DNA of 64,000 bases from Persephonella sp. IF05-L8. Its GTDB lineage: Bacteria; Aquificota; Aquificia; Aquificales; Hydrogenothermaceae. This document shows, piece by piece, positions 1 to 64,000 of the stretch (positions are counted from its first letter, which is position 1; every line of letters begins with the position of its first letter). Location: contig NZ_JNLJ01000001.1 in NCBI RefSeq assembly GCF_000703045.1, positions 649,501-713,500 of the forward strand. The letters are read 5' to 3'. The translations under genes and the position numbers were made by a program. Below the pieces are notes generated by a model that was not told where the DNA came from, searched no databases, and was given only the letters and a program-made list of their open reading frames with translations.

Positions 1-1468
1 CATATCCAAGTCCTGCAACAAGGTCAACAAATTTTATAACTTTGTCTAAATCGGGTTCTTCGTGAATTCTGTATATGAATGGTAGCTCTTTTTTGAACAT
101 ATGTCTTGCAACTGTTTCATTGGCAATTATCATAAATTCTTCTATTATTCGGTGTGCCAGATGTCTTTCGTAGGGAACAACATCATAAGGGTCTCCTGTT
201 TCTGTAAATAATATCTGGCTTTCTGGCATATCAAAATCAATGCTTCCTCTTTTTTCCTTTGCTTTCATCAGGATTTTTGCCAGTTCTTCCATATATCTGA
301 GGGGTTGGACAAGATTTGGGTATTTTTCTTCAAGTGCAGGGTCGCCAATGATAAGTCTCAAGGCCTCATCATAGGTGAGTTTTGCTTTACTTATAATCAC
401 ACTTTCATATATATCGTAATCAACAACCTGTCCTTTTTTATTTATAAGCATCTCACAGGTAAAGGCATATTTTTTCTCATTTGGTCTTAAACTACATAGG
501 TCGGCAGCAAGCCTTTCTGGTAGCATGTGAAGAGCTCTTTCAGGAAGATAGTATGTATTCCCCCTTTCAAAAGCCTCTTTATCTATTGCAGAGCCTTCTT
601 TTACGTAATGGGATACATCTGCGATATGAACATAAAGTCGGTACAAATTGCCCTCTTTCTCTATTGCAACTGCGTCATCATGGTCTCTGGCAGATGGTGG
701 GTCAATGGTGAAACATATTTGCTTGGTGAGGTCTTTTCTGTTTTTGGTTATTCTAACTGTTGATGGTAATTTTTCTGCTTCTTCTATTGCTTCTTTGGAG
801 TGCTCTGTAGGGAGATTGTATTTCCTTGCAATAATTTCTGCTACTGTTAGTGTATTTTTTGTTTCACCTAAAATTTTGAGTATTTTTCCTTTACCACGAA
901 CTCTGGGAGCAGGATACTGGGTTATTTCTACAACAACATAAGTTCCCGGTTCCAATTTATATTTTTTGGCTTCTTTTTTAGAAATATATATTTTATGGGG
1001 TAGAACAGTATCTGATAGTAAAACGTAATGACCTGTTCTGTCTTTATAATACCTTCCAACAGCTGTTTTTATTGCTCTTTCTATTACTTTTACTATCTTG
1101 GCTTCATCTTTTTTCCTTCTTTTAACTGCACGGGCAAGAACAATATCCCCGTCAAAAAGATATCTCATCTCTGGAGGAGGGATAAATAAGTCCTCCACCT
1201 CGTCCCCTATTATCAGAAATCCGTAGCCGCTTGGATGGGCTTCTACTTTACCTTCTATAAGATTGTCTTCCTTTTGTTTCCATTCTGTAAGCAGGTATTT
1301 CCCTTTTTCATATCTGATTATTTTTTTCTTCTGGAGTTTTTTGAGAAATTTACGGAGGATTTTTTTCTCAGATTTTGGAACCCCTAACTTTCTCTGGAGC
1401 ATTTTAAAATAAACAGGCTTACCTCTATGCTTTAGAAAATTAATAATATCTTTTTCTGTTATTTCCAT
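1..1468 (-). CDS. rnr: Ribonuclease R (3' end outside window)
   Basis: This is a 3'-to-5' exoribonuclease of the RNase II/RNB family that degrades structured RNA. About 489 residues are visible; the reading frame runs off the left edge, so the end of the RNB domain and the S1 domain are missing. Residues 1-65 form a Lys-rich winged-helix-like region. A cold-shock-like OB domain follows at about 70-120 (motif GYGFLIIGDEVEDLFIPP), then a second OB segment and the start of the RNB catalytic domain. The metal-binding Asp cluster reads DPPSARDHDDAV near residues 256-267, as expected for an active RNB enzyme. The ATG at 1468 is preceded by AGGGGAG. It was not seen as a closed ORF only because its stop lies outside the window. 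Family assignment is strong; RNase R is favoured over RNase II because of the N-terminal winged helix. Confidence 0.93.
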   Translation of the reverse strand, partial: MEITEKDIINFLKHRGKPVYFKMLQRKLGVPKSEKKILRKFLKKLQKKKIIRYEKGKYLLTEWKQKEDNLIEGKVEAHPSGYGFLIIGDEVEDLFIPPPEMRYLFDGDIVLARAVKRRKKDEAKIVKVIERAIKTAVGRYYKDRTGHYVLLSDTVLPHKIYISKKEAKKYKLEPGTYVVVEITQYPAPRVRGKGKILKILGETKNTLTVAEIIARKYNLPTEHSKEAIEEAEKLPSTVRITKNRKDLTKQICFTIDPPSARDHDDAVAIEKEGNLYRLYVHIADVSHYVKEGSAIDKEAFERGNTYYLPERALHMLPERLAADLCSLRPNEKKYAFTCEMLINKKGQVVDYDIYESVIISKAKLTYDEALRLIIGDPALEEKYPNLVQPLRYMEELAKILMKAKEKRGSIDFDMPESQILFTETGDPYDVVPYERHLAHRIIEEFMIIANETVARHMFKKELPFIYRIHEEPDLDKVIKFVDLVAGLGY

Positions 1469-1518
1469 ATACTCCCCTTAATATTTAGTCTTAATTAACA
1501 TATTAAGTTATAAATCGT

Positions 1519-2685
1519 TTATAGACAATCCTTTAGTATTTTTATTCCTTCTTCAATCTGCTGTTTTGTTATGATTAAGGGTGGAACAAATCGCAGAGTA
1601 TTTCCACCAGCAGTTCCTATAATAAGACCATTTTCAAGACATTTTTTTGCTATCTGGGATGCATCTTTTTCAGAAGGAAGAGGACAGCCTACCATAAGGC
1701 CTTTTCCTCTTGGTTTAAATCCAATGTCTGTCAGTAATTTTTTTAGATATTTTCCTTTTTCGGCTACTTCTTCTAAAAATCCTTTTTTCAGCACTTTATT
1801 TAAAACAACTTTTGCTGCCGCTGTGGCCAGATAATTTCCTCCAAATGTTGAACCATGTGTTCCCGGGGTAAATGAAGCAGCTATTTCCTCTTTTGCCAGA
1901 ACTGCACCTATTGGCACTCCTCCACCGAGGCCTTTTGCCAGTGTTATTATGTCAGGACATAGATCGTAATGCTGGTATGCAAATAGTTTTCCTGTTCTCC
2001 CTATTCCTGTCTGAACTTCATCTATCACAATTAAAAGCTGATGTTTTTCTGCAAGTTCTTTTATGGACTGTAAAAACTTTTCATCTATGGGATTAACGCC
2101 TCCTTCTCCCTGTATCAGTTCAAACATTATTGCTGCTGTATTTTCTGTTATTGCAGATTTAAGGCTATCTACATCATTAAAAGTAGCGTATTTTATTCCC
2201 TGGAGTAGTGGCTTAAATCCTTCGTGATATTTAGGCTGGGCTGTTGCTGTCAATGAGCCTATTGTCCTTCCATGAAATCCACCTGTAAATGTTACTATTT
2301 CATATTTGTCCGGTCTTCCTTTGTCATAAAAATACTTTCTAACCAGTTTTATTGCTGTTTCATTTGCCTCTGCACCTGAATTGCAAAAAAAGGCTTTGTC
2401 TAAACAGGAGTTTTCCACAAGAGTTTTTGCCACATCTATCTGGGGCTGTATATAAAAAAGATTTGATACATGAATAACCTGCTGAGCCTGATTACAGATA
2501 GCTTCTGCTAAATCCGTGTCTGCATGGCCGAGGGTATTAACTGCTATACCAGCAAGCATATCCAGATATTTTTTCCCCTGTGTATCATACAGATAAACTC
2601 CTTCCCCTTTTACAAATGAAACAGGATATCTGGCGTAATTCCCGATTAGATATTTATCTCCTTCTTCAATAAAATTTTGTGCCAT
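1519..2685 (-). CDS. argD: Acetylornithine aminotransferase
   Basis: This is a PLP-dependent class III aminotransferase converting N-acetylglutamate semialdehyde to N-acetylornithine in arginine biosynthesis; in many bacteria it also serves the succinyl-DAP step of lysine synthesis. The length, 388 residues, is normal. The PLP lysine is K251 in TLAKGLGGGVPIG, the cofactor-contacting aspartate is in VIDEVQTGIG (D222), and the phosphate-binding CNSGAEANE motif is at about 101-109. An AGGAG lies just upstream of the ATG. It is followed at 50 bases by rnr on the same strand. Distinguishing ArgD from other ornithine/acetylornithine transaminases is by overall similarity; no other arg gene lies in the window. 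Confidence 0.92.
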   Translation of the reverse strand: MAQNFIEEGDKYLIGNYARYPVSFVKGEGVYLYDTQGKKYLDMLAGIAVNTLGHADTDLAEAICNQAQQVIHVSNLFYIQPQIDVAKTLVENSCLDKAFFCNSGAEANETAIKLVRKYFYDKGRPDKYEIVTFTGGFHGRTIGSLTATAQPKYHEGFKPLLQGIKYATFNDVDSLKSAITENTAAIMFELIQGEGGVNPIDEKFLQSIKELAEKHQLLIVIDEVQTGIGRTGKLFAYQHYDLCPDIITLAKGLGGGVPIGAVLAKEEIAASFTPGTHGSTFGGNYLATAAAKVVLNKVLKKGFLEEVAEKGKYLKKLLTDIGFKPRGKGLMVGCPLPSEKDASQIAKKCLENGLIIGTAGGNTLRFVPPLIITKQQIEEGIKILKDCL

Positions 2686-2741
2686 TTGTTCTCCTGATAT
2701 ATTTAAAATTTTTCTTTTAATTATAATTCAAGGTATATCTG

Positions 2742-5192
2742 TTATGGGAGCTTTATTTTTTCTATAGGTAAAGGTTTTGATAACAGGAAACCCTGCACAA
2801 AATCACATCCAAAATCTCTCAGGATTTTAAGCTGCTCTTGTGTTTCTATCCCTTCTGCCACTGTTTTTATATTGAGAGATTTTGCAATCTCAATGATATG
2901 TTTTATCAGAAGGCGAACTTTTTCATTATCTGTTATCTGTCTTATAAAGGAGATATCCAGTTTTATAACATCTGGCATAAACTCTATTAAGTAAGATAAG
3001 GATGAATATCCTGTTCCAAAATCATCTATAGCTATTTTTATATTAGACAAGGATTTGATTTCTTTTAAGATTGCTTTTGAAAACTCTATATCTTCAAATA
3101 ATATTCTTTCTGTGATTTCTATAACCAGTGGATTTTCAGGCTGGAGCTTCGTAGAAAGACGTATTAAATCTGATAGAAATTTTGTATCTCTCAAATCAAG
3201 TGCTGTTAAGTTGATACTTACAGATTTTTTTAAGTTGTTAATAGCTTTAACTGCTTCTTTTAGAGCCCAATTTCTGAAATCAATTGCATAAGGACTTTTC
3301 TCCAGAAATTCTATAAATTCTGATGGGTAATGTATATTCCCCTTGGTGTCTTTTATCCGAAGAAGAGCTTCATATCCTTTTATTTCGGTGGTATCCAATG
3401 TATTGTAATAGGGTTGGTAAAAGAATATAAAATTCTTTTTTTCTATGGCTTCTTCTATTAGCTCTTTGGTAGTCAATTGGCTTGCTATCTCTTTTTCTAT
3501 TTCTTTGTCATAGAACCTGATTAGTCCAAATCCATTTTGTAAAGATTTATTTAATGCTAAAAATGCATTTTGATAAAGCTCTTCAGCATTTTTTCCATCT
3601 GTAGGATAAACGGCAATTCCTATATTAAATAGTAGTTTTATATTCTCTGAGTTTATTCTAAACGGTTTTTTTAATGTTTCTTCTATTTCTATAATAAATA
3701 GAAAACTGTCCTGGACGCTGAAGGGTATAAAAATACTAAACTCATCTCCTCCAGTTCTGGCTATGATAAATGTTTCATCAAGTATTGTCTTCAGCCTCTC
3801 AGAAATTTCTTTTAACAAAAAATCTCCAAATTTAATACCATATTTTTTGTTTATAAAAGAAAAATCATTTATATCTATAGTTAAGAGAAGGCCTGAAGAT
3901 ATTTTCTTAAGTATTCTGTTTACTTCTGATAAAAAATAATCCTTGTTATAAAGATTAGTTAAAGGGTCAAAATGTTTAATTTTTTCCAGTTCTGCATGTA
4001 ATTTATGTTCAGTAGTTATATCTCTGGCAAGTGAAATATAACGAACTTCCCCATCAGGCAGTTTCACAGGCACTATTTTTGCTTCTAAGTAAAAAAGCTC
4101 TCCATTTTTCTTACGGTTTATAAATATTGTTTCAAAGGTTTTACCTTTTTTTATGGTATTCCATAACTCCTCATATATTTTAGGGTTCATAAGACCCGAT
4201 TTAAATATTCGGGGGTTTTTGCCTATTATTTCCTCTAAACTATAACCTGATATTTTTGAGATAAATTCATTAGCATAGAGGATATTTCCTTCTGAATTTG
4301 TAATAATAAACCACTCGTCTGCATTTTCTATTGCTTTCTTCAGTATAATACCTTGCTTTAGAAGATAAGTTTCTCTAATTATTGTTTGAAGGTCTTCATA
4401 AAGCCTTTTTAATAAACCTTTCTTTTTGTATAAATTCCATTCATAAGCATCCCCTATCAAGTTAATAATTATAATTTCTCCTGTTTGTATCTCTATGGGT
4501 AATGCTACTAATAGTACTTTGTAATGAGTGTCAACAGGAGTGATGAATACCCTTTTTTCATAGATTACTTCTTCTATGTAATCTTTTCGCTTGATTATAT
4601 TTTTTACTATCTTTTCGTATTTACTATCCTGTTTGCATGAAAATACAATATCCCCTTTCTTATCAGATATTATTACTGTTTTAATATCAAAATTCTTTAC
4701 CAGAGAGAAATACAAAGTCTTGAATATATTTTGTGAGTTTCCTTCGGAAATAAATGCTTTTGTAACCTCACTGATAAATTTATAAAACCTACTATACTCA
4801 ATTTCGTGGGTTATATCTATAATATATCCAAAGTAGTGGGAAATCTCCTTCTTGTCATTAAATACGGGAATGGTCTGATCCCAGACCCATATATAAGAAT
4901 TGTCCTTTCTTAATAATCTATAGGGCTGATGTATCCAGTAAGGTGGTTTTTCTCTGGAATATTTTTTGACTTCATTAATTACTTTTTCCAAATCATCAGG
5001 ATGAATTAAATCTGCATATCTTACTTTACCTGATAGGAAATCTTCTGCAGAGTATCCAATCAGATTTTTTATACTTTCGGATACATATTCAACAGGCCAA
5101 TCTTCCTCATTTCTCCACAGAAAAACAGCAACTTTGCCAACTGAAAGTAGAGACTTTAACAATCGTAAGTTCCTGTTTTTCAGTAAATCCAT
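2742..5192 (-). CDS. PAS-PAS-GGDEF-EAL cyclic-di-GMP turnover protein
   Basis: This 816-residue cytoplasmic protein probably makes and/or breaks cyclic-di-GMP in response to a signal. The order is PAS (about 15-130, ending in the PAC-like GYIIDITHEIE), an unassigned GAF-sized region (about 135-275), a second PAS (about 285-400, with GYSLEEIIGKNPRIFKSG), GGDEF (about 405-565) and EAL (about 580-816). The cyclase signature is an intact GGDEF (ARTGGDEFSIF). The phosphodiesterase domain retains EAL (GYEALLRI), IAIDDFGTGYSSL, IKLD and VAEGIET, so both active sites look competent. The RxxD inhibitory site that usually precedes GGDEF is absent (D and F occupy the R and D positions). No transmembrane segment is evident. 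The second PAS resembles haem/flavin oxygen-sensing PAS domains in outline, but the ligand cannot be read. Confidence 0.92.
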   Translation of the reverse strand: MDLLKNRNLRLLKSLLSVGKVAVFLWRNEEDWPVEYVSESIKNLIGYSAEDFLSGKVRYADLIHPDDLEKVINEVKKYSREKPPYWIHQPYRLLRKDNSYIWVWDQTIPVFNDKKEISHYFGYIIDITHEIEYSRFYKFISEVTKAFISEGNSQNIFKTLYFSLVKNFDIKTVIISDKKGDIVFSCKQDSKYEKIVKNIIKRKDYIEEVIYEKRVFITPVDTHYKVLLVALPIEIQTGEIIIINLIGDAYEWNLYKKKGLLKRLYEDLQTIIRETYLLKQGIILKKAIENADEWFIITNSEGNILYANEFISKISGYSLEEIIGKNPRIFKSGLMNPKIYEELWNTIKKGKTFETIFINRKKNGELFYLEAKIVPVKLPDGEVRYISLARDITTEHKLHAELEKIKHFDPLTNLYNKDYFLSEVNRILKKISSGLLLTIDINDFSFINKKYGIKFGDFLLKEISERLKTILDETFIIARTGGDEFSIFIPFSVQDSFLFIIEIEETLKKPFRINSENIKLLFNIGIAVYPTDGKNAEELYQNAFLALNKSLQNGFGLIRFYDKEIEKEIASQLTTKELIEEAIEKKNFIFFYQPYYNTLDTTEIKGYEALLRIKDTKGNIHYPSEFIEFLEKSPYAIDFRNWALKEAVKAINNLKKSVSINLTALDLRDTKFLSDLIRLSTKLQPENPLVIEITERILFEDIEFSKAILKEIKSLSNIKIAIDDFGTGYSSLSYLIEFMPDVIKLDISFIRQITDNEKVRLLIKHIIEIAKSLNIKTVAEGIETQEQLKILRDFGCDFVQGFLLSKPLPIEKIKLP

Positions 5193-5332
5193 AGCTTTGA
5201 ATGATATTAATAATTTTACCTTGTTTATATTAACATAAAATCAACAAAAATTTTTAAATTTTACAAAATCCATCTAATTTTCCAATCGGATATAATAATT
5301 CCTAATACAAAAACTTAGGAGGAAACTATAGA

Positions 5333-6577
5333 TTGATAGAATTTCATGGATTATCTCCTGAAGAACAGCTTAAAATAATCAAAAAGGGTGTTATTGAAAT
5401 CATAAATGAGAGTGAACTTCTTGAAAAACTAAAAGAAGGAAGACCTCTTATTGTAAAGGCAGGTTTTGACCCTACAGCACCAGACCTACATCTTGGGCAT
5501 ACAGTTCTATTGCAAAAACTTAGAACTTTTCAGCAGCTTGGACATACTGTTTATTTCATAATTGGTGATTTTACTGCAATGATAGGTGACCCTTCAGGAA
5601 GGGACAAAACAAGACCCCCATTAACAAGGGAGCAGGTTTTAGAAAATGCAAAAACGTATAAAGAGCAGGTTTTTAAGGTTTTAGACCCGGAAAAAACTGT
5701 GGTTGTTTTTAATAGTGAATGGCTGGGGGATATGACAGCAGAAGACCTTATCAGGCTTACAGCAAAATACACTGTTGCAAGAATGCTTGAAAGGGACGAT
5801 TTCAAAAAAAGATTTAAAGAAAACAGACCAATTGCAATACATGAGTTTATTTATCCTTTACTTCAGGCTTACGACTCTGTAGCAATAAAAGCTGATGTTG
5901 AGCTTGGAGGTTCAGACCAGAGATTTAACCTTCTAATTGGAAGAGATATTCAAAAGGAATACGGCATAGAAAAACCACAGGTGGCAATTCTACTTCCTCT
6001 ACTTGTTGGAACTGACGGCGTTAGAAAAATGAGCAAATCTTACGGAAACTACATTGGTATAACAGAACCACCTGAGGAAATGTTCGGGAAAATAATGTCT
6101 ATCCCAGATGAACTTATGTGGGACTACTGGGAACTGCTAACAGACCTTACAGTTGAAGAGATAGAAAAGATGAAAAAAGATGTTGAAGCAGACGTTCTTC
6201 ACCCAATGGAAGTTAAAAAACAGCTTGCTATGTATATAGTAACCAGATTTCATGATGAAGATGCTGCTATCAGGGCAAAAGAGCATTTTGAAAGGGTTCA
6301 CTCAAAAAGGGAACTTCCTGAAGAAATGCCTGAGCCAGAAGTAATAATCGCCTCAGAAGAAAAGAAAATACCAATATACGAGCTTGTTTATAAAGTAGGC
6401 TTTGCTCCTTCAAAGTCTGAAGCAAGAAGACTTATTAAGGGTGGAGCTGTAAAAATAGACGGAAACAAAATAACAGACCCTTATGCAGAGATAGACTTGA
6501 ACTCTGAATTTGTATTACAAGTTGGAAAAAGAAAATTTGCCAGAATAAAGCCAGAAAACATAAAGATAGAAGCTTAA
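5333..6577 (+). CDS. tyrS: Tyrosyl-tRNA synthetase
   Basis: This class I aminoacyl-tRNA synthetase charges tRNA-Tyr. It is 414 residues long, typical of the TyrRS form with an S4 C-terminal domain. The HIGH-type signature is HLGH at 53-56 and the second signature is a perfect KMSKS at 232-236. The S4 RNA-binding domain occupies about 350-410 ([20 protein letters not shown]). The start is TTG at 5333, supported by AGGAGG at 5317-5322 with a 10-base gap; a TATAAT lies at 5291-5296, but no convincing -35 is placed correctly. A strong hairpin terminator follows the stop. There is no T-box or other leader room beyond about 140 bases. Confidence 0.96.
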
Positions 6578-6580
6578 AGG

Positions 6581-6605
6581 GAAGGGAATTATCCCTTCTC
6601 TTTTA
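6581..6605. terminator. Bidirectional hairpin terminator between tyrS and vapC
   Basis: A perfect 7-bp stem (6581-6587 with 6592-6598) encloses a four-base loop and is followed on the plus strand by TCTTTTA. It starts four bases after the tyrS stop. The convergent vapC stop codon (6589-6591) sits inside the hairpin, so the stem also encodes the last VapC residues. Confidence 0.8.
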
Positions 6606-6990
6606 TGCATTTATTTAATTTTTTATCAAAGGTTAAAACCGAATAGTTATCCCTATAAGCACAGATTAAACAATCCACAAAATCTAAATTTTTGTTTGCA
6701 TATAAATTGAGGGCATCTATAACTGCTTGTTTATCCTGAGTTTTTATATTTTTACTTTTTAATAATTCTGTTAGGACTTCAGCTATTTCTTCTTTATCAA
6801 CATCGTAAACTCCTTTGAGAACATATACAATTTCAGCTATAACAGATTGCAATATGTATGCCTTTTTTTTACCAGTAAAAATTTCTTCAAAAATTTTATT
6901 TGCCTGCTTGAATAAATCTTCATCATCTTTCAGTAAATATCTCAAGACAACATTGGCATCAATAATTACTGTGTTTCGCTTTAACTGCAT
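6589..6990 (-). CDS. vapC: PIN-domain toxin ribonuclease (VapC-type)
   Basis: This small (133-residue) PIN-domain protein is the likely toxin of a type II module and would cleave RNA when freed from its antitoxin. The first acidic residue is in the N-terminal strand (VIIDANVVLRYL), further acidic residues follow (the motif VDCLICAYRD and the terminal VLTFDKKL), the usual PIN pattern. An upstream in-frame TTG exists at 6996, but GAGG lies 9 bases before the ATG at 6990, so the ATG is chosen. The gene overlaps the upstream antitoxin gene by 32 bases, indicating coupled translation. The target RNA cannot be inferred. Confidence 0.85.
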   Translation of the reverse strand: MQLKRNTVIIDANVVLRYLLKDDEDLFKQANKIFEEIFTGKKKAYILQSVIAEIVYVLKGVYDVDKEEIAEVLTELLKSKNIKTQDKQAVIDALNLYANKNLDFVDCLICAYRDNYSVLTFDKKLNKCIKEKG

Positions 6991-7201
6991 TTGCAAAAGC
7001 CTCTTTTTCCTCTTTTATAATTTCATCAATACTTTTTCTTTTTTTTGCGTATTTATGTAAAATTCCAGCAAGATTTTTAACAGGTTTTATAACTATTTCC
7101 CCATTTTTTTCTTCTATTTCTACTATATTTGTTTTTAGCTTTCTACGAATTTCTGCAGGGATAGTAATCTGACCTTTTTTTGTAATCTTTGCTATAAACA
7201 C
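6959..7201 (-). CDS. vapB: AbrB/SpoVT-type antitoxin (VapB-like)
   Basis: This 80-residue protein has the swapped-hairpin AbrB DNA-binding signature at its N-terminus (AKITKKGQITIPAEIRRKL) and a Lys/Glu-rich C-terminal tail that would wrap the PIN toxin encoded immediately downstream. A longer frame begins at 7231, but GGAGG lies inside that extension, 7 bases before the GTG at 7201. The GTG start also gives the family-typical N-terminus. Such antitoxins normally bind their own promoter and autoregulate. The neighbouring divergent gene (7326) encodes a Uma2-family protein. Confidence 0.85.
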   Translation of the reverse strand: MFIAKITKKGQITIPAEIRRKLKTNIVEIEEKNGEIVIKPVKNLAGILHKYAKKRKSIDEIIKEEKEAFANAVKAKHSNY

Positions 7202-7325
7202 ATTGTATCCTCCAGCAGTATTACCTATCAAAAATGTAAGACTTTATTCAATAAAATGCAATAAATTAGACAAAACAAAAATCTGGAATTATTATAGATA
7301 AACAACAGTAAAAGGGTGTTTTAAA

Positions 7326-7919
7326 ATGGCTACAAAATTAAGAGAAAAACCTAAAAAACCAGAGAGCTTTAAGTATAGGTTTAAGGTTAAAGATTTGGAA
7401 AAAATGTATGAAGCAGGAATTTTCGACCCTGAAGAAAAAATTGAGCTTATCTATGGAGAGGTAATCAGATTGAGCCCTATTGGTTTAAAACATGCAATAG
7501 TAGTTAACAATTTGGTAGATATACTTAGCGATTTATTAAAAGAAACAAATCTGAAATCAAAATATATTTTAAGTGTTCAAAATCCAGTTTTTTTATCACA
7601 AAAAAACTTAGCTCAGCCTGATGTGGCAATAGTAAGTAGAGAATTCTCAAAAGAAAAACAACATCCAAAACCAAAATATATAGAAGTATTAATAGAGGTT
7701 TCTGATACAACTTTAGAAAAGGATAGAAAAATAAAACTGCCCCTTTATGCTAAATACGAAATAAAACAGGTATGGATAGTCGATTTAATCCAAAATCAAA
7801 TAGAGGTTTATACAAAACCTTACAAAAATGAATATTTAAACGTCCAAATATTTCCTATGGATAAGGAAATTTCTGTTTTTAATAAAAACATAAAAGTAAA
7901 GGATATACTGGATGTTTGA
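7326..7919 (+). CDS. Uma2-family PD-(D/E)XK nuclease-like protein
   Basis: This 197-residue protein belongs to the Uma2 (DUF820) family, which has a restriction-endonuclease-like fold and is abundant in cyanobacteria and thermophiles; its cellular role is unknown. The catalytic-type residues are present: an Asp in AQPDVAIVSRE and a Glu in VLIEVSDTTLEKDRKIKL. It is clearly paralogous to the gene at 28035: both share KMYEAGIF.PEEKIELI.GE near residue 30 and the SDTTL...KLP.YAK block. It is divergent from the vapBC pair and overlaps the downstream membrane-protein gene by 8 bases. Nuclease activity is inferred from the fold only. Confidence 0.85.
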   Translation: MATKLREKPKKPESFKYRFKVKDLEKMYEAGIFDPEEKIELIYGEVIRLSPIGLKHAIVVNNLVDILSDLLKETNLKSKYILSVQNPVFLSQKNLAQPDVAIVSREFSKEKQHPKPKYIEVLIEVSDTTLEKDRKIKLPLYAKYEIKQVWIVDLIQNQIEVYTKPYKNEYLNVQIFPMDKEISVFNKNIKVKDILDV

Positions 7920-8382
7920 AGCTTTAAAACAGTGGGCAGAAGAGGTTGTTGCTGACTACGGATATGTAGGGATTTTTATCATTTCTTTTACTGAAAGTAT
8001 TATACAGCCTGTTCCTCCTGACCCTTTTATAACAGGTGGAACGGCTTTCGGTCTTGTTCCCCTGTATGCTGCCTTAATTGCAGCTTTTGGGAGTGTTCTT
8101 GGGGGTTTAGTTGGATACTTTCTTGGCAAGTTTTTAGGGGAGCCTATAGTCAAAAAATTTGTAAGTGAAAAACATTATGAAAAAGGAGAAATTCTGTTTA
8201 GAAAATACGGTATATGGGCTGTTATTATTGCTGGAATAACGCCGATACCTTTTAAGGTTATATGCTGGATGGCTGGTATTTTTGAAATGCCTGTGCTGGG
8301 ATTTTTACTTGCTGCATTTATTGGAAGATTTCCACGATTTTTATTTATGGCATTTTTTGGGCAGTGGCTTGGAAGCCTATGA
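7912..8382 (+). CDS. DedA/VTT-family (YqaA-like) membrane protein
   Basis: This is a 156-residue inner-membrane protein of the VTT/DedA superfamily, implicated in lipid flipping and membrane homeostasis. Hydrophobic segments occur at about 18-36, 48-75, 100-122 and 128-150. The family features GYVGIFIISFTESIIQPVP near the start and the Pro/Gly-rich re-entrant ITPIPFKVICWMAG are clear. The start overlaps the Uma2 stop by 8 bases, with AAAGGAT upstream, and its own stop overlaps the next small gene as ATGA, so the three genes are probably co-translated. Its size is nearer YqaA than the 200-residue DedA proteins. Confidence 0.85.
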   Translation: MFEALKQWAEEVVADYGYVGIFIISFTESIIQPVPPDPFITGGTAFGLVPLYAALIAAFGSVLGGLVGYFLGKFLGEPIVKKFVSEKHYEKGEILFRKYGIWAVIIAGITPIPFKVICWMAGIFEMPVLGFLLAAFIGRFPRFLFMAFFGQWLGSL

Positions 8383-8552
8383 AAAAGGTAAACTGTCATA
8401 AATGTGAGTATTTTTATATAACATGGGATAAAAATTTTCCCTATGGGTGTAAAGCGTTTAGTTTCAAAAGCAGATTAATACCGTCTATTGAGGTCAAAAA
8501 AGCTTCGGGTAGAGAATGTCTTCAATTTAAACCTAAAAAATTAGCTAAGTAA
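8379..8552 (+). CDS. Small four-cysteine conserved protein
   Basis: This 57-residue protein has Cys at 6, 9, 24 and 47 in a pattern (CHKCEYFYITWD, FPYGCKAF, SGRECLQFKPK) suited to binding one zinc ion or an iron-sulfur cluster. Short proteins with this TWD...FPYGCKAF pattern recur in thermophiles and Epsilonproteobacteria and are sometimes labelled uracil-DNA glycosylase in databases; no glycosylase motif is visible here. The ATG at 8379 overlaps the TGA of the DedA-like gene (ATGA), which argues for this start over an in-frame one 15 bases earlier. The 3' end overlaps the convergent sigma factor gene by 12 bases. Function is unknown. Confidence 0.75.
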   Translation: MKKVNCHKCEYFYITWDKNFPYGCKAFSFKSRLIPSIEVKKASGRECLQFKPKKLAK

Positions 8553-9398
8553 GTCCTTAAGATGTCTTTTTGTGGCAAGTGCCCTTATTTTTTTTAGTGT
8601 TCTGATTTCTATTTGTCTGACCCTTTCCCTTGAAACACCAAGGGCTTTTCCTATTTCCCTGAGAGTTTTAGGCTCTTCTCCGTGAAGACCAAACCTGTGA
8701 ATAATAATATATCTTTCCCTTTCATTTAGATGGGAGAGTATATAATCTATCTCTTTTTCTATAGCCTCCTGAACAACATCCTCTTCAATATCTTTTGTGC
8801 TATGTTTTGATACAAGGTCAATAAAAAATGTCCCTTCTTCCATATCAACAGGGGTGTCAAGTGATACAGAATGTCTTTTGATAAGTAGATAGCTTTCTAT
8901 TGTTTCTTCATCAACATCTAAATCCTCTTTTTCTTTTAAATAATTTTTTATCTCAGAGTATTTTGGCTCTCTATTTAATTTTTCTTTCAGCTCCAGATAG
9001 GCTGTATCTATTTTCATAGAAAGATTTTGTGTTTTCTGGGGAATTTTTATAACATCTTTCTGGTTTTGAATTGTTTGAAGTATAGACTGCTTTATCCACC
9101 AGATTGCATAGGATATAAATCTAACTCCTCTATCTGGGTCAAATCTTTTGGCAGCTTCTATCAGACCTATATTCCCAGCAGATATTAACTCCTGAAAGGG
9201 AATTCCGTATCCTGAGTAATTTTTGGCTACATTAACAACAAACCTGAGATTTGATTTTATGAGTTTTTCAAGAGCCTCTTTATCGCCCTTTTTTGCCCTG
9301 CGTGCTACTTCCTTTTCTTCCTCAGGGGTTAAAAGGGGGATTTTAGATATAGATTTTAAGTAATAAGTGATACCTTCTTCATAGGTAAACTTTCTCAT
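8541..9398 (-). CDS. Short sigma-70 factor (RpoD/RpoS-like, group 2)
   Basis: This 285-residue RNA polymerase sigma factor contains regions 1.2 (YLKSISKIPLLTPEEEKEVA), 2.1-2.4 (with IPFQELISAGNIGLIEA and FISYAIWWIKQSI), 3 and 4 (LREIGKALGVSRERVRQIE, the -35-reading helix-turn-helix). Region 1.1 and the long non-conserved region of a primary RpoD are missing, so it is more likely a group 2 (RpoS-like) or reduced vegetative factor; the primary sigma may lie elsewhere. Region 2.4 is close to the consensus that reads TATAAT, and consensus-like promoters do occur in this window (for example upstream of hsp20). The ATG at 9398 has AAAGGGGAG upstream. Confidence 0.9.
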   Translation of the reverse strand: MRKFTYEEGITYYLKSISKIPLLTPEEEKEVARRAKKGDKEALEKLIKSNLRFVVNVAKNYSGYGIPFQELISAGNIGLIEAAKRFDPDRGVRFISYAIWWIKQSILQTIQNQKDVIKIPQKTQNLSMKIDTAYLELKEKLNREPKYSEIKNYLKEKEDLDVDEETIESYLLIKRHSVSLDTPVDMEEGTFFIDLVSKHSTKDIEEDVVQEAIEKEIDYILSHLNERERYIIIHRFGLHGEEPKTLREIGKALGVSRERVRQIEIRTLKKIRALATKRHLKDLLS

Positions 9399-9451
9399 AT
9401 TCTAAATACTCCCCTTTTAATTGGTGCAGATTTTACTATATTCCTTTAGCA

Positions 9452-10519
9452 CTAATCAACAAGTTTTTCTATTTTGAGACTGAAATTTAATTTCTTCCCT
9501 TGCCGGAACACTACTATATTAAGGGTTTCCCCTATCTTTCCTCTGAGCACCATATTTTTAAGTTCGGCAGAAGTTCTGATTTTTTTACCGTTAACTGAAA
9601 GGATAATATCTCCAGCTTTGATACCAGCCTTATATGCAGGGGAGTTTTTGAAAACTTTAATTACTTTTACACCATAATTAAGATGGAGTTTTTTCTTTTG
9701 ATAATTGGAGAGTTTTTCGGTAATAACCCCTATCCATCCTCTCTGGACTTTTCCATAGGCTATAAGCTGATTTGCAATATCCATAACCATATCTATTGGT
9801 AGTGCAAAACCAAGTCCCTGACCGGCCTGTATTATAGCCGTATTCATACCAACGACCTTACAGTTAAGGTCTAATAATGGACCTCCTGAATCTCCAGGGT
9901 TTATCGCAGCATCTGTCTGTATGTAGTTTTCATAGGCGGAAATTCCAAGATTTCTATGGAGAGCAGAAACAATACCCAGTGTAAATGTAAGCCCCACGTT
10001 ATAAGGACTTCCTGCAGATAAAACAAAATAACCCACTTTAAGTTTAGAAGGGTGTCCTATTTCTAAAGGTTTAATATCTGCTATTTTAGGGTCAATTTTT
10101 ACTTTCAATACAGCTATATCACTTTCTGCATCTTTACCAACGATGATTGATTTTGTTTTATATCCGTTGTAAAACCTAACTGTTATCGTTTTGGCCTTTT
10201 CTATTACATGGTTATTTGTAACTATATATAAGAACTGGGAGTTCTTTTTTATTACAAAACCTGAACCAAGAGATTCATTTTCTATTGAAGGAATATCTTC
10301 ATTAAATTTAAAGATTATAGGGGTCTCCTTTTCTGTTGATTTTGAGAGTATTGTAACTATTGAGGGAGTTGCCTTTTGTATAACATTTGATATCCTTTCC
10401 TGTAAGGTTTTTACAACATCTTCTTTTTGGACTTTCTCTTTCTTTACTATTTCTTTTTCAGGCTGACTTTCACAGGAGAATAGGAAAACAAGAGAGATTA
10501 ATATTAAAAAATAATACAC
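9452..10519 (-). CDS. HtrA/DegP-like serine protease lipoprotein, one PDZ domain
   Basis: This 355-residue envelope protease has a lipoprotein signal (lipobox LFSC, Cys16), a charged linker, a trypsin-like domain with the triad His104 (TNNHVIEKA), Asp134 (ESDIAVLKV) and Ser211 (NPGDSGGPL), and one C-terminal PDZ domain (about 260-350). By family it would degrade or refold misfolded envelope proteins; a single PDZ domain makes it DegS-like in architecture, although here it is attached as a lipoprotein. The start is GTG with GGGAG five bases upstream. It is divergent from glnE, with only 55 bases between the starts. rseP at 42673 could be part of the same stress pathway, but no anti-sigma gene is visible. 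Confidence 0.92.
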   Translation of the reverse strand: MYYFLILISLVFLFSCESQPEKEIVKKEKVQKEDVVKTLQERISNVIQKATPSIVTILSKSTEKETPIIFKFNEDIPSIENESLGSGFVIKKNSQFLYIVTNNHVIEKAKTITVRFYNGYKTKSIIVGKDAESDIAVLKVKIDPKIADIKPLEIGHPSKLKVGYFVLSAGSPYNVGLTFTLGIVSALHRNLGISAYENYIQTDAAINPGDSGGPLLDLNCKVVGMNTAIIQAGQGLGFALPIDMVMDIANQLIAYGKVQRGWIGVITEKLSNYQKKKLHLNYGVKVIKVFKNSPAYKAGIKAGDIILSVNGKKIRTSAELKNMVLRGKIGETLNIVVFRQGKKLNFSLKIEKLVD

Positions 10520-10574
10520 TTAACTCCCTCAGCTATTATATTATTTAAAAATATAATACTACAAGGATGTCAGA

Positions 10575-13301
10575 ATGGGTAATTTATCAAAATTTGAAAC
10601 TCTAAAAAAGGATTTTTTAATTTCTCTTCCTGAAGAGAAATTAAAGCTTCTTGAAAAACTATCAGATTATTCATCTTGCATTACAGACTTTATTTTTAGG
10701 CATACAGACCAGCTAAATTACATCTATTCCCAGCTTGATAAGCCACTACTTGGTAGAGAAGAGCTGGTAAAAGAAGCCCTAAAAATAGCGAAAAATACAA
10801 ATTTTAATCAACTTTCTGAAAAAATAACATTTTTTAAACTGAAGCATTTTTCCCGTATAGTAGCCAAAGACATTTACAAAAAACATGATTTGCTTGAACT
10901 GACAGAAGAATACTCATATCTGGCAGATGCCTGTCTGGAAGCTGCATACAAAACAGCCATTGAAAAAGTAAAAAGCAGATATGGAACTCCTATAGACCAG
11001 AACACAGGTAAAGAAGCTGAAGGAAGCGTAATTGCACTGGGTAAACATGGAGGTTTAGACCTTAATTACTACTCAGATATAGACATTATGTATATTTACT
11101 CTGAAGAAGGAAAAACAGATAAAGGTATATCAAACAGAGAATTTTTCTTTGAAGTTTTTAGAAATGTTACCCAGATACTAATCAGAAGAAATATTGAAGG
11201 TCAGGCATGGATTGTAGACCTTGACCTGAGGCCTGAAGGTTCAAAAGGGATGATAGCTTATTCCCTTCCTACTATTGAGTTTTATTACTGGACCCACGGC
11301 AGAACATGGGAAAGACATATGCTAATAAAGGCCAGACATGCTGCAGGAAGTCCAAAAGTATCACAGGAATTTATGGATATTATAAGGCCTTTTGTTTATA
11401 GAAGAAGCACCGGTGCAGAAGTATTTGAGGAAATAGTTGAGATAAAAAAGCTAATAGAAGAGGATGCAAACAAAAAGGTTCAAAACGGAATTGATATTAA
11501 AAAAAGCAAGGGAGGAATTAGAGAAATTGAGTTTACCATTCAGGTATTTCAGCTGTTATACGGAGGAAAAATCCCTGAGCTACAGGAAAGAAGAACAATA
11601 AAAGCCCTAAAAAAACTGATTGAGTTTGGGATAATAGATACATCTTCAGGAAAACTACTTGAAGAAGCATACTACTTCTTCAGAAAGCTGGAGCACTTAT
11701 TACAGATAAAAAACTGTGTTCAGACCCAAAAATTCTACTTCAAAGATGCAGATGAGTATGCCAGAAAAATGGGTTTTGAAGATACAGAGCAGTTTTTACA
11801 AAAGCTAAATGACTACAGGGAAAAGGTTAACCAGATTTTTGAAAATCTTACTCCACAGGCAGAGGTTGAGCTTACTCCACTACAAAAATTTATCCTCACA
11901 AAGCAGTATGAAGAAGAGGCAATAGAATATCTATCTTCCCTTGGATTTAAAAAACCTGAATGGGCTTTAAAAATCTTCAAAAATATATTTTTCAGCAAGC
12001 TGTATATTGAGCTTTCTGATAATTCCAAAGAGATATTCTTTGAGTTTATTCCAACCCTTGAAAAGCACCTGAAAAACTTTCCTGATAGAGAAGATTTCCT
12101 ATTAAACTTCTCTAAAATGCTTATAAACGGTGGAATGCTATGGGTTTTTGTCTCTGCACTGGAACAAAACCAGAAACTTGTTGAGTTTATGCTAAATATT
12201 GCAAAGCTATCTGACTATATATCAGACCTTATGTCAAAGGACAGAGAACTTCTTGACTGGGCGTTTGGAATTGAGGAAGTTCCCCAGACTAAAGAGGATT
12301 TTCAAAAAGAGCTTGAAATTATTAGCAAAGAGATAGACTTTGTTGATAGACTGAAAAAACTAAAGAAAATTGTTGAAGTATTAGTATCCCTGAGGTATCT
12401 ATCAAAATTAGACCAGAATGACGCATACAGCCGTTTAAAAGAAACCAATGAAGCATTATCAAATCTGGCTGATTTTATCCTGGAGCAGTTATACCAATAC
12501 TTTGAAGGAAAAGAGTTTGCAATATATGGACTGGGTAAATTAGGTAGTAGAGAGATGAATGTTGGCTCAGACCTTGACCTGATATTTGTCTTTAAAAATC
12601 AAAAAAGTAAATACCAGTTTCTAAAAATACCTCAACGAATAGTCAACACCCTCACCTCATATTCCAGAGAAGGCATTCTGTATAATCTGGATTTGAGGCT
12701 CAGACCTTTTGGAAAAGCAGGAGAGCTATCTCCTCAGCTGTCCTTCTACGAAAACTACTTTAAAAAGGAAGCACGGGTCTGGGAAAGGCTGGCATGGACT
12801 AAAGCAAGATTTATCACAGGTGATTTATCTGTAAAACAAGAAATGGACAGGCTTATTGAGGATTTTCTGTTTTCCACAGAAATAGATAGAGAGTTTATTA
12901 ATGAGGCTATTGATATGAGGTTCAGGCTTGAGGGACTTGCAAGGGAAACTCCAGAGGAGATTGATATAAAACTTGGCAAAGGAGGAACAGCAGATATAGA
13001 GTTTCTAATTCAGATTTATTCATTGAAAAACAAAAAAAGACTTACAAACATTCTGGAAGGAATAGAGATATTTAAAAAAGAGCTTATAGATGATTACCTC
13101 TTCCTTAGGGAAGTGGAAACAAGACTAAGAATGATAAAAGGAATAGGCCTGTCTAAAATATACAAAAATTCTCCGTTTCTATACAGGGTGGCACATTCAT
13201 TTAAAATGGAACCTGAGCAACTATGGGAAAAACTTATTAATACCAAGAAGGAGATAAGGGAAATATTTTTAAGGGAGATGAAGATTTTAAAGGAAAGTTA
13301 A
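10575..13301 (+). CDS. glnE: Glutamine synthetase adenylyltransferase/adenylyl-removing enzyme
   Basis: This 908-residue bifunctional enzyme adenylylates and deadenylylates glutamine synthetase to match nitrogen supply. It has two nucleotidyltransferase halves: the N-terminal adenylyl-removing domain with LGKHGGLDLNYYSDIDIM (acidic pair D168/D170) and the C-terminal adenylylating domain with GLGKLGSREMNVGSDLDLIF (acidic pair near 665). Both catalytic DxD motifs are intact. Each is followed by a helical PII-sensing-type domain (KGGIREIEFTIQVFQLLYGG and GKGGTADIEFLIQIY). The enzyme normally responds to PII and glutamine; no PII or glnA gene is in the window. A strong terminator follows the stop. 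Confidence 0.95.
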   Translation: MGNLSKFETLKKDFLISLPEEKLKLLEKLSDYSSCITDFIFRHTDQLNYIYSQLDKPLLGREELVKEALKIAKNTNFNQLSEKITFFKLKHFSRIVAKDIYKKHDLLELTEEYSYLADACLEAAYKTAIEKVKSRYGTPIDQNTGKEAEGSVIALGKHGGLDLNYYSDIDIMYIYSEEGKTDKGISNREFFFEVFRNVTQILIRRNIEGQAWIVDLDLRPEGSKGMIAYSLPTIEFYYWTHGRTWERHMLIKARHAAGSPKVSQEFMDIIRPFVYRRSTGAEVFEEIVEIKKLIEEDANKKVQNGIDIKKSKGGIREIEFTIQVFQLLYGGKIPELQERRTIKALKKLIEFGIIDTSSGKLLEEAYYFFRKLEHLLQIKNCVQTQKFYFKDADEYARKMGFEDTEQFLQKLNDYREKVNQIFENLTPQAEVELTPLQKFILTKQYEEEAIEYLSSLGFKKPEWALKIFKNIFFSKLYIELSDNSKEIFFEFIPTLEKHLKNFPDREDFLLNFSKMLINGGMLWVFVSALEQNQKLVEFMLNIAKLSDYISDLMSKDRELLDWAFGIEEVPQTKEDFQKELEIISKEIDFVDRLKKLKKIVEVLVSLRYLSKLDQNDAYSRLKETNEALSNLADFILEQLYQYFEGKEFAIYGLGKLGSREMNVGSDLDLIFVFKNQKSKYQFLKIPQRIVNTLTSYSREGILYNLDLRLRPFGKAGELSPQLSFYENYFKKEARVWERLAWTKARFITGDLSVKQEMDRLIEDFLFSTEIDREFINEAIDMRFRLEGLARETPEEIDIKLGKGGTADIEFLIQIYSLKNKKRLTNILEGIEIFKKELIDDYLFLREVETRLRMIKGIGLSKIYKNSPFLYRVAHSFKMEPEQLWEKLINTKKEIREIFLREMKILKES

Positions 13302-13326
13302 GGGGGAATACCCCCCTTGTTTTATT
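13300..13326 (+). terminator. Rho-independent terminator after glnE
   Basis: A 7-bp G/C-rich stem (13300-13306 with 13312-13318) with a five-base loop begins at the last base of the glnE stop codon and is followed by GTTTTATTT. It also lies at the 3' end of the convergent NifU-like gene (stop at 13326), so it may serve both directions. Confidence 0.85.
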
Positions 13327-13607
13327 TAAAATCCACCAAATCCCTGGTCAAGATTTACAGCTACAACCTCTTTTACTTCAGGAATTTCTTCTTTCAGTTT
13401 CATCTCAATTCCACCTTTAAGTGTAACCAGAGACATTGCACATCCGTGGCAGGCACCCATTAATCTCACATAAACAGTTCCATCTTCTCCAATATCTACA
13501 AGCTCAACATCTCCACCATCAAATCTTAAAGCAGGTCTGATTTTTTCCAGAACCTCTTCCACTTTTGCCCTATCTATTTGAACTTTTTCTTTTTGTTCTT
13601 GTGTCAT
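13326..13607 (-). CDS. NifU C-terminal-domain iron-sulfur scaffold (Nfu-like)
   Basis: This 93-residue protein consists essentially of the NifU C-terminal (Nfu) domain, which binds or carries a [4Fe-4S] cluster between subunits and hands it to apo-proteins. The cluster motif is CHGCAMSLVTLKGGIE (CxxC), preceded by LRFDGGDVELVDI. A longer frame starts at 13622, but that ATG overlaps the GGAGG that serves the ATG at 13607, so the shorter start is chosen. It stands alone, convergent with glnE. Likely clients here include aconitase-type and ferredoxin proteins of the reverse TCA cycle, but this is inference. Confidence 0.92.
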   Translation of the reverse strand: MTQEQKEKVQIDRAKVEEVLEKIRPALRFDGGDVELVDIGEDGTVYVRLMGACHGCAMSLVTLKGGIEMKLKEEIPEVKEVVAVNLDQGFGGF

Positions 13608-13716
13608 CTTATTAACCTCCATTAATTTTTATTTGCCATTATTATATGCTTAAATAATCTTCTTCGTATGATTTTTATCAATAGCCTGATATAATTTTTT
13701 CAAAAACAGGGTTGCA

Positions 13717-14340
13717 ATGAAAGGTTATTTTATAACATTTGAAGGTGTTGAAGGGGCAGGAAAATCAACACAGGCAAAACTTTTATACCAGTATTTAATA
13801 GATAATGGAAAAGAAGCTATTCTGACCAAAGAACCAGGGGGAACAAAAACAGGCCAGAAAATCCGCCAGATTTTACTGGAAAAAACTGATGAGATATTTC
13901 CCCCTGTAGCAGAACTTATGCTTTATGAAGCAGACAGAAATTTTCATATACATAATCTAATTAAACCTTCTTTGCAGCAAGGAAGGTATATAATCTGCGA
14001 TAGATTTACAGACTCAACTCTGGCATATCAGGGATATGCACGGGGACTAAATATAAACCTGATAAAACAGCTAAATGAGATAGCCACAGAGGGAATAAAA
14101 CCTGATATAACATTCTTGATAGATATTCCTGTAGAAGAAGGTCTAAAAAGAATTAAGCAGACCCGTCAGGCAGACAGAATAGAGGATGAAGATATCCGGT
14201 TTCACAAAAGATTAAGGGAAGGTTTCCTGAAAATAGCCGAAAATGAAAAAGACAGAATAGTCGTTTTAAATGGCCTTGAAACACCTGACAATATTTTTAA
14301 AAAAGTTATAGAGATTTTAAAAAACAGGAATATAATCTAA
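13717..14340 (+). CDS. tmk: Thymidylate kinase
   Basis: This enzyme phosphorylates dTMP to dTDP. It is 207 residues long, as normal. The P-loop is GVEGAGKST (10-18), the dTMP-binding DR motif is in CDRFTDSTLAYQGYARG (about 93-109), and the LID region contains RQADRIEDED. It starts a run tmk-holB-ricT-kdsD with gaps of 5, 11 and then an overlap, the common tmk-holB-ricT (yaaT) order seen in many bacteria. Confidence 0.96.
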   Translation: MKGYFITFEGVEGAGKSTQAKLLYQYLIDNGKEAILTKEPGGTKTGQKIRQILLEKTDEIFPPVAELMLYEADRNFHIHNLIKPSLQQGRYIICDRFTDSTLAYQGYARGLNINLIKQLNEIATEGIKPDITFLIDIPVEEGLKRIKQTRQADRIEDEDIRFHKRLREGFLKIAENEKDRIVVLNGLETPDNIFKKVIEILKNRNII

Positions 14341-14345
14341 AGATT

Positions 14346-15269
14346 ATGAAACTAATAGGTCATGAAGACACAAAGCATATAATAAGGCTTTTTTTAGATA
14401 AGGATTTCCATTCCTATACATTTTTGTTTGAGGGAAAGGATTGTATAGGTAAAAAATTAGTTGCCCTACAGACTGCACGGGCTTTTCTGTGTGAAAAGGG
14501 ATACGGCTTTGGATGTGGTGAGTGTGAAAGTTGCAGGCTGGTTAACAACACAATATCCAATATATACGAAAACACCCAGCTAAATCCCCATCCTGATTTA
14601 AAACTCATATCCCCTGAAAAAGAGATAAAAATAGACCAGATAAGGCAAATTATAGATTTTCTAAAGCTAAAATCTGCCTCAGGTAAGGTTGTAATCATAG
14701 AAAAAGCAGAAAAGATGAATAAAGAGGCTTCAAATGCCCTCCTGAAAACCCTTGAAGAACCACCTGAAAACTCTATGATAATTCTTACAACCTCAAATCA
14801 GAATGCTATCCTTCCTACAGTAGTTTCAAGAACCAGAAAAATCAGATTTAAACCTCTAAAAAAAGAGGAAATACTCCAGATTTTACAATTAAAAACAGAT
14901 GACCAGAAGCTTTTAAAGACCTTGATAGCCCTTGCAGATGGAAGTTTATGCCTTCCTGACAAAATACTGAAAAAGCCTGAACTGCTAAAATATGCAAAAG
15001 ACCTGTTTAATCTGCTTGCTGTCCAGCATCTACATCCTGAGGGAATAATTACCCTTGGGGATATTTTTGATAAACTGGATATTGAGGATATAAACACTAC
15101 GCTGGACATTGTAGAAAAAATAACATATAAAAAAATGCTTAAAGGAGATATATCCTCAGAATTTTATGATAAATTTATTAAGGAAAATCAAGAACTTAAG
15201 AATGCAATTAGCAAAGGAGTTAAGAAAAAACTTGCTCTGGAAGGAATGTATTTTAATCTCAAAACATAA
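14346..15269 (+). CDS. holB: DNA polymerase III delta' subunit
   Basis: This 307-residue AAA+ clamp-loader subunit helps load the sliding clamp. The Walker A is degenerate (FEGKDCIGKKLVAL), as usual for delta', which does not hydrolyse ATP. A zinc-module cysteine group is present (CEKGYGFGCGECESC), and the sensor-type sequence NALLKTLEEPPENSMIILTT is typical. It is 5 bases downstream of tmk and 11 bases upstream of ricT. A gamma/tau assignment is excluded by length and by the degenerate P-loop. Confidence 0.92.
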   Translation: MKLIGHEDTKHIIRLFLDKDFHSYTFLFEGKDCIGKKLVALQTARAFLCEKGYGFGCGECESCRLVNNTISNIYENTQLNPHPDLKLISPEKEIKIDQIRQIIDFLKLKSASGKVVIIEKAEKMNKEASNALLKTLEEPPENSMIILTTSNQNAILPTVVSRTRKIRFKPLKKEEILQILQLKTDDQKLLKTLIALADGSLCLPDKILKKPELLKYAKDLFNLLAVQHLHPEGIITLGDIFDKLDIEDINTTLDIVEKITYKKMLKGDISSEFYDKFIKENQELKNAISKGVKKKLALEGMYFNLKT

Positions 15270-15280
15270 GGAGGACAATA

Positions 15281-16168
15281 ATGTCTGTTGCTATAGATAC
15301 AAAAACAGTAAGAATAAGGTTTTTAGATACCCATAAATTTAGTGATGTGGAAAATGTCCCTGAAGATGTCCAGAAAGGAGATTTTATTGTAATAGAAACG
15401 GAAAAAGGGGAAGAGCTTGTTCTTGTAGTAGGTAGGTCTGTACCTGACCCTGATAATCCATCCCAGTATAAATTCCTTAGAAAAGCTACAAAAAAGGATA
15501 TTTCTATCTTTGATAAACATGAAAAAGAAGCAGAAAAAGCACTGGCATTGTGTAAAAAGCTTGCCGAAAATCTGGGACTAAAAATGAACCTGCTTAAATC
15601 CTATATTCCCTTAAATCGCTCTAAAATCATGTTTTATTATGTGTCTGAAGGAAGAGTTGATTTCAGACAACTGGTAAAGGAGCTTGCTAAAAGGCTTAAA
15701 ATGAGAATTGAAATGAGGCAGGTAGGGGTCAGGGATGGTGTCCAGATGGCAGGTGCTATCGGTGTATGTGGACAGCAATGCTGCTGCTCAGTATTTATAG
15801 ACAAATTTGATACTGTCAATGTTGAGATGCTTGAGGAGCAAAATCTTCCACCAACCCCAACAAAATTCACCGGTATATGTGGCAGACTTATGTGCTGTCT
15901 TGCCTTTGAGGTAGATAATTACTCCATTAGGAAAAATCTGCCTGAACTTGAGTCAGAAGTGGAAATAAACGGTAAAAAATATGTTGTTAAAAATTATGAT
16001 TTTATAAAAGAAACAATCACCTTTTATGGAGAAGAGGGTGAGATTTTGGTATTGACTTTTGACCAGATTGATGAACTTGGATTAAAAAGAGAGCTACCCT
16101 GTGATAATTGCGGAATGAAAAACAACGAGGTGGAAAGGATTGAGCTTGAAGGAAATGAAAATTCTTGA
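15281..16168 (+). CDS. ricT: PSP1-domain protein (RicT/YaaT-like)
   Basis: This 295-residue protein carries the PSP1 domain of RicT/YaaT, which in Bacillus joins RicA and RicF to guide RNA maturation by RNase Y and holds iron-sulfur clusters. The cysteine motifs CGQQCCCSVF (about 163-172) and CGRLMCCLAFE (about 200-210) are the conserved cluster ligands; another Cys pair (CDNCG) is near the C-terminus. AGGAGG precedes the ATG. It lies between holB and kdsD in the conserved order. RicA/RicF are not in the window, so a role in the RicAFT complex is inference. Confidence 0.88.
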   Translation: MSVAIDTKTVRIRFLDTHKFSDVENVPEDVQKGDFIVIETEKGEELVLVVGRSVPDPDNPSQYKFLRKATKKDISIFDKHEKEAEKALALCKKLAENLGLKMNLLKSYIPLNRSKIMFYYVSEGRVDFRQLVKELAKRLKMRIEMRQVGVRDGVQMAGAIGVCGQQCCCSVFIDKFDTVNVEMLEEQNLPPTPTKFTGICGRLMCCLAFEVDNYSIRKNLPELESEVEINGKKYVVKNYDFIKETITFYGEEGEILVLTFDQIDELGLKRELPCDNCGMKNNEVERIELEGNENS

Positions 16169-17108
16169 TATAGGCAAAAAAGTCCTTCAGGAAGAAAAGA
16201 AAGCTCTGGAAAATCTTATAGAAGCCCTTGATGAGAATTTTGAAAAGGCAGTCCAGCTTATTCTGGACACAAAGGGCAAAGTGATTGTTACAGGAATGGG
16301 AAAGTCGGGGCATATCGGGAATAAAATAGCAGCTACGCTTGCATCCACCGGAACCCCGGCATTTTTCCTTCATCCTGCAGAGGCAATCCACGGTGATTTA
16401 GGTATGATTTCCAGAGAGGATATAGTTCTTGCTATATCAAATAGCGGTGAAACCCCTGAACTTCTTGCAATTATTCCAACAATAAAAAGATGGGGAAATA
16501 AAATCATATCCATAACAAACAATCCAAAATCCACTCTGGCACAGGAAAGTGATATCCATCTGTTTTTAAATGTGGAAAAGGAAGCCTGTCCTTTAAATCT
16601 TGCCCCTACTTCATCCTCTACAGCTACACTGGCACTTGGAGATGCCCTTGCAGTTGCTTTGCTTGAGATGAGAGGCTTTACAGCAGAGGATTTTGCCCAG
16701 TTTCATCCAGGAGGTTCACTGGGTAAAAAACTTATGAAAGTAAAAGAAATCATGCACACAGGAGATAAACTACCTGTTGTTTCTCCTGATACATCTCTAC
16801 AGGAAACTGTAATCATAATGTCGGAAAAAGGATTTGGAGCTGCCCTTGTAGCTGAAAATAATAAGCTAACTGGTATAATCACAGATGGAGATTTAAGAAG
16901 ATTTATAAAAGCAGGTGGAAGTATTGATAAAAGCTATGCCAAAGATGCAATGACAGTATCTCCTAAGACAATCTCAGAGGATAGATTAGTGGTAGAAGCT
17001 TTAGAGCTTATGGAAAGATACAATATAACAGTTCTACCTGTTGTAAAAAACGGCTTTATTATTGGTTTAATTCATATGCATGATATACTTAAAAGCGGTG
17101 TTATTTAA
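16146..17108 (+). CDS. kdsD: Arabinose-5-phosphate isomerase (SIS + CBS pair)
   Basis: This enzyme isomerises ribulose-5-phosphate and arabinose-5-phosphate, the first step to Kdo in lipopolysaccharide. The SIS domain (about 30-190) contains VIVTGMGKSGHIGNKIAATL and the ISNSGETPELL motif, and two CBS repeats (IMHTGDKLPVVSPDTSLQE and AMTVSPKTI) make up the C-terminal third. The start is ambiguous: TTG 16146 has AAAGGA 6 bases upstream, while TTG 16140 and ATG 16155 are badly spaced; all overlap the ricT end. It links functionally to lpxB (50783) and waaA (53891). GutQ/KpsF-type paralogs cannot be excluded, but the LPS context favours KdsD. Confidence 0.92.
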   Translation: MKEMKILDIGKKVLQEEKKALENLIEALDENFEKAVQLILDTKGKVIVTGMGKSGHIGNKIAATLASTGTPAFFLHPAEAIHGDLGMISREDIVLAISNSGETPELLAIIPTIKRWGNKIISITNNPKSTLAQESDIHLFLNVEKEACPLNLAPTSSSTATLALGDALAVALLEMRGFTAEDFAQFHPGGSLGKKLMKVKEIMHTGDKLPVVSPDTSLQETVIIMSEKGFGAALVAENNKLTGIITDGDLRRFIKAGGSIDKSYAKDAMTVSPKTISEDRLVVEALELMERYNITVLPVVKNGFIIGLIHMHDILKSGVI

Positions 17109-17982
17109 GATTTAATAAATATGAAACAAACTCCCTGTCTATTTTAGGCAGTCTTATATTTTTCTGGGTTATGCAGTAAAACTTCCTTGTAAATTCAATT
17201 CCTTTAATCTTAACCTCTTTTAAGTGTGTTCCAAGAAGATTTTTGACAACCAATCTTGATACAAAAGAGAGATATTCAGAATTAGAAACAAATCTTGCTA
17301 TGGCTTTGCTACTGCTGATTTCCATATCAGGTTTTAGCTTAATTCCTTTCTTTTCCAGTGTTTTCTCAACAATATTTCTTGTCCCTGAACCTGTTTCTCT
17401 AAAGATGAATTTGTATTTCTTCAGGTCTTCTATATCTATTTCATCTGGAATATCTGTATTTTGGGAAGCAATTAGAATTATCTCATCATTAAAAAACTCT
17501 ATAATCTCATATTTATTTGAATGAACCTCATCTTCAAGAAGTCCAATATAAAAGGTTTTTGACAGAACTCCTTCCTCTATTTCCTTAGAATTTCCAACAA
17601 AAAGACTAACTTTTATGTCTGTTTTTCCCTTGAGAAATTCAGGGAGTATGTCAGGAAGCAAAAAATCACCTATTGTGGTGCTGGCACCAATTCTGAGGCT
17701 TCGCTGTAGGTTTTCCTTAAGGTCAGAAAGACCTTCTTCAAGCAGGTCGTAATCTTCCAGTATTTTTGAGATATATTTATAAAAAATCTCCCCTTCTTTT
17801 GTAAGAATAACCCCTTTCTTATCTCTTCTAAAAAGTGTAATTCCCAGATAATTTTCTATCTTTTTTATTTGCAATGTAACAGTAGGCTGGGATAAAAACA
17901 GCAGTTCTGCTGCTTTTGAAAAACTTTTTGTGTCAGCTACGGTCTTAAAAATTTTAAGTTTGTGATAATCAAGGACTTCCAT
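17101..17982 (-). CDS. LysR-family transcriptional regulator
   Basis: This 293-residue regulator has the LysR winged helix-turn-helix at residues 4-65 (LKIFKTVADTKSFSKAAELL and SQPTVTLQIKKIENYLGITL) and a periplasmic-binding-like effector domain at about 90-293. Its gene is convergent with kdsD (8-base overlap), and the gene upstream of it, tlyA, points the same way, so no divergent target marks its regulon. Candidates by phylum include CO2-fixation or sulfur regulators, but nothing in the neighbourhood supports a specific one. The effector is unknown. Confidence 0.9.
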   Translation of the reverse strand: MEVLDYHKLKIFKTVADTKSFSKAAELLFLSQPTVTLQIKKIENYLGITLFRRDKKGVILTKEGEIFYKYISKILEDYDLLEEGLSDLKENLQRSLRIGASTTIGDFLLPDILPEFLKGKTDIKVSLFVGNSKEIEEGVLSKTFYIGLLEDEVHSNKYEIIEFFNDEIILIASQNTDIPDEIDIEDLKKYKFIFRETGSGTRNIVEKTLEKKGIKLKPDMEISSSKAIARFVSNSEYLSFVSRLVVKNLLGTHLKEVKIKGIEFTRKFYCITQKNIRLPKIDREFVSYLLNLK

Positions 17983-18053
17983 AACTCACCTACAAAAAAA
18001 CATTTATTAAAATAATGAAAATATCAAAATAAACGAATATTGTATGATTAAAA

Positions 18054-18872
18054 TCAACTTCTGGATTGTTTAAATTTTTCGTGGGCTTGTTGAACTACCT
18101 GTTTTATTTTTTCTTCGGAAATCTGGCCTTTTTTACAATCATTACCCTTTTCAATAAAAGCAAGAAATTCTATATTTCCTTCAGGACCCCATGTTTCAGA
18201 AAAGTCTAAATCTTTAACACAATAACAGCTTTTCTCTAAACCATTTATAACTTTTTTAATGGCTTTCTGGTGTAGTTTTTCATCCTTTACAACGCCACCT
18301 TTAACTTCATTCTTTGATAATTCAAACTGTGGTTTTATAAGGATTATTCCTTCTGCTCCATCTTTTAAAAGTTCACATATATTGGGAAGTATTTTCAATA
18401 TAGAAATAAAAGAAACATCAGAAACAACAAAATCAATCTTTTCAGGGATTTCCTTTTCTGTTAAATATCTGGCATTGGTTTTTTCAAGGGATATTACGGC
18501 AGGATTGTTTCTTAATTTTTCATGGAGCTGATTTGTCCCAACATCAACGGCATATACCTTTTTGGCTCCGTGTTGCAGAAGGCAGTCTGTGAAACCACCT
18601 GTTGAGGCACCAATATCAAGACAGATTTTATCTTTTATATCTGGTTTGAAAACATTTATTCCCTTTTCCAGTTTATAGCCGCCTCTGGATACGTATTTTT
18701 CTTTTTCTTTTATGTATATATTGGCGTCTGTTTTTACCTTTGTTCCAGGTTTGTCAACCTTCTGATTATTAACAAAAACAACCCCAGCCATTATAAGCCG
18801 CTGAGCTTTTTCTCTACTCTCCACCAGTCCTTTTTCCACAAGAAGCTTATCTAATCTCTCTTTTGTAGCCAT
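18054..18872 (-). CDS. tlyA: TlyA-family rRNA 2'-O-methyltransferase (S4 + FtsJ)
   Basis: This 272-residue protein has an N-terminal S4 RNA-binding domain (RLDKLLVEKGLVESREKAQR) followed by an FtsJ-like SAM methyltransferase (LDIGASTGGFTDCLLQHGA, about 82-100; VSDVSFISI further on). TlyA proteins 2'-O-methylate cytidines in 16S/23S rRNA, and in some organisms the family is annotated as haemolysin; the rRNA role is much better supported by the domains. The product is probably cytoplasmic. No upstream SD is obvious. Confidence 0.9.
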   Translation of the reverse strand: MATKERLDKLLVEKGLVESREKAQRLIMAGVVFVNNQKVDKPGTKVKTDANIYIKEKEKYVSRGGYKLEKGINVFKPDIKDKICLDIGASTGGFTDCLLQHGAKKVYAVDVGTNQLHEKLRNNPAVISLEKTNARYLTEKEIPEKIDFVVSDVSFISILKILPNICELLKDGAEGIILIKPQFELSKNEVKGGVVKDEKLHQKAIKKVINGLEKSCYCVKDLDFSETWGPEGNIEFLAFIEKGNDCKKGQISEEKIKQVVQQAHEKFKQSRS

Positions 18873-18980
18873 AATCCCAAAATATAAGAAGTTTATGAGT
18901 TTTGCAAATCAGAGATATCTCATAAAATCCTTTTTTTCTCAATACTAAAATTCTGTTAAACAAACCACGAGGGGTAAATT

Positions 18981-19895
18981 ATGTTCTGGGCAGAGCTTGA
19001 TAGATATAAAATCAAAGTTTATGGAAAAGAAAGTAAACTACCGTTAAAAAATCAAACAAAGGATGATATAGCTTTTTTACATAACCTTCTTTCAAACGAT
19101 ATTAAAGGACTTCAATCTGGGAAATTTAATTACAATCTCAGGCTTACTGGAAATGGAGAGCCTATACAGGATTTTTTTGTTTACAAAGATGATGATTTTT
19201 TTATTCTGGATACAGATGAAAATCCAGAAGAGCTTATATCGGAGCTTAATGAACTGAAACTTTCCCTTAAGGTATTTTTTGAGCCTTTATCCTATCAACA
19301 TCTTATTATCTGGGGAGAAGAAGCTGAGGAATTTATGAAAAACTTAGGATTTGAAATTCCACAGGAATTTAATTTTCTTAAAAAAGATGAAATATATCTA
19401 ACTAATAACCCGCTGAGAATAGGGCAAGGTGTTTATGAGCTGTTTGGAAATCTAAAAAGTATTATTTCACAGCTGGAAAAGTTTGAGAAAGCAGACCAGG
19501 AAACAATTGAAAAACTCATGATAGAAAATTGTATTCCCAAAATTGGAAAAGAATTAAAAAAAGGATTTCATCCCTTAGAGGCAAATATTTTGTATGCTTT
19601 TAGCTTTGAAAAGGGCTGTTATGTAGGTCAGGAGGCAATTGCAAGGGTTTATTTTAGAGGCAGACCACCACGAACTCTGGCCAAATTTCATATTGAAAAA
19701 TCTGTAGAAGAAAACGAAAAAATTTATTTAAATGACAAACCTGTAGGCGTGATAACCTCTGTATCTCCTGACAAAACCATAGCCATGGGATATATACTCA
19801 GAAATCTGTTTGAAGAAGGAAAAACTTTCAAAACCGATAACGGAGAACTAAAAATCATAAAGGAGTGTAATTTTGAAAATTTAAATATAAAATAG
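18981..19895 (+). CDS. ygfZ: YgfZ/GcvT-like folate-dependent iron-sulfur protein
   Basis: This 304-residue protein is related to the glycine-cleavage T protein and carries the YgfZ signature KGCYVGQEAIARVYFRG (K-G-C-Y-x-G-Q-E) at about 211-227. YgfZ helps iron-sulfur enzymes such as MiaB stay active using tetrahydrofolate. The N-terminal region (LSNDIKGLQSGKFNYNLRL) aligns with the folate-binding part. It is followed 31 bases later by aspartate aminotransferase. A T-protein of the glycine cleavage system is less likely because of the Cys motif and the short length. Confidence 0.88.
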   Translation: MFWAELDRYKIKVYGKESKLPLKNQTKDDIAFLHNLLSNDIKGLQSGKFNYNLRLTGNGEPIQDFFVYKDDDFFILDTDENPEELISELNELKLSLKVFFEPLSYQHLIIWGEEAEEFMKNLGFEIPQEFNFLKKDEIYLTNNPLRIGQGVYELFGNLKSIISQLEKFEKADQETIEKLMIENCIPKIGKELKKGFHPLEANILYAFSFEKGCYVGQEAIARVYFRGRPPRTLAKFHIEKSVEENEKIYLNDKPVGVITSVSPDKTIAMGYILRNLFEEGKTFKTDNGELKIIKECNFENLNIK

Positions 19896-19926
19896 AATAG
19901 GCTTAAATTTAAATGGAGGCTGTTTA

Positions 19927-21099
19927 ATGAAATTTTCAGAAAGGGTTCTCAGGGTTCAACCTTCACAAACACTTGTGATTACTGCAAAAGCTGCAGAAAT
20001 GAGGAGAAAAGGCATTGACGTAATCGGATTTGGAGCAGGAGAACCTGATTTTGATACGCCTGATTTTGTAAAAGAAGCAGCAATAAAAGCTCTACAGGAA
20101 GGAAAAACAAAATACACTCCAGCAGCAGGAATACCTGAGCTTAGAGAAGGAATAGCTAAAAGATTAAAAGAAAAAAACAACATTGATTATAAACCTTCAG
20201 AAGTTATTGTCACCCCCGGTGCAAAAATGGGACTTTATGAGATTTTTGCCACAATACTAAATCCAGGAGATGAGGTAATAGTCCCAGCACCTTACTGGGT
20301 TTCATATACAGAACAGATTAAACTTTGCGATGGAACACCTGTTATTGTAGAAATGTCTGAAGAAAATGGATTTGTTCTAACTGCTGACCTTATTGAAAGT
20401 GCAATAACTGATAAAACAAAAGCACTTGTTCTAAATACACCTTCAAATCCAACAGGAGCAGTCATACCCCGTATCGAACTGGAAAAAATAGCAGAGGTAT
20501 GCCTGAAACATAACATATTAATCATCTCTGATGAATGTTATGAGGAATTTTGCTACGACGAAGAACATGTAAGCATTGCATCCCTTTCTCCAGAAGTCAG
20601 GGACATAACATTTACCGTAAATGCCTTTTCTAAAGCCTACTCTATGACAGGCTGGAGACTTGGCTGGGTTGCAGCCCCTGAAGAATACATTAAAAAAATA
20701 AATATCATCCAGTCCCAGACAATTTCTAACCCAACCTCATTTGCCCAGTATGGAGCACTGGCAGCGCTTGAGGACAAAGGCAAATTCCCTGCAATGATGA
20801 AGGAAGAATTTAGAAAAAGAAGAGATTTTATAGTTCAGGAATTTTTATCTATAGAAGGAATTACCTGCCCCGTGCCAAAGGGAGCTTTCTATGTATTTCC
20901 AAATATTTCTGCATACATAAAAGGCGATATCAAAAATGATATAGATTTCACAGCATATCTGCTTGAGGAAGCAAAAGTTGCTGTTGTTCCTGGGTCAGCA
21001 TTTGGTAAAGAGGGATATATAAGACTTTCCTATGCAACATCCATGAATAATATAAAAGAGGGAATGAGGAGAATTAAGGAGGCTCTAAAAAAAATTTAA
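19927..21099 (+). CDS. aspC: Aspartate aminotransferase (class I, thermophile type)
   Basis: This 390-residue PLP enzyme interconverts aspartate/2-oxoglutarate and oxaloacetate/glutamate. The PLP lysine lies in NAFSKAYSMTGWRLGW (about residue 239), the NTPSNPTGAV cofactor motif is at about 171-180, and the C-terminal substrate arginine is in YIRLSYATS. GGAGG precedes the ATG. It resembles the subgroup Ib enzymes of thermophiles, some of which also transaminate prephenate; a broader specificity is possible. It feeds nitrogen into reverse-TCA-derived oxaloacetate. Confidence 0.92.
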   Translation: MKFSERVLRVQPSQTLVITAKAAEMRRKGIDVIGFGAGEPDFDTPDFVKEAAIKALQEGKTKYTPAAGIPELREGIAKRLKEKNNIDYKPSEVIVTPGAKMGLYEIFATILNPGDEVIVPAPYWVSYTEQIKLCDGTPVIVEMSEENGFVLTADLIESAITDKTKALVLNTPSNPTGAVIPRIELEKIAEVCLKHNILIISDECYEEFCYDEEHVSIASLSPEVRDITFTVNAFSKAYSMTGWRLGWVAAPEEYIKKINIIQSQTISNPTSFAQYGALAALEDKGKFPAMMKEEFRKRRDFIVQEFLSIEGITCPVPKGAFYVFPNISAYIKGDIKNDIDFTAYLLEEAKVAVVPGSAFGKEGYIRLSYATSMNNIKEGMRRIKEALKKI

Positions 21100-21112
21100 G
21101 AGGAGCTGAATT

Positions 21113-21628
21113 ATGAGAAACTTTATCTATACCTTATTCATAGGAATTTTTATCATCTTTACAGGTTGTCAGCAACAACAACAAAATAGTGAAAAATTTA
21201 AGGTTGACCCAGAACCTATTATTCAGGATGCTATAAAAAACAAAAAGTTTCTTATTCTGGTATATGAGTCTGCTTCCTGCAAATATTGTGAAAAGCTAAA
21301 CAGGGAAGTTCTTTCACAACCAGATGTTAAAGAAAAAATGATTAAAAACAGGGTTAATGTAGCTATTATCAATATTTATGGGGATAGAAAAGTAACCGAC
21401 CCTGAAACAAAACAAAAGATGGAAGAAAGTGCTCTGTCTGTTGCTAACAAGGTTGGAGGATTGCCTACAGTAATAGTTTATGACCCTGAAAATGATTTTA
21501 AGGTTCTATTCAGATGGTCTGGATATGTTCCCAAAAATGATTTTAAAGACTTCTTAGATTATCTCGGTTCTAAATGTTACAAAAAAGTTAAATTTGAGGA
21601 GTTTGAGGAAAAAGGAAAATCCTGTTAG
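21113..21628 (+). CDS. Thioredoxin-fold lipoprotein (SoxW-like)
   Basis: This 171-residue exported lipoprotein has a signal peptide with lipobox FTGC (Cys19), a Gln run just after the anchor, and a thioredoxin-like fold with active-site CKYC (about 56-59, in SASCKYCEKL) and cis-Pro motif GGLPTVIVYD. It would act as a periplasmic thiol reductant or oxidase; in sulfur-oxidising bacteria similar proteins (SoxW) reduce SoxYZ thiols, but no sox genes are here. Two extra cysteines near the C-terminus could form a structural disulfide. It is only 13 bases from the preceding aminotransferase gene. Confidence 0.82.
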   Translation: MRNFIYTLFIGIFIIFTGCQQQQQNSEKFKVDPEPIIQDAIKNKKFLILVYESASCKYCEKLNREVLSQPDVKEKMIKNRVNVAIINIYGDRKVTDPETKQKMEESALSVANKVGGLPTVIVYDPENDFKVLFRWSGYVPKNDFKDFLDYLGSKCYKKVKFEEFEEKGKSC

Positions 21629-21639
21629 GAGATTTAGTG

Positions 21640-22053
21640 ATGAACGTGCCGCAGGTTTATATAGGAGAAAACTGGTTTGATATAAATGATGTTCTAAATA
21701 GCTACAAAGATGAAACATGCGGAGCTGTGGACATATTCTTGGGTATTCCACGTTCAGCCCCAGAAGACGGAGAGGTAAAGGAACTCCATTATGAAGCTTA
21801 TATATCAATGGCAGAAAAGATAATAAAAGAAATCATAAATGAAGCAAAAGAAAAATTTGGAATTAAATATGCAGTAGTTCATCACAGAACAGGCGTTGTG
21901 CCTGTTCTGGTACCTTCATTTCTGGTGGTTGTATGGGCAGGACACAGACAGGAAGCATTTGAAGCCTGTAGATATATAGTAGATGAAACGAAGGCAAGAG
22001 CTCCTATCTGGAAAAAAGAGGTTTTTAAGACCGGTGAAGAAAGCTGGAAATAA
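21640..22053 (+). CDS. moaE: Molybdopterin synthase catalytic subunit
   Basis: MoaE inserts dithiolene sulfur, carried on MoaD, into precursor Z to make molybdopterin. The protein is 137 residues. Conserved blocks are present: GAVDIFLGIPR near residue 28, the LHYEAY block, the HRTG motif, and AGHRQEAFEACRYIVDETKA followed by the WKKE substrate-binding lysines. The ATG at 21640 is 8 bases from AGGAG; an in-frame GTG three bases earlier is less well spaced. MoaD and other moa genes are absent nearby. The 3' end overlaps the convergent DUF808 gene by 29 bases. Confidence 0.93.
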   Translation: MNVPQVYIGENWFDINDVLNSYKDETCGAVDIFLGIPRSAPEDGEVKELHYEAYISMAEKIIKEIINEAKEKFGIKYAVVHHRTGVVPVLVPSFLVVVWAGHRQEAFEACRYIVDETKARAPIWKKEVFKTGEESWK

Positions 22054-22855
22054 GTTGTTTTGTAAAAAAGGCAAAAATTCCAAGAATTAAGCCTATTAAA
22101 AATTCGCCAATAATAGCAGGAATAGGTTCTGTTAAATGATGTAAGAACTCTAAACTATGTAAATAAATCCCACCTGCCACCAGAACCATAGCCAGAGTTC
22201 CGATAACAGACAGACCTTTTATGATATATGGTAAAGATTTAACCATTAGAAATCCTAATTTTTCTAAAAAACCATCATAATTTTCTATTAAATAAATCCC
22301 CATATCATCCAGACGAACAATAAATGCCACCAGACCATATACTCCTACTGTTGCAAACAAAGCTATTATAGAAACTGAAACAACCTGAACAGAAAAAGGT
22401 TTATCCTGAAGAGTAGATATAGCAATAACTACTATTTCAAGGGAGAGTATAAAATCTGTAATAATTGCAGACCTAATTTTTTCTTTCTCGGATAATTTTT
22501 TTTCTTCAGAATGATGTTTAACAATTTTCAGGAATTCAAGAATTTTTTCGGCTCCTTCATAAGCCAGGTAAAGACCACCTATCATTAATATAGGCTTGAT
22601 AATAAAGGGCAGAAAATAGTTAAGAAGTAGCATAAGCGGAACGACTATTAGCTTATTTACAAAAGAACCTTTTGTAATTGCCCATAAGACAGGTAGCTCT
22701 CTACTTGGAGGATACTCAGAAGCCTTTTTCGCCCCTACAGCAAGGTCATCTCCCAAAACTGCAGATGTTTTCTGGGCAGCAATTTTTGTAGAAGACGCCA
22801 CATCATCCATTAAATAAGCAATATCATCAAGTAAAGCAAGAATTCCTGAAGCCAT
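22025..22855 (-). CDS. DUF808 (YedI-like) inner-membrane protein
   Basis: This 276-residue membrane protein matches the DUF808/YedI family, with the characteristic N-terminus SGILALLDDIAYLMDDVA followed by TKIAAQKTSAVLGDDLAV. Hydrophobic segments lie at about 72-100, 133-155, 160-180, 200-230 and 245-270. Function is unknown in the family. The start has AAAAGGGGGAG immediately upstream. It is divergent from the antiporter gene with 130 bases between. Confidence 0.88.
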   Translation of the reverse strand: MASGILALLDDIAYLMDDVASSTKIAAQKTSAVLGDDLAVGAKKASEYPPSRELPVLWAITKGSFVNKLIVVPLMLLLNYFLPFIIKPILMIGGLYLAYEGAEKILEFLKIVKHHSEEKKLSEKEKIRSAIITDFILSLEIVVIAISTLQDKPFSVQVVSVSIIALFATVGVYGLVAFIVRLDDMGIYLIENYDGFLEKLGFLMVKSLPYIIKGLSVIGTLAMVLVAGGIYLHSLEFLHHLTEPIPAIIGEFLIGLILGIFAFFTKQLISSFLHRS

Positions 22856-22985
22856 GCACTCCCCCTTTTAAGATATAGCAAAGATTAAATCTTGCTTTTT
22901 TTCTTAGTTTACCATAGGATAGAATGAGTAATTAAGCAATCTCAATAAATCAAGAGAATTTTTTTAATTTAAGTGGAGTTTAATT

Positions 22986-24191
22986 ATGGAAACGCATGAT
23001 TTTATACTTGGGCTGTTAATTATATTAGTTTCAGCCAGAATTTTTGCAGAAATTTTTTCATATTTAAAAATACCACCTGTTTTAGGTGAAGTATTTGCAG
23101 GCATACTTATAGGCCCAAGTGTTTTAGGTATTGTTGAGGTTAATGAAATAATAAAAATACTTGCAGAAATAGGAATAATTCTTCTTCTTTTTGAAGTTGG
23201 ATTAGAAACAGACCTGAAAAAATTACAAAGGGAGGGGATGAAATCTGTAATTGTTGCTTTGTTTGGAGCTATAATTCCATTTTTTGGAGGTTTTGCATTA
23301 AGTTATTATCTTTTTAATCTTCCATTAATAGCCTCTCTTTTTATAGGGGGAACGTTGACAGCCACCAGTATTGGAATAACAATAAGAGTTCTTAAGGATT
23401 TAGGAAAAGAAAAGACATCAGCTGCACAGATAGTTATAGGGGCTGCTGTTTTAGATGATATTATTGGTGTTATTCTTCTTGTAATCTTAGCTGACTTTGC
23501 TATTACAGGACAGGTAAATTTGGAAAATACTTTAAGGATTATAGTTCTTGTAATATTTTTCTTTGCAACAGCTCCCCTTTTAGCATCTATTATGTCAAAG
23601 ATTATTCATGTGTATGATTTGAAATACAGAAAATTACCTGGGTTCCTGCCGACAATTATAGTTTCTCTTATCCTGTTTTTTGCATATATTGCACATCTTT
23701 TTGGAGCTCCAGAAATAATAGGAGCTTTTGCAGCAGGAATTGCTTTATCCAGAAGATTTTTCCTTCCATTTGGAATTGCCCTGAAAGCAGACCCCCATTT
23801 TGTTGAAAAACTGGAAACCCAGATGAAACCTTTAATTTATTTATTTACACCTATATTTTTTGTTACTGTAGGACTTTCTATGAATTTACGCGAAATAGAT
23901 TTTAGCTCTCCATCATTCTGGTTACTTACATTTGCACTGTTATTTATTGCAGTGATAGGAAAGGTGGGAGGAGCCTATCTTTTAAAAGGTATTAATCATG
24001 TTAGAAGGCTTATCATAGGAACTTCAATGGTTCCACGTGGAGAAGTAGGACTTATATTTGCAGAACTTGGTAGAACCTCAAAAGTCTTTACAAATGAAAT
24101 ATATTCTGCACTTGTGTTTGTGGTAATACTAACTACCCTTATTCCACCCTTTATAATGAAATATCTGTTTAAATTAGAGGAAAAAAGTTAA
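22986..24191 (+). CDS. Cation/proton antiporter (CPA2 family)
   Basis: This 401-residue integral membrane protein has about 12 hydrophobic segments and the monovalent cation:proton antiporter-2 pattern: PPVLGEVFAGILIGPSVLG near the start, LLFEVGLETDL, and an Asp-containing GAAVLDDIIGVILL motif (about residue 157) expected for ion exchange. No TrkA-N/C regulatory domain is fused. It probably exchanges Na+ or K+ for protons to control pH and sodium in the cytoplasm; the ion cannot be read. It stands alone with GGAG upstream. Confidence 0.9.
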   Translation: METHDFILGLLIILVSARIFAEIFSYLKIPPVLGEVFAGILIGPSVLGIVEVNEIIKILAEIGIILLLFEVGLETDLKKLQREGMKSVIVALFGAIIPFFGGFALSYYLFNLPLIASLFIGGTLTATSIGITIRVLKDLGKEKTSAAQIVIGAAVLDDIIGVILLVILADFAITGQVNLENTLRIIVLVIFFFATAPLLASIMSKIIHVYDLKYRKLPGFLPTIIVSLILFFAYIAHLFGAPEIIGAFAAGIALSRRFFLPFGIALKADPHFVEKLETQMKPLIYLFTPIFFVTVGLSMNLREIDFSSPSFWLLTFALLFIAVIGKVGGAYLLKGINHVRRLIIGTSMVPRGEVGLIFAELGRTSKVFTNEIYSALVFVVILTTLIPPFIMKYLFKLEEKS

Positions 24192-24268
24192 AAATTTAAA
24201 GTTTATCCATACATTTTGGTAAAATTTGGTTTTAATTTTATATTTATAACTGTATGTGGAGTATTGTA

Positions 24269-24496
24269 ATGAAATTGGCAATAGAAATTCCTGATGAAGA
24301 GATTTATGAAATAGGGAAAGAAACTTTAAAAAAGAAAATACAAGAATATCTGGAGTTTATAAAATTACAAAAAGAGATAAAAGAAATATCCAAAGAATTA
24401 AAAGAGTTTTTTTCTGAAAACAAATATTGGGAAGAAGTAAAAAAAATTAGACAAGAGCCCTGGCAAGAATATAAAAAAAGTCTTGAACTAAATTAA
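24269..24496 (+). CDS. Small charged helical protein, antitoxin-like
   Basis: This 75-residue protein is rich in Glu and Lys. It begins with a beta-strand-like MKLAIEIPDEEI, then a long coiled-coil-like helix (repeated LQKEIKEISKEL pattern), and ends with a tail like those that neutralise PIN toxins (EVKKIRQEPWQEYKKS). It resembles small antitoxins of type II modules, yet the next gene is trmFO and no toxin is adjacent, so it may be an orphan. A longer frame begins at 24254, but its ATG overlaps the GGAG that sits 7 bases before the ATG at 24269. The antitoxin idea is inference from shape. Confidence 0.6.
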   Translation: MKLAIEIPDEEIYEIGKETLKKKIQEYLEFIKLQKEIKEISKELKEFFSENKYWEEVKKIRQEPWQEYKKSLELN

Positions 24497-24589
24497 AAAA
24501 GTATCTACAAAGTGTTTTAAAAAATTTTCTAACAATCCCCAAATAGATTTAACAAAAACAAATCTTAAAAAATCATAAAAAGGAGTGAA

Positions 24590-25900
24590 ATGAAAAAAGT
24601 AGCAGTTATTGGAGCAGGGCTTGCAGGTAGCGAGGCAGCCTATAAGATAGCAGAGGAAGGATTTAATGTTGATTTATACGAAATGAGACCTGTTAAACAA
24701 ACCCCTGCCCATAGAACAGAAAAATTTGCCGAACTGGTATGTTCAAATTCCCTTGGTGGAAAAGAAATCACAACAGGGGCAGGACTTTTAAAAGAAGAAA
24801 TGAAAAAATTAGGTTCCCTTGTTGTTGAGACTGCAGAAAAATTTGATGTTCCGGCAGGTGGAGCTCTGGCAGTTGACAGGGAAAAATTCTCAGAAGAAAT
24901 AACAAAAACCCTTGAAAATCACCCAAATATAAAAGTAATCAGAAAAGAGATAACCAAAATTCCTGAAGATTACGACTTTGTCATAATAGCCACAGGACCT
25001 TTAACCTCCGAAGAACTTTCAAAAGAAATACAAAAAATAACAGGAGCAGAGCATTTATATTTTTATGATGCCATTGCCCCAACCGTTGATGCAGAAACCG
25101 TTGATTACTCCAAAGGTTTCTGGGGAGATAGATACGGCAAAGGAGAAGGGGATTACTTTAACTGCGTTTTAACAGAGGAAGAATACGAGCAGTTTTACAA
25201 TGAGCTTTTAAAAGGTGAACAGGTTCCGTTAAAGGATTTTGAAAGGGCAGTATTTTTTGAAGGCTGTCTACCTATTGAGGAGATAGCCAGAAGGGGAAAA
25301 CAGACCCTTTTATTTGGACCTATGAAACCTGTCGGGCTTGTTGACCCAAGAACAGGTAAACAGCCTTTTGCAGTAGTCCAGCTTAGAAAAGAAAACAGAG
25401 AGGGAACACTTCTTTCTCTGGTTGGATTTCAAACAAAGCTGAAATATCCAGAGCAAAAAAGAATATTCAGGCTTATTCCAGCCTTAAAAAATGCCACATT
25501 TGTCAGACTTGGGTCTATCCATAGGAACACATTTATACAGTCTCAGAAGGTATTAAAGCCAACTCTTCAGCTTAAAAAAGACCCCAAGATACTCTTTGCA
25601 GGTCAGATAACAGGCGTCGAAGGATATGCTGCATCTGCGGCAACAGGAATACTTGCAGGAATTAATGTTGTCAGAATGCTAAAAGGCAAAGAGCCTGTTG
25701 TTCCACCTGAAACAACAATGCTTGGCGGACTTGTAAAATACATAACAGAGCCAAAAGATGAACTCCAACCTATGAACCCAAATTTTGCCCTTTTACCTGA
25801 TTTGAACAAAAAAGTAAAAGACAAAAGAAAAAGAAAACTCCTGAAAGCAGAAAGGGCATTAAAAGATATGGAGGAGTTTGCAAAAAATTGGAGAAATTAG
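24590..25900 (+). CDS. trmFO: tRNA (uracil-5-)-methyltransferase TrmFO
   Basis: This FAD- and folate-dependent enzyme makes m5U54 (ribothymidine) in the T loop of tRNAs. It is 436 residues. The N-terminal FAD-binding [11 protein letters not shown] (8-18), VCSNSLGG, the GPLTSEEL block and the late [16 protein letters not shown] block are those of TrmFO (formerly Gid) rather than MnmG, which is about 620 residues. It overlaps the downstream Cys-cluster gene by 13 bases. All tRNAs in this window have a T in the T54 position, consistent with being substrates. Confidence 0.95.
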
Positions 25901-26538
25901 AAAATCTCATACTTGCTGCTGCAGGAATTTACAAACAACCAGAGCTTGTTGATGAGATTATTACTTTGCAGGAAGAATTAAACCAGCAGATTGATAAACA
26001 GATAAATCAGCAAAAAGGTTTAGCCTGTCAAAAAGGCTGCTCTTACTGCTGTTATGGCTGGAATGTCCAGATGACTATTCCAGAAATGCTGATGGTTATA
26101 AGAGACTTAAATTCCTTTTCTCCAGAAAAAAGGATAAAAATAGCTGACAGAATATATGAATTTTCCAATCTAAATGATTATGATGGGGTAGCCTGTCCTT
26201 TACTTGAAAATAGTCTGTGTCTGGTTTATAAAAGCAGACCTTTTATATGCAGAACATATTCTTCTTATGATGTTTCTTTATGTGAAAATCGGAAAGAATT
26301 TGTTTTTCCACCTTTTGTTGAAAAAATAATAAAAGATATTGTCCTTCCATTTGAGGAAAATATAGAAGAGCCTTTTAGAACCTTATTTGAAACAAAAGTC
26401 CCTATTTCCAACATAAAATTTGATTACCACAGGGGCTTATTTTATCTAAATCTGGCAAATACTATAAAAATTATTCCTACACCTGAAAAAACAGAAATTT
26501 CTCCACTGGAATTTGCAAAAAAATATCTTCAAACCTGA
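25888..26538 (+). CDS. YkgJ-family cysteine-cluster protein
   Basis: This 216-residue protein has the zinc/iron-chelating CxxxCxxCC-type domain: [14 protein letters not shown] near residue 47, a second group [12 protein letters not shown] and [15 protein letters not shown] further on. YkgJ-family proteins are thought to bind a metal cluster through these cysteines; the job is unknown. The start is TTG at 25888, 11 bases after the GGAGGAG embedded in the end of trmFO, and it overlaps trmFO by 13 bases, so translation is likely coupled. Confidence 0.82.
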
Positions 26539-26594
26539 GTAATCTATTGATAGATGATATAATTAAAAATAATCAACAATAAGGGGGTATGTCT

Positions 26595-27971
26595 ATGCCA
26601 ACGATAGCAAAAAACACTGATGAACTGAATTCTTTATTAAGTGGTGCTGTGTCTGTAGAAGGTGAAAAAGTTTCTATAACAGATGAAAACAAACTGAGGG
26701 AAAGCGTAATTGATGACCTTATCTATACAGCTGTTTTTTCTGAGGATGAAAACACAAAAGAGGAGGCAAAAAGGCTTATAAGGGAAATTGCCAATGAGTT
26801 TGGAGCAATTGCAGCCTCTATACATGATTTTTATATGGCAATGGGCAGAGGAGAGGTTGATAAAATAACAACTCCAGCTGTTAACATCAGGGGAATGACC
26901 TACGATGTAGCAAGGCAGATGTTTAAGGTTGCTCTTAACCACAATGTTGGAGCCTTTATCTTTGAAATAGCAAAATCAGAAATAGGATATACATTCCAGA
27001 GACCTTCTGAGTATGCTGCCTGCGTTTTAGCAGCTGCAATAAAAGAAGGATATAAAGGACCTGTTTTTATACAGGGTGACCACTTCCAGTTTAATGCTAA
27101 AAAGTATGCAGAAGACCCAGAAAAAGAACTTCAGGCTATAAAAGACCTTACAGAAGAAGCCATAAAAGCAGGCTTTTACAATATAGATATTGACCCTTCA
27201 ACCCTTGTTGATTACTCAAAACCTACTTTAAAAGAACAGCAATACCATAACTATATCTGCACTGCAAAAATGACCCAGTTTATCAGAGAAATTGAGCCTG
27301 AAGGAGTTACTATTTCTGTCGGTGGAGAAATTGGGCATATCGGTGGTAAAAACTCAACTGTAGAAGAGTTTGAGGCATTTATGGAAGGATATCTGGAAGA
27401 ACTTCCAGAAGGGATGTCAGGAATATCTAAAATTTCTGTTCAGACTGGAACAGAACACGGAGGAATTCCCCTACCAGATGGAAGAGTAGCAGAAGTTAAA
27501 CTGGACTTTAATGTCCTTAGAGATATTGGAAAGGTAGCAAGGGAAAAATACGGTTTAGGTGGAACAGTTCAGCACGGAGCTTCAACACTTCCAGATGAAC
27601 TATTTGACAAATTCCCTGAAAACAATTGCTGCGAAATTCACCTTGCAACAGGCTTCCAGAATATAATGTATGACCTTATTCCTGCGGATTTCAGAGAAAA
27701 AATCTACAGCTGGATAAAAGAAAACCTCAAAAATGAATGGAAAGAAGGCTGGACAGAAGAGCAGTTTATCTACAAAACAAGGAAAAAAGGCTTTGGACCA
27801 TTTAAATACGAATGGTGGACATTAGACGAGGAATACAAAAACAAAATCCTTGATGCCCTTTACAAAAAATTTGAGTTCCTCTTTGGAAAATTAAACGCAT
27901 TCAACACAAAAGAAGTTGTTGAGAAATATGTTAAACCTGTAAAACTTCCTTACGGCACAATCAGAAAATAA
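26595..27971 (+). CDS. fba: Long class II fructose-bisphosphate aldolase
   Basis: This 458-residue protein has the class II (zinc-dependent) ketose-bisphosphate aldolase signatures: GDHFQFN with the catalytic/zinc histidine, GGEIGHIGGKNS, the metal-binding HGGIPLP and QHGAS blocks. It would condense or cleave fructose-1,6-bisphosphate in gluconeogenesis/glycolysis. Classical class II enzymes are about 290-360 residues; here an N-terminal extension of roughly 80 residues and a C-terminal extension of about 90 residues are present. The ATG at 26595 has AGGGGG 7 bases upstream; an ATG six bases earlier abuts the SD. FBPase (29905) lies 1.9 kb downstream. Substrate could also be another ketose bisphosphate. 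A terminator follows. Confidence 0.85.
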   Translation: MPTIAKNTDELNSLLSGAVSVEGEKVSITDENKLRESVIDDLIYTAVFSEDENTKEEAKRLIREIANEFGAIAASIHDFYMAMGRGEVDKITTPAVNIRGMTYDVARQMFKVALNHNVGAFIFEIAKSEIGYTFQRPSEYAACVLAAAIKEGYKGPVFIQGDHFQFNAKKYAEDPEKELQAIKDLTEEAIKAGFYNIDIDPSTLVDYSKPTLKEQQYHNYICTAKMTQFIREIEPEGVTISVGGEIGHIGGKNSTVEEFEAFMEGYLEELPEGMSGISKISVQTGTEHGGIPLPDGRVAEVKLDFNVLRDIGKVAREKYGLGGTVQHGASTLPDELFDKFPENNCCEIHLATGFQNIMYDLIPADFREKIYSWIKENLKNEWKEGWTEEQFIYKTRKKGFGPFKYEWWTLDEEYKNKILDALYKKFEFLFGKLNAFNTKEVVEKYVKPVKLPYGTIRK

Positions 27972-27977
27972 TTCAAC

Positions 27978-28006
27978 TGGCAGGGTTTCTTCCCCTGCCA
28001 TATATT
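27978..28006 (+). terminator. Hairpin terminator after the aldolase gene
   Basis: An 8-bp stem (27978-27985 with 27993-28000) and 7-base loop are followed by an AT-rich tract (TATATTTAAA). It starts 7 bases after the aldolase stop. The run of T is interrupted by A, so it is a weaker terminator than the others listed. Confidence 0.7.
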
Positions 28007-28034
28007 TAAATAATAAAATCTGCGAGGACTTGTC

Positions 28035-28643
28035 ATGTCAACAGCAACCCTATCAAGAAAATCTATTTCTTCCAAACAAAAACCACCTAAGCCATACAAG
28101 TTCACTATAAATCATCTGAAAAAAATGTATGAGGCGGGGATATTCAAACCTGAAGAAAAAATAGAATTAATAAACGGGGAGACTTATAAGATGACACCAA
28201 TAGGTTTTAGACATGCAAAAGTTTTAGAGAGATTAGAAAGGAAGCTTTACGAGATTATTTATTCTGACCCTGAACTTAAAGAAAAATTTGTTATCTGGAC
28301 ACAAAACCCTATTAAGATTGATTCAAAAAATCTTCTATATCCAGATATAGCTATCTATCCGGAAGAGATTTATCAAAAAGAAGATATTCCAAAGATAAAA
28401 GATGCAGTTTTGATAATAGAGATTTCAGACACAACTCTTGATTACGACAGAGAAGTAAAACTTCCAGTTTACGCAAAAGGAAAAGCCAGAGAAGTCTGGA
28501 TAATAAACCTAAAAGATAACGTCCTTGAAAAATACACCCAACCCTCAAAAAAGCTGTTCAAATCAATCCATATCTACCAGAAAAATGAGAAAATCAAAAT
28601 TTTTAACGAAAAAATTGAGCTATCAGAAATTTTAAATAGCTAA
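28035..28643 (+). CDS. Uma2-family PD-(D/E)XK nuclease-like protein (second copy)
   Basis: This 202-residue Uma2 (DUF820) protein is a paralog of the one at 7326. It has the fold's acidic residues in LYPDIAIYPEE and VLIIEISDTTLDYDREVKL and the shared KMYEAGIFKPEEKIELINGE near residue 36. The two copies differ most at their N-termini and in the middle. It is 70 bases upstream of an antitoxin/PIN-toxin pair, as the other copy is also next to such a pair. Activity is inferred only from the fold; family roles are unknown. Confidence 0.85.
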   Translation: MSTATLSRKSISSKQKPPKPYKFTINHLKKMYEAGIFKPEEKIELINGETYKMTPIGFRHAKVLERLERKLYEIIYSDPELKEKFVIWTQNPIKIDSKNLLYPDIAIYPEEIYQKEDIPKIKDAVLIIEISDTTLDYDREVKLPVYAKGKAREVWIINLKDNVLEKYTQPSKKLFKSIHIYQKNEKIKIFNEKIELSEILNS

Positions 28644-28713
28644 AAATATTGCAAAAAAGTTCTTTATAACTCATTTTAATATCATTAATTATGGATAAAA
28701 AGAGTGATTCAAA

Positions 28714-28932
28714 ATGAAGGTCATAGATGTAAAAGAAGCAAAAGAAAACTTGGAAAAAATATTGGAAGAAGTAGAAAAAGGAGAAAAAGTCATCTTAAAA
28801 AGTAAGAATAAAGAGTTTGTGATTTATCCTAAATCAAAAAGAAAATTGGGAATTTTCAAGAATAAAGTTCAGATAGAACCTGATATAGACAAACCCCTTC
28901 CAAAAGAAATTATAGAGGATTTTTATAATTGA
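28714..28932 (+). CDS. Phd/YefM-like antitoxin
   Basis: This 72-residue protein resembles the Phd/YefM antitoxin superfamily: an N-terminal VIDVKEAKENLEKILEEVEKG segment for dimerisation and DNA binding, the GEKVILKSKNKEFVIYP strand pair, and an acidic C-terminal tail (EPDIDKPLPKEIIEDFYN) that would bind the toxin. Its TGA overlaps the toxin's TTG start (28929-28931), so the pair is translationally coupled. Proteins of this type repress their own promoter; no operator can be named. Confidence 0.78.
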   Translation: MKVIDVKEAKENLEKILEEVEKGEKVILKSKNKEFVIYPKSKRKLGIFKNKVQIEPDIDKPLPKEIIEDFYN

Positions 28933-29324
28933 GATATCTTTTAGATACCCATGTATTTTTATGGGCATGTATCGAACCTGAGAGATTATCCTCGAATTCT
29001 AAAGATATCATTAAAAATCCTCAAAATATGCTTTTTCTAAGCAGTGCTTCAATTTGGGAAATTTCCATCAAAATGAAGATAGGAAAACTAAAAATATTAG
29101 ATAAAAACTTAGATTTTAAAACCTTTGTTGAAAAATCTATCAAAGCATTAGATTTAAAAGAAATATCTGTTTTAAACAAACATATTTTCTCTTTACACCT
29201 TCTCCCTGATATCCATAAAGACTCTTTTGACAGAATATTAATAGCACAAGCAAAAAGCGAGGATTTAATACTTATTACCAATGATAATCAGATTAAAAAA
29301 TATAATATAAAAACTCTATGGTGA
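28929..29324 (+). CDS. vapC: PIN-domain toxin (VapC-type, Phd-linked)
   Basis: This 131-residue PIN protein has the N-terminal acidic strand RYLLDTHVFLWACIEPERLS typical of the PIN group paired with Phd-like antitoxins, a conserved SSASIWEISIKMKIGKL helix, and the C-terminal D residues in DSFDRILIAQA and LITNDNQI. The toxin would cleave RNA when the antitoxin is lost. The start is TTG overlapping the antitoxin stop. It differs clearly in sequence from the vapC at 6589, so the two are not a recent duplication. Confidence 0.85.
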   Translation: MRYLLDTHVFLWACIEPERLSSNSKDIIKNPQNMLFLSSASIWEISIKMKIGKLKILDKNLDFKTFVEKSIKALDLKEISVLNKHIFSLHLLPDIHKDSFDRILIAQAKSEDLILITNDNQIKKYNIKTLW

Positions 29325-29390
29325 AAAATTAAATTTCCCAGATTTTAATTGTAAAATAGTTTTATTCTAAACAATCTAAAGGAAGGATTA

Positions 29391-29903
29391 ATGTCTACAT
29401 TAGACCAGCAAATACAGGCAATAAAGGAAATTTATTCGGAAATAGAAAAATCAAAATCCCGTATTCAACCAGTTATTGTTGGTAAATTTGCTCTTACTGT
29501 ATATACTCAGGGAATGTATCCTGCAAATATAATTTCTTTTTTGTTTCCAGATTTGAACCTGCTAAAAAAAGTTTTAAAAAATTTAGGTTATCAACAGATG
29601 GGAGACTTCTGGACGAGGGGAGATATTGTTGTAGAAATTAGCAAAAAGTTTGAGCTTATTCCAACAGGCTCATTTAATCAGATTGAGGTTGATGGTCAAA
29701 TCATAAATGTGGTTTCACTGGAAGACTTACTTGTTGATATGATGAATGAATGTATTGCCGGAGACGAAACTGTGTGCGAGCTTATAAAAATGCTTATAAA
29801 ATCCTATTTACCGGTATTGGACTTCCATCATATATATTCCAATTTAAAAAATAAACAGGCTGTAATAAAATTTAAACAATACAGAAAAGAGGCAGAGGGG
29901 TAA
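29391..29903 (+). CDS. Nucleotidyltransferase-fold-like protein of unknown function
   Basis: This 170-residue protein starts with helix-rich sequence followed by VIVGKFALTVYTQGMYPANI, resembling the GG/GS-type opening of minimal nucleotidyltransferase-fold proteins (the AbiEii/DUF6036-like group), and it has the downstream VSLEDLLVDMMNECIAGD helix seen in those families. The expected catalytic DxD (usually just after the G.Y motif) is not visible: the position reads IISFLFPDLN. It may be a catalytically dead or unrelated protein. It ends 1 base before fbp and probably shares an mRNA with fbp, crcB and the DUF190 gene. AAGGAAGG precedes the ATG. Confidence 0.55.
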   Translation: MSTLDQQIQAIKEIYSEIEKSKSRIQPVIVGKFALTVYTQGMYPANIISFLFPDLNLLKKVLKNLGYQQMGDFWTRGDIVVEISKKFELIPTGSFNQIEVDGQIINVVSLEDLLVDMMNECIAGDETVCELIKMLIKSYLPVLDFHHIYSNLKNKQAVIKFKQYRKEAEG

Positions 29904-29904
29904 A

Positions 29905-30870
29905 ATGGCACAGATAGGAATTGATTTAAACAGATTTATTTTAGAGGAAGAAAGAAAGTTTCCTAAAGCATCTGGTTCATTATCTATGGCTCTCATGGCA
30001 ATTGAAGCAGCTGCCAAGATAATAGCTTCCCATGTAAGAATGGCAGGACTGGCTGATGTTCTCGGCAAGGCTGGAAAAGTTAATGTGCAGGGTGAGGAAG
30101 TTCAGAAACTTGATGAGCTTTCTAATGAAATACTGATTAATCACTTATCTGATTGTGGGCAATTTTATGCCCTTGCTTCAGAAGAATTAGATGAGCCTAT
30201 TTTCCCTTCAAAAGGAGTTGATGGGAAATATGTTATTTCCTTTGACCCCTTAGATGGTTCTTCAAATATAGATGTTAACGTTAGCATTGGAACAATCTTT
30301 TCCATCCACAAGAAAGTAACAGGAACAATTGATGATTTTCTACAAGAAGGTTATAAGCAAGTTGCAGCAGGGTATATTATTTATGGTTCCTCTACAATGT
30401 TTGTCCTGACTACAGGAAACGGGGTTAACGGATTTACATTAGACCCTTCTGTTGGTATGTTTTTACTCTCCCATCCAGATATGAAAATTCCAGAAAAAGG
30501 AAAAATCTATTCTATAAATGAGGCAAATGCTAAAAAGTGGACACAGCCTAAACTTATTGATTACATAGAAGCCCTGAAGGAAGAAGGATACACAACCAGA
30601 TATATAGGCTCAATGGTTGCCGATGTCCACAGAACACTAATAAAAGGTGGAATATTTGGATATCCTGCAGACAAGAAAAATACAAATGGAAAACTAAGAC
30701 TTCTTTATGAAGCTGCTCCGATGGCATTTATAATTGAGCAGGCCGGAGGAAAAGCCACCAACGGCGAGATTGATATCCTTCAGGTAAAACCTACAGATAT
30801 TCATCAGAGAACACCTGTTTTCCTTGGAAGTAAAAAAGAAATAAATCAATTACTGGAGTTTATCAAATAA
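29905..30870 (+). CDS. fbp: Class I fructose-1,6-bisphosphatase
   Basis: This 321-residue enzyme hydrolyses fructose-1,6-bisphosphate, the committed step of gluconeogenesis. The metal site SFDPLDGSSNIDVN (about 112-125) and GSMVADVHRTLIKGGIFGYP further on define class I FBPase. Allosteric AMP residues cannot be judged. crcB starts at the very next base after its TAA (30870/30871). With the class II aldolase at 26595 this supplies a complete FBP branch; some Aquificota instead carry a fused FBP aldolase/phosphatase, and whether one also exists here cannot be seen. Confidence 0.94.
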   Translation: MAQIGIDLNRFILEEERKFPKASGSLSMALMAIEAAAKIIASHVRMAGLADVLGKAGKVNVQGEEVQKLDELSNEILINHLSDCGQFYALASEELDEPIFPSKGVDGKYVISFDPLDGSSNIDVNVSIGTIFSIHKKVTGTIDDFLQEGYKQVAAGYIIYGSSTMFVLTTGNGVNGFTLDPSVGMFLLSHPDMKIPEKGKIYSINEANAKKWTQPKLIDYIEALKEEGYTTRYIGSMVADVHRTLIKGGIFGYPADKKNTNGKLRLLYEAAPMAFIIEQAGGKATNGEIDILQVKPTDIHQRTPVFLGSKKEINQLLEFIK

Positions 30871-31245
30871 ATGCAATACCTGGCTATTATGATTGGAGGG
30901 GCTCTTGGAGCCCTTTTTAGATTTCTTGTCTCATCCTTTGTAAATAAATATTCAGGACTTGAATTCCCTGCAGGAACTCTTGTTGTAAATGTAATAGGTT
31001 CTTTTGTTCTTGTGTTTTTTACAGTGATAACCCTTGAAAAGCTGAGTATAGACCCATTATGGAGGATGTTTTTTGCAGTGGGATTTTTAGGGGCTTTCAC
31101 AACATTTTCAACATTTTCTTATGAAACTATAGCTTTAATGCAGGATGGAGAATATCTTAAAAGTATAATGAATATACTGCTAAATAACGGATTATCTATC
31201 GCTGCTGGGATAGGCGGTCTAATTCTGGCAAAAAGTTTGTCCTGA
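30871..31245 (+). CDS. crcB: Fluoride channel/exporter CrcB (Fluc)
   Basis: This 124-residue membrane protein has four hydrophobic segments and the Fluc signatures GGALGALFRFLVS, GTLVVNVIGSFVLV and GFLGAFTTFSTFSYE. Fluc forms an antiparallel dimer that conducts fluoride out of the cell. Only one crcB is present here, consistent with a dual-topology homodimer. It starts immediately after the fbp stop, so no fluoride riboswitch can precede it directly. It is followed by a DUF190 gene at 10 bases, a common partner of crcB. Confidence 0.93.
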   Translation: MQYLAIMIGGALGALFRFLVSSFVNKYSGLEFPAGTLVVNVIGSFVLVFFTVITLEKLSIDPLWRMFFAVGFLGAFTTFSTFSYETIALMQDGEYLKSIMNILLNNGLSIAAGIGGLILAKSLS

Positions 31246-31255
31246 GGAGTTTATT

Positions 31256-31594
31256 ATGAAAATTGAGGGAGAGGCTTATTTACTGCGAATATTCATCGGC
31301 GAAAATGACAGAATTGATGGAAAACTGGCATATAAAAGACTTGTTGAAATTATGAGAGAAAATGATATAGCTGGTGCTACTGTTTTAAGGGGAATTCTTG
31401 GTTATGGAGCATCAAGCAGGATACATGCAGCAGGTTTGTTAACTCTTTCAGGGGATTTGCCTGTAGTAATAGAAGCTGTAGACAAAGAAGAAAAAATAAA
31501 AAAGTTGATCCCTGAAATTGAAAAATATATTAAAAATGGTCTAATAACCCTTGAAAAAGTTCATGTTATTAAATATGTATATGATAAGTCATAA
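31256..31594 (+). CDS. DUF190 (PII-like fold) protein
   Basis: This 112-residue protein matches DUF190: EAYLLRIFIGENDRIDGKLA near the start, ATVLRGILGYGASSRIH in the middle and LPVVIEAVDKEEKI further on. DUF190 proteins have a ferredoxin-like, PII-related fold and often sit beside crcB, suggesting a regulatory link to fluoride export, but the ligand is unknown. GAGGAG precedes the ATG, 10 bases after crcB. Confidence 0.87.
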   Translation: MKIEGEAYLLRIFIGENDRIDGKLAYKRLVEIMRENDIAGATVLRGILGYGASSRIHAAGLLTLSGDLPVVIEAVDKEEKIKKLIPEIEKYIKNGLITLEKVHVIKYVYDKS

Positions 31595-31646
31595 ACAAAA
31601 CTCAAAATTTATCAGATAATCTAAAACAAAAAAATCTGAGGTAAAA

Positions 31647-32219
31647 ATGCTTTTTATAGGAATAGAAACAAATCCTGATAAAACCTATACCGTAGCCCAG
31701 ATGGATGAAAACAGGAATATTCTTTATTTAAGCTCTTTCTGGAGGGAAGGACTTTTATGGTTTTTAGACCATAAAAATATAAACATCATTGCTGTTAATC
31801 TTCCTTCCTGGTATAAAACAAATCAACAAAAAAATGCCCTTGAAGTGATAAATACTTTATTAGATATATTTGAGTTCAATGAAGCAGGAGAAGAAAAAGA
31901 AAAAGTAGTAATCAAAACAGACACAGACCTGTTCTTCAGTCAGTTAGTCAAAAAAGACCTGCTTCCAATAACAACTCCAGAAGGTCTGGAACAGAGGATT
32001 TATAACCTTCCAAAAGCTGGAATAATAGTTCAGCCTGAGATGTTTTCAAAAGAAAGAAAACAAATTCAAAGGGAGCTTGGAGCGATAGCATCAGCATTTG
32101 CAGCTTATTCTTATTACCACGGCACCTACGATATTGTGGAAAGGGAAGAGGATAAACTCTATATTCCTAAATACAGCTTTGTTCCAAAAGAAAAAAGAAT
32201 AATTTCCCGTTTATATTAA
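31647..32219 (+). CDS. Conserved protein, possible DUF429-like fold
   Basis: This 190-residue protein begins with FIGIETNPDKTYTVAQMDEN, reminiscent of RNase H-fold DUF429 proteins that start with a beta-hairpin around an Asp, and ends in SAFAAYSYYHGTYDIVERE, also found near the end of that family. The expected N-terminal catalytic Asp is replaced (GIET). The assignment is weak. It ends 4 bases from the convergent Sel1-repeat gene. I do not recognise a function. Confidence 0.55.
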   Translation: MLFIGIETNPDKTYTVAQMDENRNILYLSSFWREGLLWFLDHKNINIIAVNLPSWYKTNQQKNALEVINTLLDIFEFNEAGEEKEKVVIKTDTDLFFSQLVKKDLLPITTPEGLEQRIYNLPKAGIIVQPEMFSKERKQIQRELGAIASAFAAYSYYHGTYDIVEREEDKLYIPKYSFVPKEKRIISRLY

Positions 32220-32223
32220 TTCT

Positions 32224-32685
32224 TTAATACATAAACATAAGGTTTCTACAGGCCAGCTCATCTCCTAAACTACATGCCTTTTCAAAAAGTTGTTTTGCTT
32301 TTTTATGGTTTCTCTTTATACCTATTCCCTGATTATATATAACCCCAAGATTGTTACAGGCAAAACTATAATCTAAATCGCATGCTTTTTTGAAAAACCA
32401 TGTCGCCTTTTTTATATTTTTTTTTACATTATGCCCATAAAAATAGATTATCCCTAAGTCATAACATGCGAGAGGATAATCTAAATCACAGGATTTTTCA
32501 TAAAAGTAAAGGGCTTTTTTAAAATCCTTATTATCATAAATTGAGCCTAAATGAAAGCAAACTCTGGCATTTCCTTTCTCACAGGATTTCTCTAAATCTT
32601 TAATATTTTCTCCAAAGGAGAAATTAAACATTATAAAAAGTAACCCTATAAGCAAACCTGTCTTTATATTCCAGATTTTTTGCAT
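32224..32685 (-). CDS. Secreted Sel1-like/HcpA-type Cys-paired repeat protein
   Basis: This 153-residue protein has a signal peptide (hydrophobic 12-24) and about four Sel1-like repeats of about 36 residues with a Cys pair in each: SCEKGNARVC, SCDLDYPLAC, ACDLDYSFAC and ACSLGDELAC. That spacing (Cys-x8-Cys) is the disulfide pattern of Helicobacter Hcp proteins, so it is probably periplasmic and disulfide-stabilised, and may act as a protein-binding scaffold. No beta-lactamase activity should be assumed although Hcp proteins were once described that way. Neighbours give no clue. Confidence 0.82.
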   Translation of the reverse strand: MQKIWNIKTGLLIGLLFIMFNFSFGENIKDLEKSCEKGNARVCFHLGSIYDNKDFKKALYFYEKSCDLDYPLACYDLGIIYFYGHNVKKNIKKATWFFKKACDLDYSFACNNLGVIYNQGIGIKRNHKKAKQLFEKACSLGDELACRNLMFMY

Positions 32686-32744
32686 TCCTATTTTTTAACT
32701 GTAAGTTTAATACTGCTGTATATATTTTAAAAAATTCACAGGAC

Positions 32745-32772
32745 TTGACAAATTTGAGTGTAAGCATATAAT
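32745..32772 (+). promoter_or_regulatory. Sigma-70 promoter of hsp20
   Basis: A perfect TTGACA (32745-32750) and a perfect TATAAT (32767-32772) are separated by 16 bases. Transcription would begin near 32780, leaving a leader of about 35 bases before the ATG at 32816. This is among the best consensus matches in the window; no CIRCE-like inverted repeat is seen. Confidence 0.85.
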
Positions 32773-32815
32773 ATTTTATGTAAATAAAATTATAAAATTT
32801 ATGGAGGTGAGGACA

Positions 32816-33271
32816 ATGGATAGAAGAAATCTACCAGCATTTGGATGGAACCCATTTAGAGAACTGGCAAGAATAGAACAGGAATTAAATAAAGTGTTTA
32901 ATGAACTTGTTCCAACTCCAAAAAGTGGTGAACTGGTTGAAGTAACAACATGGAACCCAAGAGTAGATGTGTATGAAAAAGACAACAAACTAATTATTGA
33001 GGCTGAAATTCCAGGAGCTAAAAAAGAAGATGTTGAGGTTAAGATTAAAGACAACGCCGTGGTAATCAAAGGTGAAGTAAAAAGAGAAGAGGAAGAAAAA
33101 GACAAAACCTATTACAGAACAGAAAGATTTTATGGAGTATTTGAAAGAGTTATCCCATTACCAGTGGAAGTAAAAGCAGAAGAAGCTAAAGCTTCATTTG
33201 ACAACGGTGTTCTTAAAATAGAAATACCTAAAGCTATTGAAGAAAAAGAAGTCAAGATAGAAGTTCAATAA
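32816..33271 (+). CDS. Hsp20 small heat-shock protein
   Basis: This 151-residue protein has the alpha-crystallin domain (about 45-140: VTTWNPRVDVYEKDNKLII, AEIPGAKKEDVEVKIKDN, and the ASFDNGVLKIEIPK block) and an N-terminal arm (AFGWNPFRELARIEQEL), with a C-terminal tail rich in Lys/Glu. It is an ATP-independent holdase. A longer frame begins at 32801, but GGAGG inside that extension precedes the ATG at 32816. It has its own promoter and terminator and so is monocistronic. Confidence 0.94.
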   Translation: MDRRNLPAFGWNPFRELARIEQELNKVFNELVPTPKSGELVEVTTWNPRVDVYEKDNKLIIEAEIPGAKKEDVEVKIKDNAVVIKGEVKREEEEKDKTYYRTERFYGVFERVIPLPVEVKAEEAKASFDNGVLKIEIPKAIEEKEVKIEVQ

Positions 33272-34458
33272 TTGGCCTCTTCAGAGCTCCCTTCAGGGAG
33301 CTTTCTTCTATTCTTTGCATTTTGAAGCCATTCATAGAAGAAAGCAAGGAATATCCCGAGAAATAAACCAGAAACTATAGAAATAGCTATAATCAGCATT
33401 TTCTTGGGTTTAGCTGGTTTATCAGAAATATTTTCACTCAATACTTTAAAGTTTTCTGTCAATGGAGGTTTTAAAGAAAGTTCTAACATCTTAATTTGCC
33501 TATCTATAGACTTTAGTTTTAGGCGAAGATTTTCCAACTCTTCATCAATAGATTTTATTTCTATTTCATTAATTTCTTTTATTTTCTTTTCAATAGCTGG
33601 AATTTGCTCCTGTTCTATGTTTTTAATCTCAAGCTGATAATTTTTTATTTTATTTTGCAGAGAGGTAATCAGGTTTTCATATTGGGCTATCTGATTAGAA
33701 ACTATCAGTAAAGAAGAATTAGAGAGATTAGGATTTTTCATAGCTTGAGATAGATTTTTAATAGCCTTTTCATAGTCGTTTATTGAAGATAAATAGCTTT
33801 TGATTAACAGATTAAGATTTTTTACTTTTTCCTGTAAAAATGCCCTTTTTCTTTTTAGGAGCGGTATTTCTTCTTTGATTAAAAATTCTTTTCTTCTTTC
33901 AAGTTCTTTTATTTTATAATTCTGTATAATCCTACTTTCTTCTTGTAATTGTTCAATTTTGTTTTTTGTATTTAATACAAATTTTTCCAGAGTGGGTTTG
34001 TATTCTGCCTGTATGTAGTTAAGTATCTTATCTATTCCCTCTTTCCCTTTCTGATTTGAAATACTATAGACTGTAATTTTAAAAACATCTGTTTTATCTC
34101 TTTTGACTGTGTGAATATTTACATCATTTAGATAAAACCCATTTTCTTCGAAGAAATTTTTTCTATCTGTTCCTTCCTTGTAATATTTCGCTTTTATAAG
34201 AGCTATAATTCTTGATATATCGTTTGCCGGTGCACCATTGATATATATGTTTTTGACATTTGCTTCTATCTTATATAACGGGGTTGATAAAAATATATAT
34301 GCTAAGCCTATAAAGAGTATTGCTACTATAGAAATGATAATTATTTTCCACCTTTTCTTTAATATTAAGAAAAGCTCATAAAGGTCTATCTCGTCTTCCT
34401 GGTAATAGACTAAATTTTTATCTTCTTCTTTTACTATGGGTACTGTTTGATTATACAT
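33265..34458 (-). CDS. Wzz-like polysaccharide chain-length protein
   Basis: This 397-residue protein has the Wzz topology: an N-terminal cytoplasmic stretch, a first transmembrane segment (about 39-60), a long periplasmic coiled-coil rich in KNLIK/EIKNIEQE heptads (about 150-340) and a second membrane segment near the C-terminus (KMLIIAISIVSGLFLGIFLAF, about 350-372). It controls O-antigen or exopolysaccharide length. No SD precedes its ATG. Its C-terminal codons overlap the hsp20 terminator region and 7 bases of hsp20. No wzx/wzy genes are adjacent. Confidence 0.85.
   Translation of the reverse strand: MYNQTVPIVKEEDKNLVYYQEDEIDLYELFLILKKRWKIIIISIVAILFIGLAYIFLSTPLYKIEANVKNIYINGAPANDISRIIALIKAKYYKEGTDRKNFFEENGFYLNDVNIHTVKRDKTDVFKITVYSISNQKGKEGIDKILNYIQAEYKPTLEKFVLNTKNKIEQLQEESRIIQNYKIKELERRKEFLIKEEIPLLKRKRAFLQEKVKNLNLLIKSYLSSINDYEKAIKNLSQAMKNPNLSNSSLLIVSNQIAQYENLITSLQNKIKNYQLEIKNIEQEQIPAIEKKIKEINEIEIKSIDEELENLRLKLKSIDRQIKMLELSLKPPLTENFKVLSENISDKPAKPKKMLIIAISIVSGLFLGIFLAFFYEWLQNAKNRRKLPEGSSEEANY
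33285..33312 (+). terminator. Hairpin terminator of hsp20 within the Wzz-like gene
   Basis: A perfect 7-bp stem (33285-33291 with 33296-33302) with a four-base loop is followed by TTCTTCTATTCTTT. It begins 13 bases after the hsp20 stop. Since the convergent Wzz-like gene ends at 33265, the terminator lies inside its coding sequence and encodes its tail (KLPEGSSEEA). Confidence 0.8.
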
Positions 34459-34601
34459 AGCTATTTTATATATATATCCTAATCAAAATTACCTCTAATA
34501 TTATAACTTATAATTATAAAATAGTAATAGTATATTATTAAATGTTGATTGTATAAATTCCGAATTCGAAAATGACCCATTTTTGTTCTAAAATTATTCC
34601 T

Positions 34602-34871
34602 ATGATAATAATCCATTACTTAGATGATAATCTTATTACTTTTGAATTGAAATCTTTATCTGCAATTCCTTTGGCGTCTAATGTGCTTTCAAAGCTAAAG
34701 GAGGATTTATATGTAGATTGGGCTTTTATCTTAGAAGAACTTAATGAAACTGTTGAGGAAGGTATTAAAGGTAAAAAAATAAATGTCCTTGAGATGAGAG
34801 ATACATCAAAAGAAAAAATCGTCATTATCTCAGTTGAAGAATACGACCTTGTTGCCATAATCCCATCCTGA
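34602..34871 (+). CDS. Small conserved protein upstream of trpE
   Basis: This 89-residue protein has a mixed alpha/beta character with no hydrophobic segment: IIIHYLDDNLITFELKSL, then helix LKEDLYVDWAFILEELNETV and a final strand pair (EKIVIISVEEYDLVAIIPS). I do not recognise a family. The ATG at 34602 is not preceded by a clear SD; an in-frame ATG at 34572 is also possible, with no SD either. It is 31 bases from trpE and may share its mRNA. Confidence 0.55.
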   Translation: MIIIHYLDDNLITFELKSLSAIPLASNVLSKLKEDLYVDWAFILEELNETVEEGIKGKKINVLEMRDTSKEKIVIISVEEYDLVAIIPS

Positions 34872-34902
34872 TAAAATAGTTTTAAAAACCATTGAGGTTG
34901 AA

Positions 34903-36390
34903 ATGTCTGTAAATCTTTCCTTTGAGGAGTTTAAAAAACTTGCAAGAGAATATAATGTAATTCCCGTTTACAAAGAAATACTACTTGATTTAGATACTCC
35001 CCTGTCAGTATTTTTAAAAATTTTTTCTCCTGAGAGATTTAGCTTCTTATTTGAAAGCGTTGAACAGGGAGAAAATATAGGAAGATACTCTTTTATAGGT
35101 TCTTCTTTACCTGTTTATATAAAAACCAAAAAAACATTCGCAGAATTTTACAACAATGGCCAGATAGAATGTAAAAATACAACAGACCCAATAGACGAAC
35201 TAAAAAATCATCTCCAAAAATACAAACCTGCAAAGCTTGAAGACCTTCCACCATTCTGGGGTGGTTTTGTTGGATATGTTGGATATGATGTGATTTCTTT
35301 TTATGAGCCTATTCCGGATACCAAACCAGATACTTTAAAACTCCCTGATATCTTCTTTTTTCTTAGCGATGAGGTAATTGCATTTGATAATGTTAAAAAA
35401 ACAATAAAAATCATAGTCAGTGCTATATTAGAGCCTGAGGACAATATAGAAGAAAAATATAACGAAACATTAAATAGAATTAATGAGATTGAAAACAGGC
35501 TAAACCGTGAAGTAAAGCTAAATAGACTACCAATAATAAATATAAAAGATGTTGATATTAGCAAATGGAAATCAAATTTCAAAAAAGAGGATTTTCTAAA
35601 AGCTGTTGAAAAATGTAAAAACTACATCAGAGAAGGGGATATTATTCAGGTTGTTATTTCCCAGAGATTTCATAAAAAACTCAAGACAGACCCTATTAAT
35701 GTTTATAGGGCAGTAAGGGCAATAAATCCTTCCCCATATCTTTTTTATCTGGATTTCAGGGATATTAAGCTGATAGGTTCTTCCCCAGAAATTCTGGTTT
35801 CTGTAAAAGATGGAAAGATACAGACAAAACCTATAGCCGGAACAAGACCAAGAGGAAAAACACCGGAAGAAGATAAAAAACTTGCAGAAGAGCTTATTTC
35901 TGATGAAAAGGAAAGGGCAGAACATCTTATGCTTGTTGATTTGGCAAGAAATGATGTTGGAAAAGTGGCAAAGGCAGGCAGCGTAAAGGTTGATAGATTT
36001 ATGTATATTGAAAATTACTCACATGTAATGCATATAGTTTCTGATGTTTCTGGCGAGCTAAAAGAAGGACTTCATCCCCTTGATGTGCTTAAATCGGTAT
36101 TTCCAGTTGGAACAGTAAGCGGTGCTCCAAAAGTAAGAGCTATGCAGATTATAGAAGAGCTTGAACCAGAAAAAAGAGGTCCCTATGCCGGTGCAGTAGG
36201 ATATATATCTTTTGATGGTAATCTGGATACAGCTATTGCAATAAGAACAGCTATTGTGAGAAAAGATGATATATATGTGCAGGCAGGGGCAGGTATTGTA
36301 GCAGATTCAATCCCTGAAAATGAGTATCAAGAAACCGTAAATAAAGCAAAAGCCCTTATAAAAGCAATTGAAATAGCAGAGAATGTCTGA
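34903..36390 (+). CDS. trpE: Anthranilate synthase component I
   Basis: This 495-residue chorismate-using enzyme makes anthranilate with glutamine/ammonia from TrpG. The chorismate-binding domain signatures are present: [12 protein letters not shown], the [16 protein letters not shown] block, GRxx-like [17 protein letters not shown], and [20 protein letters not shown]. Length and the N-terminal region with [20 protein letters not shown] (tryptophan-feedback site of the LLES/ES type) support TrpE rather than PabB. trpG and the other trp genes are not beside it, so it is a scattered trp gene, as is common in Aquificota. Confidence 0.93.
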
Positions 36391-36393
36391 TTA

Positions 36394-36561
36394 TTAAGAG
36401 TTTTGTTTTATGATTTCTTTAAGTTCTTGAAAATTATCAATTTCAATCAGATTTTGTCCTTTTCTTGTTTCTTCAATTACTTTTTGGGTTTTCAGGTTAG
36501 GAATTTTACTTTGTTTCTTATAAACAAATTTCCAAATAATATTGCGTATTATTTTTATCAT
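36394..36561 (-). CDS. 55-residue basic protein translationally coupled to dapE
   Basis: A short reading frame of 55 codons begins with an ATG that overlaps the TGA of the upstream dapE-like gene by 4 bases (ATGA, 36558-36561), the same coupling seen between iclR and dapE. The product is Lys/Arg/Ile-rich (N-terminus MIKIIRNIIWKFVYKKQ; C-terminus IDNFQELKEIIKQNS), without transmembrane segment or Cys. The ends are unlike a random frame: it has low stop density, clean start and stop. No family is recognised; it could be an antitoxin-like or regulatory peptide. It fills a gap between trpE and dapE that otherwise holds nothing. Confidence 0.6.
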   Translation of the reverse strand: MIKIIRNIIWKFVYKKQSKIPNLKTQKVIEETRKGQNLIEIDNFQELKEIIKQNS

Positions 36562-37625
36562 TTTTCTACCTTAATAAAATCAGACAGTATCTCAAAGTTT
36601 TTGTAGAGGTTTTCAAGTGGGATATTTTCATTTTTTTGATGTGCCTGTGCAGCTTCTCCGGGACCAAAATTAACAGCATCTATCCCATACAGAGATAATC
36701 TTGCAACATCTGTCCATGCCTGCTTAGCTTCAACAGGAAGAGAGTATTTTTCTATAAGCTCTGATAAAACAGGGTTATACAGGCAAACATTTCCAGATGG
36801 GCAAAGGTCTGTAAATTCAACCTCTGCTTCACCATTAACCAGTTTTAAAACATCTTCCTTCGCCTGTTCTATTGTTTTTCCTGGAGCAAAGCGATAGTTA
36901 ACATTTATAACAAATTTATCTGGAATTATATTTCTACCTCCTGAAAACTCAACCATTGTGGCATTCATAACTTCTAAAAATTTCATTCCATCAAACTCAT
37001 ACTCATGTATTCCGTAGTCTGCAAGCCTTTTCAGAAAATCTGCTGCTTTGTGAATTGCATTTTCTCCCTGCCATGGACGGGCTGAATGGGCTCTCTTTCC
37101 TTTGAAAATAATAGAAGCGTGAAGTGTTCCAAGACAGCCAACCTGAACTTTATTATCTGTAGGCTCAAGAGCTATTGCAAGGTCAGCTTTTTGAATAATA
37201 TCAAACTCTGATAAAAGTGGCTCTAAACCATTATCAACATAAGGACCCTCTTCTTTTTCATAAAAAACATATATCAGATTAAATCTTTTCTCTTTATCAG
37301 AAAAATAATCCATTAATCCCATCATTACAGCAAGGCCACCTTTCATATCAGAAGCACCAAGCCCATAAAGACGGCCATCTATAATTTGACCTGTAAAATC
37401 ATTTTCCCCGGGAACAGTATCCAGATGACCAACAAGTGCAAGGGTTTTTTTAGATTGGTCTATTTCATCAAAAACCATTAAAGAGTTGTTATATCTAACT
37501 ATATTTGAGGAGGGATAATATCTTTCCACAAAATTTTGGGTATAATCTGCTATTTCTTTTTCATTTCCAATTACAGATGGAATTTCAACAAGGTCTTTCA
37601 GGTATTTAACCAGTTTTTCTTTCAT
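36558..37625 (-). CDS. dapE: M20 family peptidase, succinyl-diaminopimelate desuccinylase-like
   Basis: This 355-residue zinc aminoacylase-type enzyme has the M20 signatures: VGHLDTVPGEN, GLGASDMKGG with the bridging Asp, the catalytic EKEEGP (YVDNG) and metal Glu in IALEPTDN, and a late AQAHQKNENI with a His ligand. It most resembles the actinobacterial-type DapE used in lysine/meso-DAP biosynthesis. ATGA overlap with the upstream iclR gene couples translation; a small ORF follows with the same type of overlap. Other M20 acylases are not excluded. Confidence 0.82.
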   Translation of the reverse strand: MKEKLVKYLKDLVEIPSVIGNEKEIADYTQNFVERYYPSSNIVRYNNSLMVFDEIDQSKKTLALVGHLDTVPGENDFTGQIIDGRLYGLGASDMKGGLAVMMGLMDYFSDKEKRFNLIYVFYEKEEGPYVDNGLEPLLSEFDIIQKADLAIALEPTDNKVQVGCLGTLHASIIFKGKRAHSARPWQGENAIHKAADFLKRLADYGIHEYEFDGMKFLEVMNATMVEFSGGRNIIPDKFVINVNYRFAPGKTIEQAKEDVLKLVNGEAEVEFTDLCPSGNVCLYNPVLSELIEKYSLPVEAKQAWTDVARLSLYGIDAVNFGPGEAAQAHQKNENIPLENLYKNFEILSDFIKVEK

Positions 37626-38407
37626 TCCTGCGTATAACCTAATCTTTCTGATAATTCTTCAGATTTTTTGATAAATTCATCTTTTACTTTACCTGTCAGT
37701 TCCTCATAAGGAATTCTCCATGATGGGGCAGATAAAGTCATTGCTGCCACCACTTTACCAGTATGGTCTCTGACCGGAACAGAAAGACATCTAACCTCTT
37801 CTTCCCATTCCTCATCATCTATTGCATATCCATTTTCTTTAACCATTTGTATATGTTTTAAGAGTTCATCTTTGTCTGTTATGGTTTTTGATGTATATGG
37901 AACAAGTTTTTCTTCCCTGAAAAACTCTTCAAGTTCATCCTCATCCATATCTGCCAGGTGAATTTTTCCTGAAGCTGAAGCATATAGGGGGAGCAGTCTT
38001 CCAACCCTGGATTTAACCACAACTGGCCTGTTAACTTCATAAGCGTCAATATAAACTATCTCAAATCCACTTCTAACAGCCAGATAAACATTTTCCTGAA
38101 ATTTTTCACCTAAATACTGAAGGTAAGGTCTTGCTATGTTCCTTAGGTCTACATGGGACAGATAAGAATAGCCGACCTCAAAATTTTTTATTCCAAGTGA
38201 GTATGTTTTTCTTTTTGAATTGTAGTTTACATATCCTCTGTTTATGAGAACCTCAAGGATTTTTTCTATCTGATATAGAGAAGCATCTATATTTTTTTCT
38301 ATTTCCTCAAGGGATACTTCAGAGTTTTTTGCAATAAAAAAAAGAATATCAAATGCTAAAGCTACGTTGTGGACAATGTAATCTTTTTTTGTTCTTTTTC
38401 TATACAT
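37622..38407 (-). CDS. IclR-family transcriptional regulator
   Basis: This 261-residue regulator has an N-terminal winged helix-turn-helix (VSLEEIEKNIDASLYQIEKIL, about 33-53) and the C-terminal IclR effector domain (about 80-260) with SGKIHLADMDEDELEEFF, the ETVLVYID-like EIVYIDAYEV and the RCLSVPVRDHTGKVVAAMTL block. It overlaps dapE by 4 bases and so is translationally coupled to it. It begins 25 bases after the tRNA-Asp gene with no promoter in between, suggesting it is read from the tRNA promoter. The ligand is unknown. Confidence 0.9.
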   Translation of the reverse strand: MYRKRTKKDYIVHNVALAFDILFFIAKNSEVSLEEIEKNIDASLYQIEKILEVLINRGYVNYNSKRKTYSLGIKNFEVGYSYLSHVDLRNIARPYLQYLGEKFQENVYLAVRSGFEIVYIDAYEVNRPVVVKSRVGRLLPLYASASGKIHLADMDEDELEEFFREEKLVPYTSKTITDKDELLKHIQMVKENGYAIDDEEWEEEVRCLSVPVRDHTGKVVAAMTLSAPSWRIPYEELTGKVKDEFIKKSEELSERLGYTQE

Positions 38408-38431
38408 GGAATATCTCGGGAGTTATTTTAA

Positions 38432-38510
38432 TGGCGGAGCCGACGGGATTCGAACCCGCGACCTCCGGCGTGACAGGCCGGCGTTCTGGGCCAAGCTGAA
38501 CTACGGCTCC
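38432..38510 (-). tRNA. tRNA-Asp (GTC)
   Basis: The acceptor stem pairs GGAGCCG (38504-38510, 5' end) with CGGCTCC (38436-38442), seven clean pairs; the anticodon loop shows GTC, the T arm contains GGTTCGAATCC and the 3' CCA is encoded (38432-38434). The gene follows tRNA-Val by 10 bases on the same strand and precedes iclR by 24 bases. Confidence 0.97.
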
Positions 38511-38520
38511 GCAAAATAAG

Positions 38521-38594
38521 TGGGCGGTATAGGATTCGAACCTATGACCCCCTCCTTGTAAGGGAGGTGCTCTGGCCAACTGAGCTAACCGCCC
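38521..38594 (-). tRNA. tRNA-Val (TAC)
   Basis: The acceptor stem pairs GGGCGGT (38588-38594) with ACCGCCC (38522-38528); the anticodon loop reads CTTACAA with anticodon TAC, and the T arm contains GGTTCGAATCC. CCA is not encoded after discriminator A (38521). It is the first gene of the tRNA-Val/tRNA-Asp/iclR transcription unit. Confidence 0.97.
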
Positions 38595-38607
38595 AATCAG
38601 GATAAAT

Positions 38608-38636
38608 ATAATATAAACTTTTTTTTAAAATGTCAA
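38608..38636 (-). promoter_or_regulatory. Sigma-70 promoter of the tRNA-Val/Asp/iclR unit
   Basis: On the minus strand TTGACA (38636-38631) is separated by 17 bases from TATTAT (38613-38608). The predicted start is about 38600, six bases upstream of the tRNA-Val 5' end. A sequence one base off a DnaA box overlaps the upstream flank but stands alone. Confidence 0.82.
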
Positions 38637-38673
38637 CTGTGGATAGTTTAAATAGTGGTTTTTAAAGTTATTT

Positions 38674-39003
38674 CTATGGGCTACAAACCTTACAGGGACG
38701 TAAACCAGATTTAACAGCTTTTTTTCTGCTTTTAAAGACTATTTTATGTTTTATTCTTTTGGCAAATCTACAATCAGGTCGATGGAATATCTTACCTTTA
38801 GACTTTGCCACGTAGTAAGATGCTTTTTTACGGGATTTCTTCTTTATGTGAGCCTTTCTTTTAGTATGTTGTTTATGGTTGTACTTTTTAGGAATATATT
38901 CTTGATACGTTTCTACTTTATAATAACCACCTTTATCTTCAATTATTGTTTTTTCCAAGGAAAAAGCACTACTTGTAAAAAATAATAACACTAAAAACCA
39001 CAT
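38674..39003 (-). CDS. Secreted protein with Ada-like zinc-binding domain
   Basis: This 109-residue protein has a signal peptide (hydrophobic 2-14, AFS|LE), a long Lys/His-rich linker (KKYNHKQHTKRKAHIKKKSR, about 40-60) and a C-terminal Ada-like metal-binding module: HRPDCRFAKRI followed by SGLRPCKVCSP. In the Ada/thermonuclease-type module four cysteines bind zinc; here the first position is His (FHRPDC), giving a likely H-C-C-C site. The domain resembles those fused to staphylococcal-nuclease-like proteins. No nuclease is present here; function is unknown. Confidence 0.8.
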   Translation of the reverse strand: MWFLVLLFFTSSAFSLEKTIIEDKGGYYKVETYQEYIPKKYNHKQHTKRKAHIKKKSRKKASYYVAKSKGKIFHRPDCRFAKRIKHKIVFKSRKKAVKSGLRPCKVCSP

Positions 39004-39066
39004 CTACCCCTCCCTCTGCATAAAAGCGCCTAAATAAAAAAGAACATTTCCTAATCTAAATATAAA

Positions 39067-40878
39067 TTATTCTACTGTAACTGTCTTTGCCAAGTTCCTT
39101 GGTTGGTCAACATCTTTTCCAAGAAGGGTTGCTATGTGGTAAGAAAGTAGTTGTAAAGGAACTACCGTAAGGATAGGATATAATGGGTCTATTGTTTCTG
39201 GAATGTAGATAATATCGTCGGAAAGCTGTTTGATTTCCTCATCTTTTTCTGTTGCTACAGATAAAACCTTTCCTTTACGGGCTTTTACTTCCTGAACATT
39301 AGAAAACATCTTTTCATAAAATCTATCTTTTGGGATTACACAGACTACAGGTAGTTTTTCATCTATCAGAGCTATTGGGCCATGTTTCATTTCCCCTGCA
39401 GGATAACCTTCTGCATGGATATAGGATATCTCTTTAAGTTTTAATGCTCCCTCCAGAGCTATTGGGTAGTTTATATTTCTGCCTAAAAATAGAAAATCGG
39501 TTGCATTCATATATTTATGGGCAAGGTCTTTAATTTCATTATCTTTTTTAAGGATTTCTTCTACCTTTGAAGGAATATGTAAAAGCTGATTATGGATAAA
39601 TTCGTAATCTTCAAGTGAAATAGCTCCCCTTTTTAATCCTGCTTCAAGGGCGAATAACAACAGGCTTACCAATTGGGCTGTAAATGTTTTGGTGGCAGCA
39701 ACTCCAATCTCTGGTCCACAATAGGTGTATAACACATAATCAGTCTCTCTGGATAAGGAACTCCCTACAACATTAACAAGACCTATTGTTTTTGCCCCTT
39801 CTTTTTTTGCATCTAAAAGGGCAAATCTGGTGTCGGCTGTTTCTCCAGACTGGCTAATGCCAAGCACTACAGTTTTTTCATCTATAATTCTATCCCTGTA
39901 TCTATACTCAGAGGCATAATCCACCTCAACAGGAATTCTGGCAAATTTTTCTATCCAGAATTTACCTACAAGCCCTGCATGATAAGATGTTCCACAGGCT
40001 ATTATATAAAGCCTGCTGGTATCTTTTAACATTTCAAATAGTTCTTCATTTTTTGATGAATTAAATCCGGAAATTGTATCTGCTATAGTTCTTGGCTGTT
40101 CATGTATTTCTTTTTGCATAAAGTGTTTATATCCTGCTTTTTCAGCAACAGAAACGTCCCAATTTACATGGAAAGGCTTTTTTTCAAGTTTTTTTCCACC
40201 TATTGAGTAAACCTCAACTTTGTCTTTGGTGATAACTGCAATTTCCCCATCCTCAAGGGCAATAAAATCTTTTGTGTATTCCAAAACTGCAGGAATATCA
40301 GAAGCTATGAAGTTCTCATCCTTCCCAAGACCGATGATTAGTGGACTGCCTTTTTTGATTGCCACAATCCTGTCAGGTTCGTATGTTGATATAATTCCTA
40401 CGGCATAAGCTCCTTCTAATTTTTTTGCCACTTTAAAGGTCGTTTCCAGTAAATCTCCTGTATATAAATCCTCAAACAGATGGGCTATAACCTCTGTATC
40501 TGTTTCAGAGTTAAATTTATAGCCCTTATCCATTAATTCCTTTTTTAATTCCATATAGTTTTCTATTATTCCGTTGTGAACAATAGATATTGTTCCTTTC
40601 TGGCTTGTATGTGGATGGGCATTTTCTATTGTTGGGGCTCCATGGGTTGCCCAGCGGGTATGTCCCAGTCCTATATGTCCTTCTATCTTTTTTCCCCAGA
40701 GATGTTCCTGAAGGTCTTTTATCTTTCCTACCTGTTTTTCAACAATAATTTTATCCCCTGCTTTATCTATAACTGCTATACCAGCAGAATCATATCCCCT
40801 GTATTCCAGTCTTTGAAGTCCATAAAGTAAAACCGGAACAGCATTTCTTTTGCCTACATAACCTATAATTCCACACAT
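39067..40878 (-). CDS. glmS: Glutamine-fructose-6-phosphate aminotransferase
   Basis: This 603-residue enzyme makes glucosamine-6-phosphate for peptidoglycan and lipid A. The N-terminal catalytic Cys is CGIIGYVG, with the GLnAse GHTRWATHG block; the two SIS domains contain ACGTSYHAGLVGK, SQSGETADT and the ASEYRYRDR motif. There is no sign of a glmS ribozyme leader in the 75-base gap upstream. It is divergent from the thioredoxin-fold gene at 40953. Confidence 0.96.
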   Translation of the reverse strand: MCGIIGYVGKRNAVPVLLYGLQRLEYRGYDSAGIAVIDKAGDKIIVEKQVGKIKDLQEHLWGKKIEGHIGLGHTRWATHGAPTIENAHPHTSQKGTISIVHNGIIENYMELKKELMDKGYKFNSETDTEVIAHLFEDLYTGDLLETTFKVAKKLEGAYAVGIISTYEPDRIVAIKKGSPLIIGLGKDENFIASDIPAVLEYTKDFIALEDGEIAVITKDKVEVYSIGGKKLEKKPFHVNWDVSVAEKAGYKHFMQKEIHEQPRTIADTISGFNSSKNEELFEMLKDTSRLYIIACGTSYHAGLVGKFWIEKFARIPVEVDYASEYRYRDRIIDEKTVVLGISQSGETADTRFALLDAKKEGAKTIGLVNVVGSSLSRETDYVLYTYCGPEIGVAATKTFTAQLVSLLLFALEAGLKRGAISLEDYEFIHNQLLHIPSKVEEILKKDNEIKDLAHKYMNATDFLFLGRNINYPIALEGALKLKEISYIHAEGYPAGEMKHGPIALIDEKLPVVCVIPKDRFYEKMFSNVQEVKARKGKVLSVATEKDEEIKQLSDDIIYIPETIDPLYPILTVVPLQLLSYHIATLLGKDVDQPRNLAKTVTVE

Positions 40879-40952
40879 AAAATTCCCCCATAAACTTACG
40901 ATTTTAACTATATTATAATAAAGACTTAATTTATATCATTTTCGGAGGGAAA

Positions 40953-41558
40953 ATGCTTTCTGATGAAGTGAAAAATAATCTTAAAAAAGAGTTTGAGAAA
41001 TTAATAGAACCTGTTCGACTTATTCTAAGAAAAAATGAAAAATCTGTTTCTGATGAAATAGAAGAGCTTTTAAAAGAGATTTCCGGTTTATCAGAAAAAA
41101 TACATTTAACAATTTCAGATAGATTGAATTGCCACGGATACCCCTGTATATCAGTTCAACAAAAGGATGTAGATTTTGGAATTAGATTTATGGGTAAACC
41201 AGATGGAGGGGAGTTTCCTTCTTTCATAAAGACAATACTGATGGTATCCAGAAATGAGTATGACCTGACAGAAAGAACTGTTGAGTTTCTGGAGGAGATA
41301 GACCAGCCTGTTGATATAAAAATATTTATAACCAAAAGTTGCGGCTGGTGCCCTCCTACAATGCTTAAGATGTTTAGCTTTGCAATGGTAAACCAGAATA
41401 TTACAGCTACAGCTATTGATTGTTATGAGTTTTCAGATATGGCAATAAAATACAATGTAGCAGCAGTTCCTAAAGTTGTGATTAATGATAAAGTTGAGTT
41501 TGTAGGATTAAAGGAAGAAAATGAAATCTTAGGACATATATTTGGAGCTATATCCTGA
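40953..41558 (+). CDS. Thioredoxin/glutaredoxin-fold protein (PDO-like)
   Basis: This 201-residue protein has two thioredoxin-like halves. The C-terminal half has the redox motif CGWCPPTML (ITKSCGWCPP, about 130-139) and the cis-proline VAAVPKVVIND. The N-terminal half has only NCHGYPCISVQQ, with a Cys-x4-Cys pair, unlike a standard CxxC. It resembles the thermophile protein disulfide oxidoreductase family. The last base overlaps the dxr start (41558). An intracellular thiol-exchange role is inferred. Confidence 0.72.
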   Translation: MLSDEVKNNLKKEFEKLIEPVRLILRKNEKSVSDEIEELLKEISGLSEKIHLTISDRLNCHGYPCISVQQKDVDFGIRFMGKPDGGEFPSFIKTILMVSRNEYDLTERTVEFLEEIDQPVDIKIFITKSCGWCPPTMLKMFSFAMVNQNITATAIDCYEFSDMAIKYNVAAVPKVVINDKVEFVGLKEENEILGHIFGAIS

Positions 41559-42670
41559 TGAAAACGCTGGCAGTCTTAGGTTCTACAGGTTCTATCGGAA
41601 CTCAAACTCTGGATATAGTCAGAAAACATCCAGATAAACTAAAGGTTAAGCTACTTGCAGCTTCCCGTGTCTCAGAAACACTTCTAAAGCAGATACAGGA
41701 ATTTAAACCTGAATATGTGTATATAAAGGAATATACCGATTTACCAGGTCTAAAGGTTCTAAGTGGAAATCAAGGTCTTGAGGAAATTGCAAACCTAAAT
41801 ATAGACCTGTTTATAAATGGAATAGCAGGAATAGCAGGAATAAAACCTACCTATCTGCTTTTAAAAAACAATAAAAGGCTTGCTACAGCAAACAAAGAAG
41901 CAATTATTTGTCTTGGAGAAGTTCTAAAAGATAAATATTCTGAAATAATCCCTATAGACAGCGAGCACTCTGCTATATTCCAGTGTTTACAGAGTGGAAA
42001 AAAAGATGAAGTAAACAGGGTTATTTTAACAGCTTCTGGGGGACCCTTCTGGAAAAGGGATAATCTGGAAGGTATTTCTGTTGAAGAAGCCTTAAATCAT
42101 CCTAAATGGAAAATGGGTAAAAAAGTTACCATTGACAGTGCAACATTGATGAACAAAGGTCTGGAAATAATAGAAGCCCATTATTTATTTGATATTCCCT
42201 ATGAAAAAATAGAAGCTGTTATCCATCCCCAGAGTATTGTTCACGGTCTTGTTGAATTTATAGACGGTAGTATTATTGCAAATCTCTCAAATCCAGATAT
42301 GAGAATACCAATAAGTTATGCGATTTCTTATCCAGAAAGATGGGAGACAGATACACATAGGTTAAATCTTTTTGAGATTAAAAAATTAGAGTTTTACGAA
42401 CCAGACGAGAACAGATTTCCCTTGCTAAGAACAGCAAAAGAAGCTGGTAAGAAAGGAGGGGCTTACCCTATAGTGCTTACAGTTGCTGACGAGATTGCCG
42501 TTCAGCTCTTTTTGGAAGAGAAAATTGATTTCACAGAAATTCCACAGATTGTGGATACTGTTTTACAGGAACTGGATTTTCCAGCACCGAAAGATTATGA
42601 GGATGTTATCTCAATCATAGAAGAAACAAAAAATCTGTTTAAAAATTTAATCCAAAACAGTAGGAGGTAA
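41558..42670 (+). CDS. dxr: 1-Deoxy-D-xylulose-5-phosphate reductoisomerase
   Basis: DXR converts DXP to MEP in the non-mevalonate isoprenoid pathway using NADPH. The protein is 370 residues. NADPH site GSTGSIGTQTL (8-18), DSEHSAIFQCLQ and HPKWKMGKKVTIDSATLMNKG are the conserved blocks. The gene starts one base inside the preceding stop (TGATG) and is followed by rseP after 2 bases, a conserved dxr-rseP neighbourhood. Confidence 0.95.
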   Translation: MKTLAVLGSTGSIGTQTLDIVRKHPDKLKVKLLAASRVSETLLKQIQEFKPEYVYIKEYTDLPGLKVLSGNQGLEEIANLNIDLFINGIAGIAGIKPTYLLLKNNKRLATANKEAIICLGEVLKDKYSEIIPIDSEHSAIFQCLQSGKKDEVNRVILTASGGPFWKRDNLEGISVEEALNHPKWKMGKKVTIDSATLMNKGLEIIEAHYLFDIPYEKIEAVIHPQSIVHGLVEFIDGSIIANLSNPDMRIPISYAISYPERWETDTHRLNLFEIKKLEFYEPDENRFPLLRTAKEAGKKGGAYPIVLTVADEIAVQLFLEEKIDFTEIPQIVDTVLQELDFPAPKDYEDVISIIEETKNLFKNLIQNSRR

Positions 42671-42672
42671 AA

Positions 42673-44007
42673 TTGCTTAGCTTAATAGCATTTTTAATAA
42701 TGATTGGTGTTTTGATTACCATACACGAATTTGGGCATTTTATATTTGCCCGTATGTTCGGCGTTAAGGTGGAAGTGTTTTCAATTGGATTTGGACCTCC
42801 CATATTTAGATGGAAAGGTAAAGAAACTGTTTATCAAATAGCTGCTATTCCTCTGGGTGGTTATGTGAAGATGTATGGAGAAGACTCCATGACAGAACCT
42901 ATCCAGGGAGAAACAGAAAAAGAAGCCTATCAAGACCCCCGTTCATTTGCAGCTAAGCCAAGGTGGCAAAAGATGCTTATTGCTTTTGCTGGCCCTTTAT
43001 TCAATATTATCCTTGCAGTTATTCTCGTGGCAGCAGCATATATGGTGGGAGTTTTTGAACCTAAATATATGAAAGAACCTGTAGTTGTTGGATATGTTGT
43101 TCCTAATTCACCGGCTGCAAAAGCGGGTTTGAAGCCTTTTGATAAAGTGATAGCAATAGACGGAAAACCTATAAAAAACTGGAAACAGTTTACTGTTGAG
43201 ATTACTATGAAAGCCGGTATGAAGGTAAATCTTGAAGTCCTGAGAGATGGAAAAAAAATCATAATTCCTATGGAAATCCCAGAAAATATAACGAAACAAT
43301 CCATAGGCATATCTCCTTTAATACCACCTAAGATAGGCAAAATCTTACCGAATTCCCCTGCAGCAAAAGCAGGATTAAAGGAAGGAGATATAATTCTGGC
43401 CATAAATGGAAAACCTGTTCGGAGTTGGTATGAGATTGTCAACGTTTTATCTACGATAAAAGACAAAAAGCCTATAAATCTTATGGTTAAAAGGGAAGAA
43501 AGGATATTCAGTGTGCAGGTCGTTCCTGAGTTTAACAAGCAGCTGAATAAATATGTGATAGGAATAGCACCGATTTATGAGGCAGAAATCAAAAAATATG
43601 GTTTTGTTGAAGCCTTTGAAAAAAGCATTCAGAAAAACATAGAGATGACAGTTCTTCTGTATGATTTTCTAAAAGATATAGTTACAGGGCAGAAATCACT
43701 TCAGGAGATAAAAAATAACCTTGGGGGCCCAATATCAATAGCTAAATATTCTGGGGGAGCACTTGAAAGCGGTATAGGTAATTATCTGTTTTTTACAGGT
43801 TTTATCTCCCTTCAGCTTGGATATCTTAACTTACTACCAATTCCTGTTCTTGATGGTGGATTAATACTGATTTTACTTATAGAAACAATCATCAGAAGAC
43901 CTTTACCTGATAAAGCAAAAGAATATCTGGCCTATATAGGATTTGCACTGATAGGGACACTTATGATTTTTGCCATATTTAATGATATATTAAGGGTTTT
44001 ACAATAA
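42673..44007 (+). CDS. rseP: RseP-type site-2 protease with two PDZ domains
   Basis: This 444-residue intramembrane zinc metalloprotease has the HEFGH motif (18-22) in the first membrane segment and the LDG motif in PVLDGG near residue 393 in a late segment. Two PDZ domains (about 110-190 and 195-275) regulate substrate entry. RseP cleaves anti-sigma factors and signal-peptide remnants. The start is TTG after AGGAGG. The dxr neighbour is common. No anti-sigma substrate is visible, but an HtrA-like protease (9452) could act upstream in such a cascade. Confidence 0.94.
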   Translation: MLSLIAFLIMIGVLITIHEFGHFIFARMFGVKVEVFSIGFGPPIFRWKGKETVYQIAAIPLGGYVKMYGEDSMTEPIQGETEKEAYQDPRSFAAKPRWQKMLIAFAGPLFNIILAVILVAAAYMVGVFEPKYMKEPVVVGYVVPNSPAAKAGLKPFDKVIAIDGKPIKNWKQFTVEITMKAGMKVNLEVLRDGKKIIIPMEIPENITKQSIGISPLIPPKIGKILPNSPAAKAGLKEGDIILAINGKPVRSWYEIVNVLSTIKDKKPINLMVKREERIFSVQVVPEFNKQLNKYVIGIAPIYEAEIKKYGFVEAFEKSIQKNIEMTVLLYDFLKDIVTGQKSLQEIKNNLGGPISIAKYSGGALESGIGNYLFFTGFISLQLGYLNLLPIPVLDGGLILILLIETIIRRPLPDKAKEYLAYIGFALIGTLMIFAIFNDILRVLQ

Positions 44008-44054
44008 AAACTATGTTAAAATAAAAAAATATATTTATATATAAAGAGGTTGGA

Positions 44055-44534
44055 ATGTCAACAAGAGTTGGAATTATCCTTTTAAGTGGAACTTTAGATA
44101 AAGCAATGCCTGCTTTTATGCTTGGAACTACTGCTGCAGCAATGGGCATGGAAGTAGGTATATTTTTCAGTTTCTACGGATTAAATGTAATTCATAAAGA
44201 AAAAATTAAACAGTTAAAGGTTTCTCCAATAGGTAATCCAGCTATGCCGATGCCTTTTCCTGTACCCCAAATCTTGACAGTAATGCCTGGAATGATGGAT
44301 TTTGCCACCAGTATGATGAAAAAAATGATGGCAGAAAATAAAATTCCTTCTATAGAACAACTTGTTCAACAGGCAATAGACCTTAATGTAAAACTATACC
44401 CCTGTAAAACGGCTATGCAACTTTTTGGATATCAGAAAGAAGACCTTATTGACGGTGTTGAAGAACCAGTTGGAGCTGCAACATTCTTGAATTTTGTAAA
44501 TCAGGCAGATAAACCGATAGTAATGAATTTTTAA
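44055..44534 (+). CDS. DsrE2-like sulfur-carrier family protein
   Basis: This 159-residue protein has the DsrE/DsrF/peroxiredoxin-like fold: GIILLSGTLDKAMPAFMLG near the start, VGIFFSFYGLNVIHK, and a single conserved cysteine in LYPCKTAM near residue 116. DsrE2-type proteins carry sulfane sulfur or regulate it in sulfur-oxidising and sulfur-reducing organisms. The gene is 47 bases downstream of rseP and 94 bases upstream of the flavoprotein gene. It fits a sulfur-based metabolism, but no sulfur enzyme genes are near enough to confirm. Confidence 0.8.
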   Translation: MSTRVGIILLSGTLDKAMPAFMLGTTAAAMGMEVGIFFSFYGLNVIHKEKIKQLKVSPIGNPAMPMPFPVPQILTVMPGMMDFATSMMKKMMAENKIPSIEQLVQQAIDLNVKLYPCKTAMQLFGYQKEDLIDGVEEPVGAATFLNFVNQADKPIVMNF

Positions 44535-44628
44535 TCTTATAGGTTTGTCCCATCTATAGAAACATATATAGGGCTTATGATATAGTTTATAATATTTTTT
44601 TTAAGAAATGCTTTTGGGAGGCAAGATT

Positions 44629-46338
44629 ATGTTAAATTACGATGTTTTGATTGTTGGAGCCGGTGGTGGTGGATTGATGGCAGCCCTTGAAGCAAGTAAA
44701 GCAAAAGATGTAAAAGTTGGAGTTGTAACAAAAGTTTATCCAACCCGTTCACATACAGGTGCAGCTCAGGGTGGAATAAATGCGGCGTTGGCAAACGTTG
44801 ACCCATCAGACAGCCCAGAAGTTCATACATTTGACACAGTAAAAGGTTCTGATTATCTGGGAGACCAGGATGCAATAGAATTTATGTGCACAGAAGCACC
44901 AAAAAGGATTTATGAACTTGAACACCTTGGAGTTCCATTTTCAAGACTTCCAGATGGAAGAATAGCGCAAAGACCGTTTGGTGGTGCAGGTTTCCCAAGA
45001 ACATGTTATGCGGCTGATAAAACAGGGCACGTAATACTTCATACCCTTTACGAACAGTGTCTAAAAAATGATGTTGAGTTTTTAAATGAATGGTTTGTGA
45101 AAGAGCTTTTAGTTGATAACGGAGAAGCAAAAGGTGTTGTTGCCATAGATATAAGAAGCGGAGAAGTTCATGTTATAAAAGCAAAAGCCATTATTTTTGC
45201 AACCGGTGGATATGCAAGGGTTTACTGGGTAAGAAACTCTAACGCTATCGGTTCAACAGGGGACGGGGTTGCCCTATGTTACAGGGCAGGTATTCCTATC
45301 AAAGATATGGAATTTGTCCAGTTCCACCCAACAGGATTAAGGTCAACAGGTATCCTTGTTACAGAAGGTGCAAGAGGTGAAGGTGGTTATCTGATAAACA
45401 ATAAAGGCGAAAGATTTATGGAAAAATACGCCCCAAATAAAATGGAACTTGCCCCAAGGGATATGGTTGCAAGGGCTATTGAAACAGAAATTCTGGAAGG
45501 AAGAGGCTGGGGCGAAGGGATGATGGCCTATGTTCACCTTGACCTTAGACATCTTGGGGCTAAAAAGATTAAAGAAAGACTTCCACAGATTAGAATGCTG
45601 GCAATAGACTTTGAAGGAGTTGACCCTATAGAAGAACCAATTCCAGTTAGACCAACAGCCCACTACTCAATGGGTGGTATTCACGTTGAAGATTACGAAA
45701 CTTCAATGACACCAGTTAAAGGTGTATTTGCTGTTGGTGAATGTGCCTGTGTTTCTGTTCACGGTGCAAACAGGCTCGGTGGAAATTCACTTCTTGATAT
45801 TGTTGTATTTGGAAAACCTGCAGGTGCTGCTGCGGTAGAATATGCAAGAAATAAACCTGAGGATACATCTTATAACTACAAAGCTGAAGAAGAAAGGGCA
45901 AGAAGAGAAGTAGAAGAACTCCTCAAGAAAGAAGGAACAGAAAATATAAACGATATCAGAATGGAAATGGCACAAACAATGTGGGACAAAGTTGGTATCT
46001 TCAGAGAAGAAAAACCAATGCAAGAAGCTATTGAAAAAATAAAAGAGCTGAAAGAAAGATACAAAAATCTTGCTCCTGGAGATAGTGGAAAATTATTTAA
46101 CACAGCCCTTATAAACTATCTTGAACTTGGATATCTCCTTGACCTTGCTGAAGTTATTGCAATCACAGCCGAAATGAGAAAAGAGTCAAGGGGTGCCCAT
46201 GCAAGAAGAGACTATCCTGAAAGGGATGATGAAAACTTCCTGAAACACTCCCTTGCATATTACACAGAAGATGGTCCAAAAATTGAATACACAGAAGTAA
46301 AAATCACAAAATATCAACCACAGGAAAGAAAATACTAA
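44629..46338 (+). CDS. Fumarate reductase/succinate dehydrogenase flavoprotein subunit
   Basis: This 569-residue FAD-binding subunit interconverts fumarate and succinate; in an Aquificales reverse TCA cycle the reductase direction is expected. The dinucleotide-binding fold is LIVGAGGGGLMAALEASK, the FAD-linking histidine is in SHTGAAQGGINA, the catalytic region contains HYSMGGIH, and HGANRLGGNSLLD closes the FAD site. A longer frame begins at 44608, but GGGAGG within it precedes the ATG at 44629 by about 7 bases. Iron-sulfur and membrane subunits are not adjacent; a strong terminator follows, so the gene is monocistronic. Confidence 0.92.
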   Translation: MLNYDVLIVGAGGGGLMAALEASKAKDVKVGVVTKVYPTRSHTGAAQGGINAALANVDPSDSPEVHTFDTVKGSDYLGDQDAIEFMCTEAPKRIYELEHLGVPFSRLPDGRIAQRPFGGAGFPRTCYAADKTGHVILHTLYEQCLKNDVEFLNEWFVKELLVDNGEAKGVVAIDIRSGEVHVIKAKAIIFATGGYARVYWVRNSNAIGSTGDGVALCYRAGIPIKDMEFVQFHPTGLRSTGILVTEGARGEGGYLINNKGERFMEKYAPNKMELAPRDMVARAIETEILEGRGWGEGMMAYVHLDLRHLGAKKIKERLPQIRMLAIDFEGVDPIEEPIPVRPTAHYSMGGIHVEDYETSMTPVKGVFAVGECACVSVHGANRLGGNSLLDIVVFGKPAGAAAVEYARNKPEDTSYNYKAEEERARREVEELLKKEGTENINDIRMEMAQTMWDKVGIFREEKPMQEAIEKIKELKERYKNLAPGDSGKLFNTALINYLELGYLLDLAEVIAITAEMRKESRGAHARRDYPERDDENFLKHSLAYYTEDGPKIEYTEVKITKYQPQERKY

Positions 46339-46346
46339 AAATCTCA

Positions 46347-46376
46347 TCCCCCTATTCGGGGGATTTTTTTTCTTTT
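46347..46376 (+). terminator. Strong hairpin terminator after the flavoprotein gene
   Basis: A C5/G5-based stem (46347-46352 with 46358-46363) and five-base loop are followed by eight T residues and TCTTTT. This is the most canonical terminator in the window. It ends the flavoprotein gene well before pyrK. Confidence 0.9.
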
Positions 46377-46445
46377 ATATATCTTTTCAATCCTTATCTA
46401 TTTTTGAGATAATAATTCCAACAATCACTTTCAGAGGGACAGATA

Positions 46446-47225
46446 TTGATATTTGATGAAAAATACGAAATTTTAGAAAACAGACATATTTCAGGAATTA
46501 CGTATCTTCTCAGGATTAAAGCACCCCAGCTTAAAGACGCCCCTGCAGGCTCATTCGCTATGGTAAGAGCCACCTCAGATATCCAGTACGACCCTATGAT
46601 GAGGAGGGCTTTTGCAATTGCAGATGTCCAGGGGGATGAAGTCCTCCTCTATTACGATGTCTATGGGAAAGGGACACAGGTGTTGACCCAGCTTAAAAAA
46701 GGTGAACAGGTTTCTGTCCTTGCACCCCTTGGAAAAAACTTTTTTCCGTATAACTATAATCATTACGTTATTGTCGGTGGTGGTATAGGCTTTGCCGGTT
46801 TATCTTTGTTTATGAAAAAACTCAGAAAAATGGGAAAAAGTTTTACAGCTATATATGGCGTCAGAAGAAAAGAGCAACTTTCAATGCTTGATTGGATTAA
46901 GGAAAACGGTTTTGAAGATGATGTAATCATATACACTGAAGACGGCTCTTATGGGGAAAAAGGCCTTGTGACAAGGGATTTGGATAAACTGATAAATGAA
47001 AAACCAGACACAGCCCTTGCAGTTTGTGGACCCAAAGGAATGATGAGAGCCGTTATGGATGTTGCCAGAAAGCACAATGCTCCTGCATATCTATCACTTG
47101 AAAGCAAAATGGCTTGCGGATTTGGAATATGTATAGGATGTGTAATTAAAGATACAGAAAAAGATAGTTATATAAGGGTCTGTTATGAGGGACCTGTTTT
47201 TGATGGCTATAAAATAAAGTTTTAA
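46446..47225 (+). CDS. pyrK: Dihydroorotate dehydrogenase electron-transfer subunit (PyrK-like)
   Basis: This 259-residue protein has the FAD-binding domain (RRAFAIADVQGDEVLLYY, YVIVGGGIGFAGLSLF) and the C-terminal [2Fe-2S] signature C-x4-C-x2-C-xn-C: CGFGICIGC then VC near 247. It would pass electrons between dihydroorotate dehydrogenase and NAD(P). The start is TTG with GAGGGA upstream. PyrD is not adjacent, so a different client (for example a ferredoxin-NADP oxidoreductase role) is possible. Confidence 0.83.
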   Translation: MIFDEKYEILENRHISGITYLLRIKAPQLKDAPAGSFAMVRATSDIQYDPMMRRAFAIADVQGDEVLLYYDVYGKGTQVLTQLKKGEQVSVLAPLGKNFFPYNYNHYVIVGGGIGFAGLSLFMKKLRKMGKSFTAIYGVRRKEQLSMLDWIKENGFEDDVIIYTEDGSYGEKGLVTRDLDKLINEKPDTALAVCGPKGMMRAVMDVARKHNAPAYLSLESKMACGFGICIGCVIKDTEKDSYIRVCYEGPVFDGYKIKF

Positions 47226-47237
47226 CAGGAGAAAGAT

Positions 47238-47729
47238 ATGAGATATGAAATAACAAAAAGATTTAAATTTGAAGCCGGGCATAGAGTGTGGAAACAAAAT
47301 CTTACGTCAGGTAAAGGTGCAAAATTAATGGGAAAAGAAATTCCCCCAAACCCATGCCTTAATATTCATGGTCATAGTTATAAAGTAGAAGTAACAGTTG
47401 GTTCAGACACTCTAAACGAACAGGAAATGGTCATAGATTTTTATCATATAAAGGCTGCTTTAAAAGACCTGATAGATAATCAGATAGACCACTCATTTAT
47501 CATTGATAAGAATGACCCGTTATTCCCAACTTTTAAAGAACATTTTGGATTTTTAAAGTTGTTTGTTGTTGATTTCTGTCCAACGGCAGAAGCTATAGCC
47601 AGATTTATTTACAAATTCCTTGAGAAAAAACTTGAAGAGGCTGGTTTGCTGGAAGATATTAAAGTTGTATCCGTTACAGTCTGGGAAACAGAAACAGGCA
47701 AGGCTGTTTATAAAGAAATAGATAAATAG
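47238..47729 (+). CDS. queD: 6-Pyruvoyltetrahydropterin synthase/QueD-like protein
   Basis: This 163-residue zinc enzyme family member has the zinc ligands in RFKFEAGHRVW and NIHGHSYKVEV (His-x-His) and conserved Asp/His in QIDHSFIIDK and the final Glu in VTVWETETGKAVY. An active-site Cys before the HGH (PNPCLNIHGH) is present, which supports the QueD activity (CPH4 synthesis for queuosine) over the eukaryotic PTPS. There is an insertion of about 20 residues between the N-terminal His and that Cys (SGKGAKLMGKEIPPN). It is 12 bases from pyrK. Confidence 0.85.
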   Translation: MRYEITKRFKFEAGHRVWKQNLTSGKGAKLMGKEIPPNPCLNIHGHSYKVEVTVGSDTLNEQEMVIDFYHIKAALKDLIDNQIDHSFIIDKNDPLFPTFKEHFGFLKLFVVDFCPTAEAIARFIYKFLEKKLEEAGLLEDIKVVSVTVWETETGKAVYKEIDK

Positions 47730-47736
47730 GGAGTTT

Positions 47737-47949
47737 ATGATGGGTAAAATTATAATTGAAACGAATGACCATAAGGAAATAAGAATAAAAACTTCTTTAA
47801 ACTCCAAACAGGTAGAAAATCTAATAAAAGAATTAAAAAATAAAGAACAGGCAGAAAAGGCCTTTAAAAAACTTAGAGGAATATTGAAAACAGGGAAATC
47901 GGCTGAAGAACTGATTGGAGAATTATATGAAGAAATATATGGTAGATAG
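47737..47949 (+). CDS. Small antitoxin-like protein of the third PIN module
   Basis: This 70-residue, Lys/Glu-rich protein precedes a PIN toxin gene and overlaps it by 23 bases, so it is the likely antitoxin. The N-terminal GKIIIETNDHKEIRIKTS could form a beta-hairpin, followed by a helix (NLIKELKNKEQAEKAFKKLR) and a tail (KSAEELIGELYEEIYGR). It does not match the AbrB, Phd, RHH or MazE signatures by eye. GGGAG precedes either of two adjacent ATGs (47737, 47740). Confidence 0.65.
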   Translation: MMGKIIIETNDHKEIRIKTSLNSKQVENLIKELKNKEQAEKAFKKLRGILKTGKSAEELIGELYEEIYGR

Positions 47950-48391
47950 TAATATTCTCATTGAATATTTTAAGGACACACCTGAAGCTGTAAAAATAAT
48001 AGAAACAATAAGGAAAAAGAATACAAGCGAATATTACATAATAATAGACACTTTAGAAGAAATTTTATATATCCTTGTAAGACACTTGTCAGAAAAGTCC
48101 TATTGGGAACTCAAAAATAATCCTGAGATAGCTAAAGAATATTATGAAACACTTATCCCATTGATAGAAGCTATAATAAAGTCAACATTTAAGATTTTGC
48201 CGACAACACAGAAAACATTTAAAACATTTATGAAAATATGTAAAAAGTATGGATTGCTCCCAAAAGATGCCCTTTTGTTAACACTATGTATTGATAACAA
48301 AATTAACAACATCATAACTTTAGATACAGATTTCAAAAATTTAGATTTAAAGAAAATTAAAATTATATCTTCTGCAAAAGATATAAAGTAA
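47927..48391 (+). CDS. PIN-domain protein, probable toxin of the third module
   Basis: This 154-residue protein has the PIN N-terminal motif KYMVDSNILIEYFKDTPEA and later acidic residues (LPKDALLLTLCIDN, ITLDTDFKN), with an insertion of helices in the middle (EKSYWELKNNPEIAKEYYET). The ATG at 47927 is 6 bases from GGAG (47917-47920) and overlaps the antitoxin frame by 23 bases. It is larger than the other two PIN proteins in the window, and its partner is of a different type. RNase activity is inferred. Confidence 0.72.
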   Translation: MKKYMVDSNILIEYFKDTPEAVKIIETIRKKNTSEYYIIIDTLEEILYILVRHLSEKSYWELKNNPEIAKEYYETLIPLIEAIIKSTFKILPTTQKTFKTFMKICKKYGLLPKDALLLTLCIDNKINNIITLDTDFKNLDLKKIKIISSAKDIK

Positions 48392-48401
48392 GGAAACATA
48401 A

Positions 48402-48521
48402 ATGGAACTGGCATCAATACTTATTGTGGTTTTAATAATGGCATCCGTAACAGCTCTTTACTTTGTAATCGGGTATAAATTTCTTAAGAAACACAGGAGA
48501 GGTAAGGATGGCAATAATTAA
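48402..48521 (+). CDS. 39-residue single-membrane-segment protein
   Basis: A short frame of 39 codons runs from an ATG with AGGA 6-10 bases upstream to a TAA inside the next gene's start. The product has one hydrophobic segment (residues 3-25) followed by a basic end (KFLKKHRRGKD), typical of a small inner-membrane peptide with its C-terminus in the cytoplasm. It overlaps the 5' end of the gamma-carbonic-anhydrase-like gene by 14 bases, so the two are likely coupled. No family is recognised. Confidence 0.6.
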   Translation: MELASILIVVLIMASVTALYFVIGYKFLKKHRRGKDGNN

Positions 48522-49026
48522 GCCTTACAAGGGAAAATATCCCAAAATACATCCTTCAGCCTTTATAGCCGAAAATGCAGTTATTATTGGAGATGTTGAG
48601 ATAGGAGAAGACTGTTCAATCTGGTATAACGTGGTAATCAGAGGTGACGTTAACTATATCAGGATTGGAGATAGAACAAACATACAGGACGGAACAATAA
48701 TCCATGTTGACCACAAAAAATATCCAACAATAATTGGAAAGGAAGTCACAGTAGGCCACAACGTTATGCTTCATGCCTGCACTATAGAAGACAGATGCTT
48801 GATAGGTATGTCTGCTACTGTGATGGATGGTGTGGTGGTAGGAAGGGAAAGTATAGTAGGAGCAGGGGCACTTGTTACCCCCGGCAAAAAAATAGAACCC
48901 CAATCCCTCTGGACGGGAGCACCTGCCAAGTTCAAAAGAAAACTCACAGAAGACGAATTAAAATGGCTTGAAAAATCCTATCAAAACTATATCATGTATA
49001 AAAATTCTTACCTAAATGAGTTATAA
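48508..49026 (+). CDS. Gamma-carbonic-anhydrase-like hexapeptide protein
   Basis: This 172-residue left-handed beta-helix protein contains the conserved zinc-type histidines (IIHVDHKKYP, VTVGHNVMLHACTI) and the YrdA/PaaY-like pattern (NVVIRGDVNYIRIGDRTNIQ, SATVMDGVVVGRESIVGAGALV). It is a trimeric gamma-carbonic-anhydrase-family member, though many relatives lack measurable activity. It follows the 39-residue membrane protein with an overlap. SD AGGAGAGG is 8 bases upstream of the ATG. Confidence 0.88.
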   Translation: MAIIKPYKGKYPKIHPSAFIAENAVIIGDVEIGEDCSIWYNVVIRGDVNYIRIGDRTNIQDGTIIHVDHKKYPTIIGKEVTVGHNVMLHACTIEDRCLIGMSATVMDGVVVGRESIVGAGALVTPGKKIEPQSLWTGAPAKFKRKLTEDELKWLEKSYQNYIMYKNSYLNEL

Positions 49027-49059
49027 TACTTTTCCCTAAAACTAAAAAAGAGGTTAGAA

Positions 49060-49365
49060 ATGACAAAGGCTGATATAGTCAACTGGATAATAGAGAATAA
49101 AAATGTTACTTTGCCAAAGAAAGATATTTCAGATGTAGTGAATAGAGTTTTTGAGCTAATAGCCGATGAAATAGTTAACGGTGAGGATGAACATAAAATC
49201 CAAATCTCAGGATTTGGAACATTTATAGTTAAGAAAAGAGCACCTAAAATAGGTAGAAATCCAAAAACAAAAGAAGAAAAGTTGATACCTGAAAGACTTG
49301 GTGTATCATTTAAAATGGGTAAAAAACTCCAAAAGGCTTTAAACGGAGAAAAAGTCGGAGCGTAG
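49060..49365 (+). CDS. hup: HU/IHF-family DNA-binding protein
   Basis: This 101-residue nucleoid protein has the HU/IHF fold: helical N-terminus (MTKADIVNWIIE), the DNA-binding beta arm (GFGTFIVKKRAPKIGRNPKTKEE) and a C-terminal helix. The stop codon TAG (49363-49365) occupies bases 8-10 of the downstream tRNA-Pro gene, so the coding sequence and the tRNA overlap by 10 bases. A TATAAT sits at 49022-49027 without an aligned -35. Confidence 0.93.
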   Translation: MTKADIVNWIIENKNVTLPKKDISDVVNRVFELIADEIVNGEDEHKIQISGFGTFIVKKRAPKIGRNPKTKEEKLIPERLGVSFKMGKKLQKALNGEKVGA

Positions 49366-49431
49366 CTCAGGCGGTAGAGCACTGGCATGGGGGGCCAGAG
49401 GTCGGCGGTTCGAGTCCGCTCGCTCCGACCA
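49356..49431 (+). tRNA. tRNA-Pro (GGG), overlapping the end of HU
   Basis: The acceptor stem pairs CGGAGCG (49356-49362) with CGCTCCG (49421-49427), with an encoded CCA (49429-49431). The anticodon loop ATGGGGG gives anticodon GGG, and the T arm contains GGTTCGAGTCC. The first ten bases lie inside the HU coding sequence. Confidence 0.96.
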
Positions 49432-49454
49432 TTTATCTATAGGGCAAAAATATA

Positions 49455-49955
49455 ATGTATACAAATTTTCTGGAACAACTGATTTCTGAGTATTTCGAAT
49501 ACAACGGCTATTTTACAAAAAGTAATATAAAAATCAGAAAAAGAAATAGAGGGGGATACGACAGAGAAATAGATATTTTAGCCTATTGCCCAAAAAACGA
49601 CTATCTTTATCATATAGAAACTTCCTTTGCTCTTGTTGGATGGGAGAGGGAGATAGGAATATTTAAGAAAAAATTTGATATAAAAATAGTAGAATATGCG
49701 GATATTTTAGGATTAAATCCAGAAAGAATAAAGATTTTTAAAAGGGCAATAATACTGGAAGTTCCTAAGAAAGATAGAAAAAATAAAAAAATAGAATTCC
49801 AATCTAAAACAGATGCCAAACTTTTGTCGATAGGAGAGTTTATGGACATAGTTAAGTATAAATTGCAAAAGTTTAAGCCTATCAATAAAGCTGTCCCGCA
49901 AAATCTTCCTTTATTAAGGGCTATTCCATTTGTATTACATTCGGAAAGTTTATAA
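49455..49955 (+). CDS. Restriction-endonuclease-fold-like protein of unknown function
   Basis: This 166-residue protein has a conserved N-terminal FLEQLISEYFEYNGYFTKSN and the core GGYDREIDILAY followed by YHIETSFALVGWERE, the arrangement of a PD-(D/E)XK nuclease core (D then E-x-x); the lysine that should complete the motif is not where expected. It may be a degenerate nuclease-fold protein. It is 23 bases downstream of tRNA-Pro. A perfect hairpin terminator follows. Confidence 0.55.
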   Translation: MYTNFLEQLISEYFEYNGYFTKSNIKIRKRNRGGYDREIDILAYCPKNDYLYHIETSFALVGWEREIGIFKKKFDIKIVEYADILGLNPERIKIFKRAIILEVPKKDRKNKKIEFQSKTDAKLLSIGEFMDIVKYKLQKFKPINKAVPQNLPLLRAIPFVLHSESL

Positions 49956-49970
49956 AAATTTTTTTCTACA

Positions 49971-49992
49971 AAAAGGGGCATTTGCCCCTTTT
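49971..49992. terminator. Bidirectional terminator between convergent genes
   Basis: A perfect 10-bp palindrome (49971-49980 with 49983-49992; AAAAGGGG stem ending in TTTT on either strand) lies between the convergent genes ending at 49955 and 49996. It can terminate transcription from both sides. Confidence 0.85.
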
Positions 49993-49995
49993 AAG

Positions 49996-50661
49996 TTAAA
50001 CAGCAATTCTTTTGTAAGCTTCTATTAATCTGCTTACTTCCTGACCTGTTAGTTCCTTCAGTTCCTTTTCTGTTCTTACCGTTTTGTTCAATATCTGCTT
50101 TGCCATTTTTGGAAACTCAACCTGTGTTTTCTTTGCCAGTGTTTTCAGATATTCAATCTGTTTTTCTGTTGGTTGTGTGGTTCTTGGTTCAGGGGCAGAT
50201 AATTTAAATTCTCCAAGTTCAAGCTCACCTCTGTAAGCTTTATTGCCAATTGAATAAAGGGAAAGACATTTTCCTATAGCATCTGTGATAGCCCCTTTAA
50301 TTGCATCTCCCGGAGTTACATTTTCACCACCACCAACCTGAACTTTCCTTATTCTGTCGTCTAAAATCCATAAGGAAACTTCTACCGTTGCCTGATAAAT
50401 CTTTTCTTTGTTGCCGCTTTTTCTTACAACCTCTTTTTCCTCAAGAGAGATGAGTTTGTAGTCATATCCCCAAATTGTTGTTACACTGTTCAGGGCATCA
50501 ATTAAAAATTGTGGGATATATCCTACAAGCTTTCTTCCCCTTGCTGGAACTTCCTGAACAGCCTTTTCCCCATATTTATCTAAAATCTCATTAACCCTCT
50601 TTGCAACCTCCTTAAGCTGTTTGTCTAATTTTTGTTTTTCTTCAGTGGAAAGTCTTTCCAT
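49996..50661 (-). CDS. Rad52-like single-strand annealing protein
   Basis: This 221-residue protein has features of the Rad52 superfamily of annealing proteins: GYIPQFLIDALNSVTTIWGY near residue 47, a beta region (YQATVEVSLWILDD), and the signature GGGENVTPGDAIKGAITDA (about 111-129) followed by the IGKCLSLYSIGNKAYRGEL helix, matching the GD.AIKGAVTDALKKAL pattern seen in Rad52/Rad22 family members. The C-terminal PTEKQIEYLKTLAKKTQVEF segment is the kind of helical tail found in phage-derived annealing proteins. No phage genes are nearby. AGGAGG precedes the ATG. Confidence 0.7.
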   Translation of the reverse strand: MERLSTEEKQKLDKQLKEVAKRVNEILDKYGEKAVQEVPARGRKLVGYIPQFLIDALNSVTTIWGYDYKLISLEEKEVVRKSGNKEKIYQATVEVSLWILDDRIRKVQVGGGENVTPGDAIKGAITDAIGKCLSLYSIGNKAYRGELELGEFKLSAPEPRTTQPTEKQIEYLKTLAKKTQVEFPKMAKQILNKTVRTEKELKELTGQEVSRLIEAYKRIAV

Positions 50662-50782
50662 AGAATAAATCCTCCTTTTGCAAGATTTTTCAATGACTTA
50701 CAATTTATGAAATAGTTGTTTTTAAGCAAGTTTTTCCAAAATTAGTATAATTAGGTGAAAAATTTTTAAAACTGGAGAAAAG

Positions 50783-51949
50783 TTGAAAAGAATTTTTATC
50801 AGTGTTGGGGAAATATCAGGTGATAACTACGCAGCCCAGCTTATAAAACTGCTTCCTGAATTTGAGTGGATTGGTATCACAGGTCCTAAGATGCGTGATG
50901 CAGGATGTAAAACTGTTGAGAGATTAGAAAATATATCTGTTGTAGGTATTATGGAAGCCCTACCTAAATATTTCAAAATAAAACAGGCCTTTAAAAAAGC
51001 AGTTAAAGAGCTTGATAAGGGTGTTGACCTACTTGTTGTGGTAGATTTTCCCGGGTTTAATCTGAAACTCCTTGAAGAAGCAAAAAAAAGAAACATAAAA
51101 ACAATTTATTTTATTGCCCCTCAGGTATGGGCATGGGGAAAAGGTAGAATTCCCAAGATAGCAAAATATACAGACCTGCTTATATCAATCTGGCCTTTTG
51201 AAGAAGAGATTTATAAACCCTATTTAAATGAAAATTTCAGACTTGAGTTTGTGGGGCATCCTCTTCTGGATATAGTCAAATCCGAAACCACAGAAGAAGA
51301 ATTTAAAAAGACATTGGAAATTTCTTCAGATAAAAGGATATTTGGACTTCTGCCGGGAAGCAGAGAAAGTGAAGTAAAAACCCTTCTTCCTATAATGCTT
51401 CAGGCTGCACAGATAATCTTGAAAGAAAAACCGAATTTACATTTTGTTGTTCCTGTTACACCAAATATGGAAAATCTGGCAAGGGATATTGTATCCACAT
51501 ACAAAAATCTGCCGCTCAGTATAATTACCGGTAATCAGTTTAAAAATCCCTCTTACGAAGTTATGAAACATTCTGTTTTTTCTGTGATAGCCTCAGGAAC
51601 TGCAACACTGGAAGCTGCAATTATAGGAAACCCATTTTTACTGGTTTATAAAGTATCTCCCATAACATTTTTTATTGGGAAAATGCTGGTTTCCATAAAC
51701 TTTTTAGGTCTGCCTAATATTATTGCAGGTAGGGAAGTAATAAAAGAGCTGCTTCAGGAGGACTGTAATCCCAAGACTATAGCAATGTGGAGTTTAAAAT
51801 ACCTTGAAGATGAAGAGCTTTACAACAAAACCAGAACTGAACTAACAGAGGTAAAACAAAAATTAGGGCAGCCAGGAGCACTACAAAAAACAGCAGATAT
51901 TATCAGACAGTTTATTGCTGCTGGGGAAAGTAGTAAAGCTGCCAGGTAA
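50783..51949 (+). CDS. lpxB: Lipid-A-disaccharide synthase
   Basis: This 388-residue GT19 glycosyltransferase joins UDP-diacylglucosamine and lipid X to give lipid A disaccharide. The N-terminal SVGEISGDNYAAQLIKLL, the middle APQVWAWGKGRIPKIAKYTD and GLLPGSRESEVKTLLPIML blocks, and the late ASGTATLEAAIIGNPFLLVY are conserved. The start is TTG after CTGGAG. Its 3' end overlaps a convergent gene by 38 bases. Part of the scattered LPS set with kdsD and waaA. Confidence 0.95.
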   Translation: MKRIFISVGEISGDNYAAQLIKLLPEFEWIGITGPKMRDAGCKTVERLENISVVGIMEALPKYFKIKQAFKKAVKELDKGVDLLVVVDFPGFNLKLLEEAKKRNIKTIYFIAPQVWAWGKGRIPKIAKYTDLLISIWPFEEEIYKPYLNENFRLEFVGHPLLDIVKSETTEEEFKKTLEISSDKRIFGLLPGSRESEVKTLLPIMLQAAQIILKEKPNLHFVVPVTPNMENLARDIVSTYKNLPLSIITGNQFKNPSYEVMKHSVFSVIASGTATLEAAIIGNPFLLVYKVSPITFFIGKMLVSINFLGLPNIIAGREVIKELLQEDCNPKTIAMWSLKYLEDEELYNKTRTELTEVKQKLGQPGALQKTADIIRQFIAAGESSKAAR

Positions 51950-52346
51950 TAACTCCTTTATCGCAGTCAAGTTTATCATCCATTTCGCAGTAGGTAAGTA
52001 TTATCTGGCCTATAGTCATATCTTTGATTAATTTTCTTTCTGGAATATTCCCAATATAAGTGATGCAGCTATTTTCTCTTTCAACATCTACCAGCTTTAC
52101 ATCATAAAATCCCTGAATATATTTCCTTTCAGATAGAGTAAATCCAAGGGGACATTTTGAGCTGTCAATTTTAAGCACAAAATCACCAGGTAGACTTAGC
52201 ATTTTAATCGGTTGCTTTTTAAAAAAGTAAAATTTCCCGTAATATACATCTTTACCAAGAATTATGACCTTATCGTTTTCAGAATAAAGAATTCCCTGAG
52301 CATAAACAAATCCAAAAATACCAAGCAAAATAATTAAAAATCTCAT
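51912..52346 (-). CDS. Exported hypothetical protein
   Basis: This 144-residue protein has a signal peptide (hydrophobic 2-15, FVYAQG), then beta-rich sequence (KVIILGKDVYYGKFYFFKKQP) and three Cys that could form disulfides (SSKCPLGFT, RENSCITY, LTYCEMDD). The ATG at 52346 (SD AGGGG, with a weaker GTG alternative 9 bases upstream) gives the clean signal peptide. I do not recognise a family. It follows the CsgG-like gene by 14 bases on the same strand and may be co-transcribed with it. Confidence 0.6.
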   Translation of the reverse strand: MRFLIILLGIFGFVYAQGILYSENDKVIILGKDVYYGKFYFFKKQPIKMLSLPGDFVLKIDSSKCPLGFTLSERKYIQGFYDVKLVDVERENSCITYIGNIPERKLIKDMTIGQIILTYCEMDDKLDCDKGVITWQLYYFPQQQ

Positions 52347-52360
52347 TTTAATCACCCCTT

Positions 52361-53080
52361 TTAATTAATATTATGCCTGTAATATTCTTGTGGAATACTT
52401 TTTATAAGTTCTACTGCTATTTTTTTAACCATATCTTGAATGGCTTGTTCCATAGGAATGCTATGGTCTACGGAAATTCCGCCTAAAACTCCACCATTTT
52501 TGAATGTTCTTTCGCCTAAAACAAGGTTCCACCAGTTCCATTTACCCTCGCCTTTTATGGATTTCAAAACCCTACCTGTTCTTACATCAACAAGACGGAC
52601 TATTATCTGGATATAGCTTTCTTTATACTGGGCAATTCCACCTGTTATGTGAAGTCTATCTCCTTCTTTCCAGGGGATTAGAGCCGGAACAAAGAATTTA
52701 GTTTTTTCAGGTTCAACTGCTGTGATTACTCCAATGACCAGAATATCTGTCCCTTCCAGTAGTCCTGTGGGAATGGCTTTTCTTATGTCAATCATATTTG
52801 AGTGGAATAGAAGCAGTTCTTTTTTTATTTCCTCAAGGCCATATTCCCTTTCAAGAATTATAAATCTGTTTGTATGTAGCAGTTCATTTATAAGTAAATC
52901 CTGTGTAATACTGGCTATATTTCCAGTGCATTTTGTAGCTTTACATAGAACAACAGGAACAGCCAGTCTGACCTTCTGACCTTCGTATCTTATAAACTTT
53001 GTGGTATTTACATTACTTTTTATTCCAGAACATCCAGTAGTAAACAGAATAATAAATAAAACTAATGCCCTTTTAATCAT
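52361..53080 (-). CDS. CsgG-like outer-membrane lipoprotein
   Basis: This 239-residue lipoprotein has lipobox TTGC (Cys17) and resembles CsgG/curli-secretion and related Lpp-type factors: VRLAVPVVLCKATKCTG, NRFIILEREYGLEEI, GTDILVIGVITAVEPE and YIQIIVRLVDVRTGRVLKSI. CsgG forms an outer-membrane export pore. A partner csgA-like substrate or csgE/F is not visible, so secretion function is inferred only from family. The convergent/same-strand neighbour at 51912 encodes a small exported protein. Confidence 0.75.
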   Translation of the reverse strand: MIKRALVLFIILFTTGCSGIKSNVNTTKFIRYEGQKVRLAVPVVLCKATKCTGNIASITQDLLINELLHTNRFIILEREYGLEEIKKELLLFHSNMIDIRKAIPTGLLEGTDILVIGVITAVEPEKTKFFVPALIPWKEGDRLHITGGIAQYKESYIQIIVRLVDVRTGRVLKSIKGEGKWNWWNLVLGERTFKNGGVLGGISVDHSIPMEQAIQDMVKKIAVELIKSIPQEYYRHNIN

Positions 53081-53156
53081 AATCCCTCTAAATATCTATT
53101 TTCTTATAGTTATAATATTATTTTTCCTTCAGAAACAAAACAATGAAGAGGTGTTA

Positions 53157-53894
53157 ATGGAATATAAATTTCTTGCTTCATACATTCTCATACTTATTGC
53201 TCTGTATTTTTCATACAGGGAAAAATTAGGACTTGAGAAAACTATACTGATAAATTCAATAAGGGCTTTGCTTCAATTGGCAACCCTTGGGTATTTACTG
53301 TTTTTTATTTTTAAACTAAAAAATCCGCTTGCCCTTACTATAATTCTTGTTTTTATGGTTATTTTTGCAGCATGGACAGGGCAGAGAAGAGTAAAACTTG
53401 CTGATAAAGGATTTTTGACGGCTTTTCAGGTCATATTCCTTGCTTCCTTTATTGTAATTTCCTCTTTGCTACTTATGGGCATTATAACTTTTGAACCAAA
53501 TCAGATAATTCCTGTAGGTGGAATGGTAATAGGTAATTCTCTCAATGTCTATACCCTGGCTATTGATAGGATGAAAGGAGAAACAAAAAATACACTGGAT
53601 ATTATTGAAGGTATTGTTGCATTAGGTGGTAGTCTGAAGGAGGCATTTTATTTTGTTCGGAAAAAGTCTCTAAAGGCTGCTCTCATTCCTATTTTAAATT
53701 CTTTACAAACGGTAGGTATTATCCATATCCCTGGGATAACCACAGGTATGCTACTTGCAGGGGCTGACCCATTTGAAGCAGTATCTTATCAGCTTGCTAT
53801 AATGTATATGATGGTTGCTGTGGCACTATTTACAGGACTATTTTCTATAAACTTTGGGTACAAAAAAATAATAAGGACGGTTACCGAAGGTTGA
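53157..53894 (+). CDS. fetB: UPF0014/FetB-like membrane permease
   Basis: This 245-residue membrane protein has about seven transmembrane segments and matches UPF0014/FetB (YbbM): NSIRALLQLATLGYLLFF, the KLADKGFLTAF segment, GMVIGNSLNVYTLAIDRM and LGGSLKEAFYFVRKKS. FetB with the ATPase FetA exports iron. FetA is not adjacent here. A longer frame begins at 53001, but GAAGAGG precedes the ATG at 53157. The waaA start overlaps its TGA. Confidence 0.82.
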   Translation: MEYKFLASYILILIALYFSYREKLGLEKTILINSIRALLQLATLGYLLFFIFKLKNPLALTIILVFMVIFAAWTGQRRVKLADKGFLTAFQVIFLASFIVISSLLLMGIITFEPNQIIPVGGMVIGNSLNVYTLAIDRMKGETKNTLDIIEGIVALGGSLKEAFYFVRKKSLKAALIPILNSLQTVGIIHIPGITTGMLLAGADPFEAVSYQLAIMYMMVAVALFTGLFSINFGYKKIIRTVTEG

Positions 53895-55093
53895 TAGGAT
53901 TTTTATATACATTTTTTTATATCTTGCTGCTGGTGCCTGTTTTGCCTGTTTATATTTTTCTGAATAGAAAAAAAGGATACACCTTTAATCTAAAAGAAAG
54001 GCTTGTTCTTTATTCTGATAAAGGGCAGAATAATCTGTGGTTTCATTGTGCCAGTGTTGGTGAGCTTAATGTTGCAAGGCCTTTGATAGAGTATTATAAG
54101 GATAGATATAACATTCTTATTACCGTGTTTTCTCCCCGCGGGATAGATTATGCAAAAAAGCAGTATCCTTATGCTACTGTAAGAACTTTGCCATTTGATA
54201 TTCCTTTCTTGTTTAAAAAGTTTATAAAAATCAATAATCCTGTGGCAGTTATATCCATTGAGGGGGAATTCTGGTTTAATTTTGTAAATACAGCCCATAG
54301 GTTTATTCCGTTTATATCAGCCAATACCAGAATATCTGATAACTCTTATAAAAAGTATAAAAGATGGAGATTTTTTTATAAAAAAATATTTAACAGCATA
54401 GACTTATTCCTTGTCCGGTCAGATAAGGATTATCAATATCTAAAAGACTTTGTTGATAATCCTGAAAAAATTATTTTATGTGGAGATTTAAAGTTTATTT
54501 CCTCAAAAAGCAAAAAAGATATAAAATTTCACAAAAAAGGAAAAATCCTGATAGCCGGCAGCACCCATGCTCCAGAGGAAAAAATATTTCTTCAGGTTTT
54601 TAAAAAACTAAAAGAGAAATATCCAGACCTTCATCTAATCATAGCCCCAAGACATCTGGAAAGAATAGAAGAAGTAAAAAAACTTATTGAAAATTCAGGT
54701 TTCAGTTATCAGCTAAGGTCTAAGTCTGATATTATGGAAAAAGATATTTATCTTATTGATACTATAGGGGAGCTTTCTGGATTTTATAAATATGCTGATG
54801 TTGTTTTTATTGGTGGGACTATAGCTAATATCGGCGGGCATAATGTTCTTGAGGCGGCTTTAGAAAATAAACCGGTGGTTATAGGAAAGCATTATCACAA
54901 AATAGATGATATAGTAAAACAGCTTAAAGAAAAGATTGTTTTTGTGGCAGAGGACGAAAAGAAATTGGAAGATATTATTTCCAGCCTGCTAAACAAGGGA
55001 ATTGAAAATATAGATTTATATGAAGAGATAGACAGAATTTTCAGGTGCTATGTTCAAAATATAAACAGAGTTTTAGGTGGGAAGAATGGATGA
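53891..55093 (+). CDS. waaA: Kdo transferase
   Basis: This 400-residue GT30 enzyme transfers Kdo to lipid IVA at the inner membrane. A membrane anchor occupies residues 3-20, and conserved blocks follow: LWFHCASVGELNVARPLI, VISIEGEFWFNF (the catalytic Glu), GSTHAPEEKI and APRHLERIEEVKKL, GGHNVLEAALENKPVVIG. The start is TTG overlapping the FetB stop by 4 bases. With lpxB and kdsD it supports a Kdo-containing lipopolysaccharide. Confidence 0.93.
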   Translation: MIGFLYTFFYILLLVPVLPVYIFLNRKKGYTFNLKERLVLYSDKGQNNLWFHCASVGELNVARPLIEYYKDRYNILITVFSPRGIDYAKKQYPYATVRTLPFDIPFLFKKFIKINNPVAVISIEGEFWFNFVNTAHRFIPFISANTRISDNSYKKYKRWRFFYKKIFNSIDLFLVRSDKDYQYLKDFVDNPEKIILCGDLKFISSKSKKDIKFHKKGKILIAGSTHAPEEKIFLQVFKKLKEKYPDLHLIIAPRHLERIEEVKKLIENSGFSYQLRSKSDIMEKDIYLIDTIGELSGFYKYADVVFIGGTIANIGGHNVLEAALENKPVVIGKHYHKIDDIVKQLKEKIVFVAEDEKKLEDIISSLLNKGIENIDLYEEIDRIFRCYVQNINRVLGGKNG

Positions 55094-56168
55094 GGTAAAA
55101 CTTGCCCAGCATTTTTATCAGATGGAAATGAATGATTTTTATACATATATGGAAATCAGTAAAGTTATCAAAAAGCAGGATATAAGAGAAAAAATACAAA
55201 AAATTGCCTTGATGGAGAAAAAACATGCTCAGTTCTGGGCTGATTTTCTAAAAAAAAGAAATGCAACTATTCCAGAAGTTTCTGTAAACAAATTTAAACT
55301 ACTATTTATAAAATTTTTATCAAAATTTATAAACCCTGTTATTGTCATATCATTTTTTGAGCTTGGGGAGAGCGGAGCTATAAAACAGTATTATACTTTC
55401 CTTAAACAAACGACCCTTAATCCAGAAGAAAAGAAAAAACTAAAGGAAATTATCTTAGATGAGATAGAGCATGAAACATTCTTTGCCCGCCAGATTAATG
55501 AAAAAGGAGTTTCAAATATCAGAGATTTTGTTCTGGGAATGAATGATGGACTGGTTGAGATACTTGGGGCAGTTGCAGGTCTATCTGCTGTTTATCTGTA
55601 TAATCCTGTTATGGTGGGGGTATCTGGTCTAATTGTTGGTTTTGCTGGTGCACTTTCAATGGGAATAGGGGCTTTTATTTCTGTTCGTTCACAGAGACAG
55701 GTAAATCAGGCACAAAAAGAACAGATGGAAATTATATTTGATGTTGCACCTGAAAGGGCAGTTGAAGAATACAAAGAAAAACTGATTTCTTCAGGTGTTG
55801 TAAAAGAGATAGCCCAAGAAATAGCCAATAAAATCGGACTTAATAAAGAAGCTATATCAAAACTGCTTATTGAAGAAACAGACGAAAATGAAGTCAAATC
55901 AGGGTTGTTCACAGGATTTGCCTATCTGTTTGGCGTGTTTTTCCCTGTAATTCCTTACTTTTTCGCACCAAACTCATATATAGCCCTGCCATTTTCAATA
56001 ATCTTTGCAGGTTTAGCCTTAACAGTTGTGGCAACAGTTATTTCTGTTCTGTCAGGTATCAGTATCAAGAAAAAAATTGCAGAGATGGTAATATCGGCTT
56101 TTACAGCAGCCGGAATTGCATATATTTTTGGTTCAATAATGCAGTCTGTATTTGGAATAGAAGTTTAG
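55086..56168 (+). CDS. MbfA-like membrane-bound ferritin/VIT1 iron exporter
   Basis: This 360-residue protein joins an N-terminal ferritin-like di-iron domain (about 1-135; acidic and His residues in LMEKKHAQFWADFL, SFFELGESGAIK and LDEIEHETFF) to a C-terminal VIT1/CCC1 transporter domain (about 145-360, five hydrophobic segments, GMNDGLVEILGAVAGLSAVY). The same architecture is MbfA of Agrobacterium/Bradyrhizobium, which exports iron. A longer frame begins at 55077; GGTGGGAAG precedes the ATG at 55086, 8 bases inside waaA. The neighbour upstream of waaA, fetB-like, also belongs to iron export. Confidence 0.85.
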   Translation: MDEVKLAQHFYQMEMNDFYTYMEISKVIKKQDIREKIQKIALMEKKHAQFWADFLKKRNATIPEVSVNKFKLLFIKFLSKFINPVIVISFFELGESGAIKQYYTFLKQTTLNPEEKKKLKEIILDEIEHETFFARQINEKGVSNIRDFVLGMNDGLVEILGAVAGLSAVYLYNPVMVGVSGLIVGFAGALSMGIGAFISVRSQRQVNQAQKEQMEIIFDVAPERAVEEYKEKLISSGVVKEIAQEIANKIGLNKEAISKLLIEETDENEVKSGLFTGFAYLFGVFFPVIPYFFAPNSYIALPFSIIFAGLALTVVATVISVLSGISIKKKIAEMVISAFTAAGIAYIFGSIMQSVFGIEV

Positions 56169-56178
56169 GAGGAAAGGA

Positions 56179-57036
56179 ATGCCTTACAGTATGACAGGGT
56201 TTGGATACTCAATAAAAAATTTTGATGAGTATGAGATAGAAGTTCGTATAAAATCCGTGAATAACAAAGGAATTGATATATCCATAAAAGGCCCCCGTGA
56301 AATTCTGTTTTTTGTTGAGCTGGACATCAGGAATACCATAAAAAAATATTTTGAAAGGGGCAGTTTTCAGGTTTATGTAAATATCAAATACACAAAACCC
56401 AAAATATTAATGAATATTGAAAATATGAAAACTGCCCTTGAAAGTGTTAATCAGATGCTTTCACAGCTTGGTTTAAAACCTTCTGATGACAAAATATTTG
56501 ACCTTGTTTCCGGACTTGCATCGGAGCTTGAAGAGGAAGTGGTAGATGAAACACTGAAAAAAAGAATTCTTGAAGTGGTAGAAGAAGCCTGCCAAAAACT
56601 AAAAGAAGAAAGGAAAAAAGAAGGAGAAAAGCTCATAGCAGACATACAAAATAGATTATTAATAATAGAAGAAATTGTTGAAAAGATAGAAAAGGAAAAA
56701 GATGAAATCATAGAAAAAGCAAAAGAAAAAATAACCGAAAAAGTGAAAGAACTTCTTGGAGAAGAATACTCCGAAAGGGCTTTTATAGAAGCTACATTAC
56801 TGGCAGAGAAAATGGACATAACAGAGGAAATAGTCCGTCTAAAATCCCATATAAAAAGGTTCAAAGAGCTTATAAAATTAGACCAGCCTGTAGGTAGGAA
56901 AATGGATTTCTTATGCCAGGAAATGCACAGGGAAATAAACACACTTGGGAACAAAATGCCTGATTTTTCTCCTTACACAGTAGAGATGAAAACCCAGCTT
57001 GAAAAAATCAGACAACAGGTTCAGAATATAGAATAA
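56179..57036 (+). CDS. yicC: YicC-family endoribonuclease
   Basis: This 285-residue protein matches the YicC/YloC family: MPYSMTGFGYS at the start (start of the family signature), RIKSVNNKGIDISIK, and the C-terminal RLKSHIKRFKELIKLDQPV plus KMDFLCQEMHREINTLGNK. YicC is an endoribonuclease that affects sRNA stability in enteric bacteria. The middle is a long coiled coil (EIVEKIEKEKDEIIEKAKEK). AGGAGG upstream; the next gene overlaps its stop by 1 base. Confidence 0.9.
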   Translation: MPYSMTGFGYSIKNFDEYEIEVRIKSVNNKGIDISIKGPREILFFVELDIRNTIKKYFERGSFQVYVNIKYTKPKILMNIENMKTALESVNQMLSQLGLKPSDDKIFDLVSGLASELEEEVVDETLKKRILEVVEEACQKLKEERKKEGEKLIADIQNRLLIIEEIVEKIEKEKDEIIEKAKEKITEKVKELLGEEYSERAFIEATLLAEKMDITEEIVRLKSHIKRFKELIKLDQPVGRKMDFLCQEMHREINTLGNKMPDFSPYTVEMKTQLEKIRQQVQNIE

Positions 57037-58307
57037 TGAAGAAGATAATACTTTTATTTGTGGCTTTAATACTGGTTTCCTGTGCAAAAACTTACGACCC
57101 ATTAACAGGTAAAACAACATACACCCTTCTGCCTGAAAGCCAAGAAATCAAAATAGGTCAGATGTATGTCCCTCTGGCCATTGAGCAAAATGATGGCCGA
57201 TACCCTGATAAAGAGGTTCAGGAATATATTTCCCAATTGGGACAGGAAATAGCAAAACATACACCAAGAAAGCTGAATTATAAGTTTTACGTGGTTAATA
57301 CAGATGTAATAAATGCCTTTGCCCTCCCAGGAGGATTTATTTTTGTAAACCGAGGCCTTATACTCGCCCTTGACAAAGAAGACCAGCTGGCAGGTGTTCT
57401 GGCACACGAACTTGCCCACGTGAATGCACGACACCACGCTAAATTCCTTGAAAAAATGTATGGAATGAATTTACTTATGAACCTGGCAGCAATTTTTGCT
57501 TATCAGACCAAATACGGTAATGTTCTCATGCAATTTGGCGGTCTTGGAGCCCAGCTATTGTCATTAAAATGGAGCAGAGACCAGGAAAGTGAAGCAGATA
57601 GATATGGGGTTAAGTTTGCTTATGAAGCAGGTTATGACCCACGGGGAATTATAGAAACATTTTATATTTTTAAAAAAATGGACAAAATCCATCAACCAGA
57701 ATGGTTGTTAACCCACCCCCTCCCAGATACAAGAATAAAACAGGTAAAAAAATTAATATCTCAGCTTGATTTGAATAAACCTCTAAAAGAAGATAGTCCC
57801 CGTTTCCATTACATAAAGAATAAATTAGAAAAGACAAAACCTTCTTATGACCTGTATAAAAAGGCCAAAATTAAACTGATAAAGGAAAAACAGATAACAG
57901 AGGCTTTAAATCTTGTGAACAAGGCGATAAAACTATATCCCCAAAACAATGCAGCACTTTCTCTGAAAGCACATATATTACTGAAACAAGAAAAATATTC
58001 TGAAGCTGTTAAATACGCTGTTAAGGCTGCCCAAATTGATGATATGTTTTTCAGACCTCATTTTTTTGCAGGTTATGGATATTTTAAATTAAAAAAATAT
58101 AAAGAAAGCATAAAGTATCTTACAAAAGCAAAATCTCTTATACCTGATTTTCCAGATACATACTATTTTTTAGGTAGAGATTATGAAGCTCTTGGAAATA
58201 TAAATCAGGCTATCAAAAATTATGAAAAGGCTCTTAAACTGACAGATGGAAAAAGAGGCTGGGAAGCAGACGCAAAAAGACGCCTGCAAAGGTTGTTAGG
58301 TTATTAA
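57036..58307 (+). CDS. M48-family metalloprotease lipoprotein with TPR region (BepA-like)
   Basis: This 423-residue protein has a lipobox (LVSC, Cys16), a zinc metallopeptidase domain with HELAH (124-128) and the downstream third ligand in QESEADRYGVKFAYEAG, and C-terminal TPR-like helices (about 290-420: KYSEAVKYAVKAAQIDDM). The architecture is that of BepA/LoiP-type envelope proteases that assist LptD and other outer membrane proteins. The lnt gene lies 360 bases downstream. It starts on the last base of yicC and converges with the ferredoxin gene (4-base overlap). Confidence 0.88.
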   Translation: MKKIILLFVALILVSCAKTYDPLTGKTTYTLLPESQEIKIGQMYVPLAIEQNDGRYPDKEVQEYISQLGQEIAKHTPRKLNYKFYVVNTDVINAFALPGGFIFVNRGLILALDKEDQLAGVLAHELAHVNARHHAKFLEKMYGMNLLMNLAAIFAYQTKYGNVLMQFGGLGAQLLSLKWSRDQESEADRYGVKFAYEAGYDPRGIIETFYIFKKMDKIHQPEWLLTHPLPDTRIKQVKKLISQLDLNKPLKEDSPRFHYIKNKLEKTKPSYDLYKKAKIKLIKEKQITEALNLVNKAIKLYPQNNAALSLKAHILLKQEKYSEAVKYAVKAAQIDDMFFRPHFFAGYGYFKLKKYKESIKYLTKAKSLIPDFPDTYYFLGRDYEALGNINQAIKNYEKALKLTDGKRGWEADAKRRLQRLLGY

Positions 58308-58591
58308 GGATATAGCTGTTCCCCTGTTTCAGGGTCATATATGAATATGGCTTTTACAGGACAGGCCTCTGCTGCTCTGAATATTTCTTCTTCTTCCTCA
58401 GGTGTAAGGTCTAAAATAACTTCCTGCCTTTTTACATGCTGAGCTTTTTCCATGACTTCTTCTTTTGGTTTTTCTGGCTCAAGGATTACAGCCTTGTGTC
58501 TTTTATCAAGTTCAATATACTTGGTTTCCTCTGCACATGGACCAATTCCTTCGCAGATAGTTCTATCAACAACCACCTTTAATTTACCCAT
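58304..58591 (-). CDS. Single-cluster ferredoxin with three cysteines
   Basis: This 95-residue ferredoxin has only three cluster cysteines visible: C13 and C19 (CEGIGPC) and C77 followed by Pro (EACPVKAIF). The middle position of the usual C-x2-C-x2-C is Ile, so a [3Fe-4S] cluster or a [4Fe-4S] with a non-Cys ligand is expected. A 25-residue acidic/helical insertion (KPKEEVMEKAQHVKRQEVIL) lies between the two halves. The redox partner is not evident. Confidence 0.8.
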   Translation of the reverse strand: MGKLKVVVDRTICEGIGPCAEETKYIELDKRHKAVILEPEKPKEEVMEKAQHVKRQEVILDLTPEEEEEIFRAAEACPVKAIFIYDPETGEQLYP

Positions 58592-58665
58592 ATTTTTCCT
58601 CCTTATTATGTTTATCAGTTTTAGATTATAATTGAAATAGGATATTTCTCAAAGGATATAAATCA

Positions 58666-60183
58666 ATGAAAAATATTATATTAGCGTTTATCGGGGGGTT
58701 ACTGCTTGCACTTTCTTTACCTGGATATTTTATTCCTTTTGCATTTTTAGGGGGATTTTTTATTATTTTTTATCAAGCTTATAATAATTCTTTGAAAAAG
58801 GTTATCTTATATTCCCTCATTACAGGGATTTCTTTCAGTATTTTTTCGTTTTACTGGATTACCTATGCTATAAGCTACTATGGAGATGTTAATATTTTTG
58901 TGGCAGTTATTTTATTTATTCTGTTTTCTATTTTTTTCTCATTATTTTTGTTTGTCCCCTTTTCAGTATTTTTAAACTGGTTGCGAGATTACAAATATTC
59001 CATATTTTTAGCTCCTTTTTTGTGGGTTTTGCTGGAAAATCTAAGGGAGTTTATACCTTTTAGCGGTTTTCCATGGAATTTAATGGGATATTCCCTTTCT
59101 TATATAAACCCTATAGCCCAGATAACAGCCTATACAGGTATATATCTTCTTTCTTTTCTGTCTGTATTTTTCTCTGTAGCTGTTTATCTATTCATCCGTG
59201 AAAAAAATCTTTTATCTGCATCTTTAGTAGTTTTTAGTATTGCTATATTTGTGGTGATTTATATCTGGGGAGATAACAGAATTAAAAACTTCCAGCCGGA
59301 AGGTGTGCAGAAAAAGATAGCTGTCATTCAGGGAAACATAGATGAAAGTGAAAAAAATGACCCTGAAAAAGCACTGGAAATTACGCAAAAATATTTAGGC
59401 CTTATGAGAGAAGCTGCCAAACAGGATGTTGACCTGATTGTTTTGTCCGAGTCAGCAATTCCAACATATCCCCTTTTTAAGCCGGAAAGGGCTTTGTATG
59501 TGTATTTCAGACATTATTTAAAAAAGATTGGTGTTCCATTGATTTCAGGGTTTGATAATTATTACACGGAAGGTGATAACCTAATTCTTCATAACTCTAT
59601 ATTTTTGTTTGATGAAAAAGCCAATATAGTTGATTATTACAATAAGATTAAACTTGTACCTTTTGGTGAATATGTCCCTTTTCCATTTGGAATTTTCAAA
59701 CCGTTATTTCCTTATCTACAGGGCTATGATTTCATACCGGGAAAAAAACAAAAAATATTAAAATACAGAGAGTTTAAAATTATTCCTCTTATTTGCTTTG
59801 AAGCAATATTTCCTGAGTTTGTGGCATCGTTTTCCCACAAGGGAAACCTGATAATAAATGCAACTAATGATGCATGGTTTGGCAACACAGTAGCACCTTA
59901 TCAGCATTTTGAAATGGCACGGGTCAGGGCGATAGAAACAGGAAGATATTTTGTCAGGGCTGCCAATACAGGTATTTCTGCTGTTATAACTCCCACAGGA
60001 GAAATCAGTTCTTCAATAGGATTATTTAAAGAAGGTATCATTGTGGATAAGGTTTTCCTACTTGAAAATAGAACCTTCTTTAGTCAATATTATTATTATA
60101 TTCAAATAAGCTATGTGATTATATTTTTATCACTAATTTTTGTGATAAGGAGCCAACTGTGGAAAAGATTAATGAAGAAGTAA
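58666..60183 (+). CDS. lnt: Apolipoprotein N-acyltransferase
   Basis: This 505-residue membrane enzyme adds the third acyl chain to lipoproteins. About eight N-terminal hydrophobic segments precede a nitrilase-type domain with the catalytic Glu (VLSESAIPTYP), Lys (YYNKIKLVPFGEYVPFP) and Cys (PLICFEAIFP). The many lipoprotein signals in this window (HtrA-like, thioredoxin, CsgG-like, M48, the 60885 protein) are its potential substrates. It overlaps the next gene by 25 bases. Confidence 0.94.
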   Translation: MKNIILAFIGGLLLALSLPGYFIPFAFLGGFFIIFYQAYNNSLKKVILYSLITGISFSIFSFYWITYAISYYGDVNIFVAVILFILFSIFFSLFLFVPFSVFLNWLRDYKYSIFLAPFLWVLLENLREFIPFSGFPWNLMGYSLSYINPIAQITAYTGIYLLSFLSVFFSVAVYLFIREKNLLSASLVVFSIAIFVVIYIWGDNRIKNFQPEGVQKKIAVIQGNIDESEKNDPEKALEITQKYLGLMREAAKQDVDLIVLSESAIPTYPLFKPERALYVYFRHYLKKIGVPLISGFDNYYTEGDNLILHNSIFLFDEKANIVDYYNKIKLVPFGEYVPFPFGIFKPLFPYLQGYDFIPGKKQKILKYREFKIIPLICFEAIFPEFVASFSHKGNLIINATNDAWFGNTVAPYQHFEMARVRAIETGRYFVRAANTGISAVITPTGEISSSIGLFKEGIIVDKVFLLENRTFFSQYYYYIQISYVIIFLSLIFVIRSQLWKRLMKK

Positions 60184-60668
60184 TATCTATACTGGTTAAA
60201 CTGACTAAAAGTATCATTGGAGATAAGGCTGTTGAGCTGGTCTTAAATAATTTAGGTGAAAATGTATCAGGTAGGCAGCTGGTCTTTTCTTTTGCCGAAA
60301 AAATACAGGATTTATTTGGAGAAAAAGGTGGATTTTCCACAATGAGACAGTTGGGCAGAGAAGTTGCAAAAAGTATGATGGAGCAAAATCCAGAGGATAA
60401 ATGGGAAGAAGTAATGGAACTAACTTTAAATGAGCTTGGTTTTGCTGAAAGAGTTGAAAGGGAAGAAAATGCTGCTTATATCTGTAAATGTGTTTTTTAT
60501 GAAATTCTGGATGATAGACACTTAAATCCTATAGAGCACTCGGTATGCTGGGCAGGATGGGGATTTATCGAAGGATTTGCAAAGCAGATGTATGGAGCTA
60601 AAGGTGTCCAGTGGACAGAAAGGGATTACGAAAATGAAAAATGTAAATTTGAATATATTAGAGCATAA
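60159..60668 (+). CDS. V4R-like small-molecule-binding protein
   Basis: This 169-residue protein resembles V4R/4-vinyl reductase-type hydrocarbon-binding proteins: a helical N-terminal half and a C-terminal pattern AYICKCVFYEILDDR, HSVCWAGWGFIEGFAKQMYG, KCKFEYIRA, with four cysteines that could bind a metal. The GTG start has AAGGAG 7 bases upstream and overlaps lnt by 25 bases. The ligand is unknown. Neighbouring lnt suggests a membrane-lipid context, but this is inference. Confidence 0.6.
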   Translation: MEKINEEVISILVKLTKSIIGDKAVELVLNNLGENVSGRQLVFSFAEKIQDLFGEKGGFSTMRQLGREVAKSMMEQNPEDKWEEVMELTLNELGFAERVEREENAAYICKCVFYEILDDRHLNPIEHSVCWAGWGFIEGFAKQMYGAKGVQWTERDYENEKCKFEYIRA

Positions 60669-60708
60669 AAATATCTGAAAAAAATCTCAAAAATTTGACC
60701 TTTAAATC

Positions 60709-60737
60709 TTGCAAAAAAGATTAAACAATCATATAAT
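60709..60737 (+). promoter_or_regulatory. Sigma-70 promoter of tRNA-His
   Basis: TTGCAA (60709-60714) and a perfect TATAAT (60732-60737) are 17 bases apart. The predicted start near 60744 is 7 bases before the tRNA-His 5' end, so the tRNA is its own transcription unit. Confidence 0.82.
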
Positions 60738-60750
60738 ATTAGCCTCTTAT

Positions 60751-60824
60751 GGAGGGTGTAGCTCAGCTGGCAGAGCACAAGGTTGTGGCCCTTGGGGTCG
60801 CGGGTTCAAGTCCCGTCACCCTCC
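60751..60824 (+). tRNA. tRNA-His (GTG)
   Basis: The acceptor stem GAGGGTG (60752-60758) pairs with CACCCTC (60817-60823), and the extra G-1 (60751) pairs with C73 (60824), the tRNA-His hallmark. The anticodon loop TTGTGGC gives anticodon GTG; CCA is not encoded. The T arm contains GGTTCAAGTCC. Confidence 0.97.
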
Positions 60825-60884
60825 CCTTTTCCTGTAATTGTTTATAATATATAAATGCAGGATTTGTCTGGAGGATTTATTTTT

Positions 60885-61304
60885 ATGAAAAAACTATTTT
60901 TATACTTTTCTTTTGTGGTGGCAGCATTCATGCTTGCCGGTTGTAGTGTCAACACCCAGAATGCATTTTCCAAAGAACCTAAAGTTCTTCAACCACTTAC
61001 GGTAAAATATGGAAACTATGTTTTTCCTGTACCTTCTAATTTTTCACTTAAGCAAGACCTCTCTATGATTTATGAAAATGAGGGTATAGTTAGAGCTTAC
61101 CTTGTTTATGTGGGAAAGGCATCTACTTCAAAACTGCTTTATTTCTTTGATAAATACATGCCTAAAAATGGCTGGAAAAAAGAGTTATTCGTTGCCGGTG
61201 AAGAAACTACGGTGGCATATTCAAGGGATAGACAGCTAATTGTTATTAAAATAAAACAGGGACTTGGTGGAACAGTCCTGAGAATATTGCTGACAGCTAA
61301 ATAA
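60885..61304 (+). CDS. Small lipoprotein of unknown function
   Basis: This 139-residue lipoprotein has lipobox LAGC (Cys20) and a compact alpha/beta region: YGNYVFPVPSNFSLKQDL, VRAYLVYVGKASTSKLL, YFFDKYMPKNGWKKE. A similar YFDxxMPxxGW pattern occurs in outer-membrane-attached DUF proteins; no function is known to me. GGAGG precedes the ATG at 60885. It is followed by a tRNA-Leu pair with its own promoter-like element. Confidence 0.72.
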   Translation: MKKLFLYFSFVVAAFMLAGCSVNTQNAFSKEPKVLQPLTVKYGNYVFPVPSNFSLKQDLSMIYENEGIVRAYLVYVGKASTSKLLYFFDKYMPKNGWKKELFVAGEETTVAYSRDRQLIVIKIKQGLGGTVLRILLTAK

Positions 61305-61316
61305 ATCATATATTAT
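61287..61316 (+). promoter_or_regulatory. Probable promoter of the tRNA-Leu pair
   Basis: TTGCTG (61287-61292) lies within the lipoprotein gene, and TATTAT (61311-61316) is 18 bases downstream. The predicted start near 61323 is 5 bases upstream of the first tRNA-Leu, in keeping with short tRNA leaders. Moderate match only. Confidence 0.65.
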
Positions 61317-61327
61317 AGACCGCACCT

Positions 61328-61411
<84 letters not shown>

Positions 61412-61416
61412 TACAT

Positions 61417-61500
61417 GCGAGCGTGGCGGAACTGGCAGACGCGCGGGACTTAGGATCCCGTGGCCGCAAGGCCGTGGGGGTTCAACTCCCCCCGCTCGCA
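61417..61500 (+). tRNA. tRNA-Leu (TAG)
   Basis: The acceptor stem GCGAGCG (61417-61423) pairs with CGCTCGC (61493-61499). The anticodon loop CTTAGGA gives TAG. A long variable arm is present. CCA is not encoded. It is 5 bases after the first tRNA-Leu and probably shares its transcript. Confidence 0.97.
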
Positions 61501-61582
61501 CTTATTCAAATAGTTCTCAAAAGCCAAAAAATATCCATATGAAGTTTTAGATTTATGGCAGGATTTTCCTAAAGGTAAAGAA

Positions 61583-61610
61583 GACCACCTCAGTTTTTAT
61601 TGAGGTAGTC
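61583..61610. terminator. Hairpin, possible terminator of the S8 protease gene
   Basis: A 10-bp stem with one mismatch (61583-61592 with 61601-61610; GACcACCTCA / TGAGGTaGTC) and an 8-base loop lies 26 bases beyond the stop of the minus-strand S8 gene. The flanking T tract on that strand is weak (TTCTTTACCTTT), so it may be a terminator or simply a stable hairpin. Confidence 0.5.
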
Positions 61611-61636
61611 CTCATACTATAAAGAAATCAGGATAA

Positions 61637-63427
61637 TTATATAGTCCTTCTATTGTGAACTATTTTGCCTATGAACAGCAGAGATAGTAATATAAGCCAT
61701 TCTAAGTAAGAATATTTTCCAGTAGTGTTCATATTACAACCTCCTCCACCGCCGCCAGTATCAGTCTGAGGAGTATATGCACTACCTGAGAGTTTAATCT
61801 TAATTGTGCTGTACTGGGTGTTTGTTTCTATATTTAGATAATCTGAAAAAGTTCCGTCTTCGCTGGAACTAAAAGATAGTTTGATTTCACATACCTGACC
61901 AAAGGTAAATGAGTTTTCAGAGCAGGTATCAGAAGTAATTTTAAATTTGGTATTACTTTCAAGATAGATACTGCCTATATCAAGGTTTCCGTTTCCTGTG
62001 CTCTTTATTTTAAAGGAGAACTCTTTTGTTTCACCAGTTTCAGATGAACCTACATCATAATAAAAGTTGGCGTTGTCATCTGTAATGTGTTTATCAAAAC
62101 AGATTTTGGCAGAACTATCATTTCCTGAAATAGCATTATACGCATTAAGTCTGTTGCAAAAGGCAGAGTATCCTGAAAGGGAGAGTTTATTATCTCCTGA
62201 AGCAATAACATTTTTTATCAGGTCTGTATTTGTAGAGGTGTTATCTATAGACCTTAAAAGAGATAAAACTCCTGCAACCTGAGGTGCAGCCTGGGAAGTT
62301 CCAACATATCCTGCGTAATCATTAGTATCATCACCATCATTTGTATATTTATACAGATTAAGAATAAGTTGATTATTATTGACTTCTCCTCCTGGAGCGA
62401 AAATATTGACTGTGGATATTCCATAGTTTGAAAAAGAGGATATATTGTCATACCTATCTACCGAACCAACACATATAACATTATCAAGGACAACAGAATA
62501 ATTACAGGGTAAAAAATTATATACATCATTGTTAGATGTATAGTTTCCTGCAGCTGCAACAAAGATTGCTCCTATATCTTGAATAAGGCATTTTTCTGTA
62601 TCAGGATACTGTGTACAATCTATATTTAAGGTTTCGTCAACAGAGGCAGTATAACCATAACTTCCATTTATTATGGCAATATTGAGCCCTTTATTTTCTT
62701 TTAAGGATTTTATGTATTCAAAGCATTCAATCAAGTCGTTTGTGTTTCCGGAACCGTTTGACATGAATTTACACGGGATAATTTTCACATTCCAGTTTAT
62801 TCCTGCCACCCCTTCCCCATTATTTGTTGTCGCACCTATTATCCCTGCAACATTTGTCCCGTGACCATCATAATCCATTGCACTTCCTTGGCCTGAATAG
62901 GCATCAAAACCATAACAATCATCAATATAACCATTATTATCATCATCAGTATTGTTTTCACAACCATCGTCTATCCCATTGTTATTACTATCTATCTCTA
63001 ATAACTCACCATCATTAATCCAGATATTGTCCTTTATGTCAGGATGGTTATAATCAACTCCTGTGTCAATTACTGCGACATATACCGTATTTAAACCAGT
63101 TGTTATATCCCATGCTCTTTCTATATCTATATTCTGCAAATACCACTGCTGTGAATATAAAGGGTCATTAGGAACAGCCTGTGGATAAACCTTATAGTTG
63201 GGTATCACATAAGCAACATCAGGGTTTTTTTTCAGTTCTTCTATAAAATCAGAAACTTTTTTGCCTTCAGGCACTTTTACAACAATTCTATTTTTATGTT
63301 TTTTTACAATTGCTTGTGAAGATATTGAATAAGGTGTAATTCCCTTTTTTAGAAAGACAATAACTTCCTCACAAAAACCTTGATATAAAAAACCCAGTAA
63401 AAAAAGTAATAAAAAAGCCCTTTTCAT
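61637..63427 (-). CDS. Secreted S8 (subtilisin-like) protease with Gly-run/Cys C-terminal anchor
   Basis: This 596-residue exported protein has a signal peptide (1-20), an I9-type propeptide (about 21-80), a subtilase domain with Asp121 (VIDTGVDYNHPD), His189 (DGHGTNVAG), Asn295 (AAAGN) and Ser378 (GTSQAAPQVAG), and an Asp/Asn-rich loop insert (about 143-172, DSNNNGIDD and NTDDDNNGYIDD) that looks like a calcium-binding site. A beta-sandwich-like region follows (about 440-550). The C-terminus is six Gly (558-563), Cys564-Asn, a Tyr/Ser linker, a hydrophobic segment (about 574-590) and a basic end (HNRR). This is a cysteine-type C-terminal sorting tail; the CPBP protease encoded divergently is its likely processor. 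GGAGG supports ATG 63427 over a TTG six bases upstream. Confidence 0.93.
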   Translation of the reverse strand: MKRAFLLLFLLGFLYQGFCEEVIVFLKKGITPYSISSQAIVKKHKNRIVVKVPEGKKVSDFIEELKKNPDVAYVIPNYKVYPQAVPNDPLYSQQWYLQNIDIERAWDITTGLNTVYVAVIDTGVDYNHPDIKDNIWINDGELLEIDSNNNGIDDGCENNTDDDNNGYIDDCYGFDAYSGQGSAMDYDGHGTNVAGIIGATTNNGEGVAGINWNVKIIPCKFMSNGSGNTNDLIECFEYIKSLKENKGLNIAIINGSYGYTASVDETLNIDCTQYPDTEKCLIQDIGAIFVAAAGNYTSNNDVYNFLPCNYSVVLDNVICVGSVDRYDNISSFSNYGISTVNIFAPGGEVNNNQLILNLYKYTNDGDDTNDYAGYVGTSQAAPQVAGVLSLLRSIDNTSTNTDLIKNVIASGDNKLSLSGYSAFCNRLNAYNAISGNDSSAKICFDKHITDDNANFYYDVGSSETGETKEFSFKIKSTGNGNLDIGSIYLESNTKFKITSDTCSENSFTFGQVCEIKLSFSSSEDGTFSDYLNIETNTQYSTIKIKLSGSAYTPQTDTGGGGGGCNMNTTGKYSYLEWLILLSLLFIGKIVHNRRTI

Positions 63428-63455
63428 TGGCAAATCCTCCGTTTAAAATTAAAGG

Positions 63456-63980
63456 ATGAAGCAATTGGTTTTATCATACTCCTTTTTTATTATATCAGTA
63501 TTACTAACCAAAAAGTTTGCTTTTGCTTATACTTTTCAATTTTCTATACTAATTCTACCTCTTTTATTTTTAGGTGAAAAACAATTAGGTTTAAAGAAGC
63601 TTAAAGCTATTATTGCTGGAATATTAAGTTCAATCATTTATTTTCCGTTCATAAATTTTTCAAATCTATATCTCTACACTTTGCCTCAAGCATTTGCAGA
63701 AGAAGTGTTTTTTAGAGCTTTTTTACAGAACAAAATTGCAGAAAAAATAAATATACATCTATCTATAATCATTACTTCCCTGTTGTTTGCAATTCCACAT
63801 ATTATCCTTAGACCTGATATCTTTTCTGCACTTACATTTTTTCCGTCTATTTTATTTGGATACCTGTATTACTATACGAAATCTGTCTGGAGCAGTTTTA
63901 TATTCCATTATTTCTCAAACCTTTTCTTGTGGAGCAATCAAGAGCTCATATTTGATATAATAAAAGTTTGTATTTTCTAA
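63456..63980 (+). CDS. CPBP-family glutamic intramembrane protease, probable sorting enzyme
   Basis: This 174-residue protein with about six hydrophobic segments has all three CPBP/Abi (glutamic-type) motifs: EEVFFR (about 83-88), FAIPH (about 110-114) and HYFSN near residue 155. Relatives include Rce1 and the myxosortases that cleave Cys-containing CTERM tails. It is divergent from the S8 protease gene that carries such a tail, with 28 bases between starts. Start: ATG 63456 has AAAGG directly before it; TTG 63465 is better spaced and may be the true start. The window ends 20 bases later, showing AAGGAGAGG as the SD of an unseen next gene. Confidence 0.85.
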   Translation: MKQLVLSYSFFIISVLLTKKFAFAYTFQFSILILPLLFLGEKQLGLKKLKAIIAGILSSIIYFPFINFSNLYLYTLPQAFAEEVFFRAFLQNKIAEKINIHLSIIITSLLFAIPHIILRPDIFSALTFFPSILFGYLYYYTKSVWSSFIFHYFSNLFLWSNQELIFDIIKVCIF

Positions 63981-64000
63981 AAAATCTAAGTAAGGAGAGG

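What the first reader, a model, noticed from the sequence alone, without database searches (positions are those of the whole stretch)
49354..49365. HU stop codon lies inside tRNA-Pro, so RNase P cleavage would make a non-stop HU mRNA
Seen: the last HU codons (GTC GGA GCG TAG) run into tRNA-Pro, whose first base is 49356; the TAG is bases 8-10 of the tRNA. If they share a transcript, 5' processing of the tRNA removes the stop codon. HU would come only from unprocessed transcripts or need ribosome rescue, tying HU level to tRNA processing. The overlap may have been maintained because TA at positions 8-9 is near-invariant in tRNAs.
Basis: partly seen in the sequence, partly recalled or inferred. 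Interest (0 to 1): 0.58.

Follow-up and report, generated by a model that had tools for sequence, protein, structure and literature searches.

The report
Gene borrows stop codon from tRNA
In this heat-loving bacterium the gene for a DNA-packaging protein ends inside the next gene, a transfer RNA, and its last part also seems to carry that tRNA's start signal; the overlap is real, but more likely a tolerated by-product of tight packing than a control switch.

Summary
The HU/IHF-family gene (49060-49365) ends in TAG at 49363-49365, bases 8-10 of tRNA-Pro(GGG) (49356-49431). A 5' tRNA cut would leave an HU message ending in GU with no stop.

The gene pair is old: 22 of 23 Hydrogenothermaceae genomes with this HU ortholog have tRNA-Pro(GGG) directly after it. 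The overlap itself occurs in only 5 of those 22, in two lineages; the other 17 stop 0-7 nt before the tRNA.

Its rare TTG leucine codon is fixed in 21 of 21 orthologs with leucine there, against about 5% usage elsewhere. The tRNA therefore probably has its own promoter.

HU is not special. In the same family nfo ends inside tRNA-Arg(CCG) in 20 of 22 readable junctions, and an Aquificaceae-like genome shows pnp, ispE and lpxK doing likewise.

Best reading: compact packing in which tRNA bases such as U8-A9-G10 catch genes that lost their own stop. It is tolerated because the tRNA has its own promoter and tmRNA/SmpB can clear non-stop ribosomes. HU control by tRNA processing remains possible but unproven.

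The parts
49022..49027 (+). TATAAT, probable -10 of the HU promoter, overlapping the stop of the upstream gene (ends 49026)
   Evidence: Sequence by eye; TTATAAT is kept at this place in many same-genus orthologs; no good -35 was identified
49060..49365 (+). HU/IHF-family gene, 101 aa, stop codon inside tRNA-Pro
49282..49309 (+). Promoter-like site TTGATA-N16-TATCAT inside the HU coding sequence, probable tRNA-Pro promoter (predicted start near 49316)
   Evidence: 10 of 12 consensus; synonymous conservation
49356..49431 (+). tRNA-Pro(GGG)
   Evidence: ARAGORN; RF00005
49363..49365 (+). TAG: HU stop codon and tRNA bases 8-10

Best explanation
An HU/IHF-family gene and tRNA-Pro(GGG) have been packed end to end since early in the Hydrogenothermaceae. 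In two lineages HU lost its own stop (with a 2-nt gap one base change is enough) and translation now runs 7 coding bases into the tRNA, where U8-A9-G10 ends it as UAG. The tRNA probably has its own promoter inside the HU coding sequence (inferred from conservation), so many RNase P cuts act on short leader transcripts that do not code HU. Transcripts from the HU promoter also run into the tRNA; ribosomes that finish before the cut make 101-aa HU, and those that reach a cut message stall after Lys98 with GU in the A site and are cleared by tmRNA/SmpB (established pathway, not shown here). The overlap is tolerated by-product, not a switch.
For: HU-tRNA-Pro adjacency in 22 of 23 family genomes with the ortholog, overlap in 5 of 22. 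G009 and G014 show the 2-nt-gap state from which one stop-losing change gives the window's frame. TTG fixed in 21 of 21 Leu sequences at the -35 place, 69 of 1414 Leu codons elsewhere; the only fixed one of 52 Leu columns. Synonymous resampling: observed site score 8.42 against 6.77 (sd 0.23); with one sequence per lineage the fraction reaching the observed mean is 0.0004. G021 lacks both the tRNA and the TTG. Same habit in nfo/tRNA-Arg(CCG), 20 of 22 readable junctions, and in lpxK, pnp and ispE of G025. tmRNA and SmpB present.
Against: G023, L045 and L047 keep the tRNA without the TTG site, and G019 scores only 7 of 12. The -10 is TATCTT in most genomes, a weak match. No expression data. Two other 4- or 6-fold codon columns (prfA col 297 Arg, nfo col 59 Thr) are also fixed. 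Support in the tree between the two overlap groups is weak, so one gain with later losses is not excluded.
Confidence: 0.6

Rival explanations
1. One reading: HU and tRNA-Pro share a transcript, RNase P removes the stop, and HU output is set by the race between ribosome and RNase P, with tmRNA tagging the losers. HU level thereby reports tRNA processing.
For: Geometry; no terminator-like site flagged between them on the + strand; RNase P RNA, tmRNA and SmpB present, RqcH and ArfB not found; overlap in two lineages.
Against: 17 of 22 orthologs keep a stop before the tRNA; a probable separate tRNA promoter; the genome has other HU/IHF paralogs; unrelated genes share the arrangement.
Confidence: 0.12
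2. Protection by translation: a ribosome terminating at or beside the tRNA keeps it unfolded, so translation of HU (and of the many family genes that end at a tRNA) delays tRNA maturation on that transcript. Control runs from translation to the tRNA, and would work with or without overlap.
For: The stop lies within 7 nt of the tRNA, or inside it, in all 22 paired family genomes, and prfA abuts tRNA-Arg(ACG) in 20 of 20 family loci, so a terminating ribosome would cover the tRNA 5' end in most (ribosome footprint recalled).
Against: No measurement; the probable internal promoter would supply tRNA apart from HU translation.
Confidence: 0.13
3. The conserved TTG...TATCTT is not a promoter but chance codon conservation or another signal, and the tRNA is made only from the HU transcript.
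For: Promoter-like matches are common by chance here, 8 found against 5.3 expected; G023, L045 and L047 lack it yet keep the tRNA.
Against: The -35 and -10 parts are both conserved, 16 nt apart, in the right direction, and TTG is the rarest Leu codon but fixed.
Confidence: 0.15

Closest known systems
selB-selC overlap: tRNA-Sec nested in, or partly overlapping, the selB gene (PMC8124441, abstract and passages read)
   Same: A bacterial protein gene runs into a same-strand tRNA; in some Dyella and Luteibacter the stop lies inside the tRNA; related strains keep a stop before it; repression by tRNA processing is proposed there.
   Different: Ordinary tRNA-Pro and tRNA-Arg, unrelated protein genes, stop mostly at tRNA bases 8-10 or in the D arm, and a probable tRNA promoter inside the protein gene.
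Animal mitochondrial tRNA punctuation (recalled)
   Same: tRNA excision defines mRNA 3' ends, and stop codons lie at or across the boundary.
   Different: There polyadenylation completes the stop; here the cut message would lack a stop and need rescue.
arfA of E. coli, made as a non-stop mRNA and controlled by tmRNA (recalled)
   Same: It would be the functional model if HU were set by stop removal and tmRNA.
   Different: Other nuclease or terminator, and ArfA is itself a rescue factor; no such control is shown here.

Membership tests
Bacterial protein gene / tRNA same-strand overlap (selB-selC kind) | Stop codon of the protein gene lies inside a downstream same-strand tRNA gene | tested here: met
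Bacterial protein gene / tRNA same-strand overlap (selB-selC kind) | Arrangement conserved in related genomes | tested here: met
   Overlap in 5 of 22 paired orthologs in two lineages; adjacency in 22 of 23
Bacterial protein gene / tRNA same-strand overlap (selB-selC kind) | tRNA processing lowers expression of the protein | not testable with these tools
   Only proposed for selB; no expression data here
tmRNA-controlled non-stop message (arfA kind) | tmRNA and SmpB present | tested here: met
tmRNA-controlled non-stop message (arfA kind) | Message loses its stop in the cell and the product is tagged | not testable with these tools
   Needs RNA end mapping and proteomics
sigma-70-type promoter inside a coding sequence | -35 and -10 hexamers at 16-18 nt conserved beyond coding need | tested here: met
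   absent in G023, L045 and L047, weak in G019
sigma-70-type promoter inside a coding sequence | Transcription starts there | not testable with these tools
   No transcript data

The most novel reading that the evidence does not exclude
In Aquificota several housekeeping genes (HU/IHF, nfo, pnp, ispE, lpxK) end inside tRNA genes, so a tRNA 5' cut on such a transcript makes a non-stop mRNA. Protein output is then set by a ribosome/RNase P race with tmRNA clearance, coupling protein synthesis to tRNA maturation across the phylum.
Probability: 0.12. Interest if true: 0.7.

Novelty: new member of a known kind. Interest (0 to 1): 0.42.

Why it matters
It gives cases with ordinary tRNAs, not only tRNA-Sec, in which one stretch of DNA is at once protein 3' end, stop codon and tRNA acceptor stem, with a probable tRNA promoter nearby in the same coding sequence. 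The nfo/tRNA-Arg pair, overlapped in 20 of 22 readable junctions of a family, is a natural test of whether RNase P creates non-stop messages that tmRNA must clear. It also suggests a simple rule: tRNA bases U8-A9-G10 act as a ready-made stop for a gene reading in that frame.

Tried and rejected
Rejected: (1) HU as the cell's only HU: 4 HU/IHF-family matches in the genome. (2) A sequencing error: the same junction is in G001, G006, G015 and G022. (3) A one-off: the overlap occurs in two lineages and the adjacency in 22 of 23. (4) Peptide-level selection on the tail: in nfo the overlap persists in different reading frames, with stops at ARAGORN positions 8, 16-17, 22-23 and 76, so the tail is probably dictated by the tRNA. 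(5) An ORF of 108 aa ending in tRNA-Val in G025 and one of 107 aa ending in tRNA-Gly in the HIMB114 record have no Pfam match; I do not count them as genes.

Led nowhere: paper searches for RNase P cutting of mRNA-tRNA transcripts with loss of the stop listed, as far as titles and abstract starts show, no bacterial case other than the selB paper; the library lacks most subscription journals. A conserved internal promoter was not seen at the end of prfA; for nfo the strongest signal is the tRNA itself, with some excess at alignment columns 272-276 that I did not resolve. ARAGORN did not call the tmRNA in L161; Infernal did. ArfA was not searched for.

Limits of counts: close HU orthologs of G016 and G020 were not found, only distant paralogs. 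nfo was found in 24 of 25 family genomes; the junction could not be read in G012 (piece not fetched) and G022 (contig end), leaving 22. The tRNA surveys skipped tRNAs with under 400 nt of upstream sequence and merged identical copies: 35 examined in G000 (39 matches), 32 in G025 (43 matches, 30 loci fetched), 30 in HIMB114 (32 matches, 30 loci fetched). ORFs there are mechanical, at least 90 aa. Codon tests used 25 HU sequences (23 genomes plus L045 and L047); resampling used 24 (G021 left out). Of the 80 loci, junctions were read in 14 (L035-L048); the rest were not examined, except that the genome of L103 served as the HIMB114 control.

Full report
What is there. The ORF 49060-49365 codes a 101-aa HU/IHF-family protein and ends GTC GGA GCG TAG. 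tRNA-Pro(GGG) spans 49356-49431. If the tRNA 5' end is cut, the upstream piece ends ...GGA GAA AAA GU, with no stop. No NCBIfam HU or IHF equivalog cut-off is passed, and the genome holds four HU/IHF-family matches.

The pair is old, the overlap is not universal. Of 25 genomes of the family (G000-G024), 23 have a close ortholog, and in 22 of these tRNA-Pro(GGG) directly follows on the same strand; only G021 lacks it. The stop is inside the tRNA in G000, G001, G006 (same genus as the window) and G015, G022 (another genus): 5 of 22. In the other 17 the stop lies 0-7 nt upstream, mostly TAA plus 2-3 nt. Two further named records, L045 and L047 (Hydrogenothermus sp. and a Hydrogenothermaceae bacterium), have gaps of 6 and 9 nt. 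Named records place the family as Hydrogenothermaceae and the closest relative as Persephonella. On a tree of three concatenated proteins the two overlap groups are separate, but the support between them is weak.

How the overlap could arise. In G009 the junction reads TAA GT|CGG AGC G and in G014 TAG TT|CGG. With a 2-nt gap, loss of the stop by one substitution makes the G009 frame read NNN GTC GGA GCG TAG, the state in the window. With a 3-nt gap the frame meets no stop at tRNA bases 8-10. This is inference from the sequences.

A promoter-like site inside HU. One search lists TTGATA-N16-TATCAT at 49282-49309 (10 of 12), but such matches are common by chance (8 found, 5.3 expected). Conservation makes it stand out. 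In 25 orthologs the Leu codon holding the -35 TTG is TTG in 21 of 21 sequences with Leu there, while TTG is 69 of 1414 Leu codons (4.9%) elsewhere in HU, nfo and prfA; of 52 Leu columns with at least 15 sequences it is the only fixed one, the next having identity 0.61. The codons of the -10 region, Ile-Ser-Phe, are also above expectation: 0.88 against 0.49, 0.69 against 0.35, 1.00 against 0.79. Synonymous resampling gives a mean site score of 6.77 (sd 0.23) against 8.42 observed; with one sequence per lineage (10 sequences) the fraction reaching the observed mean is 0.0004. The full resampling ignores relatedness. Against it: G023, L045 and L047 keep the tRNA but have no TTG; G019 scores 7; two other 4- or 6-fold codon columns, in prfA and nfo, are also fixed. 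G021, which lacks the tRNA, has GTT there. I read this as the tRNA-Pro promoter, with a start near 49316 and a leader of about 40 nt. Not shown by experiment.

HU is one case of several. Of 35 tRNAs examined in the window's genome, two have an ORF of at least 90 aa ending inside them (HU, and nfo inside tRNA-Arg(CCG)) and three have an ORF ending 0-3 nt before them: prfA, a peptidase-like protein and ispE (names for nfo, prfA and the peptidase-like protein, ispE recognised from its sequence, recalled). The nfo overlap is far more conserved than the HU one: the stop lies in the tRNA in 20 of 22 readable family junctions, in more than one reading frame, and G019 and G013 end 1 and 4 nt before it. 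In G008 the nfo frame runs through the whole tRNA (a draft genome, so a base error is possible). prfA abuts tRNA-Arg(ACG), at 0-19 nt, in 20 of 20 family loci and overlaps in none. In an Aquificaceae-like genome (G025, no RNase P RNA match) 32 tRNAs gave three overlaps with Pfam-supported genes: lpxK, pnp and a GHMP kinase that looks like ispE. Two of them, and nfo in G018, use TAG at tRNA bases 8-10 (for pnp, ARAGORN's position 9 counts one extra 5' base by my reading). The compact control genome HIMB114 gave no credible overlap among 30 tRNAs. One genome of each kind is a small sample.

Machinery. RNase P RNA is present in the window's genome and 22 other family genomes of 25, in line with PMC4227106 (passages). 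tmRNA is over the Rfam cut-off in 19 of 25 family genomes, the window's included, and SmpB is in the window's genome. The RF-1 domain search finds only two proteins, which fits RF1 and RF2 without ArfB, and NFACT_N (RqcH) is not found. tmRNA is thus the only known rescue route I could find; ArfA was not tested.

Most likely working. Ribosomes on an uncut message end at UAG in the tRNA and make the 101-aa protein. While a ribosome sits there the tRNA cannot fold, so translation and cutting exclude each other locally (inference). Messages cut first stall ribosomes after Lys98; tmRNA/SmpB should tag and clear them (established pathway, not shown here). Because the tRNA probably has its own promoter, tRNA supply need not draw on HU messages. 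Since most relatives keep a stop before the tRNA, stop removal is unlikely to be the purpose of the arrangement.

Novelty. The nearest precedent is the selB/tRNA-Sec overlap (PMC8124441, abstract and passages), which its abstract calls the first report of a tRNA gene nested inside a protein gene in its setting, and for which repression by tRNA processing is proposed. The present case is a new member of that kind with ordinary tRNAs. My paper searches listed no report of the HU or nfo cases, but the library is partial.

Noticed in passing
L143 (G000:C1:110518-111369, - strand): nfo (deoxyribonuclease IV) ends inside tRNA-Arg(CCG), stop at tRNA bases 16-18; an overlap is kept in 20 of 22 readable family junctions, in more than one frame. 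Better conserved than the HU case.
   Followed up: yes
L173 (genome G008): The nfo frame runs through the whole tRNA-Arg and stops at position 76, a nested tRNA like selB-selC; a draft-genome base error is not excluded.
   Followed up: no
L195-L214: prfA (release factor 1, which reads UAG) abuts tRNA-Arg(ACG) by 0-19 nt in 20 of 20 family loci.
   Followed up: partly
L232, L234, L244 (genome G025): lpxK, pnp and an ispE-like gene end inside tRNA-Lys(CTT), tRNA-Thr(CGT) and tRNA-Gln(TTG) in an Aquificaceae-like genome with no RNase P RNA match.
   Followed up: partly
window 49455-49955 (+): ORF of 166 aa with no Pfam match starts 23 nt after tRNA-Pro; the sequence after the tRNA differs in G001 and G006.
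   Followed up: no
window 49996-50661 (-): 221-aa ORF with a weak Rad52/22-family match (E 1.2e-05, over the Pfam cut-off).
   Followed up: no

Follow-up and report, generated by a model that had tools for sequence, protein, structure and literature searches.

The S8 subtilase and CPBP protease genes that lie back to back near the end of the Persephonella sp. IF05-L8 sequence analysed here (64,000 nucleotides, the window) very likely represent, as judged from sequence, an Aquificota branch of the myxosortase/Cys-CTERM sorting systems that would feed the type II secretion system (T2SS), with the window carrying a form that has one enzyme and one client.

The window subtilase and its cysteine tail

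The proposed client, a secreted S8 subtilase, is encoded at positions 61637 to 63427 on the minus strand and was assigned on its Peptidase_S8 match, triad motifs, signal peptide and Ig domain. The open frame spans 61637-63433 (-) and a TTG start at its limit, 63433, is available, with the ATG at 63427 favoured because a GGAGG motif is present 8 bases upstream. From this ATG, the product has 596 amino acids and the tail cysteine is Cys564. The triad motifs are DTG at 121, GHGT at 188 and GTSxAxP at 376, and Pfam models identify Peptidase_S8 (147.5 bits), a fervidolysin-type prodomain with a score at the cut-off, and, directly before the tail at residues ~458-550, a HYDIN/VesB-like Ig domain (26.8 bits, cut-off 25.5). 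Hydropathy exceeds 1.5 in 17-residue windows only across residues 3-26, which form the signal peptide, and residues 573-591. The predicted sorting tail, encoded at 61640..61756 on the minus strand, has the sequence GGGGGGC564-NMNTTGKYSY-LEWLILLSLLFIGKIV-HNRRTI, a Gly run and Cys followed by a polar linker, a hydrophobic segment and a basic end. The frame, hydropathy and Pfam results thus bear out the preliminary description of an S8 protease that terminates in Gly6-Cys564, a hydrophobic segment and an RR end.

Tandem tRNA-Leu genes (cag, tag) are located at 61327-61501 (+), just 3′ of the S8 gene. A gene for Lnt (apolipoprotein N-acyltransferase; TIGR00546, 327 bits, cut-off 133) is at 58666-60183 (+), with ~1.5 kb between its end and the 3′-terminus of the S8 gene. 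One related genome (G006) has a comparable neighbour, and a connection of Lnt with the Cys tail is possible.

The divergent CPBP protease

The proposed sorting enzyme, a myxosortase-like CPBP glutamic intramembrane protease of 174 amino acids, recognized by its motifs, Mrt profile matches and structure model, is encoded at 63456 to 63980 on the plus strand, from an ATG at 63456 or a TTG three codons later. The ATG-to-ATG gap to the divergent S8 gene is 28 bases. The motifs EEVFFR (82-87), FAIPH (111-115) and HYFSN (151-155) are all intact and the protein matches PF02517 with 66 bits, as anticipated for a divergent CPBP gene with EExxxR, FxxxH and HxxxN motifs at this distance. This is the sole PF02517 match in the genome (1.83 Mb, 5 contigs) and, in relatives, the PF02517 gene is nearly always single and is the CPBP gene. 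An alignment of 40 CPBP sequences shows no variation at E82, E83, R87, H115, H151 and N155, and all aligned orthologues have the EExFFR, FxxxH and HxxxN motifs, as is characteristic of the myxosortase kind.

Compared with the NCBIfam models, the protein scores best among the equivalogs with MrtS (NF040589; 74.3 bits, cut-off 130), followed by MrtP (62.2, cut-off 250), MrtJ (NF033192; 56.8, cut-off 75), MrtC (55.1, cut-off 195) and MrtX (NF040593; 31.2, cut-off 180). With Mrt_core (NF040914), it scores 62.9 bits (E=2.5e-17, cut-off 100), a cut-off that is not decisive as this model gives scores of only 50-81 to proteins that exceed the cut-off for MrtJ. All 22 of 22 aligned CPBP relatives similarly match MrtP, MrtS, Mrt_core, MrtC and MrtJ. 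Among control proteins, two CPBP members of generic type, from Bacteroidota and Clostridia, had no match to Mrt_core, MrtP or MrtC at 1e-6, four proteins of other phyla exceeded the MrtJ cut-off, and a Myxococcales MrtC-like protein scored 104 on Mrt_core. By profile pattern, the CPBP protein resembles myxosortases and not generic CPBP proteins, so that the comparison suggested at the outset placed it with the myxosortases rather than with unrelated CPBP families. A tree of the CPBP core (85 columns) kept the Bacteroidota CPBP proteins apart and left the branch order of the subtypes unresolved, and we therefore claim neither a single origin nor a sister group.

The predicted structure of the protein has a pLDDT of 96.4 and a pTM of 0.90. 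Foldseek returned SpdC (6u0o) and Methanococcus Rce1 (4cad) with probabilities of 0.99-1.00, at E values of only 0.04-0.09, those of Rce1 being 0.05-0.09, and no other credible match; Rce1 was also the top match in a profile search of PDB sequences (E=0.0079). In five Hydrogenothermaceae genomes (loci L035, L036, L039, L042 and L044), the gene that diverges from the CPBP gene encodes the flavin prenyltransferase UbiX (scored in L035 with NF004685, 203 bits); at a further locus (L049), the UbiX gene is a few genes distant.

Recurrence of the tail in related genomes

Homologues of the S8 protein were gathered from 61 related genomes by whole-protein search, not by their tails. Of the 21 whose C-terminus is complete, 20 have the tail of Cys, helix and basic end. 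Given this method of collection, the Cys was not picked by the search, and the recurrence of the tail exceeds chance. A tail profile (A1), built from the 20 tails and run on the same 61 genomes, identified further tails on proteins other than S8 homologues. The tail forms the extreme C-terminus of 74 frames, distributed over 32 genomes, and was also seen in a 69-codon frame that lies at the end of a contig (G012). Among the 72 distinct verified tails, Cys is present in all 72, preceded by Gly in 70, followed at +1 by Ser, Asn or Thr in 65 and at +2 by Phe, Met or Leu in 59, and 70 tails have at least two basic residues among the last ten. The Cys is retained where the Gly run is short, as exemplified by DDIIGC and NTQISC. 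The tailed proteins include subtilases, VesB/HYDIN-like Ig proteins and a PKD/beta-propeller protein, and 40 of the 45 tailed frames that are uncut at the 5′-end have a hydrophobic stretch within the first 80 codons. Taken together, the clients conform to the myxosortase pattern of signal peptide, C-terminal Cys motif, helix and basic end.

Tailed genomes have between one and nine tails, a single tail being found in the window genome and in G109, which is of the same species. The window tail was itself recovered by a tail HMM in its own genome (E=2.8e-11), and a pattern search and two tail-profile searches of that genome found no second tailed protein. The expectation that further tails would be present in the genome and its relatives was therefore borne out in the relatives, and not in the genome itself.

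In G009, an S8 gene beside the CPBP gene (L041, 8120-8719) is cut down to a C-terminal piece of ~200 codons that has kept the Cys tail, and a 948-codon tailed protein with DUF7948, SBBP and PKD domains is encoded elsewhere. In G047, three contigs (C13, C52 and C53) carry near-identical tailed C-termini and end nearby, which suggests that the assembly was broken by a family of surface proteins present in several copies.

Co-occurrence and adjacency of enzyme and tail genes

Profiles for the CPBP proteins (A2) and the tails (A3) were run on 112 genomes of the order and identified CPBP in 76 and tails in 71. Both are present in 65 genomes, only tails in 6, only CPBP in 11 and neither in 30 (Fisher p=1.7e-12), with one genome (G060) counted as CPBP only though the first tail profile had found a tail there. 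When the tail labels were shuffled within genera, the observed agreement was reached once in 20,000. Enzyme and tail thus share a taxonomic range, as do the partners in sorting systems of the myxosortase kind, and the co-occurrence foreseen in the preliminary description was found. Many of the genomes are incomplete MAGs, so some of the joint absences may reflect missing sequence and be uninformative; CPBP and tail are, however, both absent from G005 (95% complete) and G011 (99%), which belong to the genus of the window genome.

Several genomes count against sorting by the CPBP protein. G024 (96% complete) has nine tails without a CPBP match, G058 has one tail and lacks both CPBP and a GspD that exceeds the cut-off, and four further, less complete genomes have tails only. 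The tails in G024 and G058 could be explained either by assembly gaps or by another enzyme. Conversely, G019 has two CPBP genes (C1:595076 and C1:683342) with no tails and no GspD over the cut-off. G037 and G039 also have CPBP without tails or GspD over the cut-off, in frames that appear shortened (~125 codons), and the tail-less CPBP genes of these three genomes are perhaps relics after T2SS loss. In nine genomes with CPBP proteins of non-Mrt type, the tail profile was silent except for a single frame of 40 codons, and its matches were few and weak in 11 genomes that had been selected for Mrt-like proteins of other phyla, which indicates that it is largely specific to the Aquificota branch.

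The enzyme and a tail gene are within ~2.2 kb of each other in nine genomes (G000, G001, G006, G109, G009, G021, G049, G100 and G106) and adjacent across a contig break in G007. These ten genomes represent four genera, with both divergent and convergent layouts.

Linkage to type II secretion

GspD, called by TIGR02517 over its cut-off of 351.35, is present in 37 of the 61 genomes. All 28 genomes with both CPBP and GspD have tails, as do one of six with CPBP and no GspD (G015, in which GspD scores 347.5 bits against 351.35), three of nine with GspD only and one of 18 with neither. In G004, of the same genus as the window genome, and in G014, the tailed S8 gene is located within a gspL-gspM-gspN-S8-gspC-gspD-gspE run, in which gspD was assigned by profile and the other gsp genes by order and similarity. 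The S8 gene of G007 faces gspF-gspE-gspD-gspC, and the CPBP gene of G021 closes gspH-gspK-gspL-gspM-gspN and faces a tailed S8 gene. In three Aquificaceae (G043, G049 and G054), the CPBP gene follows gspE-gspL-gspM-gspK; in G043, gspE and gspK were recognized by profile, at scores below the equivalog cut-offs, and the remaining gsp genes by order and similarity. In G049, a single gene separates the CPBP gene from that of a tailed 640-amino-acid protein. In the window genome, gspD is distant on the same contig, at ~1.07 Mb as compared with 0.71 Mb. The operon linkage and the co-occurrence in relatives support the T2SS as a putative third member of the enzyme and tail system, and this operon linkage, which goes beyond what the window sequence had revealed, is the strongest functional clue.

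Relationship to named sorting systems

MrtX cleaves MYXO-CTERM dependent on conserved Cys residues, and its clients use the T2SS, with lipidation unproved in that system also (PMC11980579). The features found here, a CPBP glutamic protease, an invariant Cys followed by a helix and basic end, and T2SS-linked clients, are those of MrtX/MYXO-CTERM (PMC11980579), although the MrtX model has 238 positions as compared with 174 amino acids here, and M. xanthus has 35 clients as compared with 1 to 9 per genome here. The window tail has no match to MYXO-CTERM (TIGR03901, cut-off 20 bits) which, with the MrtX score, places the pair outside MrtX; two of ten inspected tails from Aquificaceae and relatives passed this cut-off, with 21.2 and 25.5 bits. 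MrtS/Synerg-CTERM is similar in having the best equivalog score, an enzyme of comparable length (model 170) and a Cys-bearing tail. Synerg-CTERM (TIGR04564) was matched weakly by 13 of 63 tails, its cut-off was reached by none of the ten inspected, and the window tail gave no match, so that this pair does not belong to MrtS/Synerg-CTERM. An arrangement of two genes, for a single enzyme and its single client as in the window, has been described for MrtJ/JDVT-CTERM (PMC11980579), whereas scores on the MrtJ model are 81-116 for the MrtJ proteins of other phyla, which branch together. JDVT-CTERM (NF033191) was matched weakly by 24 of 63 tails, with none of the ten inspected reaching the cut-off, and not by the window tail, so that membership of MrtJ/JDVT-CTERM is likewise not indicated. 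Assignment to MrtS, MrtJ or MrtX was rejected as the enzyme and tail cut-offs are not reached.

The window tail matches none of the CTERM models tested and, as the enzyme also reaches no Mrt cut-off, the earlier suggestion of a new subtype is supported. The broader proposal, of a myxosortase-type Cys sorting system, gains support from the recurring tails, the co-occurrence and the Mrt-like profile pattern. A full-text search, whose scope stopped short of an in-silico study that reportedly defined these myxosortase families, found no papers on Aquificota and CTERM signals.

Rhombosortase/GlyGly-CTERM also has a tripartite tail on secreted proteases, a T2SS link and enzyme-target adjacency where there is a single target, and such adjacency was used as support for rhombosortase (PMC3237569). 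Rhombosortase is, however, a rhomboid serine protease, and the system here has an invariant Cys. Rhombosortase was rejected as the tail enzyme as no protein in the 61 genomes exceeded the TIGR03902 cut-off of 84 bits, the best scoring 29.5 and the best in the window genome 23.

Alternative explanations

The tail could be an ordinary C-terminal membrane anchor, with the CPBP neighbour having an unrelated job, such as regulated proteolysis. The single tailed protein in the window genome, the 11 genomes with CPBP and no tails, and the separation of enzyme and tail genes in most relatives are consistent with this. Nevertheless, the Cys was kept in almost all of the complete homologues gathered without regard to the tail, Gly nearly always precedes it on different proteins, enzyme and tail co-occur and are repeatedly adjacent, and the enzyme matches myxosortase-type profiles; we consider an ordinary anchor very unlikely. 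Still more improbable is a GlyGly-CTERM/rhombosortase system, in which the Gly run would be the signal, a rhomboid would cleave and the Cys would be incidental. The Gly-rich tails and the subtilase clients with a VesB-like Ig domain do recall GlyGly-CTERM proteins, and two tails weakly match the GlyGly-CTERM model, but weak rhomboid matches occur also in tail-less genomes, none exceeds the rhombosortase cut-off given above, and it is the Cys that persists when the Gly run is short.

Alternatively, the CPBP protein might modify the Cys as an acyltransferase instead of cleaving, or perform both steps. In Staphylococcus aureus, lipoprotein N-acylation involves a member of the CPBP family, a role that lends this idea some plausibility. 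The term CPBP is used in a paper on lipoprotein N-acylation (PMC7387801), no distinct lipidating enzyme is reported for the myxosortase system, and its authors allow for MrtX having both functions (PMC11980579). The six invariant residues, E82 to N155, and the requirement in E. coli for MrtX, a relative, for client cleavage (PMC11980579) argue against this alternative, which we regard as very unlikely.

Proposed route and implications

In the sorting system that we favour, the subtilase would be exported by Sec, with its C-terminal helix retaining it in the inner membrane. The tail Cys would be lipidated by a separate enzyme, and the CPBP protease, given the MrtX precedent and its intact active site, would then very probably cut just beyond the Cys and so free the helix. 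The client would subsequently be moved by the T2SS and anchored on the cell surface. This route is modelled on the proposal for MrtX/MYXO-CTERM, a system for which conserved-Cys cleavage and T2SS use were reported, the one experimental myxosortase case in the cited literature being from Myxococcus (PMC11980579). We give roughly even chances to a more specific possibility, that a distinct Aquificota system has its small myxosortase and Cys-tailed clients integrated in the T2SS operon, with tail cleavage and addition of the Cys lipid as a committed step in export by the T2SS of this phylum, and exists in one-client and many-client forms.

The myxosortase kind would thus be extended to thermophiles of the phylum Aquificota, adding a small, 174-amino-acid enzyme, a genome with one client, and an operon tie of enzyme, client and T2SS. 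Lipidation of the Cys, and the passage of lipid-tailed proteins through the T2SS, would then be addressable in a system with one enzyme and one client.
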